From contig NZ_VIKR01000004.1 of the NCBI RefSeq assembly GCF_007004765.1, positions 1-64,000 of the forward strand: a stretch of 64,000 nt of DNA, in the 5' to 3' direction. Positions 1-64,000 of this stretch are shown one piece after another (position 1 is the first letter of the stretch; each line of letters opens with the position of its first letter). This DNA is from Aliikangiella marina (GTDB lineage Bacteria; Pseudomonadota; Gammaproteobacteria; Enterobacterales; Kangiellaceae). A program made the position numbers and the translations under genes. Under the pieces are notes generated by a model. It made no database searches. It was not told the DNA's origin and was given only the letters and a program-made list of their open reading frames with translations.

Positions 1-3000
1 CCGCGGTCAGCGTTTCGGTATTCGCGACATCGGTACCGAGGGTAATCGTCACATCACTTCCGGTAATCGTTACCGAATCATTATCGGCGCCACCATCAAT
101 TAAGCCGCTTACCGAGCTGTTATCTACGATGGTAATGACATCATCACCCGCCCCAGTTGATAATGAACCCGCCGTACCATTGCCGGTAAATACGATGGTA
201 TCGATACCGGTACCTGTCACAATCGCGCCAGTTACCGAGCCAAAATTATTAATCGTGATGTTGTTATTGCCATTGCCGGCATCAATTGAGCCGACAATTG
301 CGCTGGCGGTAGAGTCTTCCAAGAGAATCGTGTCATCCCCGTCACCGGCGGTAACCGCTCCTGTGACATCACCACCATTATTAATCGTAATATTGTTATT
401 CCCATTTCCAGCATCGAGCGAAGATAGATTTGCGGTTACCGTAAAGGTATCGACGCCACTTCCGCCTTGCAGGTTTTCAAGATTTGAAAAAGAAACAACA
501 TTAGAAGAATTCGTCAAAGTGCCTGAATTATCAGAATCGACAACCCAAGTATTGGTATTAACCGAATCATTACCGACAAGAATATCTGAGCCGCCACCGC
601 CATCAATTGTTGTCGTCACAACATCCGCAAGGATGTTGAACGTATCGATACCGTCATCGCCATTTAACTGACCACCGATATCACTACCAATATCGAATTG
701 ATCGTTACCGGTTCCGCCATTGACGGTTAACGAGCCCGTAGCGATCGTGAGACCAGTGTCAACATTGAAAACGTTACCATTACTATTATTTTGAGCAAAA
801 TCGAAAACCGCATTTCCAACAACCGTCAAATCATCGGTTAACGATAAACCTTGTTGCGAATCAATGGTTAAGTTTCCGCCGACATTCACTGCGCCTAAGG
901 TCGTATCGACACTATTGTTAATCAGAACCGCATTGGCTCCGGTATTGGTTAATATTATCGGACCATTGATCTCATTGTCAGTGACGTCCAAAGTAATTGA
1001 GTTAGCACCTGCATTTAATGTTGTTGTGCCGTTTATCTCTAAATACTGGCCAGCAAAAGTATATTGACTGATACTTCCACCGGTAGTGGTAACCGACAGT
1101 GAACCAGCCGTTATCCGGCCGAGATAAACACCAACGCCACTGACTGAATAACTACCGCCACTGGTAATCGTTACGCTGCCCGCTCCAGCATCAATCGCAT
1201 CGGAATTCGAGAACGCGTTATCGAAGTACCCTGAAGCTGAATTCGCAACAAAATTCCCGCCGCTCGTGGTAACCAGACCGTCTCTAAACTCAATGTTACC
1301 CTCGGCCGAAAAGAGAACGTCTCCCGTATTTGAGTTTATATTGCTGCCATTGAGCGTTACGGCACCAGCAGAAGAGCGAATATTTATTGTTCCGCCATTG
1401 CTAGTAATGTCGCCACTATCAAGATCTAAGTCGCCAGAAGAAGAAAAAAGGAACGCACCACCATTGGTATCAATATCGTTTCCATTAATGTCGATGGTGC
1501 CGTCTGCAGTTGTGGCACTAAAATCTCCGCCACCGGTCGAGATATCACCGGTATTAAAATCAAAATTGCCGTCTTCAGTTGAAGCAGTGAAGTTTCCGCC
1601 ATTTGTTGTGATATTGCCGCCGTTGAAATTGATGTCGCCGGATGCTGAAGATACCGCCCAAAATCCATCCGCCACCAAACTTGAATCCGCTGCCGTAAGC
1701 ACCATGTTGCCAGCAGAGGTTAATGAACTGCCGCTATTTAAATTAATGTCATCACCGGCTCTTACAGTGATCGATGAAGGGGCGGCTGAGCCACCGATTG
1801 CCGCCGAGATGAAAACATCGCGGGCAGCTTCGAGAGAGATACTACCCGAAGTATTGAGCGTGCTATCGATAACTAAGTCGGCGCCAAGATCTGAACACGT
1901 ACCACAACTAATACCAGCCATAAGGCTCAAATCGCCGGCAATCAGGTCAATAGCGGCGTTGATTCGAAGATCATCGCCAGCTTGCAGCGTCAAATTATTG
2001 GTATTTCCTGCGTTTGCAATAATTGCAGAGTCGACTTCAAGATCTCTAAAGGCTTGTAGAAGCACATCGCCATCAACCAACTCAGCAACAATTTGCGCCG
2101 CTGAGATTGAGAAATCCTCACTCGCACCACCGTCAGTAAACAAAACTTCGTTATCTGAAATCTGTCCACCATCATCGTTATTTGTGCCAATGGTGATGTC
2201 TCGCGGATCGAGCAACAAGGTTCCGCCCACGCCGTTGACTGCGCTGCGATCCGTCTCACCTCGGAATAATAGTTGCTCTTTCCCTGAAATTTCGACAAAA
2301 CCACCATCTCCAGCAGTTTGACCGCCTCGGGTATAGATATTACCGCCAAAATAGGTCAATTCATCTGACCATAAAATCACGGTACCACCGTCGCCTTCAT
2401 TCAAAGCATCGGCATAAATTTCGGTGTCATCTCCGACGTACGTCCGTGAAGCATTTCGGATAGCCGAGTTACTACCTTGAAAATCGCCACCAATGAGAAT
2501 GTCTCCGCCACCATTCCTGCCGGAAGAGTCGATTACAGTCTCATCTAAAACCCCGACTTTATCGCCAAGAATTCTTATTTCGCCGCCAAGCCCATTTTCC
2601 GCTCTAGTAGAGATAACACTGTTATCGGTAACTAACGTCACGTCTCTTGACTCAACCGCTATCGCACCACCGTTGCCATTTTCGGCATTCGCTAACAAAA
2701 CTCCGCTGTTAGTGACGTTTTCCCCAACTATTTGGATTTCGCCAGCATCTTCGCCTTCTTCATCGGTTGAAACATCGAGTGAGCCGCTATTTACAACATC
2801 AGCGCCCGCTGTTAATTGATTGCCACTACCGGTATTGATCTGGGCGTTTGAACGAGAAGTCAGCGTAAAAGAACCATCCTCATTAATAATTGCTTCCCGA
2901 GCTTCAGCCATATCACCGACTTGAACGGCTTGAGAAAATATATCTTGGCTGGCACTTGCAGTTAACAAAATACTGCCGCCTGCAGCGTTAATATCACCGG

Positions 3001-3769
3001 TGTTAATTACGGCAGGGTCAACCCCTAGATCTTCCTGAAGAACCGATTCGGTAACTTTTACTCCCAGTAATCCTTGATTATCAAAGGTCAAAACCGCTTC
3101 TCGTCCCGCCGCCAAATTGACTGCACCTAAATTCGCAGCGATTAACCCGTGATTCTCAACTCGGCCACCCAATAATGTGACATTTCCGCCCGTTGCAGCA
3201 TTAATCAAACCATGGTTTATTATGCTGCCACTGACCTCTCCGAGATCGCTAAAAACATAGTCACCATTCATGAAATCTTCAGCAGAGATACTTAAACTCG
3301 TGGCAACCAGTCCGCCAACATTAACAGAAGCAGTCTCTCCGAAGAGAATTCCGTAGGAGTTGAGCAGAACGATATGACCATTAGAGTTAAGCTGGCCAAA
3401 GATTTCAGAAGGCTTGTTATCGAAAATTCGATTGAGCGCGATCGCATTTGCACCGGGCTGGATAAAATCAACGCGACCATTGATTCCAATATCAAAAGTA
3501 TCCCAGTCAACAATTAATGCATTTGAGTTTTGTTGGATTGTTGTCAGTAAACCTGACTCGATGATACTACCTTCGCCTTCAATGATCCGACCGCCAATGG
3601 GCATGTCGATGTCCTCAGCATGCAGAGGGGCGCTTATCGCTAACGACAATGCAAAGCAAACTTGAGCAGATACACGCGATAAACAAGATACATCCTTGGG
3701 CATGGTGAAACTGGATTTGACAACTTTTGAGGCACTTTCCCGCATGCCCTGAACGAAATTCGCTACCAT
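1..3769 (-). CDS. Two-partner-secretion adhesin, filamentous haemagglutinin type (3' end beyond window)
   Basis: The minus-strand frame stays open from 3769 to the left edge, about 1256 codons. A long basic N-region and hydrophobic core end near residue 51 (PLHA/ED), as in extended signal peptides of TpsA proteins. Residues about 55-180 look like the haemagglutination-activity (TPS) domain, with NSNG and NSYGILFG motifs. Then come beta-helix repeats rich in NGG, GGNF and TGDI, and near the edge Asp/Gly-rich stretches (GGTGNDQF, GDGDDTI) resembling RTX calcium repeats. In this family a TpsB pore secretes the protein to the surface; no tpsB is in the window, so it would lie past the left edge. 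In-frame ATGs occur at 3769, 3745 and 3703; 3769 has a GAG five bases upstream and is preferred, but 3703 is possible. Confidence 0.85.
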   Translation of the reverse strand, partial: MVANFVQGMRESASKVVKSSFTMPKDVSCLSRVSAQVCFALSLAISAPLHAEDIDMPIGGRIIEGEGSIIESGLLTTIQQNSNALIVDWDTFDIGINGRVDFIQPGANAIALNRIFDNKPSEIFGQLNSNGHIVLLNSYGILFGETASVNVGGLVATSLSISAEDFMNGDYVFSDLGEVSGSIINHGLINAATGGNVTLLGGRVENHGLIAANLGAVNLAAGREAVLTFDNQGLLGVKVTESVLQEDLGVDPAVINTGDINAAGGSILLTASASQDIFSQAVQVGDMAEAREAIINEDGSFTLTSRSNAQINTGSGNQLTAGADVVNSGSLDVSTDEEGEDAGEIQIVGENVTNSGVLLANAENGNGGAIAVESRDVTLVTDNSVISTRAENGLGGEIRILGDKVGVLDETVIDSSGRNGGGDILIGGDFQGSNSAIRNASRTYVGDDTEIYADALNEGDGGTVILWSDELTYFGGNIYTRGGQTAGDGGFVEISGKEQLLFRGETDRSAVNGVGGTLLLDPRDITIGTNNDDGGQISDNEVLFTDGGASEDFSISAAQIVAELVDGDVLLQAFRDLEVDSAIIANAGNTNNLTLQAGDDLRINAAIDLIAGDLSLMAGISCGTCSDLGADLVIDSTLNTSGSISLEAARDVFISAAIGGSAAPSSITVRAGDDINLNSGSSLTSAGNMVLTAADSSLVADGFWAVSSASGDINFNGGNITTNGGNFTASTEDGNFDFNTGDISTGGGDFSATTADGTIDINGNDIDTNGGAFLFSSSGDLDLDSGDITSNGGTINIRSSAGAVTLNGSNINSNTGDVLFSAEGNIEFRDGLVTTSGGNFVANSASGYFDNAFSNSDAIDAGAGSVTITSGGSYSVSGVGVYLGRITAGSLSVTTTGGSISQYTFAGQYLEINGTTTLNAGANSITLDVTDNEINGPIILTNTGANAVLINNSVDTTLGAVNVGGNLTIDSQQGLSLTDDLTVVGNAVFDFAQNNSNGNVFNVDTGLTIATGSLTVNGGTGNDQFDIGSDIGGQLNGDDGIDTFNILADVVTTTIDGGGGSDILVGNDSVNTNTWVVDSDNSGTLTNSSNVVSFSNLENLQGGSGVDTFTVTANLSSLDAGNGNNNITINNGGDVTGAVTAGDGDDTILLEDSTASAIVGSIDAGNGNNNITINNFGSVTGAIVTGTGIDTIVFTGNGTAGSLSTGAGDDVITIVDNSSVSGLIDGGADNDSVTITGSDVTITLGTDVANTETLTA

Positions 3770-4339
3770 TACTGCTCAAAATTCCCCGAGTTTATTTGAA
3801 ACTTTCCTTAAAAAAACAAACGAGCTTTTCATTTTTTGTTTTCAACTACATCGCAACACTAACGATTGTTAGTGCTCAACCAGTAGGTTTCTATGCGCCC
3901 TTCCTCGTCGAAAGGCTAAATTGGTATTTTACGGCGTCAACCGCATTTTGTGCTTCCGTTAAATATTTTTTGCTTCCATTAAACACTTTTTTGCTGTTAT
4001 TTAACTATGCCGACATCGTGTGGGCAAAAAAGCCGATACGATGCGGGCAAAAGACGCACGACGCTGAATGTTACAGGAATAGCTGTTCAATTCCTATGCA
4101 AAATATTCACTCTAAAGTAACTTATTAATAAAATGAGATTGAATTCAAACAACCAGCATTTTTCAATTGGTTTATGAGATTAATCTGAGCTTAAAATGAG
4201 GGTAGTTAGCTGACACTCGACTCATACTTACCAACGATTAATGCATTCTTGATCAGTGCGCTTGTGATAATAGCCTTTGGCTCCCGCTAAGATACCGCGA
4301 CAACACGATAGCAATATGCAAACCAAGAATGGTCAGGGT
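3770..4339. other. Intergenic region upstream of the adhesin
   Basis: This AT-rich stretch of about 570 bases holds no convincing gene. Around 3949-4005 a T-rich block repeats 'tgcttccattaaa'-like units three times imperfectly. The adhesin promoter should lie here on the minus strand, but I cannot assign its boxes with confidence. Confidence 0.4.
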
Positions 4340-4963
4340 TTATCCCCAAGCTGAATGCATGGGGCCTGCGGTATTATTGGCCTCTAGATGAGCTTCACAA
4401 TGAAACATCGTTGTCCCCTTTTCCCATTGATCATCTCTGGTCCAACAGTAAAGCACTTTGGATTGTAAAAGCGCCTTTACATGTTTACCGTACTGTTGGG
4501 TCGAGTCCAGATATCTAAACACCTCATCACGAGTCCACACATCAAACATTCGGCCGAAGGTTGAATTACCGCCCGTCATCGCGGTTACCTGCTTTTTCCA
4601 AGTATCTTCCATGCCAGGAATAGCAGACAACTCTTTAGCAATAAGTCCTTGATTGTAATGCGCATTAATTTCAGTGGCACCAATCATTTCACTGGATATC
4701 TCGTCGAGTGACTTATCCCAAAATGCTAAGTCCAGACAGTGAGTCAATTCGTGGGCTAATACGCAGGCTTGATTAGCCGCCGGCAGATGATGGGTCCCAA
4801 GTTGTAACCTTGTTGCACCAGTTGCTTTACCATGAGCTTGGAGATCTTTATTTAAACTACCAACAGCAGTTTTTAATGCGTCTGACTCGAGAATTTTTGC
4901 GCCACTCGGTGTGTTGAGTAAAAGCACTAAACCTTCAGTGAAATTTGCAGGTACTGTCAACAT
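4340..4963 (-). CDS. HExxH-motif protein, putative small metallopeptidase-like
   Basis: A protein of about 207 residues with no signal peptide or membrane segment. The central segment LAHELTHCLD carries the HExxH zinc-binding pattern of metallopeptidases. About 19 residues further on, SEMIGATEIN offers acidic residues that could be a third ligand, as in gluzincins. I do not recognise the family; peptidase activity is inferred from the motif only. The ATG at 4963 was chosen because AAGGA lies about seven bases upstream; a TTG two codons earlier overlaps that site. The gene stands alone, in the same orientation as the adhesin downstream and divergent from the kinase at 5366. Confidence 0.65.
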   Translation of the reverse strand: MLTVPANFTEGLVLLLNTPSGAKILESDALKTAVGSLNKDLQAHGKATGATRLQLGTHHLPAANQACVLAHELTHCLDLAFWDKSLDEISSEMIGATEINAHYNQGLIAKELSAIPGMEDTWKKQVTAMTGGNSTFGRMFDVWTRDEVFRYLDSTQQYGKHVKALLQSKVLYCWTRDDQWEKGTTMFHCEAHLEANNTAGPMHSAWG

Positions 4964-5365
4964 GTTCAATCCTTAAATTTTTCAGCCTTCCCATTATTAA
5001 GCATCATATTATTCAATTATTTTATTTTTTAAAAATGAATTTATCAGTAAATATCGAATAAACTCGTTTTCGAGATAAATACTCATCAATGAGGACACCG
5101 GTACAACTCAAAGTCGCGAACCTCTCCATTTCTTTCATTCAAATTTAGTAGCGATGGAGGGGGCATACACCTAGTGAGCACTTTTGATTCACCTATAAGA
5201 CTAATGAGTATACCGAGTAATTGTTACGACATGATGTTAATCAACTTTGTCCATAAAACTGACATTTAATCGATACTGAATGACTAAAAAAGCTTGGCGG
5301 ATATTTTGTAAGCCGTTAATTTAGTTTACTATTCCTTGGTGAAAGTAAGGCTAGTGGAATGATAA
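4964..5365. other. Divergent intergenic region
   Basis: About 400 AT-rich bases between the HExxH gene and the divergent kinase gene. It must contain both promoters. I see no clear palindrome, RNA gene or small coding sequence in it. Confidence 0.4.
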
Positions 5366-6901
5366 ATGACAAAAAACAACTCACCAGATGACAAAACTCG
5401 GATTGCACCAAGTAAACTGACTGATGATCCGCTAGCCGCGCAAGATGAGACGGTCATTAAACAAGCCACCGACAGAACGCGAGTCACACCGGCAACGCAA
5501 CAACGCTTGGACAAACAACCGGACGAGACTGTGGTGAAATCTGACCAAGCGACCAGAATAGCCCCTAGCAAAAGCAAAGCCGCAACTGAAGCAGTTTCTA
5601 GAAATCCAGATAACTTAGATTCACACGACCCATCAGGCCTTGATAACGGCTCAGAAGAAGAAAGGATTATTAAAAACCGGTTTGTGATAAAAGAGTCTCT
5701 CGGTGCTGGTGGTATGGCGATGGTATTCCGCGCGCTCGACCTAAGAAAGCAAGAAACTGGCGACAGCGAACCTTACATCGCGATAAAAATTTTAGGTCGC
5801 GAACTCGAAGATCACCCGCAAGCTTTTGTTACGCTCCAGCGAGAAGCGAAAAAAAGCCAAATCTTATCTCATCCTAACGTAATCAAAGTTTTCGACTTTG
5901 ATCGCGATGGCGATTTAGTTTTTTTGACGATGGAGGAACTGAAAGGGCGGCCACTAAATAAACTATTAAAAGAATATCCTGACGGATTACCACTGGAAAT
6001 TGCGATCCCAATTATCCAGTCAATCAGTGATGGTTTGGCTTATGCACACAAGAAAAATATCGTACATGCGGATTTAAAACTCGAAAATATTTTCTATACC
6101 GATGATGGCGAAGTAAAAATTATCGATTTTGGAATCGCGCGAATCATCACAGACCTTGATAAGCAAGAACGATCTAGTGCGATTTATAACCCAGATGAAG
6201 TCGTGGGACTGACCCCCGCCTATGCGAGTCTCGAAATGTTGCGTGATGAAGCCCCCATCCCTTCAGATGATGTCTATGCACTTGGCATCATTAGTTATGA
6301 GTTACTCACTGGTAGCCACCCCTATAAAAGAAAGCCGGCTGATATCGCCTTTGAAGAGCGTCTCTCATTTAAGAAAATTCCGCAACTCAAAGGTTATCAA
6401 TGGAAAGCAATTGCCAAAGCGCTGTCCTTTGAACATCAAGATCGACTCAAAAATGGCGAAGAGTTCAGAAACCTCTTTGTTGGCCGAGGAAGGGCGATAC
6501 GCAACTTGACCATCGGTTTAGTAACGATTTCCCTGGTATTACTCGTTTCTTTGTTAATTCCCCGCGAAGGAAGCATGGATCACCTCTACGATGAGCTGCC
6601 CCCACAACAACAGGCGAAGTTCGATGAGTTAATGCTACAAGGCAATACCTTACTGGATTTCAACGATTGGAATAACGCGCTGACCATGTTCGAACAGGCC
6701 TATGAAATATTACCCCAGCATAGTCAGACCAAAGCGTCGTTGGACAAAGCTGTTCTTATGATTATTGACACGATAGAGGACAACTCAAGCAATTTAACTC
6801 ATCAAGAAAAACTTGAACAGGTGAATCAATTAAGCCGATACAAATCGCTGATTGATAATGAGCATTTAGAAGATTATAAAAACAAGTTGATGGACAACTA
6901 G
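5366..6901 (+). CDS. Membrane-anchored Hanks-type Ser/Thr protein kinase
   Basis: 511 residues. Residues 1-100 form a polar tail with repeated motifs: TRIAPSK at 11-17 and 63-69, TRVTP at 38-42, and DETV(I/V)K at 27-32 and 53-58. The kinase domain spans about 105-375: glycine loop GAGGMAMVF (113-121), ATP-binding K141, catalytic loop HADLKLEN (234-241) and DFG at 254-256. The Arg of the usual HRD is Ala, making it a non-RD kinase, but Asp236, Lys238 and Asn241 are kept, so activity is expected. One membrane segment follows at about 381-398, then a helical TPR-like tail. The Thr-rich N-tail could be an autophosphorylation or FHA-docking segment (inference). GTGGA lies nine bases before the ATG. 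Confidence 0.93.
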   Translation: MTKNNSPDDKTRIAPSKLTDDPLAAQDETVIKQATDRTRVTPATQQRLDKQPDETVVKSDQATRIAPSKSKAATEAVSRNPDNLDSHDPSGLDNGSEEERIIKNRFVIKESLGAGGMAMVFRALDLRKQETGDSEPYIAIKILGRELEDHPQAFVTLQREAKKSQILSHPNVIKVFDFDRDGDLVFLTMEELKGRPLNKLLKEYPDGLPLEIAIPIIQSISDGLAYAHKKNIVHADLKLENIFYTDDGEVKIIDFGIARIITDLDKQERSSAIYNPDEVVGLTPAYASLEMLRDEAPIPSDDVYALGIISYELLTGSHPYKRKPADIAFEERLSFKKIPQLKGYQWKAIAKALSFEHQDRLKNGEEFRNLFVGRGRAIRNLTIGLVTISLVLLVSLLIPREGSMDHLYDELPPQQQAKFDELMLQGNTLLDFNDWNNALTMFEQAYEILPQHSQTKASLDKAVLMIIDTIEDNSSNLTHQEKLEQVNQLSRYKSLIDNEHLEDYKNKLMDN

Positions 6902-6939
6902 CAATCACAGGAACAATTCTCAAGACGAGATACCTTCGA

Positions 6940-7767
6940 TTATCTTGACTGAAAACCATGTTGTTGGTCGATGATACTATCAAGTGTATCGGACCAATTT
7001 TCGTGCCAGCAACATTGGTGATCATAATCTGGAAAAAGAATTAACTCCCCACCGAGCTTTTGGATAAAGTCCTTAGTTAATTCAGGCGGTACAATCGTAT
7101 CATTTGCACCGACCAAATGAATATTCGGTACGCTCATAGCCTCTATGTTAGTCGCGGGGTTAATCGATAGATCTAGCGGGCTATAATCGTGATAATTGGT
7201 CCAGCGGAATGTATCTAAGTTTGCAGCTATCGTTATCAGTAATTGCGTTTCTTGGAACCGCTCGGCTAAAAGACTGGCAATTACACCGCCACCACTGTAG
7301 CCAATGAATATCACTTGTTCGACCTCGGTGGAACGAATAAATCGCCTAATGACTTTTTCCATGCTATCGATAACATCATGCCCATATCGGCCGTTAGTCC
7401 ACTGTTGTGGCGTGCAATTCTTCGACTGGTGTAATTCAAAATAGCATGGTCGGCCTACGTAGAGTGCAAAATCCCGATCTTGCAATAAAAGTTTCAATGC
7501 CAAAGGGTTATAAGGTGTTGGATTTTGAGAAATTTTATAGCGGCTTATCCACGGTACGCCGTCTCCCTCAAGGTAAATATGTAGTTTTTTCCCTGAGGTC
7601 CGATTACTGACTAATAGATGATTAAACCGCTCTCCCCTTTCAATTTTTTGAATAAGTTCATATTTTTCGAAGAGTTCCTGATGCTGATATTTATTCGTGG
7701 AGCAACCGTTGATTAGCCACAAAATGATAACTATGAAGGTGTTTGAGAGGCGGGATTTTGTTAACAT
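6940..7767 (-). CDS. Alpha/beta-hydrolase lipoprotein
   Basis: From the ATG at 7767 the protein begins with a lipoprotein signal ending in WLINGC, so it should be anchored in the envelope. The nucleophile elbow GYSGGG fits the GxSxG pattern of serine hydrolases. NIHLVGANDTIVPPE supplies the expected acidic residue and YDHQCCWH the late His. The fold is therefore alpha/beta hydrolase; the substrate is unknown. It converges on the kinase gene, with 38 bases between the stop codons. A GTG at 7806 and an ATG at 7779 are alternative starts, but only 7767 gives a compact lipoprotein signal. It is divergent from the caspase operon. Confidence 0.8.
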   Translation of the reverse strand: MLTKSRLSNTFIVIILWLINGCSTNKYQHQELFEKYELIQKIERGERFNHLLVSNRTSGKKLHIYLEGDGVPWISRYKISQNPTPYNPLALKLLLQDRDFALYVGRPCYFELHQSKNCTPQQWTNGRYGHDVIDSMEKVIRRFIRSTEVEQVIFIGYSGGGVIASLLAERFQETQLLITIAANLDTFRWTNYHDYSPLDLSINPATNIEAMSVPNIHLVGANDTIVPPELTKDFIQKLGGELILFPDYDHQCCWHENWSDTLDSIIDQQHGFQSR

Positions 7768-7803
7768 GCTGGCAATCATATCGGATTTTACGCTGCCATG
7801 ACA

Positions 7804-7840
7804 CACTGGCCTGGATAATTGACAAAGCCAAGGGCCAGTG
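7804..7840. promoter_or_regulatory. Inverted repeat around a possible -35 box
   Basis: CACTGGCC (7804-7811) is repeated inverted as GGCCAGTG (7833-7840), with 21 bases between. The loop contains TTGACA at 7819-7824, and 17 bases further on TAGTTT (7842-7847) could be a weak -10. The site lies between the divergent hydrolase and caspase genes and would suit a regulator of the plus-strand operon. It is a candidate only. Confidence 0.35.
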
Positions 7841-7984
7841 CTAGTTTCGTGCGACTGACTTGGGTGATATATTTACTCACGTCAGGCAGTCTTGCAAGCA
7901 CTGAACGTGTGCAATGAATGCAAGCAAAGAATGCAAGCAATGAAGCAGTATGTTGGCAGACTCAAACGACAAGGAATAATTATT

Positions 7985-9607
7985 ATGTTTGACCGGAAAC
8001 ACCTCTCATACTCTTCTATCGCAGTTTGCCTTCTCTCTTTGGTTGGCTGCAAAACCGCTTCCGTTGACACCCAACAACCTCAATCCCAAACCTTATCTGT
8101 TTCTGATTTAGAAGTCGTAGACTGTTTGTTACCTGGTCAAGTCAAACGCTTAGGAACAACTACTTTTGTCACTCAACGCCGCCCAACCAAAACTACTGCG
8201 GCCGACTGTCGCATCCGAGGCGGAGAATATGTTGCATTTGATCGCGCGGATTACAAAACAGCATTAAAAGTTTGGTTACCATCAGCCGAAGCCGGTGATG
8301 CGGAAGCTCAAGCAAACGTTGGTGAAATTTATGAACGAGGATTGAATGGTGAGCCTAACTATGAAGTTGCCGCGTTTTGGTATTTAAAAGCCGCGAAACA
8401 AGGTGATTCACGGGCACAATTCAATTTAGGCACTTTATACGAACAAGGATTGGGTGTACCTAAAAGTAAATTAGAGTCTTTGAATTGGTATCGCAAAGCA
8501 TGGGGAATGAAAGAAGATTCATTGGTCTTTCAGTCAGCCGCAAATCAAGAAGTCAATGAACTTCGAACCGCATTAAATAAAGAACTGAATAAGAAATCAA
8601 GACAGATTAATTTACTGAATAAACAGATAACCCAACTTCAAGCTAAGGCATCGAGTGCTAGCGCTAATGCTGCACTCAAAGAAGAATTAGCTGAATTAAA
8701 AAGCTGGGTAAATAAACTAGAATCAGAGAAAGTCGAACAAAAGCAAGAAATTGATGCACTACCTAAATTCAGAGAGCCCACGCCATTAGAAGCAGAGAAG
8801 TTGTTTGCCGAACAAAACACCAATACTTCAGATGATTCTAAATATGGGAAATACTACGCCCTTATTATCGGTAATCAAGATTATGAAAATCTTGAAGATT
8901 TAGATTCACCATTAAATGATGCCGCGCGTGCCGCGGAAATATTAAAAGAGCGTTATGACTTTAATGTTGAGCTACTCACTAACGTTAACAACTTACAAAT
9001 AATGCAAGCGTTGAATCGACTCAATGAAGTCCTCACAGAAAACGACAACCTATTAATTTTTTATGCTGGCCACGGTAGTCGAATCAAAAACGCTGACTGG
9101 GAGAGTGGATACTGGCTACCGATTAATGCTGACTTACCCCCAAACGATACTCGCTGGGTTTCAAATGAGTCGATCACTCGCCATCTTTCGCGATTGAAAG
9201 CAAAACGCGTGTTAGTGATGGCTGACTCTTGTTATGCCGGATTACTCTCCTCAGCACCAGGCTTTGTTTTTGCCGGAGCAAAAGCGAATTACAGTGGTGC
9301 CTATTTAGATTTTGTCCTGCCAAAAAAATCGCGACTACTATTAACTTCGGGTGGTGACCAACCGGTGCTGGATAATTTTGGGAAAGGTCACTCAGTGTTT
9401 GCGCGTGCGTTGCTTGATCAACTCGCCAACAATACAAAAATTATTTCCGGTTCAGAATTATTTTTAACCATTAGAGACTCAGTCAAAGTTGCAGCAAATG
9501 CTGTGGGTGTAGAGCAAACTCCAGAGTTTAAGGCAATAAAAGGAGCCGGTCATGAGGCAGGAAGCTTTTTCTTTGTACCAAGACAATCGGCGCAACTCTC
9601 AGAATAA
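7985..9607 (+). CDS. Lipoprotein with Sel1 repeats and a caspase-like (C14) domain
   Basis: From the ATG at 7985 (AAGGA about 11 bases upstream) the protein has 540 residues. A signal peptide ends at a lipobox (LSLVGC, Cys22). Residues about 88-174 carry Sel1/TPR-like repeats (AEAQANVGEIYERG, SRAQFNLGTLYEQG). A coiled coil spans about 190-260. Residues about 289-534 form a caspase fold: ALIIGNQDY at the first strand, catalytic His363 in YAGHG and catalytic Cys416 in DSCYAG. Both members of the dyad are present, so a Cys protease of the orthocaspase/metacaspase type is likely, working at the envelope. An autotransporter-barrel gene follows 34 bases later and a haem lipoprotein gene after that, suggesting an operon. 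Substrate unknown. Confidence 0.9.
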   Translation: MFDRKHLSYSSIAVCLLSLVGCKTASVDTQQPQSQTLSVSDLEVVDCLLPGQVKRLGTTTFVTQRRPTKTTAADCRIRGGEYVAFDRADYKTALKVWLPSAEAGDAEAQANVGEIYERGLNGEPNYEVAAFWYLKAAKQGDSRAQFNLGTLYEQGLGVPKSKLESLNWYRKAWGMKEDSLVFQSAANQEVNELRTALNKELNKKSRQINLLNKQITQLQAKASSASANAALKEELAELKSWVNKLESEKVEQKQEIDALPKFREPTPLEAEKLFAEQNTNTSDDSKYGKYYALIIGNQDYENLEDLDSPLNDAARAAEILKERYDFNVELLTNVNNLQIMQALNRLNEVLTENDNLLIFYAGHGSRIKNADWESGYWLPINADLPPNDTRWVSNESITRHLSRLKAKRVLVMADSCYAGLLSSAPGFVFAGAKANYSGAYLDFVLPKKSRLLLTSGGDQPVLDNFGKGHSVFARALLDQLANNTKIISGSELFLTIRDSVKVAANAVGVEQTPEFKAIKGAGHEAGSFFFVPRQSAQLSE

Positions 9608-9641
9608 AATTACAAATTAAAAATACACAAGGAACAGCACT

Positions 9642-11147
9642 ATGAAAGCACGTTTTCGCAGTACGCAGTGGTTTAAATTTACAGGAGTTTCGATCGCAGT
9701 GTTACTTTCGATGCAATCGCCAATGGTACAAGCCGATCTTGGTGAGATTGAGTTTAGTAACGCATTAGAAAGTGCCGCTGCAATTGCCAACCAACAAACC
9801 TATGCCCGTTTATTATTAGCGGGTTGTACCGATTTTCAACGAGTCGAAAGTGAGTCATGTAGCGGCGACACTTTTACTTTATTCAGTAACGTAAGAGAGC
9901 TCGTTCATACCGCAAATGTACTATTAGGCAGCGATGGTCCAACTCAATTCAGCTTAGATTTAGACGTCGAAAACTTAGGTTTTGCATTGCGATGGACAGC
10001 TGGAGAGGAGTTCGCATCACAATCTGGTTTGACCGATGAATTTGTCGGCGGGCAACTGGCTAATTTGAGCGCAAGATTAAAAGCGCTTCGAGGTGGCGCT
10101 CAAGGCTTTGGCGTCGCATTTAATTCATTTGGTGACAGCGGTAGCTTGGCAACCAATAGTGACTATCAACGACTCAGCGGTGGTGGCGCGAGTGCCGACC
10201 AAGGAGAAAGCGTAGGTTATAGTCGTTGGGGTGGATTTATCAATGCCGACTTAGGTTCGGGCGCTAAGTCAGCGACTGTTTTTGAAGATGCTTATGACTT
10301 TGAAGGAACGAAAATAAGTTTTGGATTAGATTATCGCTTTGATGAGCACTGGGTGTTTGGTGTTATTGGAGCAGTCATCGATCAGGAAATCGAATTTGAC
10401 TCAACCCAAAGTGTTGTTGACGGTGGTATTGAAACCGATGGTTTCAGCCTAATGCCTTATTTCCTTTATCAGACCGACGAATTCTACGCGAGCTTTTCAT
10501 TGGGTCTACAAAATCAAGATATCGATATGTCGCGTGCCATCAAATATCCCTCATTAAATCCAAACGTTGGCAACGTCGACACGATAGCAATCAGTAGAAC
10601 CGATGCCAGTGTCAACTCGTTATTTATCGAAGTAGGCTACAGTTATCAGTATGAAGGTTTTGTCGTCGAGCCGTTCGTCAGTGTCTCCAGTACCAACACG
10701 ACCATCGATGGATTTAGTGAAGATGATATCAACAATGATGGATTTGATTTAGATGTCGGCAAACAAAGTATTGACTCTTTGGAAACTTCTATTGGTATCA
10801 AACTGCAATATGCCTGGACGCCCTCTTGGGGAGTAGTAGTACCATTTTTTGACATTCAATCACACAACCAACATGAGGATGATTCAAGAAATATATCTAC
10901 CGCCTTTGCGAATTTACCTTCAGGTCAATTGGACGCAGTAAACTTTAATCTTCCCACTGATGAAATAGATAGTAGTTACTATTCTTATAGTTTAGGCATG
11001 TCTTTTATCATCCAAGGCGACACCCAAGTTGATGCTGATGGCAATGCATCAGGTAGCATGCAGGGTTTTATCAGTTATCGTAGTGTAGAAAATATTGCTA
11101 ATTTTGAAGAGGATAGCGTCACGCTGGGCTTTCGTTACGGATTCTAG
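9642..11147 (+). CDS. Outer-membrane protein with autotransporter-type beta-barrel
   Basis: 501 residues. A signal peptide ends near MVQA/DLGE at about residue 31. The N-terminal part (to about 200) is a soluble passenger with two Cys. From about residue 205 alternating strands of YSRWGGFINAD type run to a C-terminal FRYGF; the terminal Phe is typical of outer-membrane barrels. The barrel part resembles the autotransporter domain (about 12 strands). The passenger is short for a classical autotransporter and shows no known enzymatic motif. AAGGA lies about ten bases before the ATG. It sits between the caspase lipoprotein and the haem lipoprotein, so it may display or export for that set (inference). 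Confidence 0.82.
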   Translation: MKARFRSTQWFKFTGVSIAVLLSMQSPMVQADLGEIEFSNALESAAAIANQQTYARLLLAGCTDFQRVESESCSGDTFTLFSNVRELVHTANVLLGSDGPTQFSLDLDVENLGFALRWTAGEEFASQSGLTDEFVGGQLANLSARLKALRGGAQGFGVAFNSFGDSGSLATNSDYQRLSGGGASADQGESVGYSRWGGFINADLGSGAKSATVFEDAYDFEGTKISFGLDYRFDEHWVFGVIGAVIDQEIEFDSTQSVVDGGIETDGFSLMPYFLYQTDEFYASFSLGLQNQDIDMSRAIKYPSLNPNVGNVDTIAISRTDASVNSLFIEVGYSYQYEGFVVEPFVSVSSTNTTIDGFSEDDINNDGFDLDVGKQSIDSLETSIGIKLQYAWTPSWGVVVPFFDIQSHNQHEDDSRNISTAFANLPSGQLDAVNFNLPTDEIDSSYYSYSLGMSFIIQGDTQVDADGNASGSMQGFISYRSVENIANFEEDSVTLGFRYGF

Positions 11148-11228
11148 TTACTGAACTTTATAAGCAGAATATTAATCATTCCATAACCTGTTTAGGGTTA
11201 GGACCTCTCAAAAGGATACGAGGTTAAA

Positions 11229-14200
11229 ATGAAAACTTTTTTTGACAAAACGATTCATCAGTCGGCTTTAATGTCGGCGTTTTTAATTGGTGTATTAGGT
11301 TGTGGTTCCGTCGGCGATAGCGACGTCGGCGAACAAGCGGATCTTCCGCCAATTGCCGTCGGCATTGCCGTTGGTCTTGGTGCTGATAACTCAGCAAGAG
11401 AAGGCACTGAAGTTATTTTAACCGCTAAAGATAGTGATGGTCAGGACACGCCAATTTTCGAATTTAATTGGAGCGCTTCCAGTACTAACCCTAGCGATGT
11501 TCAACTGCGCGAATTGACAGCCAACGCAGTAAGTTTTACCGCGCCCAAAGTCGTAACTGCTACAGATTATCGATTCGATTTGGTTGTCATCGATGCGGAC
11601 GGTGGGCAAGCGACAGATTCGGTCACAATAACCGTTGTACCCGCACGTGATTTGAATCGATTTTTAGCTTTTGATTCGCTATCGACCACTTCGTTAGACA
11701 GTTACCAAATAGCCGCGCTGCCACTAGCAAACCAAACCGTCGATGCGGCAAATGCTGAATTTTCCATCTCGGTTAATGCCGTTGTGCATTACCCCGATCG
11801 CAATGCAATTTGCACCGTTGATGGCTACGATAGTAGTGGCGAAGTGTGTTTGACTTATCTCAATAACAATTCACGTGCCCTAACTCAACTTGACCAACAA
11901 GTTGTTGCTAATTGGCGAACTGATGATGCGGGTAATGCACTTGAGTCTCGGGTAACCCTTGATTTACCTCAATTGATTATCGACCAGTTTAATCAGGATC
12001 TATTAGATGACAATGCTTCTCGAGATGATTTATTAGATTTGTGGAAAGCCGACGATATTGAAATTGAATTGACATTTGATTTAACCACAAGCCTTGTAGC
12101 TGAATTAAGTGTCCTTGGCCCTAATGATGGCTCTCGAGTCAACCTAGGCGACAATAGCGCACCGCCAATCACTTCTGCACTCGCCCCCATAACAGTGACC
12201 GCTGAGGCTATCCGAAATAGCGGACGCGGGAGGGTTGAGTCAAAAGCAACCGCCGAAGCTTATTATGCAGCGATAGATCCCACTAATAGCGCCGATACCC
12301 TCAATAAATGGCTAGTTAGTGCTGGATTTGCAGAAGATAATGGCGACGGCACCATCACCGTACTGAGCAATGCAATAAATGGTGTTGATTCTGAAGAGTC
12401 GGAATTTGCTCATGCGGTTTACACCAACAATTATGATTTAGGTTTTGGTCGCGATATGTACGTGCGAGTCGACGAAGCAGGCAATGTTTATTCCTACGTA
12501 GTCAATTACCCGACGCTTGAAGCCGCCCTAAAAAAACTTAATCCATTAGCAACGGTGGTGATGGAATACAGCCCCCCGGCACAAGGATCAGCGACGGATG
12601 AAAAGTTTGTTAAGTTTTATACTTATATTCCCAATGAAGAAGGCGATCAAGTAAGAGTAACCGACTTCAATTTTGACGGACGTGGTCAGAAGTACATGCC
12701 TGGCGTCTGCGCAGCTTGCCATGGCGGAGAACCAAAAGCGATCGATGTGAATGACCCGGGTTATGTCGGCAACATCAATGCCACTTTTCTACCCTGGGAT
12801 CTCGATTCGTTTCTCTACTCCGACACTGATCCAGCGATTGTAAATCTCGACGAAGTCGAGAACGATACTGCAAACTTAGTTTACAACCGTGCAAGCCAAG
12901 AAGAACAATTTCGCAAGCTCAACCAAGCGGTTTACCACACTTATGTCGACTCTGCGAATCCACGCTTTGATAATGCGATCGACTTAATTGGCGGTAGTGA
13001 CGGAAACCCTGGCTGGTATAGTGATGCGACCTGCAGCGAAGGCAGTAATACAGTCGCTTGCATCAGTGGTGCTTTTAATGGGGATTACGTGCCGACAGCC
13101 TGGGCTGCGCACAGCGACTTGTATTCCAATGTTGTTGCTCAACATTGTCGAATGTGTCATGTGGGTCGAGAAGGTACAGAAGACGATCCGAATTTCTTGC
13201 AAATGGCGACACCGGATGATCTCCTTTCAGCTGAGAATCGTCCAAAGACGATTGATCTTGTATTTAACCGAGGCGTAATGCCGATGGCTCGGTTGACCAT
13301 GGATAGATTTTGGACTGGTACCGACGACAATCCTAATCCGACAGACATATTGTGGACTGACCTAGGGCAGATGAGCGAAACGCCCACTCCTGGCGCACCA
13401 CTTCCCGAGATTACTAGTCAACCAATTGAACTTTACGCGGTTGAGAGAAGCCTCAATGAGCAAAGTTATTTACTCACTAAGCTCGGCAGGCATATTGAAA
13501 TTGATGCCAGTGAATCGTTATTTACTGAGAGCTTTGAGTGGACACTCTTGGACTCAACAACGGTACCAGGATTTGAAAGTTGCTTAAACGATCCACAGGC
13601 GTTAGTCGCTAGCGGCGATCGCGCAGTGCTTACGCCAACTATCGCCAATGCCGACGACCAGTTTTATTGCGTTCAAATGACGGCATCCAATGATTTGGCG
13701 AGTGTCGCATCAAATATTTTGTTTGTTTCCGTTGTCGATAATCGACAACCACAAATATTATTTGCAAGCGATTGTCGAGACCAAGACTTGTGTTTATCAG
13801 TTTCTGAACTAAATGCTGACCCTGCGAGCTCAATTTTATCAATCAGTGCAGTTTCAGATCCGAATACTTTAGACTTTACCGATCCTGATTGCGAGCTAGA
13901 TCCCAATAAAGTATGCGTAAACGTCGACACATTTTTCCAAATTGTTGATCAAGATGTTGCAGATGGTTTAGACCCGCCTTCAATTATCACTTTTGAATTA
14001 AGTTCTCTTTTAACGGCAGGCACCTTAACGCCAAGCAACTTTACTTTACAAGAGCTGTTGCTCGGTAATGTGATCCGCTACCAGGCAACTATCGACGAAG
14101 TTGGTGCCAATGCACTCACTGAGTCGTTAGAGTTTGATGTCTATGATAATGGTGTTTTAGTGAGCGGATTGAGTATTAATTCTGCTGAAATTAATATCAA

Positions 14201-14843
14201 TCCAGTCAGTGATAATAGCCCTGTTTTCGGTGCAGTGGATAATGCGACTGTCAATTTTGGCGCTGTTTTCAACTCAAGTAATTTTGATGTTACTGATGCC
14301 GACGAAGACATTTTAACCCTGACTAACGTACCAACTTCGCTGGGAGATTTAGCCACATCCGAAGTTTCAAGTAATGCCGATGTAACGACCTACAATTACA
14401 CTTTCACCGCTAAAACGGCGGCAGAAGTCGCTGGAGCAGGATCCATTTGTACCAGTGCGGAAGTGTTTAACGGCGGCAACACTGGCAGCTTTCAATTACT
14501 CGCTGACGACGGTAGTGACAGCGTCGATGTACCAGTAACAAGAAACGTGTCAGTAACGCTTACACCATCACTCAGTTATAGCGACGTGGTTGGCCCATTT
14601 GCAAACAAATCAGCGAGTGGTGGTACCTGCTCGAGTTGCCATGTTAGTGGTCCCGGAAGCCCTAATTGGGCAAGCGATATCAACGGTATGCGCCAAGTCA
14701 TCAATCTCGCATCTCCCACCGACAGTACGATTTTCAACAATAGCTCTGTCGGTCACACTGGCGGTACCTATACCATCGACTTTGTAAACAACGCCGCTGA
14801 CAGAAATCTGCTAGAATGGATTTATCAGTGCTCGCCACAATAA
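11229..14843 (+). CDS. Large lipoprotein with Ig/PKD-like domains and three CxxCH haem motifs
   Basis: 1204 residues. A signal peptide leads to a lipobox (GVLGC). Residues about 40-140 look like a PKD/Ig-like domain (DSDGQDTPIFEFNW, DADGGQATDSVTITV). Three c-type haem motifs are visible: CAACH at 494-498, CRMCH at 640-644 and CSSCH at 1134-1138. The region between them holds cadherin-like beta domains. A role in extracytoplasmic electron transfer or haem-dependent chemistry follows from the motifs, but the partner is unknown. GAGG lies six bases before the ATG. It is the last of three co-directional surface genes (81-base gap), and a hairpin follows at 14863. Confidence 0.82.
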   Translation: MKTFFDKTIHQSALMSAFLIGVLGCGSVGDSDVGEQADLPPIAVGIAVGLGADNSAREGTEVILTAKDSDGQDTPIFEFNWSASSTNPSDVQLRELTANAVSFTAPKVVTATDYRFDLVVIDADGGQATDSVTITVVPARDLNRFLAFDSLSTTSLDSYQIAALPLANQTVDAANAEFSISVNAVVHYPDRNAICTVDGYDSSGEVCLTYLNNNSRALTQLDQQVVANWRTDDAGNALESRVTLDLPQLIIDQFNQDLLDDNASRDDLLDLWKADDIEIELTFDLTTSLVAELSVLGPNDGSRVNLGDNSAPPITSALAPITVTAEAIRNSGRGRVESKATAEAYYAAIDPTNSADTLNKWLVSAGFAEDNGDGTITVLSNAINGVDSEESEFAHAVYTNNYDLGFGRDMYVRVDEAGNVYSYVVNYPTLEAALKKLNPLATVVMEYSPPAQGSATDEKFVKFYTYIPNEEGDQVRVTDFNFDGRGQKYMPGVCAACHGGEPKAIDVNDPGYVGNINATFLPWDLDSFLYSDTDPAIVNLDEVENDTANLVYNRASQEEQFRKLNQAVYHTYVDSANPRFDNAIDLIGGSDGNPGWYSDATCSEGSNTVACISGAFNGDYVPTAWAAHSDLYSNVVAQHCRMCHVGREGTEDDPNFLQMATPDDLLSAENRPKTIDLVFNRGVMPMARLTMDRFWTGTDDNPNPTDILWTDLGQMSETPTPGAPLPEITSQPIELYAVERSLNEQSYLLTKLGRHIEIDASESLFTESFEWTLLDSTTVPGFESCLNDPQALVASGDRAVLTPTIANADDQFYCVQMTASNDLASVASNILFVSVVDNRQPQILFASDCRDQDLCLSVSELNADPASSILSISAVSDPNTLDFTDPDCELDPNKVCVNVDTFFQIVDQDVADGLDPPSIITFELSSLLTAGTLTPSNFTLQELLLGNVIRYQATIDEVGANALTESLEFDVYDNGVLVSGLSINSAEININPVSDNSPVFGAVDNATVNFGAVFNSSNFDVTDADEDILTLTNVPTSLGDLATSEVSSNADVTTYNYTFTAKTAAEVAGAGSICTSAEVFNGGNTGSFQLLADDGSDSVDVPVTRNVSVTLTPSLSYSDVVGPFANKSASGGTCSSCHVSGPGSPNWASDINGMRQVINLASPTDSTIFNNSSVGHTGGTYTIDFVNNAADRNLLEWIYQCSPQ

Positions 14844-14862
14844 GCGCATTGGTATTCTGTTT

Positions 14863-14901
14863 GTCAGATCACTCACCCCTTTTTCAGGAGAGTGATCTGA
14901 C
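14863..14901. terminator. Hairpin after the surface-gene set
   Basis: GTCAGATCACTC (14863-14874) pairs perfectly with GAGTGATCTGAC (14890-14901) around a 15-base loop. There is no long T-run after it, so it is terminator-like rather than a textbook intrinsic terminator. It starts 19 bases after the stop codon at 14843. Confidence 0.55.
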
Positions 14902-15112
14902 TAAAACGCAAGCAGTTCCCGCCGCTTAGCTTTTCGTTTCAGCTAATTCGAATCTCCCTTTTACAATATCTCGATTAAGTTCTAGTGATCAACATTCGCT
15001 AGTTGTAGAATGACATTGACGAGATAGACTATTGAAAAGTAACACTATTTTATAATACGAAAAAAAAATTAAAGATTTTTTGCACGTTTTAGGGCGCTGA
15101 TACGCTAATACT

Positions 15113-15610
15113 ATGGATAGAGACAAAAACAGACTAGAGCTAGTCAGGCAGTATTGGGTTGATTGCGAGTCAATATTGTTAAAACGTGCGATCAAAATCA
15201 TGGGTGATGAGCAAGAAGCCAGAGAGCTCTTGCAACAAGCCGCGGTTATCGCTGTTGAGCAATTTGATAGCAATAAAATTAGCAGCTCATCTGAATTTGC
15301 TCGGTGGATGTGGACTCGATGCAAATGGCTCGGCTTGGATAGAATTTCCCAGCTTAAGCGCTGGGTTGACTTGCCAGAGCTGGTTTCAAACGATACACCT
15401 GTTGAGTACTTATCTGGAAAAGAGTTGTGGGCAAAGCTTCTGGACCAGCTCCCAAAGAGTCAGAAGCAAATAGCAATACTCAAGATACAAGGCTTTAGTG
15501 CCACTGAAATAGCTAAAACGCTCGGCAAAAAATCCGCTAGCGTTCGTTCAAACTGGCGGCATGCCAAGGTAACAATGCTCATAGCGTTAGAGGAATATTT
15601 CAATGAATAA
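15113..15610 (+). CDS. ECF-type RNA polymerase sigma factor
   Basis: 165 residues with the two-domain layout of sigma-70 family group 4 factors. Region 2 covers about 5-75 (RAIKIMGDEQEARELLQQA, then FARWMWTRCKWLGLDRI). Region 4 covers about 108-155, with the helix-turn-helix GFSATEIAKTLGKKSASVRSNWRHAK. It would direct polymerase to a small regulon, often including its own promoter. Its end overlaps the next gene by eight bases, implying translational coupling to a membrane protein at the place where an anti-sigma factor would normally sit. No strong ribosome binding site is seen before the ATG. Confidence 0.88.
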   Translation: MDRDKNRLELVRQYWVDCESILLKRAIKIMGDEQEARELLQQAAVIAVEQFDSNKISSSSEFARWMWTRCKWLGLDRISQLKRWVDLPELVSNDTPVEYLSGKELWAKLLDQLPKSQKQIAILKIQGFSATEIAKTLGKKSASVRSNWRHAKVTMLIALEEYFNE

Positions 15611-16232
15611 AACACGATCGATAATTGATGATGCTATCGATAATTATCGAGACAGCGATGAAATCAGAAGTGATTCCAAGCGCAGAGTAGTCGGCATTAT
15701 CGCAGGCTGCATATTATTAGTGGTCGCCAATATCTTGCCGGTCGCAACGAGTAATGATCAGATTGTTATTGGTGCAGTCATCCTTGCAGGATTAATTTTA
15801 ATGATAACGAGTGCTTTATCATTAATAGAAAATCTGCTTGAAGCTTATGCAAAAATTGAAATTGCTAATGAAAGCTATTTAGTTGAGCAAACCCTACCCT
15901 TAAAGGTTTTCTCTCCTGCCAGCGCTATTGTTGACTCAGTTGTTACCCCGGTTCGGCAAAGTCAGTTCAATGAAACTGCGCTTAACGAAGAAGTCCTCGA
16001 TCTCGCTAAAATGGACCAGGAGATTCAAGCGCTACTCACCATTGAGCAAGAAGCCTTGATTAACGACAAGGAAACTCAAAAGCTTGAGCAACTCAGAATC
16101 GAATATGAAGCATTCAATCAAAAAAGAGTGGCGATAAGGCGTCTATATAAGAAAGTCGGAAAGTTAAAGGTCAACAGCGAGATTGACGAAGATGCACCTG
16201 CAGCTAAAAAAGTAAAGCGTGCCGGACTATAA
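15603..16232 (+). CDS. Two-TM membrane protein coupled to the sigma factor, possible anti-sigma-like partner
   Basis: 209 residues. Two adjacent membrane segments lie at about 28-46 and 52-75, separated by a short loop, so both ends probably face the cytoplasm. The C-terminal half is charged and helical (about 130-195, likely coiled coil). I recognise no zinc anti-sigma motif (HxxxCxxC) and no family. The start codon overlaps the sigma-factor stop, and the next gene follows after three bases, so the three form one operon. A role in controlling the sigma factor is inferred from position only. Confidence 0.72.
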   Translation: MNKTRSIIDDAIDNYRDSDEIRSDSKRRVVGIIAGCILLVVANILPVATSNDQIVIGAVILAGLILMITSALSLIENLLEAYAKIEIANESYLVEQTLPLKVFSPASAIVDSVVTPVRQSQFNETALNEEVLDLAKMDQEIQALLTIEQEALINDKETQKLEQLRIEYEAFNQKRVAIRRLYKKVGKLKVNSEIDEDAPAAKKVKRAGL

Positions 16233-16235
16233 AAG

Positions 16236-16595
16236 ATGGAACTATCAAACATTGAAGTTGGATTAATACTGATTTTTCTCGGGTTGGCGGTATTTGGTTT
16301 GTATCTATATATCGATAAAGGTCAGGAAGGTTGGTTCAGAGTGCGAATGGAGTGCCTAGAAACAACCCTCGAGAAAGCGCATCAAGCTAAAAACATTCCA
16401 GCAAAATTAATTTTTTATTTGTTGGCTATCCTCGCAGTTATTCGGCCCGGCAAAGCAGGCGCCATCTATTCGTTCTCAGGTTTATTGGTGGCTCAAGGCG
16501 TTGCAACGATCAACAATTGGTCCTTCATTGAATGGGCATTTAAACAAGCCCAAGAATGGTGGGCAGGCAAAAACGCCCCTCAGCAACAACCCTGA
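16236..16595 (+). CDS. Small membrane protein, last gene of the sigma-factor operon
   Basis: 119 residues. One clear membrane segment is at about 7-25 (VGLILIFLGLAVFGLYLYI). A second hydrophobic stretch at about 56-70 may be membrane-bound (LIFYLLAILAVI), and a third at about 76-90 is weaker. I do not recognise a family. It begins three bases after the preceding stop, in the same operon as the ECF sigma factor. Its Trp-rich C-terminus (WSFIEWAFKQAQEWW) looks amphipathic. Confidence 0.7.
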   Translation: MELSNIEVGLILIFLGLAVFGLYLYIDKGQEGWFRVRMECLETTLEKAHQAKNIPAKLIFYLLAILAVIRPGKAGAIYSFSGLLVAQGVATINNWSFIEWAFKQAQEWWAGKNAPQQQP

Positions 16596-16935
16596 TGATT
16601 ATCCACTTGCCCGGTTGCTCTAAACAATTACCGCTCAAAAATGTTGTTGGTGATTACTTACCAACTACAAGTTGCCAGCCATAATTCCCCGCCTCTAGAT
16701 CCTTTCTCACTCTTTTTTAGGAAAACTCACCCAAGTTATAAGTCCCTGACCTTAAAACCTAGAAAAATCACCTTTATCCTTGCTAACATCTTGAAAGTAC
16801 TTCATTTTTATTGTGTATTTTAACGAAATATTCTAAATTGCAACCACTGGTTGACAAAATTCCGCGCCTGATTGGTAGTGTGCAACCTCCCATTTTCCTA
16901 TTCTGGCTCTAAACATAGACAGAGGAATGAATCTA
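16596..16935. other. Intergenic region before the XRE-membrane gene
   Basis: About 340 bases without a credible gene. It should contain the promoter of the gene at 16936, whose ribosome binding site AGAGGA is at 16921-16926. No clear terminator for the sigma operon was found. Confidence 0.4.
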
Positions 16936-17916
16936 ATGATACTTGCCGATAAAATCATCAAACTGAGAAAACAGTTTGCTTGGTCACAGGAAGAGCTCGC
17001 GGACAAAATGGGCGTTTCTAGACAGTCAGTTTCTAAATGGGAAAGCACCAATAGCATTCCCGATTTGAACAAAATCATTAAGCTGGCGGAAATTTTTGGG
17101 GTGACTACTGACTATTTATTGAAAGATAACATTGAAACTATTGAATCAATAAATGGCGAAGTAGAGCCAACGATTAATAGTATTAGTCTCAATCAAGCTA
17201 ACCGCTATGTCGACATGAAAAATACAATGAGTTTTATCATCGTAAAAGGTGTTCTCCTGTGCTTATTTTCCGTTGTCCCTTTATTTTACTTGCTCTCCCT
17301 CGTCCAAACCCAACAAATGGACATCGATTCAAATACTGCAACGGTCTCAGGAATAATTATCATGCTAGTGATGGTAACCTTTGGCGTCAGCTTTTTTGTG
17401 AGAACCGGCCAGTTTAGTAACGAATTAGCATCGATTGAAGAAGACGAGTTTGAACTCGAATACGGCGTTAAGAGTATTTTTAAAGAAAAACTTGAAATGA
17501 TTACCTCAAGTTATCATCAAAAGCTTTCGATTGGGATTGCCCTTTTTATTTTAAGTGTCGTGCCATTTCTGTATGTTGCAATAACCAATGGAAGCACAGA
17601 GAAAATTCTAACAATGCTTTGTGTATTGTTTTTTATGATTGGCGCCGGCTTGTATATTATTATCCCTGCATCAGCGCAATATAATGCCTACAGCCTATTA
17701 ATTAAAGAAGGTGACTATCACCCACGCGAAAAAGATAAGAATAAAAATATCGAAGCACTGGCCGCTTTTTACTGGCCTCTGTTGGTGGCTATCTATCTTG
17801 GGTGGAGCTTTTGGACCATGCAATGGGGCGTTACCTGGATTGTTTTCCCTGTAGGCGCTGTATTATTTGCTGCGCTAGTTGGCTTAATGGGATTAATATC
17901 TAAAACAAAAAGCTAA
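16936..17916 (+). CDS. XRE-family helix-turn-helix regulator fused to a membrane domain
   Basis: 326 residues from the ATG at 16936, which has AGAGGA nine bases upstream; an in-frame ATG at 16927 directly abuts that site and is unlikely. Residues about 1-65 are a Cro/C1-type HTH (WSQEELADKMGVSRQSVSKWES, then TTDYLL). A linker leads to a membrane domain with about five hydrophobic segments (about 95-115, 125-145, 195-215, 225-245, 275-310). Membrane-tethered XRE proteins of this layout are common, but their signals are mostly unknown. The gene converges on the di-haem oxidoreductase gene with an inverted repeat between. Confidence 0.85.
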   Translation: MILADKIIKLRKQFAWSQEELADKMGVSRQSVSKWESTNSIPDLNKIIKLAEIFGVTTDYLLKDNIETIESINGEVEPTINSISLNQANRYVDMKNTMSFIIVKGVLLCLFSVVPLFYLLSLVQTQQMDIDSNTATVSGIIIMLVMVTFGVSFFVRTGQFSNELASIEEDEFELEYGVKSIFKEKLEMITSSYHQKLSIGIALFILSVVPFLYVAITNGSTEKILTMLCVLFFMIGAGLYIIIPASAQYNAYSLLIKEGDYHPREKDKNKNIEALAAFYWPLLVAIYLGWSFWTMQWGVTWIVFPVGAVLFAALVGLMGLISKTKS

Positions 17917-17921
17917 TTCAG

Positions 17922-17963
17922 TTAACCGCTGAGTTGGAGGAGTTCCTTCAACTCTGCGGTTAA
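17922..17963. terminator. Inverted repeat between convergent genes
   Basis: TTAACCGCTGAGTTG (17922-17936) pairs with CAACTCTGCGGTTAA (17949-17963) with one internal mismatch and a 12-base loop. It lies six bases after one stop and 14 bases from the other, so it probably ends transcription from both sides. Confidence 0.6.
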
Positions 17964-17976
17964 TATCGTTTATTGC

Positions 17977-19662
17977 TCAGTTATTACTATTTCCGTTTCC
18001 ATTCCCGTTTCCATTCCCGTTTCCATTCCCGTTTCCATTCCCGTTTCCATTCCCGTTTCCATTCCCGTTTCCATTCCCGTTTCCATTCCCGTTTCCATTC
18101 CCGTTTCCATTCCCGTTTCCATTCCCGCTGCCGTTACCGTTGCCGTTACCATTGCCGTCGCCATTACCATTGCTAGCACTGTTACCATTATTTTGCGTTG
18201 GAACAACTTGAAGCGTTTTTAAAAAATCAACGAGATTACGCTGATCATCAATACTGCTCGCAACGAACGCATCGCGCGAAGCTCGACCTTCTCCACCATG
18301 CATTAGAATGGCTTCAGTAATTGTCGTTAAATCACCGCGGTGACCATAAGGCGCAGTATTGCCGACATCCCATAACTTTGCGGTAAGAAAAAACTCCCTC
18401 CCAGGTTTTCCATTTTGTTGTGGCCGAAATTCGTCCAATTGTTCATTACAAAACCAGCGAATTGCATTGGGTGTTCCAACATCATCGCACAAATTATGTC
18501 TTTTCAAATCGGTATAAGCGCGGACGATTGCAGTACCATTCGGACCTTTTTCTAAACGATTTCCCTCACCTTGTTGCGTCATATCAAAGGAAAAGTCGGG
18601 GCAACTGCCTTGAGGATCCGATAAACAGTTTCCGACTGGATTGTAAGGGTTGGGTTCAACAAAATCTCTTTGATTTAAAACCAATTCTGGCATGTGACAC
18701 GATCCACAGCCGATGCTATTAAATACGGTTTCCCCTGCAACTATCTTTGCCCTCGCCGCTGCGCCGTTCGGTAGCACTTGCTCAGGCGTTCCCAGCTGCG
18801 CTTGCCAAACTGAAATGGCCGTCATATCTCCGATGGTTAGCTCTCTGGACATGCCATCTTCGTCAAAATCTGGCCCTTTATTGGGATCCAAGTCGAAACG
18901 TTCTTCTGCCTGCATTCCAAAGTGATGGTTCATCGCATTATTTGCAAATTCGCGTAAAGAAATAACAATTCCGGAGCGGTGAAAGGGCTTAACGATTAGG
19001 TCGCTGTCAATTCCTTCGGCGCGCACCACCTCGCCTTGTAAAATTTCAATTTCAAAGCTAACCCCTTTAGTGGTTAGCTGATGAATGCCATCGGGTAACC
19101 CCGCGCGCTGATTCAACAAATCAGTCGTCATTTCTCGGGCGAGCATTTCGATCGGGCCAGAACCGTGCATCCCTAAAGTGCTTCGGTTGTTACCTTTTGT
19201 TGGACTTACTGAGAGAGTAACCGGATCGAGAATATGAGCTAATACAAATACGTTTGCGACAAAGTCTCCTGCTCCACCTATCTCTGGTTGGTTGTGGCAA
19301 CCAGCGCACGAGTCAGAGTCTGGCGCCGAAGTTCTAAGCTTATTGATTTGTCCTGGTGATAATGTTTCGCCTTCTTCTGAAATAGTCGGAATCGCTCGCT
19401 TATCGCCGCCGCCAGTTGTTGCTGGTCGCCCCTGTCCATCGCAAACATTAAACCTTGCACCAAATAATAACTCTCCATGATCGGCTATGTCTTTAAGCTT
19501 AAGGTTTCCGTTATTGATATCCTGTTGCTCCATTGATAGCGGGACAACTGGCGCGTCAGCGGTTAGTGGTGGTGGACACACTTTGACATCAGCAGCACGT
19601 ATGACATTGGAAACGTTTAAAAAAATAATTACTAAAATCGCAATAGGTAGATTTAATTTCAT
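17977..19662 (-). CDS. Periplasmic di-haem oxidoreductase (DUF1111/DHOR type) with Gly-Asn tail
   Basis: From the ATG at 19662 (GAGG ten bases upstream; a TTG at 19671 is too close to it) the protein has 561 residues with a signal peptide ending near IRAA. Two c-type haem motifs are present: CAGCH at about 119-123 and CGSCH at about 319-323. The layout, with VFVLAH..L between them and a TAPYGHRGD segment near the C-terminus, matches the di-haem oxidoreductase family related to cytochrome c peroxidases. The last 60 or so residues are almost only alternating Gly and Asn, encoded by a 12-bp tandem repeat. The tail is not part of the enzyme family and is probably a flexible spacer. The electron partner is unknown. 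Confidence 0.85.
   Translation of the reverse strand: MKLNLPIAILVIIFLNVSNVIRAADVKVCPPPLTADAPVVPLSMEQQDINNGNLKLKDIADHGELLFGARFNVCDGQGRPATTGGGDKRAIPTISEEGETLSPGQINKLRTSAPDSDSCAGCHNQPEIGGAGDFVANVFVLAHILDPVTLSVSPTKGNNRSTLGMHGSGPIEMLAREMTTDLLNQRAGLPDGIHQLTTKGVSFEIEILQGEVVRAEGIDSDLIVKPFHRSGIVISLREFANNAMNHHFGMQAEERFDLDPNKGPDFDEDGMSRELTIGDMTAISVWQAQLGTPEQVLPNGAAARAKIVAGETVFNSIGCGSCHMPELVLNQRDFVEPNPYNPVGNCLSDPQGSCPDFSFDMTQQGEGNRLEKGPNGTAIVRAYTDLKRHNLCDDVGTPNAIRWFCNEQLDEFRPQQNGKPGREFFLTAKLWDVGNTAPYGHRGDLTTITEAILMHGGEGRASRDAFVASSIDDQRNLVDFLKTLQVVPTQNNGNSASNGNGDGNGNGNGNGSGNGNGNGNGNGNGNGNGNGNGNGNGNGNGNGNGNGNGNGNGNGNGNSNN
18001..18120. repeat. 12-bp tandem repeat, ten perfect copies, inside the oxidoreductase gene
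   Basis: The unit ATTCCCGTTTCC is repeated ten times without a mismatch, with degenerate copies on both sides (about 17990-18175). On the coding strand each unit encodes Gly-Asn-Gly-Asn. Because the unit is a multiple of three, copy-number change would alter tail length without a frameshift. Confidence 0.95.
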
Positions 19663-20074
19663 CTTATTCAATCCTCAAGTTAAAAAGAAGTGAGGCTCGA
19701 AGTTTAGGCAGGCATTTTGTATTCTGCCTTGAAATTAATAAGCAATGAGAGATATTTAACTAAATATTTTGAATGAATATTTTTACTATTACTCGTTGGA
19801 GATAGTATGGAGAATTCACTAAGATAATTATTAATATTTTGCAATATTAAGCGTTCTGTTTTTAATGAGATATTTTTCTTTCAGAATAACACCCGACTTT
19901 AAAATAAAATACGATTTCAAAATAATGCTCAACTTTAAAGTACTTTGTATTAAGATTCTTTTTTTGAATAGTTTGAGACTAAATTAAAGCGACCGACAAT
20001 CAACGATATTGTTTGTCGGCGGCATTTAAGTTAATTTTTTATTACAGCTTGTATGATCGCAATTTAATCTAGCT
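19663..20074. other. AT-rich intergenic region
   Basis: About 410 very AT-rich bases between two minus-strand genes. It contains the upstream region of the di-haem oxidoreductase and a hairpin near 19993-20019. No coding sequence is evident. Confidence 0.4.
19993..20019 (-). terminator. Possible terminator of the DUF5694-like gene
   Basis: CCGACAA (19993-19999) pairs with TTGTCGG (20013-20019) around a 13-base loop, about 55 bases past the stop of the minus-strand gene ending at 20075. The T-run on the minus strand is broken, so confidence is low. Confidence 0.4.
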
Positions 20075-21139
20075 TTACTGAGACTGATATTTTCCTAATA
20101 CCTTTTCTGCATCAACAACCTCGATAACCCTCATTTGCTTTAAGTATTTTTCGACATAATATTTGTGAGATGAACCAACAATATAGACCATTTTCTTGCC
20201 TGGATTGTCTGCCATAACGCGAGTAATATGCGCTGCCATATTCAAATTTCGAAATTCCCAAAAAGCCACCCGCGTATTTCCGATCCGTGACTTTCCATCA
20301 TTTGCTAACCAGGGTGTCCACTGAAACTCTAAATCACTTTGCATCGCCTCAGGTGAGTTAACAAATTGATAATATGGTAAGACATCACCACTGTCAGCTG
20401 CATCTTTCCAGTTTTTCTTCATCGAAATAATAAAAGGATGATCTTGACTAACACCGGACATAGCCTTGTTCGCATCAGCTTCTTTTTTAGGCTGCTCAAA
20501 GTGGCGACCCAGCGGCCCCTTTTCACTATGACTATCAACCGGATACAACCGTTCGAGATCAAGCCGTTTAGCGAGTGCTATAGCAATACTAATGTATTCA
20601 TTGCTGCTGGTAATGCGTCGACTAAACCCTTCATGTATACGCCGAAAATTTTTAGCAAACTTGGATTTAAACGCCTTATCACCTTTATCCCAGAGCAATA
20701 ACGCAGTGTAGTAGTCATAAGATGCCAAATACAAAAGCACACAATTTTGTCGCTCCTCATGACTCCCGCAGCGTGGTACAGACATGGTAACTTCAGCCAT
20801 TGCATCAGACCAGCTTTTGGACAAAGCATTTTGAGCTTCGATACTGTAACGAGTCTGAAAGCGGCCATAACTCTTTAATACCCGGCCATGCTCTTTCATC
20901 AATGCTGCCATCGATTGAGTTTCAACTGGCGGTAGCGCTTCAATGGCGATGAGGTCGGGTTGATAGGCTTCTAGCTTATCGAGAAGGTTATTGAGTATAT
21001 CAAGTGAGTATTCATCATTGATACCACTTAAATGATTAGTCCCCAGAACAAACACTTGACTGGCCGGATAGGAAAATTCTTTCGCTGTTGCTGCATGCGT
21101 AATAAGTAGTGTTATGATAACTGATAAAATTATTTTCAT
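20075..21139 (-). CDS. Secreted DUF5694/TraB-like protein
   Basis: 354 residues with a signal peptide (ITHAATA/KEF, cleavage near residue 19). The N-terminal strand VFVLGTNHLSG, followed by PDLIAIEALPP, and the C-terminal GKKMVYIVGSSHKYYVEKYL resemble the TraB/TIKI/EreA-like fold, in which His and Glu residues in such motifs bind metal or act in catalysis. I would place it in DUF5694 by its GTNHLSG and VGSSHK motifs, but cannot confirm this. It is expected in the periplasm. It is a single gene in the same direction as the HD-GYP gene upstream, 192 bases away. Confidence 0.65.
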   Translation of the reverse strand: MKIILSVIITLLITHAATAKEFSYPASQVFVLGTNHLSGINDEYSLDILNNLLDKLEAYQPDLIAIEALPPVETQSMAALMKEHGRVLKSYGRFQTRYSIEAQNALSKSWSDAMAEVTMSVPRCGSHEERQNCVLLYLASYDYYTALLLWDKGDKAFKSKFAKNFRRIHEGFSRRITSSNEYISIAIALAKRLDLERLYPVDSHSEKGPLGRHFEQPKKEADANKAMSGVSQDHPFIISMKKNWKDAADSGDVLPYYQFVNSPEAMQSDLEFQWTPWLANDGKSRIGNTRVAFWEFRNLNMAAHITRVMADNPGKKMVYIVGSSHKYYVEKYLKQMRVIEVVDAEKVLGKYQSQ

Positions 21140-21331
21140 TTTATAGGCTCGCCTTTTTGTCAGTCTCTGATTAGTTCGACTATTTGAAAGTTTTTACCTA
21201 AATTTTTTTAGTGTAAAACTTCTGTTGATGCTTTACTCCCTTAGACGCTCAAAAAGGCTATATAGTTTACACAATGAAACTTAAGTCAATGACGTTAAGC
21301 TAAAGAATTTTTTGGGTATAGGTACGTTTGG

Positions 21332-22549
21332 CTAAGAGCGGATTTTTAGCCCTTTTTCTAGATAGTCATGTAAATAGATACCAAAGGCATTATTTTCAAA
21401 GGCATTGATAATCTTAAAATCACTGTCATTCGCGGCAGATATGATTTGTTCTTTGACTTTTTGTTTATACTGGTCGAGGATTTGAAGAACAACAGGTTGT
21501 AATTTATTTTTTCGATCAATGGCAATCACAATCCCTACTCGACCATCCTCTAATTCGACAATAGATCCTGGTGGATAGATGCCTCGCCACTGAATAAACT
21601 GCATCAGTAATTTACCATCATATATTGTATTTTTACCCTCAAGCAGCATTTTGTATACTCTGACAATTGGCGATCCTTTGCGATATGATTGCTGTCTGGT
21701 TTTTGATTCATAAACATCCACGAGACTAATCAGCTGGGTTATCGGTGTGATAGATGTCGTTTTTAAACCGCGCGGATAACCCGAACCATCGATTCGCTCA
21801 TGGTGACTGTAGATAACATCAATACAAGACTTAGTTAAACCGGGTTTACTAGAAATAATGTCAAAGCCATATTTAGGATGCTCTTCAACTAGTTTTCTTT
21901 CATCAGCATTAAGTCGACCATACTTGTTTAATACTTTATTATCGACCCGCATATGACCAATATCATGCAGTAAAGCGGCTAAACCGATATCCTCTAGCTC
22001 TACCTGGCTATACCCTAATTGTTTTGCGAAACAAATAGACAATATACTTACCGCGAAACAATGATCGGCAATATCAGCATTGGACTCGGATAACATCGCC
22101 AAAACCAGCATTGCTGATTCATTTTGAAGTATTTCCTTAACATTTTCTTTAACGGAATCATGCGCGGTAGTGACGTCAAAGTCTTGACCAAGCGCAATTT
22201 TGTCGAACACTGATTTTAAAATCGATTTGGTTTGCTTTCTTCTCGTCAACGCAGGTTTGATATCGAAGTTAAAGGATTGATTGTTAAACGCTAAGCTTTC
22301 TTCTAAGTGTTTTTTATAGGTACTCGACTTTGAAGTTTGTAATTTAAATCGTTTGAATTGTGCTTCAGATTCAAAGTCAACGTAAACATATCGACACTGT
22401 CTTTGAACCGCCTCAACATCATGAGGGCCCTCGAGCTTAAAGCCTTGTAGTAAAAAATTCGATTCCTCCCAAGGACGATCTAATTCAGCGACAAACATTC
22501 CCGGAGCTAAGTCTTCGCTCCATACTTTTACTCGCTTAAAATAATCCAT
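21332..22549 (-). CDS. HD-GYP c-di-GMP phosphodiesterase with DUF3391 N-terminus
   Basis: 405 residues. Residues about 5-130 match the DUF3391 domain often found before HD-GYP (VKVWSEDLAPGMFVAELDRPW). The HD-GYP domain spans about 150-325 with all key residues: LLHDIGHM supplies the HD pair, then EEHPKYG, HHERIDGSGYP with the GYP signature, and LVDVYES. It should therefore hydrolyse c-di-GMP. A C-terminal segment (IYPPGSIVELEDGRVGIVI) is common in this subfamily. It is cytoplasmic, with no membrane segment. It contrasts with the degenerate HD-GYP protein at 43315. Confidence 0.92.
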   Translation of the reverse strand: MDYFKRVKVWSEDLAPGMFVAELDRPWEESNFLLQGFKLEGPHDVEAVQRQCRYVYVDFESEAQFKRFKLQTSKSSTYKKHLEESLAFNNQSFNFDIKPALTRRKQTKSILKSVFDKIALGQDFDVTTAHDSVKENVKEILQNESAMLVLAMLSESNADIADHCFAVSILSICFAKQLGYSQVELEDIGLAALLHDIGHMRVDNKVLNKYGRLNADERKLVEEHPKYGFDIISSKPGLTKSCIDVIYSHHERIDGSGYPRGLKTTSITPITQLISLVDVYESKTRQQSYRKGSPIVRVYKMLLEGKNTIYDGKLLMQFIQWRGIYPPGSIVELEDGRVGIVIAIDRKNKLQPVVLQILDQYKQKVKEQIISAANDSDFKIINAFENNAFGIYLHDYLEKGLKIRS

Positions 22550-22760
22550 AAGACCGCTATTTCTTTTTTCTTATTTAAAGTCAATCATATTTGATAAATA
22601 TAGACTACAAATGTGCGCTTTGCGATAAGCTTGAAGTCATTTGATGATATAGTGTTGAATAAACCGATTTGCCCTTATGCTATATATGAATGATAACATT
22701 TTCCTTGGCAGCCCCGATATTAAGCAATTTCAAGTTGCTCGCTTCTGGAGATAAATAGAC

Positions 22761-23351
22761 ATGACCGGTTATTATGAGTGGAATCCTATGCCGCATATCG
22801 TTGATATTCATTGTCCAAATTGCCTCGAAAGCGCTAAATTTGAGTTTGCTGAGGTGGTAAAAATCAAACTCAAAAAGGATGTTGCTTTTTTCAAAGAGAG
22901 CAATCTATTTGACTATAAACTGCTCGTCGATTCTAGCGGCCAACGTTGGCATGCTGCAATATACTATCCCGGCCTACATGGCGGCTCTACACTTGCGATA
23001 CAAGGACTTCCTGAAGGCTATAAATCTTCTGACTGGGACCACTCCAGATTTTTAAGACAAAACCGTCAGCCTCTACTCGGCTCGATGAGTTGTAAAAATT
23101 GCTCGCAAGCAACAAAACATCTTTTACGATGGCCGGACGAAGCTTATTACACCATAGAATTCAAAGGAAGTGTACTATGGGCATACCATAGAGAGTCACT
23201 CATCGAGCTAAGAGATTTTATTTTGAGTGCCGATAGAAAGGAAGAAAATTATAAATGGCGTAATTTTCTTCGACATGTTCCAACAACTTTTAAAAAACAG
23301 AATGCGAGAGAAACTGTCGCTAAGCGCCTTAATCGTCTTATCAATAATTAA
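22761..23351 (+). CDS. Zinc-ribbon protein of unknown function
   Basis: 196 residues, no signal peptide or membrane segment. Two Cys pairs, CPNC near residue 19 and CKNC near 113, are spaced so they could form one split zinc knuckle. The middle part (WHAAIYYPGLHGGSTLAIQGLP) and the Trp-rich C-terminal half do not recall a family. CTGGAG lies ten bases before the ATG, supporting the start. It is divergent from the HD-GYP gene and is followed by a terminator-like hairpin, so it is probably monocistronic. Confidence 0.7.
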   Translation: MTGYYEWNPMPHIVDIHCPNCLESAKFEFAEVVKIKLKKDVAFFKESNLFDYKLLVDSSGQRWHAAIYYPGLHGGSTLAIQGLPEGYKSSDWDHSRFLRQNRQPLLGSMSCKNCSQATKHLLRWPDEAYYTIEFKGSVLWAYHRESLIELRDFILSADRKEENYKWRNFLRHVPTTFKKQNARETVAKRLNRLINN

Positions 23352-23383
23352 CGCGAGCAAGTAATTAACTTTTATATGAGCAT

Positions 23384-23409
23384 CACCAAGTTTAATGGTG
23401 CGATTTTTT
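23384..23409 (+). terminator. Intrinsic terminator after the zinc-ribbon gene
   Basis: CACCA (23384-23388) pairs with TGGTG (23396-23400) and is closely followed by six T (23404-23409). It lies 33 bases after the stop codon. The stem is short but the T-run is good. Confidence 0.6.
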
Positions 23410-23493
23410 AAAGTGTATTGTTAATGACAACACTCAATTATCCGTTTGATTATGCTAAGCTCCGATAAGTACCAAAGTAGGAGTGTCTTAAAT

Positions 23494-24705
23494 TTGAAAA
23501 AAAGAACTAAACACTTTAGTTTTGCATTGATACTTTTCATTTTAGGTTGCCAAGAGACCATGTCAGATCAAGAAATCGACAAACAAAAATATGATCATGC
23601 CGTCAGAGTTGCGACCTTTAATGTCAGTATGGAGGCCTCTAACTACCAAGCTGAAGACGATGTCATCTATGCAAACACAATACTCATCGACGCCCTTAAA
23701 AAAGGCGACTCTCAGCAGATAAAAAACATTGCCGAAATCATTCAAAGCGTTCGACCAGATATAATTTTACTTAATGAGTTCGACTATATTGAAGATCCAA
23801 GCGACGGAATAACAATATTCCAACGAAAATATCTACAGGTATCACAAAACGGCCAACCGCCAATCGACTACCCCTTTTTCTATCATGCGCCAGTAAATAC
23901 TGGTGTCGAAATACCCGGACATAATAGTGATAGTCGCTTGACTCACTACGGCTTTGGACGTTATGCGGGACAATACGGGATGGTTTTATTGTCTAAGTAT
24001 CCAATAGAAACAGAAAAAGTGAGGACCTTTCAAACGTTTTTGTGGCAAGACATGCCGGGTAATTTAATGCCGAAAGGAGCGGACGGCGAAGGATGGTATA
24101 GTGAATCGGAAGCGAAAGTCATGCGTTTATCCTCAAAGTCACATTGGGATGTTCCCATTAGTATTTGCGAGACTCAACTTAATATCCTAGCCAGTCACCC
24201 GACTCCCCCGGTCTTTGATGGCGACGAAGATCGCAATGGACGCCGAAATCATGACGAAATTCGATTTTGGCGAGATTATATCGAAGGGCGCCAAGATAGC
24301 TATCATTATGATGACAATGGCGAGGTCGGCGGCATTAAGTCTCCGCAGTCTTTTGTCATCCTCGGCGATTTAAATGCAAGTCCTGTCGAAGGTGATTCTT
24401 ACCCTGGCGCAATTGAACAACTCATACTTCATGACACCATAAATGACTCTATCGTGCCAGGCTCGGAAGGCGGTAAGCTCAATCAACCTAGCAATCCCTA
24501 TGCGATTAACCACACTGCCGAGTGGGGAATGCGCGTGGATTATGTTTTACCCTCAGCGGATCTCAAAGTCTCAGCTAATGGTGTATTTTGGCCTGCAAAA
24601 CATGAACAAAATAAGCATCTTGTCGAAGATAGAAAAGCCTCCTCTGATCACCGACTAGTATGGGTCGACCTTAAAGTGTCCCATTATTCTGAGCATTGTC
24701 AATAA
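23494..24705 (+). CDS. Endonuclease/exonuclease/phosphatase-fold lipoprotein
   Basis: A TTG start at 23494 is chosen because AGGAG lies ten bases upstream (23479-23483) and the product then opens with a lipoprotein signal (KKRTKHFSFALILFILGC). An ATG at 23446 would bury this signal. The mature protein has the EEP/DNase I-like fold: VRVATFNVSM at the first strand, DIILLNEFDY with the metal-binding Glu, FVILGDLNASP with the Asp/Asn pair, and a C-terminal SSDHRLVWVDL with the catalytic Asp-His. It may be a phosphatase, phosphodiesterase or nuclease in the envelope; the motifs do not separate these. Several acidic D(E/G)D patches occur near GDEDRNGRRNHDE. Confidence 0.85.
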   Translation: MKKRTKHFSFALILFILGCQETMSDQEIDKQKYDHAVRVATFNVSMEASNYQAEDDVIYANTILIDALKKGDSQQIKNIAEIIQSVRPDIILLNEFDYIEDPSDGITIFQRKYLQVSQNGQPPIDYPFFYHAPVNTGVEIPGHNSDSRLTHYGFGRYAGQYGMVLLSKYPIETEKVRTFQTFLWQDMPGNLMPKGADGEGWYSESEAKVMRLSSKSHWDVPISICETQLNILASHPTPPVFDGDEDRNGRRNHDEIRFWRDYIEGRQDSYHYDDNGEVGGIKSPQSFVILGDLNASPVEGDSYPGAIEQLILHDTINDSIVPGSEGGKLNQPSNPYAINHTAEWGMRVDYVLPSADLKVSANGVFWPAKHEQNKHLVEDRKASSDHRLVWVDLKVSHYSEHCQ

Positions 24706-24733
24706 GGCGCGCAATAGACAACTATGCCAGCGA

Positions 24734-24766
24734 TTGTTATAGCTCAGGATGTTTGTTGTAGCTCAG
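24734..24766. repeat. Short direct repeat downstream of the lipoprotein gene
   Basis: TTGTTATAGCTCAG (24734-24747) recurs as TTGTTGTAGCTCAG (24753-24766) with one difference, a 19-base period. It lies between convergent genes. No function is evident. Confidence 0.5.
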
Positions 24767-24808
24767 ACAGATTGTCAGGCGTTAAGATACACTTCAAGCA
24801 ACTGACAT

Positions 24809-25414
24809 TTATTTACGGTCATTATTATCACCGTCGTCACTATTATCACCGTCATCACTTTGAGCAGAATTCGAGGGTGGGATTGTTTGATTATTGCTCG
24901 CAGGAGTAACGGGCTGTTCCGTCTGCAAATTACCTGATGAATTTGCAGGTGCTTGAAGCGCTTTTATTTGATTTTCTAATTCTGCTATTTGGTTTCTAAA
25001 CCGACGATTTTCTCGGCTCAGCCAGCCAGCACGAGCTTCAGCTTTGGTCGCTTTATCTTCTGCAGCAGCAAGCTTTTGTTTATCTTGATCGGCTGCTTTA
25101 GTAACTTCTGAACCGGCCGTTTGCGCTTTCTGAAGTTCCGACTGAGTTTGCGCTAATGACAGTTCTAGTTGAGTAATTTTGTCATTAAGCTGAGCCGTTA
25201 CAGTGCTCAGTTCGTTATTCTTGGCTACCTCAAACTTTAAAGAAATTTGTCCAATATACCAATAGCCAAATCCGCCGATCATTGACATCGCAACGATAAA
25301 AAACAGCCCACTTCGAAAATAGAACTTGAAGTAAGATTGTGGCGCTCCGCAAATATGGCAAACCTCCTGTTTATTTGCCAACTCCCTTTTACAGCCGATG
25401 CAGTTATTACTCAT
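24809..25414 (-). CDS. Zinc-ribbon, single-TM coiled-coil protein
   Basis: 201 residues. The N-terminus has two Cys pairs (CIGC at 5-8, CHIC at 19-22) forming a probable zinc ribbon. One membrane segment follows at about 33-53 (GLFFIVAMSMIGGFGYWYI). Residues about 65-155 form a long coiled coil. The tail is Asn/Ser/Asp-rich, with DDGDNSDDGDNNDRK at the end. The topology suggests a cytoplasmic zinc ribbon and a periplasmic coiled coil, or the reverse. I do not know a function. GGAAGA lies about nine bases before the ATG. Confidence 0.75.
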   Translation of the reverse strand: MSNNCIGCKRELANKQEVCHICGAPQSYFKFYFRSGLFFIVAMSMIGGFGYWYIGQISLKFEVAKNNELSTVTAQLNDKITQLELSLAQTQSELQKAQTAGSEVTKAADQDKQKLAAAEDKATKAEARAGWLSRENRRFRNQIAELENQIKALQAPANSSGNLQTEQPVTPASNNQTIPPSNSAQSDDGDNSDDGDNNDRK

Positions 25415-25637
25415 ATCTTATATTCTTCCATTTTTTATTGTTTAATCGGTCTATTCTATTTTTTGCAAGACATTGATTTGTTACGTGAATCTATTGGTCT
25501 CTAATACGGTGTTTGATGCAAGAGGTACTGTTATATCAAGCCCTTTCGATTGGCTTTTTATCCTGTTGACTGAAACCATCATTTTAACAGAACAACCTCA
25601 TGCTAAAACTATTACTCAAGAACTTCCAGCACTTGAG

Positions 25638-27887
25638 TTACTCATTCAAAAGCTTTATTTCATTAAAATTTGCAGCAGACAAAGCGCTTTGCTGATTTTT
25701 CGCTAATATCTTATCAAACCATTTTAAATCTGCCGAGTCACCTTCAAATATTTGTCGAAAAAGCTGTTTCGATAAAAATTCATTATTGTGATCGGGTAAC
25801 CAACCGGAAGCTAACAGCAATTTCCCTAACTGTAACGCCTCTTGCCTTTGACCTTTTCGATGCAGCCAGAGTAAATGAAAAAGATTCTCAGAATCAAAGT
25901 TTTCTTTTAGATAAGCATTAACACTGGTGCGAAACCCTAAGTCGTCGGTGACACCATTAATCGCAAGTAACTCATCATATAATAACCAAACTCGATAATT
26001 ATTTTCGTTAAGTGCCTCTAATCTAATACCGCCATCAACTTGAGTTCCGTGAACAGATTGGAATACTGTTAAAGCTTCTCGCTTCTGTCCCAAGTAGGCG
26101 AGCGCTCCGATATAACTGTTACTTAAATTCGGGTTATCTTTGAAGCGCTGCGAGCGCTTTTCAAGAAAGTTTAAAGCTACCAATGGCTGCCCTTTTTCAA
26201 AAGCAATGGCTGCCTTTAAAAACAAGAAAAATTGATGGTCGGTGAATTTTTCACCATAAGCCGCTAAAGTATTTTCTGCGAGCTTTTTCTTTCCAACCGA
26301 CATCAGTACCGCCGCATAAGGTAATTTATGGACATCAATATGAGAAATTCTTTGCGGGTTATCCTTTACCCAGATTAAAAAATCGGTAGCACGTTGCACA
26401 TTAAGTGGTAAAAAATTAAGTTCATCAACCGGGCGATCGGTATAGTCGCTTTCAATCACCAGCGCTCTTTGGTAAGCGCTAGCCGCATCACTAAAACGGC
26501 CTAAGTTCAGATAAGTGAAAGCTAACTGACGATTAACGATTGGCGATAATGGGTCCAGCTCCAATGCTTTTTTGACCATCACATAGGCCGTTTCCACTTC
26601 CCCCAAGTTTCTCAACAAGTCGCCATACCAGAGATAAGTCAATGCATAGTTGGGCGCAAATTTAATCGCATTTTCATAAGCCAATCGGGCTTTGTCATAT
26701 TGTCCTCGTGCAGCTAATAACTGCCCTTTCGAAGTATATGCAGGACCAAGCTCTGGATCTAACTGCAGCGCTTTATCGAGTAGCGGGGCGCACAAGTCAT
26801 TGGCTTTCTGTGTTTGCCAGTTCCCATAAATACTATAGAACATGTAGGTATCGCACATACCAACATAGGTTAAAGGAAAGTTTGGAGATTCACTCATTAA
26901 TCGTGAAAAAAGATTCTCTGCTTGATTCAATGAGTCGACCTGTCGTTTTGACCAATAAAAACGGCCCAGCAAATAATCCTGATAGACCTTATCCGTAACC
27001 TTAAAGGATGCAATGTTATTAATAGGTCGCTTAGAAAAAACATTCAGCAGTTGCGAAGCAATTTCATCCTGTAAGGTAAATGCGGCATTCTCTCGGCCAT
27101 CAAATACTTTAGTCCATAATAAGTCGCTGGTCTTGCTATCAAATATTTGGACAACGACGCGCAACCGCCCGGCCTCTCTCTGCACGAACCCAGACAAAAC
27201 AGAATCAACAGATTGTGCAATGAGGCTTTCTGGAATATCTGCCTCTTTCATTGATTTTCGATACGTTATGACTTTTAAATTGTCTAGCTCGGAAAGTCGA
27301 GCCCGGACCGAATCACTGAGTCCAAGGGTAATATAATCCAACTCTGAATTTTCTTGGTATGGTCTAAACGCGGTAAATAATAATGAGTCTACTTCAGCGA
27401 TGTTTTTAGCGCGCTTTGATTCAGAAGAAGATTGCCACTCAAATAGGCTAAAAACGCCTCCCAAAATACCTGTGAACAGCAAGACAGCGAACAGGGTAAT
27501 CACACCCCACTTTCTGGTAATTCTTTTTGGGGGCTCTTGAATGTTTGGGAGACTGCTTCTCTCGCTTGTTACTTCGGCGATAAGTCGATAGCCTTTTCCT
27601 GAAACCTTTTCGATATATTGACGGGGCGACTGGGTATCGCCGAGGGATTTTCTCAGCAGAGCAATCAGCTGATATAAAGATGCTTCGCTAACGACCTGAG
27701 TTCCCCAAATCGCCGTCATCAACTCTTCATGTGACTTAGGTTTGAGCGGGTCGGTCGCTAAAAACTGTAACGCCAACATCGCTTTTGGTGGCAGCAGCAC
27801 TTCTTCTGCGCCATCCGATAACCGGTTAGTCAGTGGGTCGACACGCCATCGACCGATGGAAAATGCTTCAGAATGATTGAATTGCAA
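25638..27887 (-). CDS. CadC-like membrane regulator with winged helix and TPR repeats
   Basis: 749 residues. Residues about 8-107 are an OmpR/CadC-type winged helix (WRVDPLTNRLSDG, LMTAIWGTQVVSEASLYQLIALLRKSLGD, IEKVSGKGYRLIAEV). One membrane segment lies at about 130-150. Next comes a FlgO/adenylate-cyclase-associated-like domain (about 165-285) and then TPR repeats (about 330-640). Such one-component regulators bind DNA in the cytoplasm and sense with the periplasmic part. The best start is a TTG at 27887, since the DNA-binding domain begins at once and no ATG precedes it; its ribosome binding site is weak. It is divergent from the amidohydrolase gene, a likely target. Confidence 0.88.
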   Translation of the reverse strand: MQFNHSEAFSIGRWRVDPLTNRLSDGAEEVLLPPKAMLALQFLATDPLKPKSHEELMTAIWGTQVVSEASLYQLIALLRKSLGDTQSPRQYIEKVSGKGYRLIAEVTSERSSLPNIQEPPKRITRKWGVITLFAVLLFTGILGGVFSLFEWQSSSESKRAKNIAEVDSLLFTAFRPYQENSELDYITLGLSDSVRARLSELDNLKVITYRKSMKEADIPESLIAQSVDSVLSGFVQREAGRLRVVVQIFDSKTSDLLWTKVFDGRENAAFTLQDEIASQLLNVFSKRPINNIASFKVTDKVYQDYLLGRFYWSKRQVDSLNQAENLFSRLMSESPNFPLTYVGMCDTYMFYSIYGNWQTQKANDLCAPLLDKALQLDPELGPAYTSKGQLLAARGQYDKARLAYENAIKFAPNYALTYLWYGDLLRNLGEVETAYVMVKKALELDPLSPIVNRQLAFTYLNLGRFSDAASAYQRALVIESDYTDRPVDELNFLPLNVQRATDFLIWVKDNPQRISHIDVHKLPYAAVLMSVGKKKLAENTLAAYGEKFTDHQFFLFLKAAIAFEKGQPLVALNFLEKRSQRFKDNPNLSNSYIGALAYLGQKREALTVFQSVHGTQVDGGIRLEALNENNYRVWLLYDELLAINGVTDDLGFRTSVNAYLKENFDSENLFHLLWLHRKGQRQEALQLGKLLLASGWLPDHNNEFLSKQLFRQIFEGDSADLKWFDKILAKNQQSALSAANFNEIKLLNE

Positions 27888-28061
27888 ATTAAGGCAACCC
27901 TGAGTGTTTAAAAACTGTGATTATAACCCATTGATTTTTAAACCTTTAGAAAATATTTAGAAAATCATTTGAAGGAATTTAAGCAATTCAGCGCCTGTTT
28001 TAGCAAGCTATCGACCAATTCATTCAGCTGGTTCAGCGCTAAAGCTCAAAAGGAGACGCAA

Positions 28062-29711
28062 ATGCTTATATTCAGACAGCCACTTTACCGAAGATTAACG
28101 CTTATTGCAGTGGTTGGGGTGATTCTTTGTCTATCAATAAAACTGATTACCGCAAAAACCACATTCGCGGCTAAAGGTTTCACCTCAGTGAGTAACTTGC
28201 AATCTGCCGTTAGATTGAAGTCAACTGAGATCGCAAAAAGTGTACCTAGAGTGATCATTAAAAATGTCACCCTAGTATCTGCTCACCTGGCGAAACCACT
28301 TGCTCACCAATGGGTCAAACTGGAAAACGGTAGAATTTCTCAAATTTCAGATACGCCCATTCATGATAAAGATAGTCTTGTTGTTGATGGCAGTGGACAA
28401 TATTTAACGCCAGGACTGATGGATTCCCATGTTCACATCGGTGGAGCTCCTGGACTGGGATACGGTGACTATGGGCTCGCTAAAAAATACCCCGAACTGG
28501 TTAAAGAGTTTTCCGTTCAACAGCCCAGGAGTTTTCTTTACTGGGGGGTAACAGAAATTCTCGAACCAATTGGTGGTGGTGAAGGCCAAGCATTTTTTGA
28601 AAGCCAACCATTACATCCGGATGTGATGCATTGCGGTGCCGCGCCTATCAACGGCGGCTATCCAATGCTTTTTATGCCAAAAGACAAACAGCTTGAAAAC
28701 TTCCCAACTTTTATTCATCAAGCCCGAAATGACCAAGATCAACGCTATCAAGATCGCATCCATCAACACAAGCACACTAGCGTCAGTAGACCTTATGACC
28801 CTTATCTGCATACGCCCGAAAAAATTGTCGAAAAAATCGCCAGTCAAGGCGCAAGCTGTATAAAACTGTTTATCGAAGACGGATTTGGCGGCGCCAGTCA
28901 CTGGCCCAATATTTCCAAAGAAAACATTCTACGAATAAAAAAAGCGGCAGATCAATATGGGTTAAAAGTACTGGCTCACGCCAATGCGATTGATATGCAA
29001 CAAATCGCTGTAGAAACCCAAGTCGATATTATCGCTCATGGTTTATGGAATTGGCTTGGCTATGCCAGCCATGAGGATGTTCACCCTGAGATCGCTAAGC
29101 ACCTCGACATGCTAATCGAAAAGAAGATTGCCATGCAGCCCACAATGCGAGTAATTCCCGGATTAAAAGAAATGTTCCAGGAAGAAACAATAAATAACCC
29201 CGAATTTAATAAAGTGACTCCACAATCTCTATTGGACTGGTATCAAACGGACGAGGCTCAATGGTTTCCCGACGAAGTTCGACATGAAAATGGTCAGTCA
29301 AAAAGTAATCAGTCGATGATTCAAGATTTCGCTTGGATAGAGCAACGGGGCAAACGCGTGATTAACTACTTGGCACAGAAAGACTTTCCTTTTTTATTAG
29401 GCAGTGACTATCCGTCAAGCCCAACCTATGCTAATCAACCCGGGTACACCACTTACCAGGAAATATTAGCCATGGAGAGTGCGGGAGTATCACTTAAACA
29501 AATCTTTGCTGCTGCAACCATTAACAATGCAAAAGCATTTAACATTGATCACGCATATGGGACCGTGGAAGTCGGCAAAAAAGCGAACCTTTTACTACTG
29601 GAAAGAAATCCTTGGGAAACCTCAGAGGCTTACAACAGTATTAAAAAAGTCATTTTACATGGGCGAGTTATTGACCGGGAATTACTTGCTGCTGATAGTC
29701 GATCCCACTAA
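28062..29711 (+). CDS. Secreted or membrane-anchored amidohydrolase
   Basis: From the ATG at 28062, with AAGGAG seven bases upstream, the protein has 549 residues. An N-terminal hydrophobic segment (LTLIAVVGVILCLSIKLITA) is a signal peptide or anchor. The metal-dependent hydrolase fold is shown by DSHVHIGG (first metal His pair), IKLFIEDG with a possible bridging Lys, LAHANAID, IIAHGLWN and the late LGSDYPSSPTY with the catalytic Asp. The C-terminal FNIDHAYGTVEVGKKANLLLLERNP is typical of the imidazolonepropionase-like amidohydrolases. Substrate unknown, perhaps peptides or cyclic amides. It is divergent from the CadC-like regulator, and a hairpin follows. Confidence 0.9.
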   Translation: MLIFRQPLYRRLTLIAVVGVILCLSIKLITAKTTFAAKGFTSVSNLQSAVRLKSTEIAKSVPRVIIKNVTLVSAHLAKPLAHQWVKLENGRISQISDTPIHDKDSLVVDGSGQYLTPGLMDSHVHIGGAPGLGYGDYGLAKKYPELVKEFSVQQPRSFLYWGVTEILEPIGGGEGQAFFESQPLHPDVMHCGAAPINGGYPMLFMPKDKQLENFPTFIHQARNDQDQRYQDRIHQHKHTSVSRPYDPYLHTPEKIVEKIASQGASCIKLFIEDGFGGASHWPNISKENILRIKKAADQYGLKVLAHANAIDMQQIAVETQVDIIAHGLWNWLGYASHEDVHPEIAKHLDMLIEKKIAMQPTMRVIPGLKEMFQEETINNPEFNKVTPQSLLDWYQTDEAQWFPDEVRHENGQSKSNQSMIQDFAWIEQRGKRVINYLAQKDFPFLLGSDYPSSPTYANQPGYTTYQEILAMESAGVSLKQIFAAATINNAKAFNIDHAYGTVEVGKKANLLLLERNPWETSEAYNSIKKVILHGRVIDRELLAADSRSH

Positions 29712-29744
29712 CAAATGCTATCGGGAATAGATAAAGAATTGAAA

Positions 29745-29768
29745 AGCCAGCAAAGTTAATTGCTGGCT
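29745..29768. terminator. Bidirectional terminator between convergent genes
   Basis: AGCCAGCAA (29745-29753) pairs perfectly with TTGCTGGCT (29760-29768) around a six-base loop. On the minus strand it is followed by TTTT, and it lies 24 bases past the stop of the M14 gene; the amidohydrolase stop is 34 bases away on the other side. Confidence 0.8.
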
Positions 29769-29791
29769 CAAAGTTAAGAAATCGGGAACAT

Positions 29792-32539
29792 TTAATCCGC
29801 ACAAATTTTTAGGTTATCAATGCCAGCTTCGACCAAATCCCCCGGACCTGCGCCATCTGCCGCGCGCACTCTCAGTTGAATAGTGTCATTAGCTGACGCA
29901 TTAAAGGTTTGCTGAGTCCATGCTGCATTAGAAGTTTCATCGCCAATAGAGACCAACGATTGATAACTGCCGCCATTAATAGAAACCTCTAAATTAAATC
30001 CATCATTCGGATCATCGCCGGCATCTCGTTGACCATGAAAATAGAAAATGGACCCTGTAGAGTTCGCAGATACATTGTAAACTGGAGAAGTCGCAATACA
30101 CTCGCCTCCATCGACATCATCACTGCCTGCACCACCACTATTCGGTTGTGTAAATAACGCAGCTGCACCACTCTGAGCTCCTGAAAGTTGCGTTAAAACA
30201 CCACCATTATTCACCTGATCAGGTGAACCCGTAGTGAAAGTACCTGTTGAACAGGAACCACTCGTTGTCCATCCGCCTAACCCAGATTCAAAACTCTCCT
30301 CCACTTCACAAGTGGACGGTGTCGTTTCATAAATATTCACACAAGAGAACTGGCTAGTATTATTCAACGTCCCGCTGTCTTTATCGTTGGTTAATACCAA
30401 GAACATATTGCCTGTATAGCTTTGGCCAATTGGGATGCTATAAGATTGTGAAGCGCCATTACCACTATACTTCGGTGATAAATCAATTTTACCGGTACTA
30501 GTCCAGTTCTGCGTCCCCCAAAACTGGAAGTGCCGAGGCGCATCATTCAAAGTATCATTCTCATCAAATCCGATGGCATGAATTTCCCCCTGAGAGCTGG
30601 AAGCAAAATTAAAATCAATAACCGTATTAGGCGTAATGTTAAAAGCTTGAGTCGAGCGTACCCAGGTATTCCCAGTCAAAGTAACCGAGTCACCATTATC
30701 GCCGACTGCCGTATCATTCGTATTGTTCTGATTAGAATATGAAGTTAACGCCAATGAATTAAAGTTTACGCTTCCTACAGGACAACTTGATGGTGGTGGA
30801 GGCTCGTCACTGATCACTAAAAATACCGCAGAAACTGCGCCCCAAGTCCCGCTGGCATCTTGTGCTCGAACAAACACCGTATATCGTCCATTGGTCAATT
30901 GAGACGTATCGATTGACCCAGTGAGTGTTTCTGTTTTCTGGTTGAAACTACCATCTCCTGCATTCAATCCATTTGCGATCGCACCCGCCTGCCACGGGGG
31001 AATATCAATGTAATATTCAGCAGCTACAATATTTTGGGTAGCTTCTGTACCATTTTGATTATTAAAGCCTAAATCGGAACTACTGGCAGATAAATTCACT
31101 AGGGTCCCTGCAGGAACTCCACTTGAGGATGCCGCGCCGCTTAGTGTTAATCCCGTTATATCCGGCCCACCGGGTGTAATGTAGGGTGTACGGACTACTT
31201 TTGCGGCATAAATTAAAGCGGGTAAATTATCGGGTAAGATTGAATTTTGATAAACACTGCAACTTTGGAAAAAAGAAGTGCCCAGTTCAAAAGTATAGGC
31301 TGCAACGCCTAACTCTCCATAACTCACATTATCACTGGTTCCATCGGTCGGATACAAACCAACTGACTGTTGCGGAAAGTAGTCATTATAAAACGCAAAC
31401 TTACGGCCTAGTGTTGCCAGTGCACTACCATTAGGTGCAGGGTTATTAGTATTCCCCCATGGCCACAAAACAAGTTCACTAAAACTATGAATATCAATAT
31501 GTATACCGCTGGTATCAAGGGGCGCTGCATCGTTAACATTAGGTCCACGACGATCAGGGAAAATGCTCCTAACGTAGCTCTCAATCGCTTGCGTTTCTGG
31601 TTCTGATCCGGCGGATGGTCCTCGATAAGTACTATTACACTGGTTACCACTCGAGCCCGAGCCACCGGTACTATTCCAGCTAAAGCTAAAGTTTCTATTA
31701 AGGTCTGCGCCGCGGCTATTTGAAGTCGGGCTACAGTAATTTTGGTTGGTATTTTTACGCCATGAAATTCCGGTTTCTGCTTGTTTGCGACCATCGGGAT
31801 TTGTTTGCAACATCAAATGAACTTCGTGATGATCGAGAATCCAAGTAGCGTCTGCATTAGTTTGATAACCATCGAACAACCACTTTGCGAAAGCTAAGTT
31901 GAGCGGCGCAGTCGTGTACTCTCTTGCATGGATCGCACTATTTATAAATAGAATTGGCTTGGGACCTGTGTTTGCTTTATTGGTTAGTTTTAGTACTTTT
32001 ATATCAAAGCCACCAAGACCTTGGTTCTTTCGCCAGGAATTGCCGACATCGACAAATTCAGCGATATTAGGATTACTCGCAACCATCGCATCAGCTTCAG
32101 CCAAAGTTTCTTCGACCGTTTCATAGCAAGCATAACCGGGAATAGTCAGCGGCTCGATCAATGCTCCTGGTGAACCAGCATCTCGTTCGATTCTCTCACG
32201 AATGCTTTGCAAGCGGATATTCCGTTGATGAATAAAATCAGGGGCGGGTTTGATTTTAAATCCAAAATTTTTGAGCTGTTCAATTTCCTCGTCGCTCAAC
32301 TCAAGGATCAAATAACCTTGTTCATGATTAGCTTCATGTATCTGTGAGTGAAAAGTTATTGCCGCTTTCCTAGCGGTATTTTTATCGGGATAATAAGCCC
32401 GATAAATATTGGTTGTCTCTTGTTCTATTTGTATTTCTCGTAAGATATCGCTTTTGGGGTCGCTATGGGCTAACACTGGCTTACTACTAAAAATACCAAC
32501 CACAACAACTGAAGCAATTATTATTGTTAATCGATTCAT
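29792..32539 (-). CDS. Secreted zinc carboxypeptidase (M14) with C-terminal accessory domains
   Basis: 915 residues with a signal peptide ending at about 24 (PVLA/HS). Residues about 30-130 are a propeptide-like region. The M14 domain (about 135-455) has zinc ligands H204 and E207 in HAREY, zinc His351 in HIDIHS, DLNRNF for substrate binding (279-284) and catalytic Glu418 in YTFELG. After it come an Ig-like domain (about 465-580) and two beta-sandwich domains ending in ESFESGLGGW and GIDNLKIC, likely carbohydrate- or protein-binding modules removed or used on secretion. It is much longer than pancreatic-type enzymes (about 310 residues). It is probably a nutrient-scavenging exoenzyme, divergent from the S8 protease gene. 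Confidence 0.92.
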   Translation of the reverse strand: MNRLTIIIASVVVVGIFSSKPVLAHSDPKSDILREIQIEQETTNIYRAYYPDKNTARKAAITFHSQIHEANHEQGYLILELSDEEIEQLKNFGFKIKPAPDFIHQRNIRLQSIRERIERDAGSPGALIEPLTIPGYACYETVEETLAEADAMVASNPNIAEFVDVGNSWRKNQGLGGFDIKVLKLTNKANTGPKPILFINSAIHAREYTTAPLNLAFAKWLFDGYQTNADATWILDHHEVHLMLQTNPDGRKQAETGISWRKNTNQNYCSPTSNSRGADLNRNFSFSWNSTGGSGSSGNQCNSTYRGPSAGSEPETQAIESYVRSIFPDRRGPNVNDAAPLDTSGIHIDIHSFSELVLWPWGNTNNPAPNGSALATLGRKFAFYNDYFPQQSVGLYPTDGTSDNVSYGELGVAAYTFELGTSFFQSCSVYQNSILPDNLPALIYAAKVVRTPYITPGGPDITGLTLSGAASSSGVPAGTLVNLSASSSDLGFNNQNGTEATQNIVAAEYYIDIPPWQAGAIANGLNAGDGSFNQKTETLTGSIDTSQLTNGRYTVFVRAQDASGTWGAVSAVFLVISDEPPPPSSCPVGSVNFNSLALTSYSNQNNTNDTAVGDNGDSVTLTGNTWVRSTQAFNITPNTVIDFNFASSSQGEIHAIGFDENDTLNDAPRHFQFWGTQNWTSTGKIDLSPKYSGNGASQSYSIPIGQSYTGNMFLVLTNDKDSGTLNNTSQFSCVNIYETTPSTCEVEESFESGLGGWTTSGSCSTGTFTTGSPDQVNNGGVLTQLSGAQSGAAALFTQPNSGGAGSDDVDGGECIATSPVYNVSANSTGSIFYFHGQRDAGDDPNDGFNLEVSINGGSYQSLVSIGDETSNAAWTQQTFNASANDTIQLRVRAADGAGPGDLVEAGIDNLKICAD

Positions 32540-33238
32540 GTTTGTTTCTCGCCATTAAGTAAAAAATAAATTAATAGTAAAAACTGACGAGGGTTTTAGT
32601 TGATTACTCGTACAAACAAATAACTAACAATTAATTATTGTTTGGTTTTTGCTAACGCCATACCTTTGCACTATTTCCATCCACACAACTAACAGAAAAA
32701 ATCACAGCCATTCTACTAAACAGTTAACTCTCTAACACCAATTGTTCCATCAACGACAACTCAAGTTTTCTATTGTAAAAACATTTACCTCGCGTAGTAA
32801 TCAGCAAACCTCTTCAGCCAGGCTCGTTGATTACTCTTGATAATTCGATAACCAAAATCATTGAACCCGTAAAAATTATTACTGATCAGATTGAGATACT
32901 GTCATGCAATTAAAATAAATCTCAAGAAAATAAAATTTATTTTTTAAAACGGATTAAAAAATAGCAATATATCTCAACTGATAACCTTTATCGCAAATAG
33001 TGAACCGAATTGAGGCATTCAAAACGCAGCTTTTAACAAAACACCAATCTCTAAAACCACTTCATAATGCGCCTTTAACAACAACGATTTGAAACTCTTA
33101 ATCAAACTTATTCATCAAGTAATTGGTAGTCTTATTCTTGCAATCTCATTGCGACACTGAGTATCGATAAGCGAAATTTATGATCCTAAGTGTCAAATAG
33201 GACCTTCTATAAAAACAAACCAAGAATGGAGAAAAACG
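32540..33238. other. Long divergent intergenic region between two protease genes
   Basis: About 700 AT-rich bases separate the divergent M14 and S8 protease genes. No coding sequence with a ribosome binding site is visible. The length leaves room for two promoters and shared regulation, but I find no strong palindrome. Confidence 0.4.
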
Positions 33239-35068
33239 TTGAAAAAGATAATAACTAATCCACTTTTTAAAAAGTCCGTTGTAGCAACATTATTGTGTGG
33301 CGCATTCTCTGTGAATGCTGCTGACAACCGCTATATTATTCAGTTGAAATCTGACTCGGATGGTAAAGATATCCCCTATTCAATCATGAGTGAATCACAA
33401 CGTGAACTTAAAGCAAGAACGAATGCACTTAAAATTGAAAACTTTGGCGGTATTGTAAAACGCTCGCTAGTTCGCAGTAATTCGGTCGCAGCAGAACTCT
33501 CTACCGAACAGCTCGTCGCATTAAAAAGGAGTGGTATTGCTGCATTAATCGAAGAGGACCCTCGACGTTATTTAATCGAACCAGTCGAAACCAATGCAAT
33601 TACAATCTATGCTGAAGACATACCATACGGAATTAATATGGTACAGGCACTCGACGTAAGTGATGCGAACTCCGGCAATCGAAAAGTTTGTATTACTGAT
33701 ACAGGTTACGATGGCAATCACGAAGATTTACGGGCCTATACTGGAAGTAATATCAATGGTGACGATAATAATGGCGCGGGGAGCGATACAGGCGACTGGT
33801 TTGAGGATGGACATGGACACGGAACACATGTTGCAGGAACTATCTCAGCGCACGGCAACAATGGTGTCGGAGTCGTCGGTGTTAACCGAAGCAATCAAAT
33901 TGGCCTTCACATTGTCAAAGTCTTCAACAATTCGGGCCGATGGGGTTACGGTTCAGATCTAATTGCGGCCATCAATCAGTGTGTGGATGCAGGCGCTAAT
34001 ATTATCAGCATGAGTTTGGGTGGTGGAGCTTCTAGCAATGCTGAACGAAATGCGTTTGAAGATGCCTTCGATGCTGGTGTCTTGAGTATCGCAGCAGCCG
34101 GCAATGATGGTAGTTCAAGCGGTAATGATGCATTTTCTTATCCAGCATCCTACGATGTCGTAATGTCAGTTGCGGCAATCAACAGCAGTAAAAACGTTGC
34201 ATCATGGTCTCAAAAGAACAGCCAAGTTGAAATTGCTGCGCCAGGCGTAGCGGTTGAATCCACACTTCCAAACAACGCTTATGATGCTTGGTCGGGTACC
34301 TCAATGGCCACTCCCCACGTAGCTGGCGTGGCAGCGCTTGTCTGGAGTAATTTTACCGAATGTAGTGCAACAGAAATTCGCAATGCAATGAACAGTACTG
34401 CGGAAGATCTCGGCGCATCGGGCCGTGATGAGTCCTATGGATTTGGCTTGATTCAAGCAAGTGATATGTATGACCAACTTGCATCCGTCGGTTGCGGCGG
34501 GAATATTCCGCCCAACTCTGCCTTTACCGAAAGCTGTACAGAGTTGAGTTGCGACTTTGATGCCTCTACCAGCAATGACAGCGACGGTGTCGTTGTTTCA
34601 TATGAGTGGGATTTTGGCGATGGTAACATGAGTTCTGGTGAGACCACTTCGCACGTTTATGGCGATGAAGGTAGTTATACGGTGACTCTGACTGTGACTG
34701 ACGACCAGGGTGATTCCGATAGCGAGTCAAAGGTTGTCAATGTTTCGCTCGACGGTGGTGGTACCGGTGGTAGCTTTGAAGAGAATGGTCTCTCAGCTTG
34801 GTGGTGGGGATGGAATCGCAGCACTATTGAAATACCATCAGGAATGTCTTCATTGACCATTTCTACAAACGGCGGTTTTGGCAGTGCAGACTTATATCTA
34901 AGACACGATTCAGCTCCCTCAACTTCAAATTACGATTGTCGCTCAAACAATAGTGGTAATAGTGAAATTTGTACGATTAGCAGCCCTCAGCCAGGCACTT
35001 GGCACATAGGCGTTAAAGCTGGCGGTTTCTATTTCACTGGATTAACCCTCACAGGCGAGTGGAACTAA
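33239..35068 (+). CDS. Secreted subtilisin-like serine protease (S8) with PKD and PPC domains
   Basis: The start is a TTG at 33239 with GGAG seven bases upstream (33228-33231). The protein has 609 residues: signal peptide to about 28 (VNAA), an I9-type propeptide (about 30-115) and the S8 domain (about 125-415). The catalytic triad is Asp154 (ITDTGYDG), His194 (HGHGTHVAG) and Ser355 (SGTSMATPHVAG), with oxyanion Asn289 in AAGND. A PKD domain follows (about 430-500, FGDGNMSSGETTSHVY) and a bacterial pre-peptidase C-terminal domain (about 515-609, ending LTGEWN). The last domain is usually processed during type II secretion. A strong terminator follows at 35207. Confidence 0.95.
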   Translation: MKKIITNPLFKKSVVATLLCGAFSVNAADNRYIIQLKSDSDGKDIPYSIMSESQRELKARTNALKIENFGGIVKRSLVRSNSVAAELSTEQLVALKRSGIAALIEEDPRRYLIEPVETNAITIYAEDIPYGINMVQALDVSDANSGNRKVCITDTGYDGNHEDLRAYTGSNINGDDNNGAGSDTGDWFEDGHGHGTHVAGTISAHGNNGVGVVGVNRSNQIGLHIVKVFNNSGRWGYGSDLIAAINQCVDAGANIISMSLGGGASSNAERNAFEDAFDAGVLSIAAAGNDGSSSGNDAFSYPASYDVVMSVAAINSSKNVASWSQKNSQVEIAAPGVAVESTLPNNAYDAWSGTSMATPHVAGVAALVWSNFTECSATEIRNAMNSTAEDLGASGRDESYGFGLIQASDMYDQLASVGCGGNIPPNSAFTESCTELSCDFDASTSNDSDGVVVSYEWDFGDGNMSSGETTSHVYGDEGSYTVTLTVTDDQGDSDSESKVVNVSLDGGGTGGSFEENGLSAWWWGWNRSTIEIPSGMSSLTISTNGGFGSADLYLRHDSAPSTSNYDCRSNNSGNSEICTISSPQPGTWHIGVKAGGFYFTGLTLTGEWN

Positions 35069-35542
35069 TAAAAATGTAACCAAGACCTGAGGGAACTAAT
35101 CGAAGTTGCTTAAAGGAGCCTTTATATGAAGCTATCCCCTTCATAACTAAGCGTCTCTTTTCGCCACCGACTCTATTGGATAAATAGTCTAAAAGTTACC
35201 TCCGTTAGCCTCTCGAAACTTGAGAGGCTTTTTTCGTTATTAAAGCCGATATTAAAGTAAGGTTTTTCGTCGCAATCATAGCGCTAACTCGAACGTCGAA
35301 AAACTTAAACCCGACCAAGCTATCGACAAATCTAGCCTTCAATAGTTAGCATAATTTACCGTTAGTATTTTGCCTGACGATACGTCGCTTTTATATCAGT
35401 TACGTCTAAATTACCCGCATTACCCCAACCTCGCGATTTTAAAGAAGAAATCCAATCCCAACCTATTCGCATTTTCTGAGATTGACTACTAGACTTACAA
35501 AATCAGCTTATATCTCGCTTTTCAACTAGGTCGGAGAAGAAA
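35069..35542. other. Intergenic region with terminator
   Basis: About 470 bases between the S8 protease and the signalling cluster. It contains the terminator at 35207 and presumably the promoter of the cluster, whose first ribosome binding site (GGAG, about 35531) is close to 35543. Nothing else is seen. Confidence 0.5.
35207..35234 (+). terminator. Intrinsic terminator after the S8 protease
   Basis: AGCCTCTC (35207-35214) pairs with GAGAGGCT (35222-35229) around a seven-base loop, followed by a T-run to 35234. It lies about 140 bases past the stop codon. Confidence 0.88.
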
Positions 35543-35944
35543 ATGTTGAAATCAATCATAGCCATTGGCTTGACCTCAGCGCTTTTGGTCCCAGCATCCG
35601 TGATTGCCTCGGAGCCCGCATACGAAGCAAAAATGAAGCTTAACTTTCAAAAAGATCCATCATGTCTCCTCCAAGGGTACAAAGATAAGTCGAAACCAGT
35701 GAAAGGACGTAGCAGTCTAGTCCATGATGAGAACACCATTTCGTGGACCACTAGTTGTCTCATTCAACTGCCGAAGACCGTTAAATATTGCACCTTAACC
35801 AGCCAAATGGTCACCAACCCAGAAGTGCTGGTCTCATGGAACAGCGTCTATCAGAAAGAGGTTTTACAAGCCAAAATTGTCTCTGATGCGGACATCAACC
35901 CGGGTTTTGGTACTTTAACTGTGACCTATGTATGTTTTGAATAG
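35543..35944 (+). CDS. Small secreted Cys-containing protein, first gene of signalling cluster
   Basis: 133 residues with a signal peptide (ALLVPASVIA/SEP, cleavage near 22). The mature part has four Cys (in SCLLQ, SCLIQ, YCTL and VCFE), so two disulfides are possible in the periplasm. The predicted strands suggest a small beta protein. I do not recognise a family. The CheA-like kinase gene begins about 40 bases later in the same direction. A role as periplasmic ligand or partner of that kinase's sensor domain is inferred from position only. A GGAG-like ribosome binding site precedes the ATG. Confidence 0.7.
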   Translation: MLKSIIAIGLTSALLVPASVIASEPAYEAKMKLNFQKDPSCLLQGYKDKSKPVKGRSSLVHDENTISWTTSCLIQLPKTVKYCTLTSQMVTNPEVLVSWNSVYQKEVLQAKIVSDADINPGFGTLTVTYVCFE

Positions 35945-35984
35945 AGCGAGTTTATCGCGTTAAGTCTTTTAATTGAGTCCGATT

Positions 35985-38900
35985 ATGAAGTTTCTACAGC
36001 TTAATTTTTCTCAAAAAATTTGGTTAGGCTTTGGCATTATCGTGTTGCTACTGTCGCTATCAAGCATCCTCTCACTATACAACTTAAGTGATATCAATAA
36101 TTCAACGACTCAAGTCAATGAAAATGCTGTTCCGGTTTTAAAGCAAAGTAACCAAGCGCAAATCAATTTACTCAAACAAGCAAAAATAAGCTCTTCAGGT
36201 TATACCGCCGATACTTTGATCGAAATTGATACTTTCAGCCGAGAATTTGAAGGCGTGGCAGTAGAATTTCAAAAGCAATTCGAGGCGCTAACTGAAACGG
36301 TAAAACTCGATGAGTCGATGAGCGAATACGTAACAGAAGCAGAAAAACATTACAAAACTTATAACGATTCCGTTAAAAGTATGTTTGCGGCAAAGAAGGA
36401 GTTATTACGCGCGAAAGATCTTGCAAACAAAGAGGTTCAAAACGTTAGCAACATGGTCGACGATGCCGGCGCTTTATTGCTCGATGTCGTTTGGACAGAG
36501 TATGGTGAAGACGATGAATCCCGAGAAATTATGGAGGGTATTCAAGGGCGATTAGACGGACTAATTATTGGAGTATACAACCTTGTCGATGAGATCAATC
36601 GCTCACAAGATATCGAATACTTACAAAATTCTAAATCAGCGATTCAAGAAGCATTTAGTGGAATTCAAGTGAGAAATAACCACGCCGAAACCGTTCTGGC
36701 AGATTTGCGCGGTCGCGAAACATGGCAATCCTATTTAACGATGCTGACAGAAGCAAAGGTAAAAACAACCAGTGACAACAGCATTTCCGATATCAAACTT
36801 CGCCAAGTTGAGCAAAGTATTTTAGCTAGAGAATTACTCGCCACGTCTGATGCTGCTATCGCTAAAGTCGTCAGCGAATTTGACCAATTACTGGGCGAAG
36901 CTGACGCATTATTCAACGAGAAACAAAATGGCGTGCTCGAGACCGTTGATTTAGGTAGTAAAAGTGCGATTATTGCTTGGATTATTCTTTTATTGATGGC
37001 CTCGCAAAACTTCAATTCCATGCGTAAATCAATTAAGAAGAAAATGGCCGATTTAGCCAAACTAAATTCAACCGGTGAAGTTTTGGCGTCATTGCTTAAT
37101 AAAGATAAAGCGCTAGAAGAAGTGCTAGCTGCCATGCATGAGCAAACCGGTGTAGCGCGTGGTTCAGTCTATCTAATGAATGAAGAAGAACAACTCGAAG
37201 TTAAAGCCTTCTATCCGCCTAAAGCTGTTAAAGATGACACCAAAGCGGCCCGATTTGCGCTTGGCGAGGGAATCTTGGGTAAAGCCGCGGAGAGTAAAGA
37301 AATTCTTTACGTTCCCAATACCAGTAAAGATAGCAACTTTGTTAGTGATAGCAACATGCCAGCCAAAGCACTTTTATGTGTACCTTTGGTCGATAAAGAC
37401 GTTTTGATCGGCGTGATGAATTTTTCTGGTGATGTTAAAGAAGTTAACTTTGAAGACAGTGACTACGAGTTTGCTTCTTCGATTGCGCGCTTACTCGTTA
37501 CTACGATTAAAAATATCCGAATGCGCGAAACAATCGAAGAACAAAATCGAACGCTTGAAGAAAAAGTAAAAGCTAGAACCGCAGAACTTCATCAGAAAAA
37601 CAAAGATATTGCAGTTATGATGGCTAATTTGCACCAAGGTTTATTTACGATTATTGAAGGCGGCATTGTCCATCCTGAATACTCAAAATACCTTGAAGAA
37701 ATCCTTAGTACTAGTCAGATTGCCAATCGCAATTTCATGGATTTGCTCTTTGCCGATACAAACCTTGGCTCCGATCAGACCAATCAAATTGCCACTGCAG
37801 TTGATTCATTGCTTGGCATGGATGAGATGATGTTCGACTTTAATTCTCATCTTCTCGTTAACGAAGTCGTTATGAATCGAAAGGATGGTAAGCAAGTTAT
37901 TTTAGAAATTGACTGGGTACCTATTGTTAATCAAAACACGGATGAAATTGAGAAGATTCTCGTTACCGTTAGAGACGTTACAGAGCTTAGAGCCCTACAA
38001 TTAGAGGCTGAGGCTCAAAAACGAGAATTAGAAATTATCGGCCAGATCCTCGCCGTTTCGCCTGATAAATTCTCCGACTTCATTTCCAGCTCGCTTAAGT
38101 TCGTTGATGAATGCCGAGAACTCATTAATAAAACAACAACTAAAGATCTCGATGTAGTTGCACTACTTTTCCGCAACATGCACACCGTTAAAGGCAACGC
38201 GAGAACTTACGACTTTAAGTATATCACCGATTCTGTTCATGAAGCCGAACACACCTATGATGAACTAAGAAAAGACGATGATAAAACCTGGGACCAGAGC
38301 GCGTTACTCGAAGAACTTGCTCTCGCTGAATCCGATATTAGAGTATATCAAAAAACCGCAGAAGATAAGCTATCGGGTTTATTCGCTAACGCCTCTGGGA
38401 CCTCTTCATTAGTCGGTGAAAATATTCAGAAATTAATCAATGAAGTGACATCCTTGGATACAAATACACTCAGTCACTCGGTAAAAACATGGATCCAAGA
38501 TGCTTACCAGGTGTTTACAGGATCTCAAGCAGAATCAGTCAAAGATGTCCTTTCGCCAGTCATCGAATCGGTCAATTCTCTTGCCGCAGAACTGGGGAAA
38601 GAGCAGCCCGAGGTTAAAATTAATGACGCTGGCGCATTAATCAAGCGCGATGCTCACAGTCTTCTCAATAATGTTTTTATGCATGTATTTAGAAATGCAA
38701 TGGACCACGGTATTGAAACACCCGAGAGTCGAACTGAAAAAGGCAAGCCGCCACAGGGTTTGATCAACTTTGACACTCACTTAGCTGACGCTCAAATCGT
38801 GTTTGAAATTAAAGATGATGGTAAGGGCTTAGCGCTGGAAAAAATTTATCAAAGTGCAATCGACAAAGGTATTTTTACTGCGGACCAAGCAAGACCTCCA

Positions 38901-39143
38901 GCCCAAGAAATTGCCAACCTGGTATTTCACTCAGGCTTTTCAACAGCTGAAGCGGTGACCGAAATTTCTGGTCGAGGTGTTGGCATGGATGCCGTGAAAA
39001 ACTTTCTTGAGGAGAATCAGGGTAATATCGAGATAATCCTTGGAGAAGGCCAAGAAGATGAAGAATACCGACCTTTTATAACGAGAATCTCGCTGAGCGA
39101 CGATATTATTATTTCGGGTGAACCACTTAAAAACATCGCTTAA
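35985..39143 (+). CDS. Receptor-fused CheA-like histidine kinase (4HB-GAF-PAS-Hpt-HATPase), no CheW domain
   Basis: 1052 residues from the ATG at 35985. A membrane segment at about 12-32 is followed by a periplasmic helical domain like the four-helix-bundle of chemoreceptors (about 35-325) and a second membrane segment (about 328-342). Then come a GAF domain (about 365-510), a coiled coil, a PAS-like domain (about 545-670), an Hpt domain with phospho-acceptor His733 in NMHTVKGNA, and a CheA-type ATPase (about 860-1035) with N-box HVFRNAMDHGIE, DDGKGL and SGRGVGMDAV. The protein ends right after the ATPase, so the CheW-like P5 domain of CheA is missing. It would sense, autophosphorylate the Hpt and pass phosphate to the CheY at 41505. 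Confidence 0.9.
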   Translation: MKFLQLNFSQKIWLGFGIIVLLLSLSSILSLYNLSDINNSTTQVNENAVPVLKQSNQAQINLLKQAKISSSGYTADTLIEIDTFSREFEGVAVEFQKQFEALTETVKLDESMSEYVTEAEKHYKTYNDSVKSMFAAKKELLRAKDLANKEVQNVSNMVDDAGALLLDVVWTEYGEDDESREIMEGIQGRLDGLIIGVYNLVDEINRSQDIEYLQNSKSAIQEAFSGIQVRNNHAETVLADLRGRETWQSYLTMLTEAKVKTTSDNSISDIKLRQVEQSILARELLATSDAAIAKVVSEFDQLLGEADALFNEKQNGVLETVDLGSKSAIIAWIILLLMASQNFNSMRKSIKKKMADLAKLNSTGEVLASLLNKDKALEEVLAAMHEQTGVARGSVYLMNEEEQLEVKAFYPPKAVKDDTKAARFALGEGILGKAAESKEILYVPNTSKDSNFVSDSNMPAKALLCVPLVDKDVLIGVMNFSGDVKEVNFEDSDYEFASSIARLLVTTIKNIRMRETIEEQNRTLEEKVKARTAELHQKNKDIAVMMANLHQGLFTIIEGGIVHPEYSKYLEEILSTSQIANRNFMDLLFADTNLGSDQTNQIATAVDSLLGMDEMMFDFNSHLLVNEVVMNRKDGKQVILEIDWVPIVNQNTDEIEKILVTVRDVTELRALQLEAEAQKRELEIIGQILAVSPDKFSDFISSSLKFVDECRELINKTTTKDLDVVALLFRNMHTVKGNARTYDFKYITDSVHEAEHTYDELRKDDDKTWDQSALLEELALAESDIRVYQKTAEDKLSGLFANASGTSSLVGENIQKLINEVTSLDTNTLSHSVKTWIQDAYQVFTGSQAESVKDVLSPVIESVNSLAAELGKEQPEVKINDAGALIKRDAHSLLNNVFMHVFRNAMDHGIETPESRTEKGKPPQGLINFDTHLADAQIVFEIKDDGKGLALEKIYQSAIDKGIFTADQARPPAQEIANLVFHSGFSTAEAVTEISGRGVGMDAVKNFLEENQGNIEIILGEGQEDEEYRPFITRISLSDDIIISGEPLKNIA

Positions 39144-39172
39144 TCAAATACAATAACTGACTAGCCGGATTT

Positions 39173-39943
39173 ATGGATATTTTTTATTTAATACTAACAT
39201 TTACCATTGGCCTCATCGCTGGTGCTGCAATTTTTCGTGTATTCGCTAACAAAGAAAAATCGCAATTAATTGAACAGCAAACATCTTTGGAGAACTCGCT
39301 AAAAACAAAAGTTGAGCAATCCGAACTGGATAATTTACAAACGAGCTTTGAGCAACAAATCAGTAGCTACGACAATCAAATCAATTCTCTTCAGCAGGAA
39401 CTAGAAAAAGTCCAAGAGGATAAAGAACGAGAAATTGCTCACTTACAAAACGAACTCAACCATCAAATAAATCAACTACAAAACAGTAACAATCAATACA
39501 GTTCCTTATTTCAGTCTGATCTACACTTAATTCAAGAACAGCTTGTTGAGCTCGGAGAAATCATGATGACTTTCGAGCGATGGCATGATTCCCTCACCGA
39601 GTTAATGCAGCATAATCGCGCCATGAGTGATCAAAATGCGCAATTTTCAAACATTGTAAAACAGATAGTAATCCTCGCACTCAATGCTGCAATCGAAGCA
39701 GCCAGAGCAGGTGAGTTTGGCCGAGGATTTGCTGTTGTTGCTGATGAGGTTCGCTCTTTGGCGCTGCGCTCACAAGATTTGAGCTCGAGCTATCAAGACA
39801 ACTTACATAAGAATGATATTTTGACGACTTCTACATTCCAAGATATCCAGGCGAGTGGAAAGATGATTGTAACTGAGCTTTCCACTGCAAAAAGTCAAAT
39901 TGATGGCTGTCTTGCTAAGTTATCAGGGCTGATCAATGAGTAA
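39173..39943 (+). CDS. Mini methyl-accepting-chemotaxis-like protein
   Basis: 256 residues. One membrane segment at about 4-22 has no periplasmic sensor. A long coiled coil runs from about 25 to 115. Residues about 145-210 hold the conserved receptor hairpin tip ([30 protein letters not shown]), which in chemoreceptors contacts CheA and CheW. It lacks a HAMP domain and the long methylation helices, about half the usual length of an MCP. It starts 29 bases after the CheA-like gene and overlaps the next gene by eight bases. It probably docks to the CheA-like kinase directly, since no CheW is encoded here (inference). Confidence 0.85.
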
Positions 39944-40496
39944 TCGTCCGTTACAACAGCTGTTAAAAGAGTTATTCGACAAAAGTTTGCAAACGTCATT
40001 AGCAGAGTACGGGAGTGATGCTAATTGGAGTTACTCAAATATAAACAAGTCTAATATAACCGACAGTGAGCAAGCGGTATTTCTAACGATTTGCAGCCAT
40101 CAGTTTAGGGTATTCATTACCATCCACTTTGTCCTGGAGAAGTGCCGCAGCTTCATTCAACAAGCCCTTAACGATAAAAAAGAAACCATCGATGAAAAGG
40201 CGAGTTATGACTTCCTCTTGGAGCTCAGCAATAGTATTTGCGGCATGCTGAAGCGAGAACTAGGTAATGCAGTGCCTGCACTCGGTATGTCGACTCCCAA
40301 TATTCTCGACGAGGCAAGCTTTCAATTTATCGATATTTTTAAAGCTGAAGATACTTACTTTCAAGAAATTAAACTCGATGGTAACCATATTTTTTATGCG
40401 GGTTTTTACTACTGTCCGAACGTAGAAAACGAAATCGAGGTGACAGTAATAGAACCCGAAGTTGAAGTCGACAGCGGTGAACTTGAATTATTTTAG
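39936..40496 (+). CDS. CheC/CheX-type protein with SGELELF tail
   Basis: 186 residues, cytoplasmic. DFLLELSN fits the [D/S]-x3-E-x2-N signature of CheC/CheX/FliY phosphatases, with a Pro about 21 residues later (GMSTP), as expected. In that family the Glu and Asn place water for hydrolysis of phospho-CheY. The last nine residues, VDSGELELF, are identical to the end of the next protein, which is otherwise different. The gene overlaps the mini-MCP gene by eight bases and is followed after eight bases by the next. A phosphatase role toward the CheY at 41505 is inferred. The family call rests on the motif, not overall similarity. Confidence 0.68.
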
Positions 40497-40504
40497 GTGA
40501 TTTT

Positions 40505-41479
40505 ATGACCGATTCTCACGATATCAAGACCAAAGCCCTTATTTTTGAACATGATGGCGAAGCCGATAACATACTCAAAGAACTTTGCCAATCACACTCG
40601 ATTACGGGACTGAAGGCCTCCAATCCAAGTACGTTCGACTTGTTAAATAGTAATACCGATTTAGGGGCGGTTTTTGTTTCAGACAAATTTATAGTAGAAG
40701 ACCAGCACGGCGAATCATTAGTGAAAACAATCCATAAACTTAGACCTGAGTTACCCATCTTCTACCGAGTAGAGGACACTAGTTCTGTTAAAGCGCTCAC
40801 GCCGGGACAAAACGTCTCGTGTGTTTATCAATTAGATAAGTTTGATTGTATCGAACAAACTATTAGCAAGCATATTTTTAGTACTCATTATCCCACCCCA
40901 TTAGTACAGGGAATGAAAGAGATTTCGTTGGATGCAATTCAGTCAAATATCAGAAACTGTGTCATTGAAATTGACTCACCTTATCTCGTTAAGGACCAAA
41001 TTATCTATGGCGAGTTGATGAGCCTAATCCCGATCGAAAGTAGTTGGTACCGGGGTTATATGATGTTGCAAACTACGGAAGCTGAAGTTATCAGTATGAT
41101 TGAAAATGGTATGACGCCACTCAATCCCAAAGACACCGATTTTCGGTTTGTAAATTCGCTTTTAAATGAAATTGCCAATATGATTTGGGGAGGTATCAAG
41201 CGTAAGTTTGCAGACAAAGATAACATGCAGGCGGATGATTCCAGTTTAAGAACGCAAGTTCCGATTTCTGTTAATCATTTTCATAAGTATATTTCTTTCG
41301 GTACCACCGAGCCGCAACTCTGCTTTCACTATCGGATAAAAAATGAGTTCGATGAAACTCAGTGTGTCGAACTTTATCAGAAATTTGTATTCAACCTAGC
41401 CTGGCTTCCGGAAAACTTCCAAGAAACAAACGACACCGTCGAAGAAATGGTTGATTCCGGCGAACTTGAATTATTTTAG
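40505..41479 (+). CDS. Degenerate receiver-like domain fused to CheX-type domain, SGELELF tail
   Basis: 324 residues. Residues about 8-125 have the alternating strand/helix pattern of a receiver domain (KALIFEHDGEADNILKEL), but the expected phospho-acceptor Asp region reads AVFVSDKFIVED and the acidic pair is altered (EHD), so it may not be phosphorylated. Residues about 145-305 resemble CheX: SLLNEIANMIWGG matches [D/S]-x3-E-x2-N. The C-terminus repeats VDSGELELF of the previous protein. AGGTGA lies about seven bases before the ATG, overlapping the end of the previous gene. A CheY-phosphatase or a titrating partner is plausible; function is inferred. Confidence 0.65.
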   Translation: MTDSHDIKTKALIFEHDGEADNILKELCQSHSITGLKASNPSTFDLLNSNTDLGAVFVSDKFIVEDQHGESLVKTIHKLRPELPIFYRVEDTSSVKALTPGQNVSCVYQLDKFDCIEQTISKHIFSTHYPTPLVQGMKEISLDAIQSNIRNCVIEIDSPYLVKDQIIYGELMSLIPIESSWYRGYMMLQTTEAEVISMIENGMTPLNPKDTDFRFVNSLLNEIANMIWGGIKRKFADKDNMQADDSSLRTQVPISVNHFHKYISFGTTEPQLCFHYRIKNEFDETQCVELYQKFVFNLAWLPENFQETNDTVEEMVDSGELELF

Positions 41480-41504
41480 AACTGATTAATCAACGGAGAT
41501 TATA

Positions 41505-41870
41505 ATGGCACAAGTTTTAGTAGTCGATGACTCTGCAACGGTACGCAACGAAGTATCGACATTCTTAAAAAACAATGGTTTCGCAGTCGAAACTGCCGAT
41601 GATGGAAAACAAGGGCTTGATAAGTTACGCAGTGACTCAGCGATTAAACTCGTCATTTCTGATGTCAATATGCCCAATATGGATGGCTTGACCATGGCTG
41701 AAAAAATACGCTCAGAACTAGGTAACCAAACAGTCAATATCATTATGCTGACAACGGAGAGCGATCCTCGAATGAAAGAAAGAGGCAAAGCCGCCGGTGT
41801 GAAAGGCTGGATTGTAAAACCATTCAAGGGCGACGCGATTGTTGGTGCGGTTCGTAAGCTCGTCAGTTAG
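41505..41870 (+). CDS. CheY-like single-domain response regulator
   Basis: 121 residues, one receiver domain. The acidic pair is D8-D9, phospho-acceptor D53 (VISDVNMPNMDG), conserved T83 (MLTTES) and K105 (IVKPFK). Trp102 stands at the place of the switch Tyr of E. coli CheY (Tyr106). There is no output domain, so it acts by protein contact. GGAGA lies seven bases before the ATG, and the gene is the last of the CheA-like operon, 25 bases after the CheX-type gene. It is the obvious phosphate acceptor from the Hpt of the kinase; its target could be the cyclase or the HD-GYP protein downstream (inference). Confidence 0.93.
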   Translation: MAQVLVVDDSATVRNEVSTFLKNNGFAVETADDGKQGLDKLRSDSAIKLVISDVNMPNMDGLTMAEKIRSELGNQTVNIIMLTTESDPRMKERGKAAGVKGWIVKPFKGDAIVGAVRKLVS

Positions 41871-41943
41871 CCGCGTGTAAAAAGCGCTAATCAATCGCAA
41901 GCGAGTATGACGTGTAAAATGTCAGTTAATATTTGTCTGCCGA

Positions 41944-41983
<40 letters not shown>

Positions 41984-42092
41984 ATTAGGGTTAAGACTAA
42001 TCCAATTCAACCGAGGTACATTCGGCATTTCAGCGGGCGATTTTCGACTGGCTTATTAATAATGTGAAACGTGTTACTTAACTGATAATTTG

Positions 42093-43007
42093 ATGAACTC
42101 AGAGGACCTAAAAAATACCCTTTTAAACTTCGTAAGCAATAGCCAGGATGGTTATGGAATTTACGATGAGAATGACATTCTTATCTATAGTAACGAAAAA
42201 TTTGCTTCCGTTATGTGCGTCCCAAGAGACAAAATAGTGGGGATGACATTTGAAGATCTCATGCGACATATTTTCACTGTCGGCCAAGGTATCAATATTG
42301 AAGCAGACAATATTGAAAGTTGGCTCGAGTATGTAAGAGGTGTTCGACGCTCTCGCAAGTTCCGTTTATTTGAAGTGGATTTTACAGATGGTCGATGGTT
42401 TTTATTCTCCGAACAAATCGATGATAAAGGCCAGATGTTAGTCCAACTAAAGGATATGACTAAACAAAAGTTACTTGAGAAAGGTCTAGAGTCTTCAGTA
42501 GAAAACCTCAAAGAGATTGCACTTACCGATGAGCTGACGCGAGTGGCGAACCGAAGAAGTTTTGTCACCTCAGTCAATACAGAATTAAGTCGATGTCGGC
42601 GAACGGGAGCCAGTATGTCGTTTCTTATATTTGATTTAGATTATTTTAAAAATATTAACGATACTTATGGCCATCCGATAGGTGACAAAGTTCTCATTCA
42701 CATTACCCAGCTAATCAGCAAATCACTTAGAGCATACGATATTTTAGGTCGTATCGGCGGCGAGGAGTTTGGTGTGTTTCTAAGCAATACGCCGACAGAC
42801 GAGGCTTATGAGATCGCTGAAAGAATACGTCAAACTATCGCTGAAAGTCCGCTCTTTTACGAAGCGACAATGATATCCCTATCGACTTCTATTGGTTTAA
42901 CGACCAAAGGTTGTAATGCGCGTTTTGAGGAACTGTATCAAGAAGCCGACCAGGCGCTTTACTCGGCCAAAGAGGGTGGCCGAAACCAAGTTGTTGTTTA
43001 CCGATAG
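42093..43007 (+). CDS. PAS-GGDEF diguanylate cyclase
   Basis: 304 residues from the ATG at 42093 (an adjacent TTG at 42090 is possible). Residues about 10-130 form a PAS domain (DGYGIYDENDILIYSNEKFASVM). The GGDEF domain covers about 140-303, with DELTRVANRRSF at its start, the substrate-binding DLDYFKNINDTYGH and the active-site GGEEF. RAYD lies five residues before GGEEF, matching the RxxD inhibitory site, so product feedback is expected. It makes c-di-GMP and is cytoplasmic. It follows the CheA-like operon in the same direction after a 220-base gap with a tandem repeat. Confidence 0.94.
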   Translation: MNSEDLKNTLLNFVSNSQDGYGIYDENDILIYSNEKFASVMCVPRDKIVGMTFEDLMRHIFTVGQGINIEADNIESWLEYVRGVRRSRKFRLFEVDFTDGRWFLFSEQIDDKGQMLVQLKDMTKQKLLEKGLESSVENLKEIALTDELTRVANRRSFVTSVNTELSRCRRTGASMSFLIFDLDYFKNINDTYGHPIGDKVLIHITQLISKSLRAYDILGRIGGEEFGVFLSNTPTDEAYEIAERIRQTIAESPLFYEATMISLSTSIGLTTKGCNARFEELYQEADQALYSAKEGGRNQVVVYR

Positions 43008-43314
43008 CGCCGAAATAGGCTACTGTCTTTGCTCTGCCCTTCTCTATGTGAGCACAATCGTATTTGAGTCAGCACAATAGCGTTTAGAAACCACGATGGC
43101 GCAGATAATGGTTAAATAGATACCCTTTACCGATAAGCCATGCGTAAGCCATCAATAAGCCCCATTCGCGCCCTAAAAGCGAACCAAAAGTCATTCAATT
43201 TCAATTAGTAATACTCGCTAGGTAGTCTAAACTTAGATAATTACCGCGATTTGTTGCTATTTTTCGGCATTTTCGCGTATATCACTCTAAATACCCTATC
43301 AGAGCACTAATTGA
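43008..43314. other. Intergenic region between cyclase and HD-GYP genes
   Basis: About 300 bases without a gene. AGCACAAT occurs twice (about 43050 and 43072). The promoter of the HD-GYP-like gene is expected here. No terminator is clear. Confidence 0.4.
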
Positions 43315-44586
43315 ATGAGTAAAAGCGTCCCGTTAGATCAGTTAGAAGCAGTACCGGAATCGTTATTGGAAGTGGGTAAATCCTTACCCTATGATCTGTA
43401 TAACGCCCGCGGAAATTTCCTTTCAGCGCAAAACTATATCTTTAGAAATGAGATGGAAGTCGCAATGGTGCTTAATGCCAAACCAATGCGTCTGAAGCTC
43501 GACGAACCAACTATAAAAACTCAGAATTCAGAAGAACTGTTCGATGACACAGTCGGTGGGGAAAAAACCGACTCGGATGATAACTTTGACGCTTTTGATG
43601 ACAGTCTAGCAGGTACCGGTTCAGTCGAGCTAGCATTCGATGACTCGAGTCAGCCTGAAGCCAAAAAGTTGAAGTTTGATTATACCGTGATTGAAGGCAC
43701 ACAAGAACTCATCAACTTATTTCCTAAGTTGTTTAGAGCGATTCACGATGACAAGGAACTCGCGATTAAACTGCTGAAAAAAATGGAAGACATACTCTTT
43801 CATGTCATCGCTATCGACTATGATGCTGCAATTGGCGTCGTTCATATGACGGAGATTAAGACTCAAGCTGAACATTGTGTTTTCGCTGCGATATTAGCAG
43901 CGATTTATTCAAGGACAATTGGCTATCCCGATCGATTCGTCAGATTGGTTGCAAACTCAGCGATTTGTATGAATATGGGAGCGATCAAATTACACCATCA
44001 ATTGAATTCGGAAGATTCGGAACTTAGTGAAGATATGTTGTCTGAAATTCGTCGCCATTCTGAAGAAACCGTGAACTTAATTGCGGAAGTTGGAATCCGG
44101 CATCCCACTATCAAGAATGCAATTTTACATCATCACGAAAGACCAGATGGTTCTGGCTATCCACTCGGATTACACAGTGTTGAAATACCGGATGAAGCCT
44201 TGATCATTGGCATTGTCGATACTTACCTCGCGATGATTGGACCAAGGGCTTATCGCAAGAAAATACAACCCAAAGAAGCGCTCAAGGCAGTACTTTTCGA
44301 AGGTCACAAATACGATAGTGATTTTTATACTTCATTTATAAAAGCCATTGGGGTTTTTCCTGCAGGAACTTTCCATGAATTAACGAATGGTGATATTGTT
44401 GTGATCGCGCGGCGCGATCCCGAGCATTCGACAAAACCAGTCGTTTGCCGATTAAAATCGGCCGAAGGTTACATCGAAAACACATTAAAATTCAGAAAAC
44501 TTGCGGCAACAAAACAAACAGTTAAGGCGCCTTTTGCTAATGGTATGTCACTCGGTATTCGGCCTACCGATCTTTGGAAGAGCTGA
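43315..44586 (+). CDS. HD-GYP-like protein lacking the HD pair, probable c-di-GMP receptor or regulator
   Basis: 423 residues. The N-terminus (GKSLPYDLYNARGNFL) is a segment typical of HD-GYP proteins. An acidic linker covers about 65-110. The HD-GYP domain spans about 185-350: AEHC, RRHSEE, HHHERPDGSGYP and IVDTYLAM are kept, but the HD dyad position reads Met219-Asn220 (CMNMGA instead of LHDIGK). Loss of the two metal ligands should abolish or strongly reduce hydrolysis, so it may bind c-di-GMP or a partner protein. It follows the CheA-like/CheY cluster and the cyclase and could be their output (inference). A hairpin follows the gene. Confidence 0.88.
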   Translation: MSKSVPLDQLEAVPESLLEVGKSLPYDLYNARGNFLSAQNYIFRNEMEVAMVLNAKPMRLKLDEPTIKTQNSEELFDDTVGGEKTDSDDNFDAFDDSLAGTGSVELAFDDSSQPEAKKLKFDYTVIEGTQELINLFPKLFRAIHDDKELAIKLLKKMEDILFHVIAIDYDAAIGVVHMTEIKTQAEHCVFAAILAAIYSRTIGYPDRFVRLVANSAICMNMGAIKLHHQLNSEDSELSEDMLSEIRRHSEETVNLIAEVGIRHPTIKNAILHHHERPDGSGYPLGLHSVEIPDEALIIGIVDTYLAMIGPRAYRKKIQPKEALKAVLFEGHKYDSDFYTSFIKAIGVFPAGTFHELTNGDIVVIARRDPEHSTKPVVCRLKSAEGYIENTLKFRKLAATKQTVKAPFANGMSLGIRPTDLWKS

Positions 44587-44643
44587 TTAAAAAGGCAAGA
44601 CTAAAACAATGACACTTGAAATCAGGTTTCAATCATTATAAAA

Positions 44644-44667
44644 AAAGCCCACACATTGGCGGGCTTT
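44644..44667. terminator. Bidirectional terminator
   Basis: AAAGCCC (44644-44650) pairs with GGGCTTT (44661-44667) around a ten-base loop. Extra A residues to the left give a T-run on the minus strand, so it best serves the gene ending at 44707, but it also lies after the plus-strand HD-GYP-like gene. Confidence 0.8.
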
Positions 44668-44706
44668 AAATAGAACGTTTAACTTGCTTACTGCTCAGTT
44701 AACGGA

Positions 44707-46110
44707 TTAATCGACTGTCGTTTCAAACGCGCCAACCCAATCGACTGACTGCATGGTTTCATGAATCGTCTCCATTCGACCTTTGGCATCTTCGTCACAA
44801 CTTAAGTGTCCGAACGCCTGCGAGTTGTAGTAGACATACGCTGGATTGGGTTTTATCGTTTCCCAAGCGGTTTCTGCTTTTGTCGCAAGCCGCTGTTTCA
44901 TAGCCTGTTCCAAGTCCTCATTATAATCGACATCCACGTAGGCAACATTTGACAATAACACTGCACCGAAAGACTTAGCATCATCAGTGTCTTCTTCTTG
45001 GTAAGCCGATGAATAGCTGGCGAAATACCAACATCGCGTCTTCGAGGGATCGAGTAGTGGTGGTTCACTGTTTACCACAGAAGATTCCGGACTTGACTCT
45101 CCAGCGCTAGGCGAATCTTCATCGACTAAGCCGCTCGCAGCTGCAGCTCCAGGAGCGGCAGTAACCGCAGAATCTCCCACAGACGCGACGATCGCGCCAG
45201 ATTCAACACCAGGCTCTGCTTGTGGAGACTGTGCCTGAGCAGTTTGTTCAGCTTGCGCTTGAGTCGTTTGCGCTGCCCCAGGTACGGTGCTTTGAGGCGG
45301 TAATTGCTGGACTATCTGCTGGAGCTGTTGTTGTTCTGCTAGTTTCTCTTCAGCTTGCTGTTTTTCTCTATCAAGCCTTGCTTGTTCAAGTCGTTCTTGC
45401 TCGGCTCTTTGCTCAGCCAAACGAGCCGCTGCTTGTTTATCTTTTTCAGCCTGCGCTTGTCTCGCTCTTTGCTGATTCTCAAGGCGGGTACGTTCCGCGT
45501 TTGCGACCGCATTGTTAGCTGATGGCCATTGGGCATTACTATCAAACTGACCATTAGTCGCAACTTGCGAACGAGGCTTCACTTGTTGGTTTCCACTAAA
45601 CTCAAAGTTTGATTTAATTTGTGAACCAAATTTCATCAAAACGATTTTTAAATTCGTCGCTTTTTCAAAGTAGAATGTAATAAACGACAAGTTTCCAACC
45701 GTTTTCGGATTCACTCGGTCGTAAGTAAGATTAGATTCAACCACACATTTTTCAATAATATCGCCGATAATATTGAGGTTTCTAGCTGACTCTTCTTTGT
45801 CCGAATTTCTCCAATCGCACATATAAGAGAATTTATCTCGCCCCTGCGTCCAGGTAGCTTGACAGCGATCTGCTGAGGGAAGCTTCAATAATGTATCAAC
45901 ATTGTCTTGTCCACCTTGCGAAGCAGGCGCGAGCTGAAGATTATAGCGACGGGTGTCAATGATCTGCGCATACTTATTTGTCTTTGCTTTCAATACTTTG
46001 GCGACTTCCTCACACTGCTCATTGAAACCGTGAACCGTGCTAGACGCCATAGCGAAACCAACAATCGACAAACTAGAAACTAAATTTTTGAAATATTTCA
46101 GTACTACCAT
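44707..46110 (-). CDS. Secreted coiled-coil protein of unknown function
   Basis: 467 residues with a signal peptide (IVGFAMASSTVHG). Residues about 30-170 form a globular domain with Cys at CEEV, CQAT, CDWR and CVVE, likely disulfide-bonded. About 200-275 is a Gln/Ala/Glu/Arg-rich coiled coil, and about 275-345 is a low-complexity Gln/Ala/Ser/Pro linker. The C-terminal 110 residues are a second domain (CWYFASYSSAYQEEDTDDAKSFG). The sequence does not recall a family; a TolA-like envelope-spanning shape is suggested by composition only. It ends at a shared terminator with the HD-GYP-like gene and is divergent from the MarR gene. Confidence 0.78.
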   Translation of the reverse strand: MVVLKYFKNLVSSLSIVGFAMASSTVHGFNEQCEEVAKVLKAKTNKYAQIIDTRRYNLQLAPASQGGQDNVDTLLKLPSADRCQATWTQGRDKFSYMCDWRNSDKEESARNLNIIGDIIEKCVVESNLTYDRVNPKTVGNLSFITFYFEKATNLKIVLMKFGSQIKSNFEFSGNQQVKPRSQVATNGQFDSNAQWPSANNAVANAERTRLENQQRARQAQAEKDKQAAARLAEQRAEQERLEQARLDREKQQAEEKLAEQQQLQQIVQQLPPQSTVPGAAQTTQAQAEQTAQAQSPQAEPGVESGAIVASVGDSAVTAAPGAAAASGLVDEDSPSAGESSPESSVVNSEPPLLDPSKTRCWYFASYSSAYQEEDTDDAKSFGAVLLSNVAYVDVDYNEDLEQAMKQRLATKAETAWETIKPNPAYVYYNSQAFGHLSCDEDAKGRMETIHETMQSVDWVGAFETTVD

Positions 46111-46234
46111 TTTTCTAAAACTGTCTCTTCCAATTATCCGATAAAAAAACCGGCGTATTGTATCACACAGAAAAACTGGTCAGACATGTTTTTTGGTTAT
46201 TTTTCACACAAACTTCTTGAATCCAGCAAATTTT

Positions 46235-46252
46235 TATACAAGCACTTGTATA
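46235..46252. promoter_or_regulatory. Palindromic operator 1 of the MarR gene
   Basis: TATACAAGCACTTGTATA has two perfect 8-bp arms around a CA centre. It lies 60 bases before the marR-type start codon. Its centre is 41 bases, about four helix turns, from operator 2, which shares the ACAAG/CTTGT core. MarR proteins bind such palindromes and usually repress their own operon. Confidence 0.75.
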
Positions 46253-46274
46253 TCTCACCAAGAAATACTAATAT

Positions 46275-46294
46275 ATATACAAGTACTTGTGTAT
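46275..46294. promoter_or_regulatory. Palindromic operator 2 of the MarR gene
   Basis: ATATACAAGTACTTGTGTAT is a 20-bp palindrome with one mismatch, ending 18 bases before the start codon at 46313. With operator 1 it brackets the likely promoter (a TATATA stretch at 46272-46277). Confidence 0.75.
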
Positions 46295-46312
46295 GTTTAT
46301 GAGAACCAACTG

Positions 46313-46798
46313 ATGCAAACACCATATTTTGAACAACTTGGCGACGCATACTTAGCTCACTTCTGTCGGCGTTTAGCCGATTTAATTATCGAACAAGGGT
46401 CTGGAATGCTTCAAGAAATGGGGTTGAAAACGCCAACAACGGCTATTTCAGCCCTCATTTATTTATCTGAACACCAGGAGGTGACTGTTGCCCAGTTAGC
46501 TGAATCTCTGGGAGTGACTCATCAAATGGGAACGCAAAGAGTTAACCTCCTAGAAAAGCTCGGGCTGATTACTCGTACCGACTCTTTGGTCGATAAGCGT
46601 GCTAAGCAAATTATTCTAACCTCATTAGGTCAATCAGAAGTTGAACAGTTACTGCCATTTACTGAAAAGTTTAATCGAGTTTTCAAAAGTATTAACGAAG
46701 AGATGGGATGTAATCTAAGTCAATTAATCCGCAAAACTGAAGTTGCTTTACAAAACGACCCTTTAAAAGATCGCTTCAAACGCTTATCCGATAAATAG
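46313..46798 (+). CDS. MarR-family transcriptional regulator
   Basis: 161 residues from the ATG at 46313. The winged-helix MarR domain spans about 30-135: TTAISALIYLSEHQEVTVAQLAESLGVTHQMGTQRVNLLEKLGLITR, then the wing DSLVDKRAKQIILTSLG. In-frame upstream codons from 46193 would run through the operators and are not credible. Two matching palindromes sit in the promoter. The CPBP protease gene follows 33 bases after the stop, so the pair is probably one autoregulated operon. The effector is unknown. Confidence 0.9.
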   Translation: MQTPYFEQLGDAYLAHFCRRLADLIIEQGSGMLQEMGLKTPTTAISALIYLSEHQEVTVAQLAESLGVTHQMGTQRVNLLEKLGLITRTDSLVDKRAKQIILTSLGQSEVEQLLPFTEKFNRVFKSINEEMGCNLSQLIRKTEVALQNDPLKDRFKRLSDK

Positions 46799-46831
46799 CA
46801 AAATTTTCAAACACACAACTGAGAAAAACCT

Positions 46832-47542
46832 ATGCTTACCGCAAAAACTTCGGTGCAGAAACGCGCCGCAACCGATTTAATACTGGTGCTTACGACCTTA
46901 TTCGCAAGTAAGTACTTTTTACTCCAGTTTACCAGTTTGTGGACTTTCGCAGGGCCAATTTCACTGCTCGCCAGCTTGGGCGTTGCCAACTGGCGTTTAA
47001 AACTTAACGAAGAAAGTTGGCGAGCCCTCGGCTTTGCCCAAGACCAATCAATAATTAAACTCGTGTCATGGACAGTTTTTGCTTTAATCATCACCATTAT
47101 CATCGGTATGATTTCTGGGCAATTAGCGGAAAGCTTCTTCAATTCTCAGAGCGTGAATCAAAACGAGTTTAATCAAGTAATGGAAGGCCGCTTCGATAAT
47201 TTACCCGGTAACCTACCGATTTACCTATTTTGGCTATCGATCGGATGGATAATTGGTGGGTTTACAGAAGAGCTCCTATTCAGAGGATTTTTAATTAATC
47301 GATTTGAAAGTTTACTAAAGCAACTTCCGTTTGCAATAGGATTTGCAGTTGTAATCCAAGCCGTCATTTTCGGCCAACAACATTTCTACTACCAAGGTAT
47401 CGCGGGAGCAATAGCCACAGGAACAATTGCAATAGCATCAGGCGCTATTTACGTGTTTTGCAAACGACGACTTTGGCCTCTTATTTTATCTCATGGGATT
47501 GCTAACACCCTAGGTATGTCAATTATTTATCTCGGTAATTAG
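46832..47542 (+). CDS. CPBP-family intramembrane metalloprotease
   Basis: 236 residues with about six membrane segments. The CPBP (Rce1/Abi-like) signature is present: TEELLFRGFL with the paired catalytic Glu and Arg, QAVIFGQQHFYYQ with one His, and ILSHGIANT with the late His. These residues bind zinc or activate water within the membrane. Members process prenylated or signal-type substrates, or give bacteriocin self-immunity; the substrate here is unknown. Control by the MarR protein encoded just upstream is likely from the 33-base gap and shared direction. Confidence 0.9.
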   Translation: MLTAKTSVQKRAATDLILVLTTLFASKYFLLQFTSLWTFAGPISLLASLGVANWRLKLNEESWRALGFAQDQSIIKLVSWTVFALIITIIIGMISGQLAESFFNSQSVNQNEFNQVMEGRFDNLPGNLPIYLFWLSIGWIIGGFTEELLFRGFLINRFESLLKQLPFAIGFAVVIQAVIFGQQHFYYQGIAGAIATGTIAIASGAIYVFCKRRLWPLILSHGIANTLGMSIIYLGN

Positions 47543-47690
47543 TGCTACCAACTATTCAGGACGAGAAAATTTAAGCGGAAAGTTTTAGACAGTCAATTAA
47601 CGAAGTAGCCCCATCGCGCGACTGTCAATCAAGCTTTTGTTGTAAACAAAAAAAGAGAGTCGCCTTTCGAATGGGGTTTATAAGTTTCTG

Positions 47691-47912
47691 TTAATAGTAA
47701 CGGCGAGAGTATCGCTCTCTGGGTTTGATAGGCGCTAACAATAGATAGAATACCCATGCGAACCAAGTAATAAAGATTGTCGCTAAGATCCATGCAGCTT
47801 TCTCTTTACCTGAAGTTTTATCGGATATCGCTATTAGGAAAATGGGTAATACCCATACAGCGAAGCAAAACATCATAAAAAATAATGCAAAAATACCTTC
47901 GAAAAAATCCAT
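47691..47912 (-). CDS. Small membrane protein resembling the PLDc_N / cardiolipin-synthase N-terminal type
   Basis: 73 residues from the ATG at 47912, which has GGGAGAG about six bases upstream; an upstream in-frame start at 47942 is less likely. Two membrane segments (about 6-30 and 37-58) are joined by a short polar loop, ISDKTSGKEKAAW. The WVLPIFLIAISD...WILATIFITWFAWVFYLL pattern resembles small PLDc_N-domain proteins. The C-terminus is basic and Tyr-rich (RERYSRRYY). Function unknown. Confidence 0.72.
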   Translation of the reverse strand: MDFFEGIFALFFMMFCFAVWVLPIFLIAISDKTSGKEKAAWILATIFITWFAWVFYLLLAPIKPRERYSRRYY

Positions 47913-48083
47913 TATGCTCTCCCGTCTATCCAGCAAAAACACTTAGCTCTAAAAAGAACTCTACAGCTCACTAACTATTGACCTTAATTAGAGGATTGCA
48001 AATTACGGGCCACTATATTATTACAATTAAATCAATCAGTTACACATCCGAATAGAATTTAACGTGCCGGATTCACCAATATT

Positions 48084-48100
48084 TTGGTTAAATTAACCAA
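48084..48100. promoter_or_regulatory. Perfect palindrome TTGGTTAA-A-TTAACCAA
   Basis: Two 8-bp arms flank a central A, followed by GCTTTTTC. It could be an operator, or a weak terminator because of the T-run. It lies between divergent genes starting at 47912 and 48469, which favours an operator. Confidence 0.45.
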
Positions 48101-48385
48101 GCTTTTTCAAAAAGTTATTTACGCTTCGTTTCATTTGTGTCATCCATTGAAGGCGTAAAAAATCCTTTCTGTTTTTGAGACTTTAATAGCTGTTCCAATC
48201 TCAGCCATATCAGTTTTTCTAATCGCAACTCGACTTAATTCTAAACGCTGAGAGTTTAAGACTTCACCTGGGTAAGAAGACTCAGTGAGAAAATTACTCT
48301 ATACTATCTCTATTAGCTATGTTTCACTCAATTGGCGAAGTCTTGCCTACTTAGTTGATTTTCACGACGTCGAAGAGCTATATAC

Positions 48386-48411
48386 AGTGACTTTATCGAG
48401 TGACTTTATCG
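48386..48411. repeat. 13-bp exact tandem duplication
   Basis: AGTGACTTTATCG occurs twice without a gap, 57 bases before the start codon of the solute-binding protein gene. It may be a paired protein-binding site in the promoter region. Confidence 0.8.
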
Positions 48412-48468
48412 ATAAACTGCACCGAACCAATATATCGAATAACAATAAAAGAGCCAGTAGTATTATTA

Positions 48469-49224
48469 ATGAAACGCCTAGCCATAATAATTTTCGCCAT
48501 CTTGAATTTAAGCTGCTTTGCAAAATTTACATTTTCTAAAGAATCCGATGTAAAACTAAAAGTAGTTACTGAACTACTAGCGCCGTATCAAACAATTGAC
48601 AAAGCGGGCAACCTTAGTGGATATGCTGTTGAAATTGTCGAGGCACTATTAGCTGATGCTAACATCACTGCTGAAATAGAAATGTTTCCTTGGGCTAGGA
48701 CATTTAAAATTGCTTCTGAAGATAAAAATGTACTTATTTTTACTTTAGCAAGACATCCTGAGAGAGAGTCTCACTTTCTTTGGCTTGGACAAATTCACCA
48801 GGAAACTTACACACTCTTAAAAATAAAACAAAACTCTGCCGTTAGCATTAACTCCATTGATGATGCAAAACGATATGCCATTACCATTCCTGAAGATTCT
48901 GTCGGTGATCACTTATTGACTCAACTAGGTTTTACCAATCTCGAGAGGACTAGTGGATTTGAACAGTGCATTAAAATGGTTTTGACCGGCAGAGCCGATC
49001 TGGTCTTAGCGTCAGATTATGCCCTTAGACACGATATGACGACACCAGAATACACGAGTAAAAACTTAACCGTTGCTTTTGAAATGAGTGGTCAGTCTTC
49101 AGGACTTTACATTGCGATGAGCAAAGATTCATCACCGCAATTAGTGAAAAAATTAACAAACTCGTTTCGACGCTTGCAGGCAGAGGGTTTGATTGATTCC
49201 TTAAAATCAAAATGGAAAATTTAA
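48469..49224 (+). CDS. Periplasmic solute-binding protein (SBP family 3 type)
   Basis: 251 residues from the ATG at 48469, giving a signal peptide (AIIIFAILNLSCFAKFTFS). The fold is recognised from KLKVVTELLAPYQTIDKAGNLSGYAVEIVEALLADANI at the N-terminus, TLARHPERESHFLWLGQI, and the inter-lobe IPEDSVGDHLLTQLGF followed by GRADLVLASDYAL. This matches the amino-acid-binding-protein type, including orphan proteins not linked to a transporter. No ABC permease or ATPase gene is nearby, so it may feed a distant transporter or sensor. The ligand is unknown. An earlier in-frame start at 48400 would hide the signal peptide. Confidence 0.86.
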   Translation: MKRLAIIIFAILNLSCFAKFTFSKESDVKLKVVTELLAPYQTIDKAGNLSGYAVEIVEALLADANITAEIEMFPWARTFKIASEDKNVLIFTLARHPERESHFLWLGQIHQETYTLLKIKQNSAVSINSIDDAKRYAITIPEDSVGDHLLTQLGFTNLERTSGFEQCIKMVLTGRADLVLASDYALRHDMTTPEYTSKNLTVAFEMSGQSSGLYIAMSKDSSPQLVKKLTNSFRRLQAEGLIDSLKSKWKI

Positions 49225-49266
49225 ACACCTAGACTATTTAATCGAGTCTTTGTGTCGTTCTACACT

Positions 49267-49602
49267 CTAAACTTTTTTAACGTACTTAGCTGTCACCATA
49301 ATTTCTCCCACACCAGAAAACTTACAGTCAAGCTCATGATCTTTCGACTCCACTATTTTTCTGATCGTCGTTTTGCTCCCTATCTTTAGTCCTTGTGAAG
49401 CACCTTTAACTTTAAGATCTTTAATAAGCGTTACTTTATCACCAACACGCAGCACTGTTCCATTAGCATCCTTTACGATGAATTCATTTTCGTCAGTCAT
49501 TTCGGCAGGGTTCCACTCATAGCCACACTCAGGACAAACCAAGTACGCCTGATCTTGATAGGCATAATTCGAACTACATTTTGGGCAAGCGGGAATCGAC
49601 AT
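49267..49602 (-). CDS. yjdM: YjdM/PhnA-type zinc-ribbon protein
   Basis: 111 residues from the ATG at 49602; an ATG one codon earlier is equally possible. The N-terminal zinc ribbon has CPKC and CPEC pairs. The C-terminal part has FIVKDANGTVLRVGDKVTLIKDLKVKGASQGLKIGSK, the hallmark of YjdM (formerly PhnA). Despite the old name, the family is not needed for phosphonate breakdown and its function is not settled. A leftward extension to 49674 has no ribosome binding site and runs into the left inverted repeat of the transposase remnant. The length agrees with E. coli YjdM. Confidence 0.92.
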   Translation of the reverse strand: MSIPACPKCSSNYAYQDQAYLVCPECGYEWNPAEMTDENEFIVKDANGTVLRVGDKVTLIKDLKVKGASQGLKIGSKTTIRKIVESKDHELDCKFSGVGEIMVTAKYVKKV

Positions 49603-49637
49603 CATTTTTTTCTTAATACAATTAACAATACAATTAA

Positions 49638-49650
49638 TGACAGTCACTAT
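49638..49650. repeat. Left 13-bp inverted repeat flanking the transposase pseudogene
   Basis: TGACAGTCACTAT is the exact reverse complement of 50963-50975. It lies about 115 bases before the transposase start. The core GTGAC-N-GTCAC is itself palindromic, as in REP-type sequences. Confidence 0.75.
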
Positions 49651-49766
49651 ATCGACAATCACTGACCTCCGCAATCATTGATGTCTCAACGGTTGAAGTG
49701 TTTATCTCGCCTACTCTCATTATCCTCCACACTTCATAATGGGCTCACATTCATTTGAGGATCATT

Positions 49767-50741
49767 ATGGCAATTAAACGCAGCGAGCTGATTGACGCTG
49801 AAAACGCTGGTTACTATCACCTGATTTCTAGATGCGTCCGGCGTGCTTTCTTGTGCGGTGTTGATGAAATAACCGGGGCTTCTTACGAACATCGTCGAGC
49901 TTGGATTGAGCAGCGGATACTTGCACTCGCCCGTATCTTTTCAATTGAAGTCTATAGCTATGCGGTGATGCATAACCACTATCATCTAGTTGTTTACTCA
50001 GATCCACTCGCTCCCCAAAAATGGACTGATCAAGAGGTCGCTGAACGTTGGTTAAACCTATTTCCGGGCAAGCTGAATAACCCAAAACTAAGACTACAAT
50101 GAGAACTTAAATTACAAGCGATTATCAACGATAAAGCTTTGTTAGCTGAGTACCGTTTAAGACTAGGCTCTTTGTCTTGGCTTATGCGATGCATTAATGA
50201 ACCAATCGCCAAACGCAGTAATCGAGAAGATTGCGTCAAAGGACACTTCTGGGAGTCTCGCTTCGCTTCACAAGCATTGCTGGATGAAGCCGCAGCATTA
50301 ACCTGTATGGCGTATGTCGATCTTAACCCTATCAGAGCTGGTGTCACAGATAAATTAGAAGACTGCGAGTACACGAGTATCCAAACTCGACTGAGCTCAA
50401 TCAACGAAGAGGTTTTACAACAAACCATTAAATCCATTGCGGGGAAAATAAGAGAGCGGACTATGACTCTCTCACTTAAGCGCTATATCGAGCTAGTTGA
50501 GTGGACAGGGAAATCCATTGTTTATCCTGGAAAGGGAAAAGTACCTTCTCACATTATCCCCGTTTTAGAACGGCTCAATATCAACCAAGACAACTGGCTT
50601 AAGCAGGTTGATGGGTTCGGTCGCAACTATTATCGAGTTGTTGGTCCAGCCCAGTTGCTACAAAGGTACACCGAGCGATTTAAGCTTAATTGGGTAAAAG
50701 GCGTATCGGCTGTTCGTTCATTGTATTTATCCCCGACTTAA
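49767..50741 (+). pseudogene. REP-associated tyrosine transposase (Y1/HUH family), interrupted by an in-frame TGA
   Basis: From the ATG at 49767, with GAGG six bases upstream, the frame reads to a TGA at 50100-50102 and then continues in the same frame without loss to 50741. Together it would encode about 324 residues, a usual length for RAYT proteins. The N-part has the HUH-type motif VMHNHYHLVV; after the stop come GHFWESRFASQALL, YVDLNPIRAGV and a C-terminal domain. The family moves or spreads REP palindromes using a Tyr nuclease. A single nonsense change is the only lesion seen, so inactivation is recent. The gene is bracketed by inverted repeats at 49638 and 50963. Confidence 0.88.
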
Positions 50742-50918
50742 TAAAACACCTCTCCTAAGACTCATATCATTTCGATTTTGAAAGGACCAGTCGTGTCCGA
50801 GAAATCCTTAAATGACTGGTAACTGCTTAAAATAGAATTTAACGAACGTAAACTACCGGTGTTTTCGACCTACCAAATTCAATCCAAGCAAAATACTGAC
50901 AACCCTGTGAGATATTAA

Positions 50919-50984
50919 CCAAATAATGACTGTCACTTTATTGTCACTTTATTCACAACCAAATAGTGACTGTCACTTTATTCA
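50919..50984. repeat. REP-like repeat cluster downstream of the transposase pseudogene
   Basis: A 24-base unit (50919-50942) recurs with one mismatch at 50959-50982, and TGTCACTTTATT occurs three times (50931, 50942, 50971). The units contain GTGACTGTCAC, a 5-bp palindrome around one T. The right 13-bp inverted repeat is 50963-50975. The cluster ends a few bases before the stop codon of the molybdopterin oxidoreductase gene on the other strand. Confidence 0.8.
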
Positions 50985-50988
50985 GCAA

Positions 50989-53097
50989 TCATGCAGGAAT
51001 AATTTTCACTCGCGTTCCATTAAACGCAGCATTACCCGTTAATTCATCAATGCGTTGCGGATCAGTAATATCATTAATACTAATACCCGGTTGTTTTGCC
51101 GCAATGGTCATTTTTGTGTCGCTCTTACCATGTCCCCATCCTTGTGGAATACTTATAACTCCCTTTCCCATATCAGGCGTCAGCTCAGCAGGTAATGTGA
51201 TTTCGCCATTTCGCGAGATGACTTTCACTAACTGTCCTGATTTTATTGTTAACGATGCTGCATCATCCTCGTTAATTTGTACCGTACAAGGATTTTTTCC
51301 CTTAACCAATCGCCACGAATTTTGTGTCCAAGTGTTATGACTTCGTACTAGCCTTCGGCTGATTAATCTAAAAGGAAACTCTCTGCTTGCTTCTTTTTCA
51401 TTATCAAAAAATGAAGTTAGCCGTGGTAAATCATTAATATAGAATTCAGGCGCTAATTTAATTAAACCATCGTCAGTCATTAAGCGCCGCTTTAAGCAAG
51501 GTTGTAAAGGTCCTAAATCGAGTCCATGTGGATTTTCTTTCAGCTTTTGAACGTTTACCTGACTTTCTTTATAGGCACTAAAGCTTAGCATTTTTTCAAG
51601 AATTACCTCTGGGCTCGCGCCATTATCGACTGTCCCAGTCAGTCTGAGGGTTAACTCCTTAAGAATTTCCCAATCTTTCTTTTGTTGACCTTTGGCTTCG
51701 AACAATGCTGGCGAGTATTTCGCCGTATTGCGCACAGCAAATGCGTTAAAGAACACATCATACTGCTCAATTTCCAGTCCCGTAGCAGCCGGTAAAATAA
51801 TATCTGCATGCCGAGTCGTTTCGTTAAGATAAATATCGACCGAAACCATAAACTCGAGTTTTGCAAAAGCTTCATTTAATCGATTTCCACCGGGGCTTGA
51901 TAAAACAGGATTACCTGCAATCGTAATTAATGCTTTAATTTGTCCTTCACCCTGCGTATTAATTTCGTCTGCTAAAGTCGCAACCGGAAACTCACCGTTA
52001 AAATAAGGTAGCCCTCTAACGCGAGATTGATAGCGGTTATATGAGTTCTTTTTACCTTTTTTTCCCGCCAATAAATCAAAAGCCGGTAAGGGAAACATCG
52101 CCCCTCCTCGACTATCAAAATTCCCGGTAAGAATATTGAAGGCATTTGTTAACCATTGACACAAACCTCCAAAAGATTGAGTCGACGCCCCCATTCGACT
52201 GTAACATACTGCACTAGGTGCTTCGGCCATTTCAATGGCTAATTGGCGAATCGCTGAGGCTTCAATGCCAACCCGATTAGCAACTCCTTCAGGGGAAAAA
52301 TACTCCACTGCTGATTGTAAAGCCTCAATATCCGTTATCAATTCACTCAAGTGACCCAACGATATTTTTTCTTCACTGAATAGTACGTTTATCATTGCCA
52401 ACAATAGCAACGCATCAGATTCAGGATTTATAAAAAAATGTTGATCGGCAAGTTTTGCGGTTTCTGTTTTTCGCGGATCGATCACAACGATTTTACCACC
52501 CCTGTCTTGAATCGCGAGCAAACGTTTTTTAATATCCGGCGCAGTCATCATACTACCGTTGGAAACCAAAGGATTGCCCCCAACTATCAACATGAAATCT
52601 GTGTGATCGATATCAGGCACCGGAATCAACATCCCTGCGCCCAACATAAAATTTGCAGCAACATGATGCGGTAATTGATCAGCTGACGCCGAGCTGTAGC
52701 GGTTTATAGTCCCTAAGGCTCGTAAAAAAGGGGGTAAAAACGTGGCACTGCCGAGGTTGTGCGCGTTGGGATTACCAATATAGCTAGCTAAAGAATTAGG
52801 TCCATATTGCGCTTGTATCTTTTGAAATTTACTGACGACCTCATCAAACGCTTCCTCCCATGATATCGCCTGCCAAGTTCCATCAACTTTCTTCAAAGGC
52901 GTTTGCAATCGCTCTGGATCTTGGTGGTAATCTTGTAGCGCAATAGCCTTGGGACATAAATGCCCTCGACTAAAAGGATCTTGCTTGTCACCCTTAATTG
53001 CAATCACTTCGCCATCAGCGTGATGAATTTCTAATCCACACATAGCTTCACAGATATTGCAATTACGATAATGGACCTGAGACGTCTTCATTGGCAT
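50989..53097 (-). CDS. Molybdopterin-dependent oxidoreductase with [4Fe-4S] site
   Basis: 702 residues, no Tat or other signal, so it is probably cytoplasmic. The N-terminal Cys set NCNICEAMCG followed by GHLCPKA binds a [4Fe-4S] cluster. The molybdopterin domain (about 50-540) includes IVGGNPLVSNGSM and IVVIDPRKTETAKLADQHFFINPESDALLLLAMI. The dinucleotide-binding domain (about 570-700) contains RLVRSHNTWTQNSWRL. It belongs to the DMSO-reductase superfamily, closest in look to soluble assimilatory-type or FdhF-like enzymes. The substrate cannot be read from the sequence. No electron-transfer subunit gene is next to it. The start may also be the ATG at 53091. Confidence 0.9.
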   Translation of the reverse strand: MPMKTSQVHYRNCNICEAMCGLEIHHADGEVIAIKGDKQDPFSRGHLCPKAIALQDYHQDPERLQTPLKKVDGTWQAISWEEAFDEVVSKFQKIQAQYGPNSLASYIGNPNAHNLGSATFLPPFLRALGTINRYSSASADQLPHHVAANFMLGAGMLIPVPDIDHTDFMLIVGGNPLVSNGSMMTAPDIKKRLLAIQDRGGKIVVIDPRKTETAKLADQHFFINPESDALLLLAMINVLFSEEKISLGHLSELITDIEALQSAVEYFSPEGVANRVGIEASAIRQLAIEMAEAPSAVCYSRMGASTQSFGGLCQWLTNAFNILTGNFDSRGGAMFPLPAFDLLAGKKGKKNSYNRYQSRVRGLPYFNGEFPVATLADEINTQGEGQIKALITIAGNPVLSSPGGNRLNEAFAKLEFMVSVDIYLNETTRHADIILPAATGLEIEQYDVFFNAFAVRNTAKYSPALFEAKGQQKKDWEILKELTLRLTGTVDNGASPEVILEKMLSFSAYKESQVNVQKLKENPHGLDLGPLQPCLKRRLMTDDGLIKLAPEFYINDLPRLTSFFDNEKEASREFPFRLISRRLVRSHNTWTQNSWRLVKGKNPCTVQINEDDAASLTIKSGQLVKVISRNGEITLPAELTPDMGKGVISIPQGWGHGKSDTKMTIAAKQPGISINDITDPQRIDELTGNAAFNGTRVKIIPA

Positions 53098-53212
53098 TTA
53101 TTTTCATTTATTATTAACGAGCAGCCAGATTAAAACGCAGCCAACCTTTTGACAAGTTTAGCTTGAGATATTCAGGAAAATTGCGGCTCATTTTTTGAGT
53201 GGTGGAGACTCA

Positions 53213-54736
53213 CTAAGCCATCGCCGTTCTGACTTCTGGCAACAATCGTCGGCTCACAGGTACCCTGCTTCCGTCAAGTAGTATGAGACACCCACTTCCG
53301 CCCTCAGAACGCAAACTCGCGACCTTATCCAGATTAACAAGATACGAGCGGTGTACTCTTAAAAATGTGTTGGGTAGTTCACCTTCTAACTTTTTAAGCG
53401 TTCCACTAAATAACTTTTGTCGATTGTCACCCAGAAACAACTCGGCATAATCTCCCGACGCCTGACAATAGTTGATATCATCGGTAGAAACTTTATCAAC
53501 TGTGTTTGCACTGTGCAAAGTAATAAATTCAGGCGATTGTTGCTGATTCGCTTGTGCTAATTTAAATTCCAGCTTTGCAACTTGCTTTTCTTCCGCCCGG
53601 CGCTGCTCTTGCTCTTTGGTATAATCTCGAGCTTGCTGAATAAACAAATAACATAAAAGTAAGGTAATTATCACGTATAGAATAAGTTCATGAAAATAGC
53701 CCAAGGTCAGGAGTACTGTAATCAAAAACGCCAAAAACACCGAGAAATAACCCAATAGACGAAATTCTTTGGTTTGTATCGCGCGGATGCCAACGATAAT
53801 GGTTGCAACCAAGCTCGGTACAAATATCGCCAACGTCGTTTTACCATCAAATCCCGGAACCAATGAAATCGCAATAATCGTCGATATCACCCCACCATAA
53901 AACCAGTGCCAAGGATTTGATCGCACAAATTTGTGGGCAATAAACCCTAAGATTAAACTTCCAAAAGTGAAAGCAAAACTGGTAATAGCCACTAGCCTTA
54001 GGTCATGAGTCGGATAAGCATAGGAAAGGATCCCGCGAGATGCCTCTGCAAACAACTGCGCCGCAGCAATGAAAGCCATTAAAGCGAGCAGAGCGGAGGT
54101 TCTTCGCTGTAACGGATTGAAACTTAAAATGCTAAAATATAGTCCACCGAGTAACAAAGCCCCCAATAAAACGAGCGCGAGCTGACTGTTTTGTTGAATA
54201 AAATCACTGGGCTTTCCATAGGTGGCTAGGCCAACAAAATGAATTGAGCGATGAAGGTCTAAGTATCCATGATGTGATGAGAAATGAATTAATAGTTGAT
54301 TCTTTCCTGGCTTTAATAATCGTGTGGGCAAATAAAAGCCAACATCCATTTTGCCGATAACTTCGTTTTCTGCCAGAGCTGATGGATGACCGTTACTGCC
54401 AATCAATTCGCCATTTAAATACACCTGGCTCGATGCTTTCGCAAATACATAAACCGCGAAAGGCGCTTCGATAGCCTTAGGAATAGCCTCACCGTCAAAA
54501 TCAATTCTTAGCCAGAGTGACTTTCCTTGCGGATCGAATGCAGTGAAATTTCTTACTCGACAATTTTCCGCATGAAAGGATGCTTCATCCCCAGACTCTA
54601 AAACGTCAGTACATTGGTAGGTATTGCCGCTTTGAATCAGCGAGTACATAGTGTTCGCGTGGGTAGTTTCGGCGGTGAAAATTAAAACGACCAATAAGCC
54701 GAGCATACCCGCTACATGATTAAGATTTAAGTCCAT
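53213..54736 (-). CDS. Membrane-anchored LytTR-domain transcription regulator
   Basis: 507 residues. A signal peptide or first membrane segment (about 8-27) leads to a periplasmic beta-sandwich of about 150 residues (SLWLRIDFDG, VYLNGELIGSNGHPS). About seven membrane segments follow at about 185-380, like 7TM sensor proteins. A coiled-coil linker (about 380-405) leads to a LytTR DNA-binding domain (about 408-505: INYCQASGDYAELFL, FLRVHRSYLVNLDKV, VPVSRRLLPEV). It would sense an envelope signal and bind DNA directly without a kinase. It is divergent from the S33 peptidase gene and lies next to the molybdoenzyme gene; either could be a target. Confidence 0.88.
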   Translation of the reverse strand: MDLNLNHVAGMLGLLVVLIFTAETTHANTMYSLIQSGNTYQCTDVLESGDEASFHAENCRVRNFTAFDPQGKSLWLRIDFDGEAIPKAIEAPFAVYVFAKASSQVYLNGELIGSNGHPSALAENEVIGKMDVGFYLPTRLLKPGKNQLLIHFSSHHGYLDLHRSIHFVGLATYGKPSDFIQQNSQLALVLLGALLLGGLYFSILSFNPLQRRTSALLALMAFIAAAQLFAEASRGILSYAYPTHDLRLVAITSFAFTFGSLILGFIAHKFVRSNPWHWFYGGVISTIIAISLVPGFDGKTTLAIFVPSLVATIIVGIRAIQTKEFRLLGYFSVFLAFLITVLLTLGYFHELILYVIITLLLCYLFIQQARDYTKEQEQRRAEEKQVAKLEFKLAQANQQQSPEFITLHSANTVDKVSTDDINYCQASGDYAELFLGDNRQKLFSGTLKKLEGELPNTFLRVHRSYLVNLDKVASLRSEGGSGCLILLDGSRVPVSRRLLPEVRTAMA

Positions 54737-54906
54737 AATGAATATTAGCTGATTCCATTACCCCAAAAACGACTTACCGTTTACCGAAAGATTCCTACCG
54801 ATAAACCTGCTAAGCCATAAAACACAAGCCTTCCACCGAAGAAGTATCGCTTGCCAAGGGCGTTTTATATTTAAATAGCCCCAAGCAAACACAACAGGAG
54901 CATTTT

Positions 54907-56385
54907 ATGCGAAGCATGCGTATTTTGACAGTCATCGTGATGACTAGTGCATCTATTTTAACCCTCATGACAGCATCGGCGAAGAGTAGCAATCAAGCCG
55001 AAACAACCTACGGAAACGAAAAAGCTATCGAGTTTACGGCTAATGACGGTCAAAAAACCGCGGCTTTCCAAGGTTCAATTCGGGTACCGGAAAACCGTCA
55101 TGATAAAAACTCAAAAACCATTGAAGTTGGCTATGTTCGCTTTCCCGCCACCGGCGTTAAAAATGGCTCACCCATTATTTATTTAGCCGGTGGTCCAGGC
55201 GGTTCAGGAATCGGTACAGCTAAATGGCGTCGATTTCCTTTATTTATGGCTATGCGTGAATTCGGTGATGTCATTGCACTTGATCAACGTGGTACCGGAG
55301 TATCAACCAAGGCACCGGAATGCATTTCTGACCAAACTGTCGCACACACCCAAAAAATCACCATGGCAGAGCTGACTAAAAAATATCGCCTCGCAGGAAA
55401 AAACTGCCTTCAATTTTGGCGGTCTAAAGGCTTTGATCCGCTGGGTTACACAACCCTGCAAAGTGCTCACGACTTAGACGACTTGAGAAAGCACTTACAA
55501 GCCGACAAAGTTACTTTATGGGGAATATCCTATGGAAGTCATCTTGCTTTTGCCGCAATGAAAATTATGGAGTCAAAAATCGACAAAGTCATTCTCGCTA
55601 GCGCAGAAGGCCTCGACCAGACGGTCAAATTGCCCGCGAGAACCTTCGCCTACTTTCAGCGTGTACAACAAGTCATCGACCAACAGCCGCTATTGAAAAA
55701 GCAATTCCCTGATGTTATCGCGATGATCAAACGGGTAAACAACAAGCTTGAAGAGTCGCCAATAATGATAAACATTCCTCGCAAAGATGGCGGAAAGTTA
55801 GCACTACTGTTCCAAAAAGGTCATATGCAAATGATTGCCTCAATGATGATCGCCGATCCTGGTCAATACCTAGCCATGCTACTCAACATCTATCAGGGAC
55901 TCGAAAGAGATGATACGCAATTACTTTCTGCCGTACTACAACGCGGTATGTTCAACGATAACCGCATAAAATTTAACCTAATGCCATTTGCCATGGACGT
56001 CGCCTCAGGAATTTCCGGCGAAAGGTTATCACTAGTTAATCAGCAGGCCAAAGATAGTTTATTAGGGGATATGCTCAACTTTCCGATGCCACATTTAAAC
56101 CAGATCGCATCAAACCTGGATCTCGGGGATAGTTTTCGTCAGCCAGCGGTGAATAACATCCCTACCTTGTTATTTACCGGCACTCTTGACGGTCGAACCT
56201 ATGTCGAAGGACAAAAAGAAGCGGTGAGAGGCCTTAATAACTTAACTCATATCCTGGTCGAGAATGCCGGCCATAATTTATTTACTGCGTCTCCCAATGT
56301 TCTTGAGGCAATGCAATTATTCATGCGCGACCAAAAGATTGAGACCAAGACTATTAAAACTCCCCTACCGCAACTCAAGTTATAA
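54907..56385 (+). CDS. Secreted alpha/beta-hydrolase peptidase (S33, TAP / prolyl aminopeptidase type)
   Basis: 492 residues. A signal peptide ends at about 25 (LMTASAKS). The S33 features are YLAGGPGGSGIG (oxyanion region), DQRGTGVS, the nucleophile WGISYGSHLAFA, the acid in FTGTLDGRTYVE and the final His in VENAGHNLF. A C-terminal cap as in tripeptidyl aminopeptidases fits its length, longer than simple prolyl iminopeptidases (about 310). It probably cleaves N-terminal residues from peptides outside the cytoplasm, complementing the M14 and S8 proteases. GGAG lies seven bases before the ATG. It is divergent from the LytTR regulator gene. Confidence 0.9.
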   Translation: MRSMRILTVIVMTSASILTLMTASAKSSNQAETTYGNEKAIEFTANDGQKTAAFQGSIRVPENRHDKNSKTIEVGYVRFPATGVKNGSPIIYLAGGPGGSGIGTAKWRRFPLFMAMREFGDVIALDQRGTGVSTKAPECISDQTVAHTQKITMAELTKKYRLAGKNCLQFWRSKGFDPLGYTTLQSAHDLDDLRKHLQADKVTLWGISYGSHLAFAAMKIMESKIDKVILASAEGLDQTVKLPARTFAYFQRVQQVIDQQPLLKKQFPDVIAMIKRVNNKLEESPIMINIPRKDGGKLALLFQKGHMQMIASMMIADPGQYLAMLLNIYQGLERDDTQLLSAVLQRGMFNDNRIKFNLMPFAMDVASGISGERLSLVNQQAKDSLLGDMLNFPMPHLNQIASNLDLGDSFRQPAVNNIPTLLFTGTLDGRTYVEGQKEAVRGLNNLTHILVENAGHNLFTASPNVLEAMQLFMRDQKIETKTIKTPLPQLKL

Positions 56386-56663
56386 TCGGTTAATCGCCTC
56401 GCATTAATTCTTAGCTACTCAATCCACAGTTTTAGTTATTCACAAAAACTGTGGATAAAGCTGTCAGTAACTAAAGGAAAGTTTAATCCAAGTCAGGAAT
56501 TTCGCGTCACGAGATATTTAGCACAAAATTCGATCGAATCATGACAGCAAAAATTATCGTGCCATCGTTAGGCTAATTATTTCATTGAGTTGAAATAATT
56601 CATTCACATCCATGTCATCCAAAAATCCTACGTTGGCCCATTATTTTGAATTTGGAGCTAAAA

Positions 56664-58397
56664 ATGACAAAAATTACTCGACGCCAATTCGTTCGCAATA
56701 CCATGGTTGGTATGGGCGGTGTGGTTGTATCTGCCGGTTTAGCAACTACAATGACTGGTTGTGCTTTAGACGAACTCAACAAAGCCCGTTTTATGCATGG
56801 CGTTGCTAGTGGTGATCCGCTCACCGACCGGGTTATTCTTTGGACACGTGTCACACCGCAAGAGGAACATATCGACAAGGTTAGAGTGTATTGGGAAGTA
56901 TCAAAGGATGAACATTTTCGTAAAATGGTCGTCACAGGTACAGCGATTACTCATGTCGATAAAGACTTCACCCTAAAAGTAGACATCGTCGGCCTCAAAC
57001 CGGGACGAAAATATTTCTACCGTTTTAAAACCGTTAATCACGTATCACCAGTCGGCACAACGAAAACGATTGCCTCGAAAGATGTTGAGCAAGTGAAGTT
57101 TGTTGTTGTTTCTTGCTCAAATTACCCAGCCGGCTATTTCAATGCTTATCAACAAGCCAGTCAACTCGAAGATATCGACGCCTCACTCCATTTAGGTGAT
57201 TATTTATACGAATATGCGCGCGGTGGATACGCGAGCGAGGACGCGGCAGCTCTTGGCCGAGAGGTGTTACCCGACGGCGAACTGCTGACGGTTAACGATT
57301 ATCGTCAGCGCTATGCCCAATATCGAACCGACCCAGACTTGCAAGCATTTCACCAGGCGTTTCCGATGATTGCTGTCTGGGACGACCATGAAGTCGCTAA
57401 CGATACCTGGAAAGAAGGTGCCGAAAACCATGATGATGCAACAGAAGGCGACTTCTTCGCTCGCCTACAAGCAGCCCTTCAAGCATACGCAGAGTGGATG
57501 CCAGTACGACCCAGAGTTGACACTGATGTCGCCTCCCTTTATCGCAGTTTCCAGTATGGTAATTTGGTTAACTTGATGATGCTAGATACCCGCTTGGTCG
57601 GCAGAGATAAGCAGCTATCATTAACAAACTACTTTGACGCCGCAGGCAACTTTGACATTCAAAGCTACTTCAGCGATATCAATAACCCTAACCGAACTTT
57701 ACTCGGTACTAATCAACTCACTTGGTTAACCCAACAATTAGCAAGTGACGCAAAATGGCAAGTGTTGGGACAACAAGTTTTGATGGGGAAAATGGAATTG
57801 CCTGGCGCCATTGCGACCGCACAACTGACCATACCAGAGTTTGCAGAACTCGCAGCGATAGCGCAACTTGCTCAAACTAATCCTGGAGCGCTTACGCCAG
57901 AACAACTGCAATTGCTTCAGGAAAAAGGCGCTCTACTGCAACTGCCAAGCCTTCCTTATAACCTCGATGCTTGGGACGGTTATCCGGTTGAGCGAGAACA
58001 TATTCTCCAAACCGCGCGAGCTAACCAATCCAACCTCGTCGTACTCGCCGGTGATACTCATAATGCCTGGGCAAACAATCTAGTCACTCAAGCGGAACAA
58101 GCTTCTGTTGGGGTAGAGCTAGCAACTGCGAGTATTTCATCACCAGGATTAGAGTCATTCTTGGGTCTTGATACACCTCAAGCCGTGCTGCAAACCGAAG
58201 CAGGCGTAGTCCAACTCATTGAAAACCTGCAATACGCAAACTTCTCTGATCGTGGCTTCTTGACCGTAACCTTCAGCCAAGATCAAGTCACTTCCAATTG
58301 GACCTATATCAGCGATATAAAGTCCAAGGACTTTACCGTGTTAGCGGCGAGAAACAAGCAGATAGTGGTCACTGACGGCAGCAACCAAATTGCTTAA
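56664..58397 (+). CDS. phoD: PhoD-type alkaline phosphatase, Tat-exported
   Basis: 577 residues from the ATG at 56664, with GGAG seven bases upstream. The N-terminus has a twin-arginine signal (TRRQFVRNTMVGMGGVVVSAG) and a lipobox-like MTGC, so it may be lipid-anchored. The PhoD N-terminal domain starts at FMHGVASGDPLTDRVILWTRVTP. The metallophosphatase core includes VSCSNYPAGYFNAY, LHLGDYLYEY, VWDDHEVANDTW and, late, LAGDTHNAW. PhoD enzymes use iron and calcium to hydrolyse phosphodiesters and monoesters. A hairpin closes the gene at 58414. Confidence 0.94.
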   Translation: MTKITRRQFVRNTMVGMGGVVVSAGLATTMTGCALDELNKARFMHGVASGDPLTDRVILWTRVTPQEEHIDKVRVYWEVSKDEHFRKMVVTGTAITHVDKDFTLKVDIVGLKPGRKYFYRFKTVNHVSPVGTTKTIASKDVEQVKFVVVSCSNYPAGYFNAYQQASQLEDIDASLHLGDYLYEYARGGYASEDAAALGREVLPDGELLTVNDYRQRYAQYRTDPDLQAFHQAFPMIAVWDDHEVANDTWKEGAENHDDATEGDFFARLQAALQAYAEWMPVRPRVDTDVASLYRSFQYGNLVNLMMLDTRLVGRDKQLSLTNYFDAAGNFDIQSYFSDINNPNRTLLGTNQLTWLTQQLASDAKWQVLGQQVLMGKMELPGAIATAQLTIPEFAELAAIAQLAQTNPGALTPEQLQLLQEKGALLQLPSLPYNLDAWDGYPVEREHILQTARANQSNLVVLAGDTHNAWANNLVTQAEQASVGVELATASISSPGLESFLGLDTPQAVLQTEAGVVQLIENLQYANFSDRGFLTVTFSQDQVTSNWTYISDIKSKDFTVLAARNKQIVVTDGSNQIA

Positions 58398-58413
58398 TTA
58401 GCATTAACACTGA

Positions 58414-58441
58414 GACCAGGCTCAAAATATTGAGCCTGGTC
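58414..58441. terminator. Hairpin after phoD
   Basis: GACCAGGCTCA (58414-58424) pairs perfectly with TGAGCCTGGTC (58431-58441) around a six-base loop, 17 bases past the stop. The T-run is poor, but the 11-bp stem is strong. Confidence 0.75.
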
Positions 58442-58575
58442 ACTATTATCACATCGCTCTTTCTCGGCGAGGCACCTCAGCCTGGGTAGGTTAAATATGA
58501 CGCCCAATTCTTTGCGACACCGATGAAATCTCTTATTGAAATAAGCGGAGATTTTTTCCCCAGTTTGCTTACTAA

Positions 58576-59379
58576 ATGCGGTTTAATGGGACAAGAATAA
58601 AAACTCATCTATGGACGACAATTGTGGCGAGCTCAATCATCAATCGAATTGAAGGCATTTTTATCATCATCAATACCTTACTACCGATATTCTTGCTAAT
58701 CGTTTTAAGTACTCTTTTTACGCTCACATGGCAAAGCGCGAGTGAATCGATCAGTCAATATTCTCAGTCACTTCAACAAATTGTCGACAAAGCGCAAGTT
58801 GCCAAAAAAGAGCTGCAAAAAGCAAGTGAAGATATTGCTGATATGGCAGTTAATATTCAGAAAAACGGCGAAAAAATTGTCACCAAAGTTAATAAGATGA
58901 CGACAGCGTTTAACCAAACCGTCGACGGATTTGGTAATGTTTTTGAAGGCGCGGTCGACAAACTCTCGCTTGACGTAAAAATACCCGTTATCAAAAAAAC
59001 TATCCCAATAAAATTTGGAAAAGTTTTATCCAAACCAATGAAAAATGTCGGTGATGCAATATCAAAACCTTTTAAGCCATTGAGTAATTCATTTGCTGAT
59101 CTTGGTAACTCGGTTGCAGAAATCAAGTCAGAGGTCGCCGCGGTCGCGGTTAAACTTCAAGAGATCCGTAAAATGGAAATATATCTAGATGCGGTAATCA
59201 TTGAGTACCAAAAAGTTATTGATTCGCTAGCGGAACTAGCGACAACCATTGGTAGGTTGTTTTATTGGTTAGGGATCACAATGACAGTGCTGGTTATTTG
59301 GTTTTTCTTTAGCTACCTTCTCTGGGCAAGACGCAGACTAATAAGCGGCGTTGCGCTCATTAAAGGGGCGAAGGCATAA
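58576..59379 (+). CDS. Membrane protein with central helical domain, unknown function
   Basis: 267 residues. A hydrophobic segment lies at about 29-52 (IFIIINTLLPIFLLIVLSTLFTL) and another at about 230-252 (FYWLGITMTVLVIWFFFSYLL). Between them is a 170-residue helical, coiled-coil-like region (SISQYSQSLQQIVDKAQVAKKELQKASEDIADMAV), with a break at KLSLDVKIPVIKKTIPIKFGKV. The layout recalls receptor ectodomains but there is no output domain. I do not recognise a family. The ribosome binding site is weak, so the start is less certain. Confidence 0.7.
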   Translation: MRFNGTRIKTHLWTTIVASSIINRIEGIFIIINTLLPIFLLIVLSTLFTLTWQSASESISQYSQSLQQIVDKAQVAKKELQKASEDIADMAVNIQKNGEKIVTKVNKMTTAFNQTVDGFGNVFEGAVDKLSLDVKIPVIKKTIPIKFGKVLSKPMKNVGDAISKPFKPLSNSFADLGNSVAEIKSEVAAVAVKLQEIRKMEIYLDAVIIEYQKVIDSLAELATTIGRLFYWLGITMTVLVIWFFFSYLLWARRRLISGVALIKGAKA

Positions 59380-59518
59380 TCCCTTGCTGATGATTGAGTG
59401 CGAAGGATGCCTTGCTAATGGCGCCATGCGGATAAACGGCTCACAAAGATGTTCGACACAACACGCCACCGAGTGTTGACAGTGTCCACCAATAAATACC
59501 GTGTGCTTTGTAATCAGG

Positions 59519-61495
59519 CTACTCAGTCTTATATTGTTGAATCAACTGGTCGGTATTTCTGACATTTTGGCTAATATTTTCTGATGCTATGCTGATTTGT
59601 TGCGCAGCGGTCATACCCTCGATTGACTTATTGTGAATATCGACAACGTTTTGATTGACCTCTTCCAGCGCAGTGCATTGCTCTTGAATATTAATCGACA
59701 CCGAGTCGGTTGTTTCTTCGACATTTTCCGCAACCGCTACGATGGCTTGTAACGCCGCTTGTACGCTCGCTGTGCTTTCTGATGCCGAGGAAGCTTGTTC
59801 TTTCGCGTCATTAATCGTTGCAGATGTCGAGGTTGAACTGTGTTGTAACTCTTCGACTAATGTTGAAATTTGGACTGTACATTCCTGAGTTCGACTCGCC
59901 AAACTACGCACTTCATCGGCAACCACCGCAAAACCACGACCTTGTTCGCCAGCTCTTGCCGCCTCGATAGCCGCATTGAGTGCCAGCAAGTTGGTTTGCT
60001 CGGCGATACTTTGAATCATAATCACTATTTCAGAGATACCATTGACTCGCTCTTGCAACTGAGTGATTGACTCCACAGACTCTTCCATCATTCGTGCAAC
60101 ATTTTCCATGCCACTGACAGCATTGACCACCACATTGTTGCCGGTATTTGATTGCTGCGAGACTTCCTTTGCCGCTTCTGCATTATCCGCGATAGCTTGG
60201 GCAATCACTTGAATATTTGCACTCATTTGCTCGACCGCTGCAGCGATCATTTCAACACGAGTATTTTGTTTGGCAATGTTTTCAAAATTGTTTTGAATAG
60301 CTGCGTGAGTTTCATCAGTGGCGACACTGATTTTCTGAGAGCCTTCTTGGATGTCATGCAAATCTTTGGAAAAGCGGCGCGTCATCAAATTAATATTTTC
60401 CGCACTTTGGCCAATTTCATCGCTCAGTAATACTGGAATTTCGTCTGCCAGATCGCGATTATCGATCACTTCTCTAATCCCTTTTGCAATGAGGAGCGAT
60501 TGCTCGTTACGACGTCTAATCATGGCGACAACTAAAAACGTTACAGCCAAACCAACGAATAGAGTGATTAACTCGACGACTAGAATAGTAAACGCTTTTG
60601 AACGGTTTTGTTCTGCTAGCGCCAATGCAGTTTGCAGCCCCTGTTCCTCGCCCTTCCGCAGGATATCAATTCTTGTAGTTGCCACTTGAAACCATTGTGC
60701 GGCAGATATACCAAAATCAGAATTCAGAGAAGAAACTTTATTTCGGATATCCTCCACTTGTTTAAACTCATTCGCACGCATCAGATCTCGCCATTTTTTT
60801 AAAGTTTCCTCGGGAGCAAGCTGCATTGCTTCTTCAAGAAACACTTCTTGTTTTACTAACAACCCTATATGACGTCGACGTAAGTTGTCGGGAAAGTTAT
60901 TGGCTCCTAACACATTTGCTAGCACAGCCCTTTCTATCCCTGCAGATTCTTTGACTAACGATAAAGCTGCTATTGCGAATAAGTAATCTATGACTTTGGG
61001 ATCTTCACTGAGTTTTCCGGCGATGTTTACTAGTTCGATCCCCAAGCTGTTAATACGCGTGTAATAGCCGAGCGCATTGGACAGTTCAATATTAAGTGTA
61101 TCAACTCGCGATCTCACTGAGTTGATATTCTTTAATTCAGTCAACATCGCTTCAACTTTGTTACCAAATTGAGAGCCAACTCTCTTCCGACTTTGACTAT
61201 TAACCACAATATCAAGGGCCGAATCTGTAGCCCGCCTTTGTTGTCGAAGTTCTAAACCGAGTTGGCCACCTTCAGACCCAAGGAACCCAGCGGAATATCC
61301 TCGCTCTTTCTGTAATTCGTGAACCAGCGCCAATACCTCGTAACTAGCGATAGCATCGGTTTTATCATGCTCTGCTTGCTTCATAGTTGAATAGGCATTC
61401 ATGGAATCGTAACTGACAATTGCAGCCAAAAGAATACACGGAAAAAGAATCAAACCTGTCATGTGACGGGACAAATAACTAACCAACATGCCCAT
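59519..61495 (-). CDS. Methyl-accepting chemotaxis protein with NIT sensor domain
   Basis: 658 residues. A membrane segment at about 12-30 precedes a periplasmic NIT (nitrate/nitrite-sensing) domain at about 45-285, with [19 protein letters not shown] as its signature. A second membrane segment is at about 303-327, then a HAMP-like stretch and the receptor signalling domain to 655, with the hairpin tip [36 protein letters not shown]. It would signal through CheA-CheW arrays encoded elsewhere. It is a single gene. The CheA-like cluster at 36 kb lacks CheW, so a link between the two is not implied. Confidence 0.93.
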
Positions 61496-62011
61496 TAATT
61501 AAATACCTACTATTTAGAATAAAACACCCCTCATTAGCTAAGAATAGTCCGTATATTTGAAAACCACCGAATAAATCTTCGATTTTTCCGATGGAACCGA
61601 ATAAGCCGAATTAAACAACTTGGACAAAAGTTAAATAACTCGTCTCACTGCAAGCAATCTTTTAGCGATATGTCAGCGAGATAAGAATCGTTCATCGCCA
61701 ACAATCAGTAAGCATCGAGTACGCTTTATCCAAGCAAGCTTGGTGCGCTTACACAATAATTCACTAGGTAAGTTGTTGAAATATATAGAACTAGCTATAT
61801 TTTTTCGATATTTTAGATGCCATTAATGCTACTCTTTTCGCATAAAAATGTTATGCTTAACTTATTAAAAAATAACGATAAATAACCTATATTTAATAAA
61901 TTAACTGTGTTTTTGAGTGAAATTAGTGGTTTTCGGCTCATTGATTGTTTGTTTTTGGGCTTGTGTAGAGACCTCAACGTCACTCTATTCAACTAGTTTG
62001 CAGAACATTTA
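61496..62011. other. Divergent intergenic region
   Basis: About 515 AT-rich bases between the chemoreceptor and kinase genes. No RNA gene or coding sequence is evident, and no strong palindrome was found. Confidence 0.4.
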
Positions 62012-64000
62012 ATGATAAATATTCCGGGATATACCATACACAGCCAGTTAGGTGTCGGCGGCATGGCAACCGTATATCGTGCAACGCAAGATTCGCTGCG
62101 GCGCGAGGTCGCGCTGAAAGTGGTCAGCAAGCACGACAAACTGGAACCTCAATTCAAAAAGCGTTTCATTCATGAAGGGCATGATCTCGCTTCTCTGCAG
62201 CATCCGAACATCGCCACAATCTACGATATTTCTCAAACTGACGATTACAGCTACTATGCGATGGAGCTACTCAAGGGTGGGTCTCTCACCGAGCGTATGA
62301 TGAAAGGGCTAAGTCTTGATGAAGCCTTCAAAATTATCATTCAAATCGGTGAAGCGCTCGATTATGCTCACGAAAATCAAATTATTCATCGAGATTTAAA
62401 GCCTGGAAATATTCTTTTTAGAGACTACTCAACGCCAATTCTCACCGACTTTGGGATTGCCAAAAATATTAATCGCGACACAAAACTCACGCAAATCGGT
62501 GTGCTCGTAGGAACCCCATCCTATATGAGCCCTGAGCAATGTCGCGCTCGGCCGGTCGATGGAAATTCTGATCAGTATTCTCTATGTATATTGTTTTTTG
62601 AAATGATCACTGGCTACTTACCATTTGATGCTGATGATCCGATAGCAATAGCAACCAAACAAGTCACCGAGCCGGTACCCAAATTACCAGAAAAGCTCAG
62701 AGCGCTTCAGCCTGTCATCAATATCGCGATGGACAAAGAGCCAGAGCAACGATACACCTCGGTTGGCGAGTTCTGTCGAGTCTTGAAGGATTTGCTGGAA
62801 AATGACAAATCGTTAAAACCGCATTTGCTCGACATCACCAGACGAATTTCGGATGACGATACCGATGTGAGTACGAGCTTTAAGCAACCGCCTGGGTTAC
62901 TTGACTCAATTCCCGATCCCGGTCATGCGCAGCTCGATATCCCCACGGCAGAGGAGTTCTGGAATGAACCATCCAGTCGAAGAACTTGGCTGTTAACTGT
63001 GCTGCTGCTCGTGACGATGAGCTACGGTGCGATTTACTATTACGACAATTATTACATGAAACAAACCTCAGAAGAGGCGGCTCGTTTTATTCCGGTACTG
63101 ATGCGGCAAGCAGAGCGACAGGTCGCAGCTTCTCAGCTATTAACGCCTGCAGGGAATAATGCGCTTGAGTCCTTGTCAAAAATTCTAGAGATGGATCCTG
63201 AGAATCGTCCTGCTCGGCAAATGCTCGATGACTTAGCAACCACCTACGAAATCAGAGCGAGAGACCTGCTTAACGACAAAAATTATCCGGCAGCCGAAAC
63301 GGAAATTATCAACGGGCTACGATTTGTTAGTGATCACAAAGGCTTAATAAGCGTTCAAAAACAACTGAATGAAGCGCTGAACGAAATCGAAAGAAAACAA
63401 ATAATCGCCAAAAAACTAAAGCAAATTGATAGCTTGTTTGCTGCCAAACAATATATAAAACCTGCAAACAACAATGCTGCATCAGAAATTAATAAAGTAC
63501 TCGCCCTCGATCCCGAAAACGAACAAGCATTAGCTGTCCAAGAAAAAATCGAAACCATCGAAGAAAAGCGACTGAAGGCATTGTTGGATAGCAATAAGCT
63601 CTCACAACTTTCAGCAGAAATAAAAATTACCCTAAACTTGCTGCCCAATAGCCTCAAAATACGCGCAATAAAAAAGCAACTCGATCAACTTATTCATCAA
63701 AAACAGACTCAAGCCGAAGTGGCAAGCTTTCTACAAAAAGGCGATCGCCAATTAAAACGCGGCAATTTAAATGAACCATCGGAAAATAACGCCTTATATC
63801 ACTTTAAAAAGGCCCAAGCGTTATTACCTGAAAGTCGCGAAGTTAAAAAAAAACTTCAAGAACTCGCCGAACAATTTAACTTACGTGCACAACAACAAAT
63901 CAATCAAAAGCAATTTTCTCAAGCGCTAGTGTCTATCGACAATGGTTTGCGAGCGGACCAATCCAATAGCGCTCTTTTAACCTTAAGAGAAAATTTAGAG
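62012..64000 (+). CDS. Hanks-type Ser/Thr protein kinase with membrane segment and TPR-like tail (3' end beyond window)
   Basis: The first 663 residues are in the window and the frame is still open at the edge. The kinase domain (about 7-265) is complete: glycine loop GVGGMATVY (14-22), Lys36, catalytic loop HRDLKPGN (126-133), DFG at 146-148 and GTPSYMSPEQ. Unlike the kinase at 5366 it has a canonical HRD. A polar linker leads to one membrane segment (about 326-345). The remainder is a series of helical repeats (LSKILEMDPENRPARQML, INKVLALDPENEQALAV, FKKAQALLPESREVKKKL) of TPR type, likely periplasmic. A ligand- or partner-sensing role for this tail is inferred. Confidence 0.92.
   Translation, partial: MINIPGYTIHSQLGVGGMATVYRATQDSLRREVALKVVSKHDKLEPQFKKRFIHEGHDLASLQHPNIATIYDISQTDDYSYYAMELLKGGSLTERMMKGLSLDEAFKIIIQIGEALDYAHENQIIHRDLKPGNILFRDYSTPILTDFGIAKNINRDTKLTQIGVLVGTPSYMSPEQCRARPVDGNSDQYSLCILFFEMITGYLPFDADDPIAIATKQVTEPVPKLPEKLRALQPVINIAMDKEPEQRYTSVGEFCRVLKDLLENDKSLKPHLLDITRRISDDDTDVSTSFKQPPGLLDSIPDPGHAQLDIPTAEEFWNEPSSRRTWLLTVLLLVTMSYGAIYYYDNYYMKQTSEEAARFIPVLMRQAERQVAASQLLTPAGNNALESLSKILEMDPENRPARQMLDDLATTYEIRARDLLNDKNYPAAETEIINGLRFVSDHKGLISVQKQLNEALNEIERKQIIAKKLKQIDSLFAAKQYIKPANNNAASEINKVLALDPENEQALAVQEKIETIEEKRLKALLDSNKLSQLSAEIKITLNLLPNSLKIRAIKKQLDQLIHQKQTQAEVASFLQKGDRQLKRGNLNEPSENNALYHFKKAQALLPESREVKKKLQELAEQFNLRAQQQINQKQFSQALVSIDNGLRADQSNSALLTLRENLE

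What the first reader, a model, noticed from the sequence alone, without database searches (positions are those of the whole stretch)
35543..44586. Self-contained CheA-like signalling cluster without CheW, CheR or CheB, next to c-di-GMP genes
A 4HB-GAF-PAS-Hpt-ATPase kinase with no P5/CheW domain is followed, with overlaps or gaps of up to 30 bases, by a mini-MCP, two CheX-type proteins and CheY. A cyclase and a degenerate HD-GYP protein come next. Receptor, kinase, acceptor and two putative phosphatases are present, but no coupling or adaptation proteins. I infer a phosphorelay distinct from classical chemotaxis, perhaps controlling c-di-GMP.
Basis: partly seen in the sequence, partly recalled or inferred. 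Interest (0 to 1): 0.85.

Follow-up and report, generated by a model that had tools for sequence, protein, structure and literature searches.

The report
CheW-less kinase–CheX–CheY signalling module
Five neighbouring genes form a chemotaxis-like signalling module found in many bacteria, in which the sensor is built into the kinase and the two predicted "off-switch" proteins share a conserved tail that looks like a docking tag.

Summary
A kinase, mini-MCP, two CheX proteins and CheY lie with gaps of -8 to +29 bases and no CheW, CheR or CheB in the cluster. All five families recur together in 68 of 80 fetched loci, mostly labelled Gamma- or Betaproteobacteria, in several orders. The kinase is a CheA-type Hpt-P3-P4 core without P5, fused to varying sensors.

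New: both CheX proteins end in one peptide, G-E-L-E-[LFM]-F. Of 148 open frames ending so in 80 loci, 146 are CheX genes; the other two are a CheW beside one module and a 381-aa protein. I read it as a portable docking tag.

The c-di-GMP link fails: GGDEF relatives lie near 10 of 80 loci, an HD relative near 1. "Self-contained" is weakened: 50 of 50 CheX-2-bearing genomes examined encode CheW elsewhere and 48 FliM, against 133 and 92 of 185 background genomes. A flagellar output is more likely. Eight paper searches listed no description. Phosphotransfer, tail binding and output remain inferred.

The parts
35973..39143 (+). Sensor kinase K, 1056 aa (TTG start; ATG 4 codons on): hydrophobic stretches near residues 15 and 325, 4HB, GAF, weak PAS, Hpt (His737), short P3-like hairpin, P4 ATPase; no P5
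38076..38312 (+). Hpt domain with putative phospho-acceptor His (codon 38181-38183) in FRNMHTVKGNAR
38676..39047 (+). CheA-type P4 ATPase domain (Pfam HATPase_c match); the protein ends about 30 aa later
39173..39943 (+). mini-MCP, 256 aa: N-terminal hydrophobic stretch, coiled coil, MCP hairpin tip, 76 aa after the tip Gly (four full-length MCPs in the loci: 135-145)
39569..39586 (+). family-specific motif TFERWH before the tip of the mini-MCP
39635..39787 (+). retained MCP signalling tip ([28 protein letters not shown])
39833..39853 (+). family-specific motif TFQDIQA after the tip, about 45 residues from it as TFERWH is
39936..40496 (+). CheX-1, 186 aa; D92-x3-E96-x2-N99-x21-P121
   Evidence: (below the Pfam cut-off)
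40476..40496 (+). C-terminal tail GELELF-stop of CheX-1
40505..41479 (+). CheX-2, 324 aa: receiver-fold domain (probably a pseudo-receiver in most members) fused to a CheX domain (E222, N225, P253 invariant in 52 rows)
41459..41479 (+). C-terminal tail GELELF-stop of CheX-2 ([13 protein letters not shown])
41505..41870 (+). CheY, 121 aa, D53 acceptor; 83-88% identical in L014-L016
42090..43007 (+). PAS-GGDEF diguanylate cyclase (RIGGEEF); local neighbour, not part of the conserved module
43315..44586 (+). degenerate HD-GYP-like protein; local neighbour, not part of the conserved module

Best explanation
A membrane sensor kinase carries its own receptor part (4HB with GAF/PAS here; 4HB-HAMP, PAS or propeller in others) fused to a CheA-type Hpt-P3-P4 core, so the P5/CheW link between receptor and kinase is not needed. 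It autophosphorylates on the Hpt histidine (His737) and passes phosphate to CheY D53 (inferred from the families). CheX-1 and CheX-2 dephosphorylate CheY (inferred from the intact E-x2-N motif). Their shared C-terminal tail docks them to one common partner: the membrane-anchored mini-MCP acting as scaffold, or CheY itself, as the CheZ tail does (inference). CheY~P most likely acts on the flagellar switch (inferred from co-occurrence with FliM). The module is thus a side branch of flagellar control with phosphatases held at the site, rather than a c-di-GMP relay.
For: Five families together in 68 of 80 loci, in nine arrangements with the kinase sometimes inverted, downstream or doubled. Kinase family found in 51 of 51 genomes examined, also where it is not near CheX-2 (L096, L101), with 2-5 hits in 14 of 51. 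In the class sample strong kinase hits (E below 1e-70; the next best genome 8e-37) and CheX-2 occur in the same 4 of 369 genomes. Kinase core = Hpt plus CheA P3-P4; residues after the core: median 11, maximum 45, n = 71, too short for P5. Tail: 72 of 74 CheX-1 and 80 of 80 CheX-2 by the loose pattern, 66 and 77 by the strict one; CheX-1 residues just before it are variable and rich in Asp/Glu (31% against 14% for the whole protein). Among 5,496 open frames of 70 aa or more in 80 loci the strict tail ends 148, of which 146 are CheX genes; the other two are a CheW and a 381-aa protein. In the window's own genome only the two CheX genes end so. FliM 48 of 50 against 92 of 185 (p = 1e-10), and against 87 of 133 CheW-positive genomes (p = 8e-6). 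The 17 genomes of the window's family found without FliM also lack a CheX-2 match.
Against: No phosphotransfer, binding or motility experiment is at hand. Genomes are related, so the p-values overstate independence, and I chose the 50 genomes; 47 of them hold all five genes at the locus, L079 and L096 four, L101 only CheX-2. Two (both MAGs: L074, L107) showed no FliM; three FliM-bearing family members lack a CheX-2 match. The retained MCP tip is not explained by a pure scaffold role. Two CheX-1 end GELQML instead. The tail's partner is unknown: an attempt to find co-varying columns gave no clear answer.
Confidence: 0.55

Rival explanations
1. The module is an accessory of the ordinary chemotaxis array: the mini-MCP tip binds CheW and CheA P5 from the host's main system, placing kinase, CheX and CheY in or beside the array and so trimming the common CheY~P pool.
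For: The tip signature G..G[RK]GF is kept in 75 of 75 mini-MCPs within a conserved tip (L061 is divergent); CheW is present elsewhere in 50 of 50 genomes against 133 of 185 background (p = 1e-6); one locus has a CheW bearing the module tail.
Against: The hairpin is shorter (69-100 aa, median 74, after the tip Gly) than in four full-length MCPs of the loci (135-145), and the QTN before LALNA is replaced. Only 3 of 75 carry the strict methylation motif, 34 of 75 a loose one, against 3 of 4 full-length MCPs for the strict one. No CheW is next to the module in 79 of 80 loci (L106 has a fragment at its edge; some loci are cut by contig ends).
Confidence: 0.3
2. One reading: an insulated phosphorelay that controls c-di-GMP through the neighbouring cyclase and HD-GYP-like protein.
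For: GGDEF and HD genes lie directly downstream on the same strand in the window.
Against: Gaps of 219 and 307 bases. A GGDEF relative lies within about 6 kb of the module in 10 of 80 loci and an HD relative in 1 of 80; neither directly follows CheY in L014-L016.
Confidence: 0.08
3. The output is not flagellar: CheY drives type IV pili, adhesion or another target, and the FliM association reflects genome size and phylogeny.
For: No neighbour family recurs in more than 10 of 80 loci, so nothing flagellar is consistently linked; 2 of 50 genomes lack a FliM hit; 46 of 133 CheW-bearing background genomes have no FliM.
Against: FliM enrichment remains among CheW-positive genomes and fits the pattern within the family.
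Confidence: 0.25

Closest known systems
CheA chemosensory kinases (F/Tfp/ACF classes)
   Same: Hpt, P3-like hairpin and CheA P4 ATPase; 28-36% identity in the structural alignments to CheA
   Different: No P5/CheW domain, which was detected in 100% of CheA sequences in the survey PMC10542144 (passages seen); carries its own sensor domains; P3 helices short and partly of low confidence in the model
Methyl-accepting chemotaxis proteins
   Same: Signalling tip and coiled-coil hairpin
   Different: No ligand domain or HAMP found in the window's protein, hairpin roughly half as long, strict methylation motif in 3 of 75, two motifs of its own
CheX / CheC phosphatases
   Same: CheX profile and E-x2-N...P residues; CheC-like 3h2d among the fold matches of CheX-2
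   Different: Two paralogues per module, one fused to a receiver-fold domain in which the likely acceptor position is Glu in 41 and Asp in 8 of 52; both with the GELE[LFM]F tail
CheZ C-terminal CheY-binding tail
   Same: The window genome's CheZ ends EVDDLLSSLGF; CheX-2 ends [14 protein letters not shown]: acidic-hydrophobic run, then a final Phe. That the CheZ tail binds CheY is recalled
   Different: CheX proteins are not CheZ homologues; CheX-1 shares only the last six residues; the likeness was noticed by eye and the pattern was written after seeing the tails

Membership tests
CheA / canonical chemosensory system | Hpt (P1) domain with phospho-acceptor His | tested here: met
   (phosphorylation itself not tested)
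CheA / canonical chemosensory system | P3 dimerisation domain | tested here: inconclusive
   Profile aligns to E. coli CheA 281-496 (most of P3 and P4) and the model has a short hairpin; Pfam H-kinase_dim not hit
CheA / canonical chemosensory system | P4 ATPase of CheA type | tested here: met
CheA / canonical chemosensory system | P5/CheW domain in the kinase | tested here: not met
   window kinase; 8 relatives by Pfam; C-terminal remainder at most 45 aa in 71
CheA / canonical chemosensory system | CheW in the gene cluster | tested here: not met
   None in the window cluster; 1 of 80 related loci has one, plus a fragment at the edge of L106
Methyl-accepting chemotaxis protein | MCP signalling tip | tested here: met
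Methyl-accepting chemotaxis protein | adaptation (methylation) sites, with CheR/CheB in the cluster | tested here: not met
   strict motif in 3 of 75, loose in 34 of 75; no CheR/CheB among the window cluster's proteins; CheR/CheB not searched for in the related loci
CheX phosphatase | E-x2-N catalytic residues and fold | tested here: met
   E and N invariant in 57 CheX-1 and 52 CheX-2 rows; fold tested for CheX-2 only
CheX phosphatase | dephosphorylates CheY | not testable with these tools
   needs an assay

The most novel reading that the evidence does not exclude
A separate class of chemosensory machine: the receptor is fused to the kinase core, the MCP hairpin has become a small membrane scaffold, and client proteins of unrelated families (two CheX types, a CheW, a 381-aa protein) are recruited by one portable C-terminal tag, with one or several sensor kinases feeding a single MCP-CheX-CheX-CheY hub.
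Probability: 0.35. Interest if true: 0.85.

Novelty: new variant of a known kind. Interest (0 to 1): 0.7.

Why it matters
The CheA survey PMC10542144 detected the CheW (P5) domain in every CheA and names CheW among four core proteins of every chemosensory system. A module that keeps CheA chemistry and an MCP tip but has no such link at the locus lets one ask what the MCP tip does there. The shared tail gives a short, easily tested handle: two predicted phosphatases, and once a CheW, carry the same end, so whatever binds it is the centre of the system.

Tried and rejected
c-di-GMP output: rejected for lack of linkage. Conserved partner gene outside the five: none found; the commonest neighbour clusters reach 10 and 9 of 80 loci, lie on varying sides, and contain GGDEF and receiver-bearing proteins, that is, broad families. 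CheW-free host as proof of independence: none among 50 genomes. Co-varying partner columns for the tail: no clear signal; kinase columns scored highest, but the kinase has fewer rows and the test does not remove descent. The -2 tail residue agrees between CheX-1 and CheX-2 more than expected (F with F in 8 of 14, against 7 of 59, p = 0.0008), which may be common descent. My first CheW profile missed the CheW in L078 and was too weak; the wider one includes that sequence, so its L078 match is by construction and the identification rests on Pfam. A CheZ-like active site in the mini-MCP (FQD) was considered; the Gln four residues on is missing, so I do not claim it. I first took the receiver-fold domain of CheX-2 to lack acceptor residues altogether; a profile comparison (weak: probability 44%) puts residue 60 beside CheY D53, and that residue is Asp in the window and in 8 of 52, Glu in 41, so phosphorylation there is not excluded. 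PMC3180692 (passages) lists in Laribacter a sensor kinase, a chemotaxis transducer and a cheY2 gene side by side near cheA2; I did not compare these with the module.

Rows dropped: 22 of 71 kinase genes were left out of the kinase alignment set because their profile hit was split or short. L058, L059, L060 and L075 appear to be the same genomes as L014, L015, L016 and L050 (equal contig lengths), so they are not independent of the first relatives; several Herbaspirillum and Aquabacterium loci are close kin. and 60 of the paper searches returned mostly unrelated papers (chewing; p53).
Full report
What is there. The window belongs to a 5.3 Mb genome in the same genus (kinship label) as one that appears to be Aliikangiella sp. 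G2MR2-5 (inferred from equal contig lengths). Between 35973 and 41870 five genes lie on the plus strand with gaps of 29, -8, 8 and 25 bases: a 1056-aa kinase, a 256-aa mini-MCP, two CheX proteins and a CheY. The GGDEF and HD genes follow after 219 and 307 bases.

Is it conserved? Three relatives (L014-L016) hold all five in the same order, and L017, cut off by its contig end, holds four, CheX-2 in part; two genomes labelled 'same class' hold all five (L050, L051). A scan of one genome for each of 84,980 species with the CheX-2 alignment found 248 relatives, of which the best 80 were fetched; the record titles are mostly Gamma- and Betaproteobacteria. All five families are present in 68 of the 80; six more lack only the kinase, one lacks only a full CheY, one holds CheX-1, CheX-2 and CheY, and four hold CheX-2 alone; some of the incomplete ones are cut by contig ends. 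The order varies: 42 loci kinase-MCP-X1-X2-Y, 9 kinase-X2-Y-MCP-X1, 6 with the kinase last, others with it inverted or doubled. Keeping the content while shuffling the order argues for joint function. The set is uncommon: CheX-2 in 5 of 295 genomes of the order sample and 4 of 369 of the class sample, and in the latter the strong kinase hits fall in exactly the same four (ordinary CheA proteins give weaker hits in many). Six plasmid-collection records, four Burkholderia and two Caballeronia, match CheX-2; I checked one of each and found all five genes.

The kinase. A profile of 35 relatives aligns with E. coli CheA P1 and most of P3 and P4; the AlphaFold model (mean pLDDT 88.6, lower in the P3 region) shows Hpt, a short two-helix hairpin and the ATPase, and its best fold matches are CheA. 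After the core there are at most 45 residues in 71 kinases. Sensor parts differ: 4HB-GAF-PAS in the window; 4HB-HAMP, PAS, or a propeller in relatives, and none recognised in one of eight. So the receptor is joined to the kinase. The kinase family is found in 51 of 51 genomes examined (50 with CheX-2 plus the window's own), also where it is not near CheX-2, with two to five hits in 14 of them (a few hits are partial, and some of these genomes hold more than one CheX-2). Pairwise distances of the kinase track the other four proteins less well (0.47-0.56) than those track each other (0.68-0.83; 45 loci; the kinase sequences used are core fragments). The stable core therefore seems to be MCP-X1-X2-Y, with kinases feeding it.

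The mini-MCP. It has an N-terminal hydrophobic stretch (63 of 74), a coiled coil and the MCP tip, with 69-100 residues (median 74) after the tip glycine in 75 of 75. Outside the tip two bands are nearly invariant: TFERWH before it and TFQDIQA after it, each about 45 residues from the tip and so roughly opposite each other in a hairpin (inference).

The CheX proteins and their tail. The catalytic E and N are invariant in both families. CheX-2 carries a receiver-fold domain. The position that falls beside CheY D53 in a weak profile alignment is Glu in 41 and Asp in 8 of 52 members, Asp in the window, and no conserved lysine follows, so it is probably a pseudo-receiver in most members. Both CheX proteins end alike. 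In CheX-1 the residues just before are variable and acidic, then G-E-L-E-[LFM]-F is nearly fixed. Of 5,496 open frames in the 80 loci, 148 end in the strict pattern and 146 of these are CheX genes. The two others are informative. One is a CheW (Pfam E = 9e-10) on the opposite strand next to the mini-MCP in L078; the other is a 381-aa protein without a significant Pfam match next to the module in L061. The CheW shares with CheX-1, and the 381-aa protein with CheX-2, little but the tail. In the window's own genome only the two CheX genes end this way; a third match of the DNA pattern does not end in a stop codon, and the reversed control pattern also gave three matches, so the pattern alone is not rare. 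A short conserved end after a variable acidic stretch, found on unrelated proteins beside the same module, is what a docking tag looks like. Its partner is not known. CheY is a candidate, because the CheZ tail that binds CheY (recalled) is similar to the CheX-2 tail; the mini-MCP is another, because its two extra conserved bands otherwise lack a role, and because CheW is not expected to bind CheY.

What it does. All 50 genomes examined have CheW elsewhere and 48 have FliM; in the class sample 133 and 92 of 185 do. Restricted to CheW-positive genomes the FliM figure is 87 of 133 (p = 8e-6). Of the window's family, the 17 genomes found without FliM lack a CheX-2 match, and so do three with FliM. 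The genomes are related and the 50 were chosen by me, so these p-values are only a guide. They favour a flagellar output; the missing linkage speaks against a c-di-GMP one. They also mean that independence from CheW cannot be concluded from the gene cluster alone.

Known or new. Eight searches of the open-licence library listed no paper that I could recognise as describing this set; two of them were swamped by unrelated words. I saw passages of PMC10542144, PMC8789113, PMC3180692, PMC5789663, PMC3639386 and PMC2829493, and of PMC10542144 also the abstract and introduction; the rest only as listings. Most subscription papers are not covered. Judged by that CheA survey, the kinase is not a CheA because it lacks P5, though it is built of CheA parts. 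I rate the whole as a new variant of chemosensory systems.

Noticed in passing
L078:7709-8194 (-): A CheW next to the module that ends in the module's own tail (EEDSGDLEFF).
   Followed up: partly
L061:11029-12174 (+): 381-aa protein without significant Pfam match, next to the module in a MAG labelled SAR324, ending AGELELF.
   Followed up: partly
L091:11742-20225 (-): Two adjacent large kinases of the family beside one module; the first (11742-15902) carries propeller (Reg_prop) and Y_Y_Y domains.
   Followed up: partly
L078:11521-12573 (-): A second, divergent CheX-2 relative (28% identical to the window's) between CheY and the kinase.
   Followed up: no
window 35543-35944; L057:4860-5267: Small protein of unknown family directly upstream of the kinase, 51% identical in L057, with no relative among the neighbours examined at the other loci.
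   Followed up: no
L075:8555-9370 (same as L050): The mini-MCP there ends DVDFELDF, faintly like the CheX tail.
   Followed up: no
L067: The record title says Akkermansia muciniphila (MAG), out of keeping with the other hosts; perhaps a wrongly binned or labelled contig.
   Followed up: no
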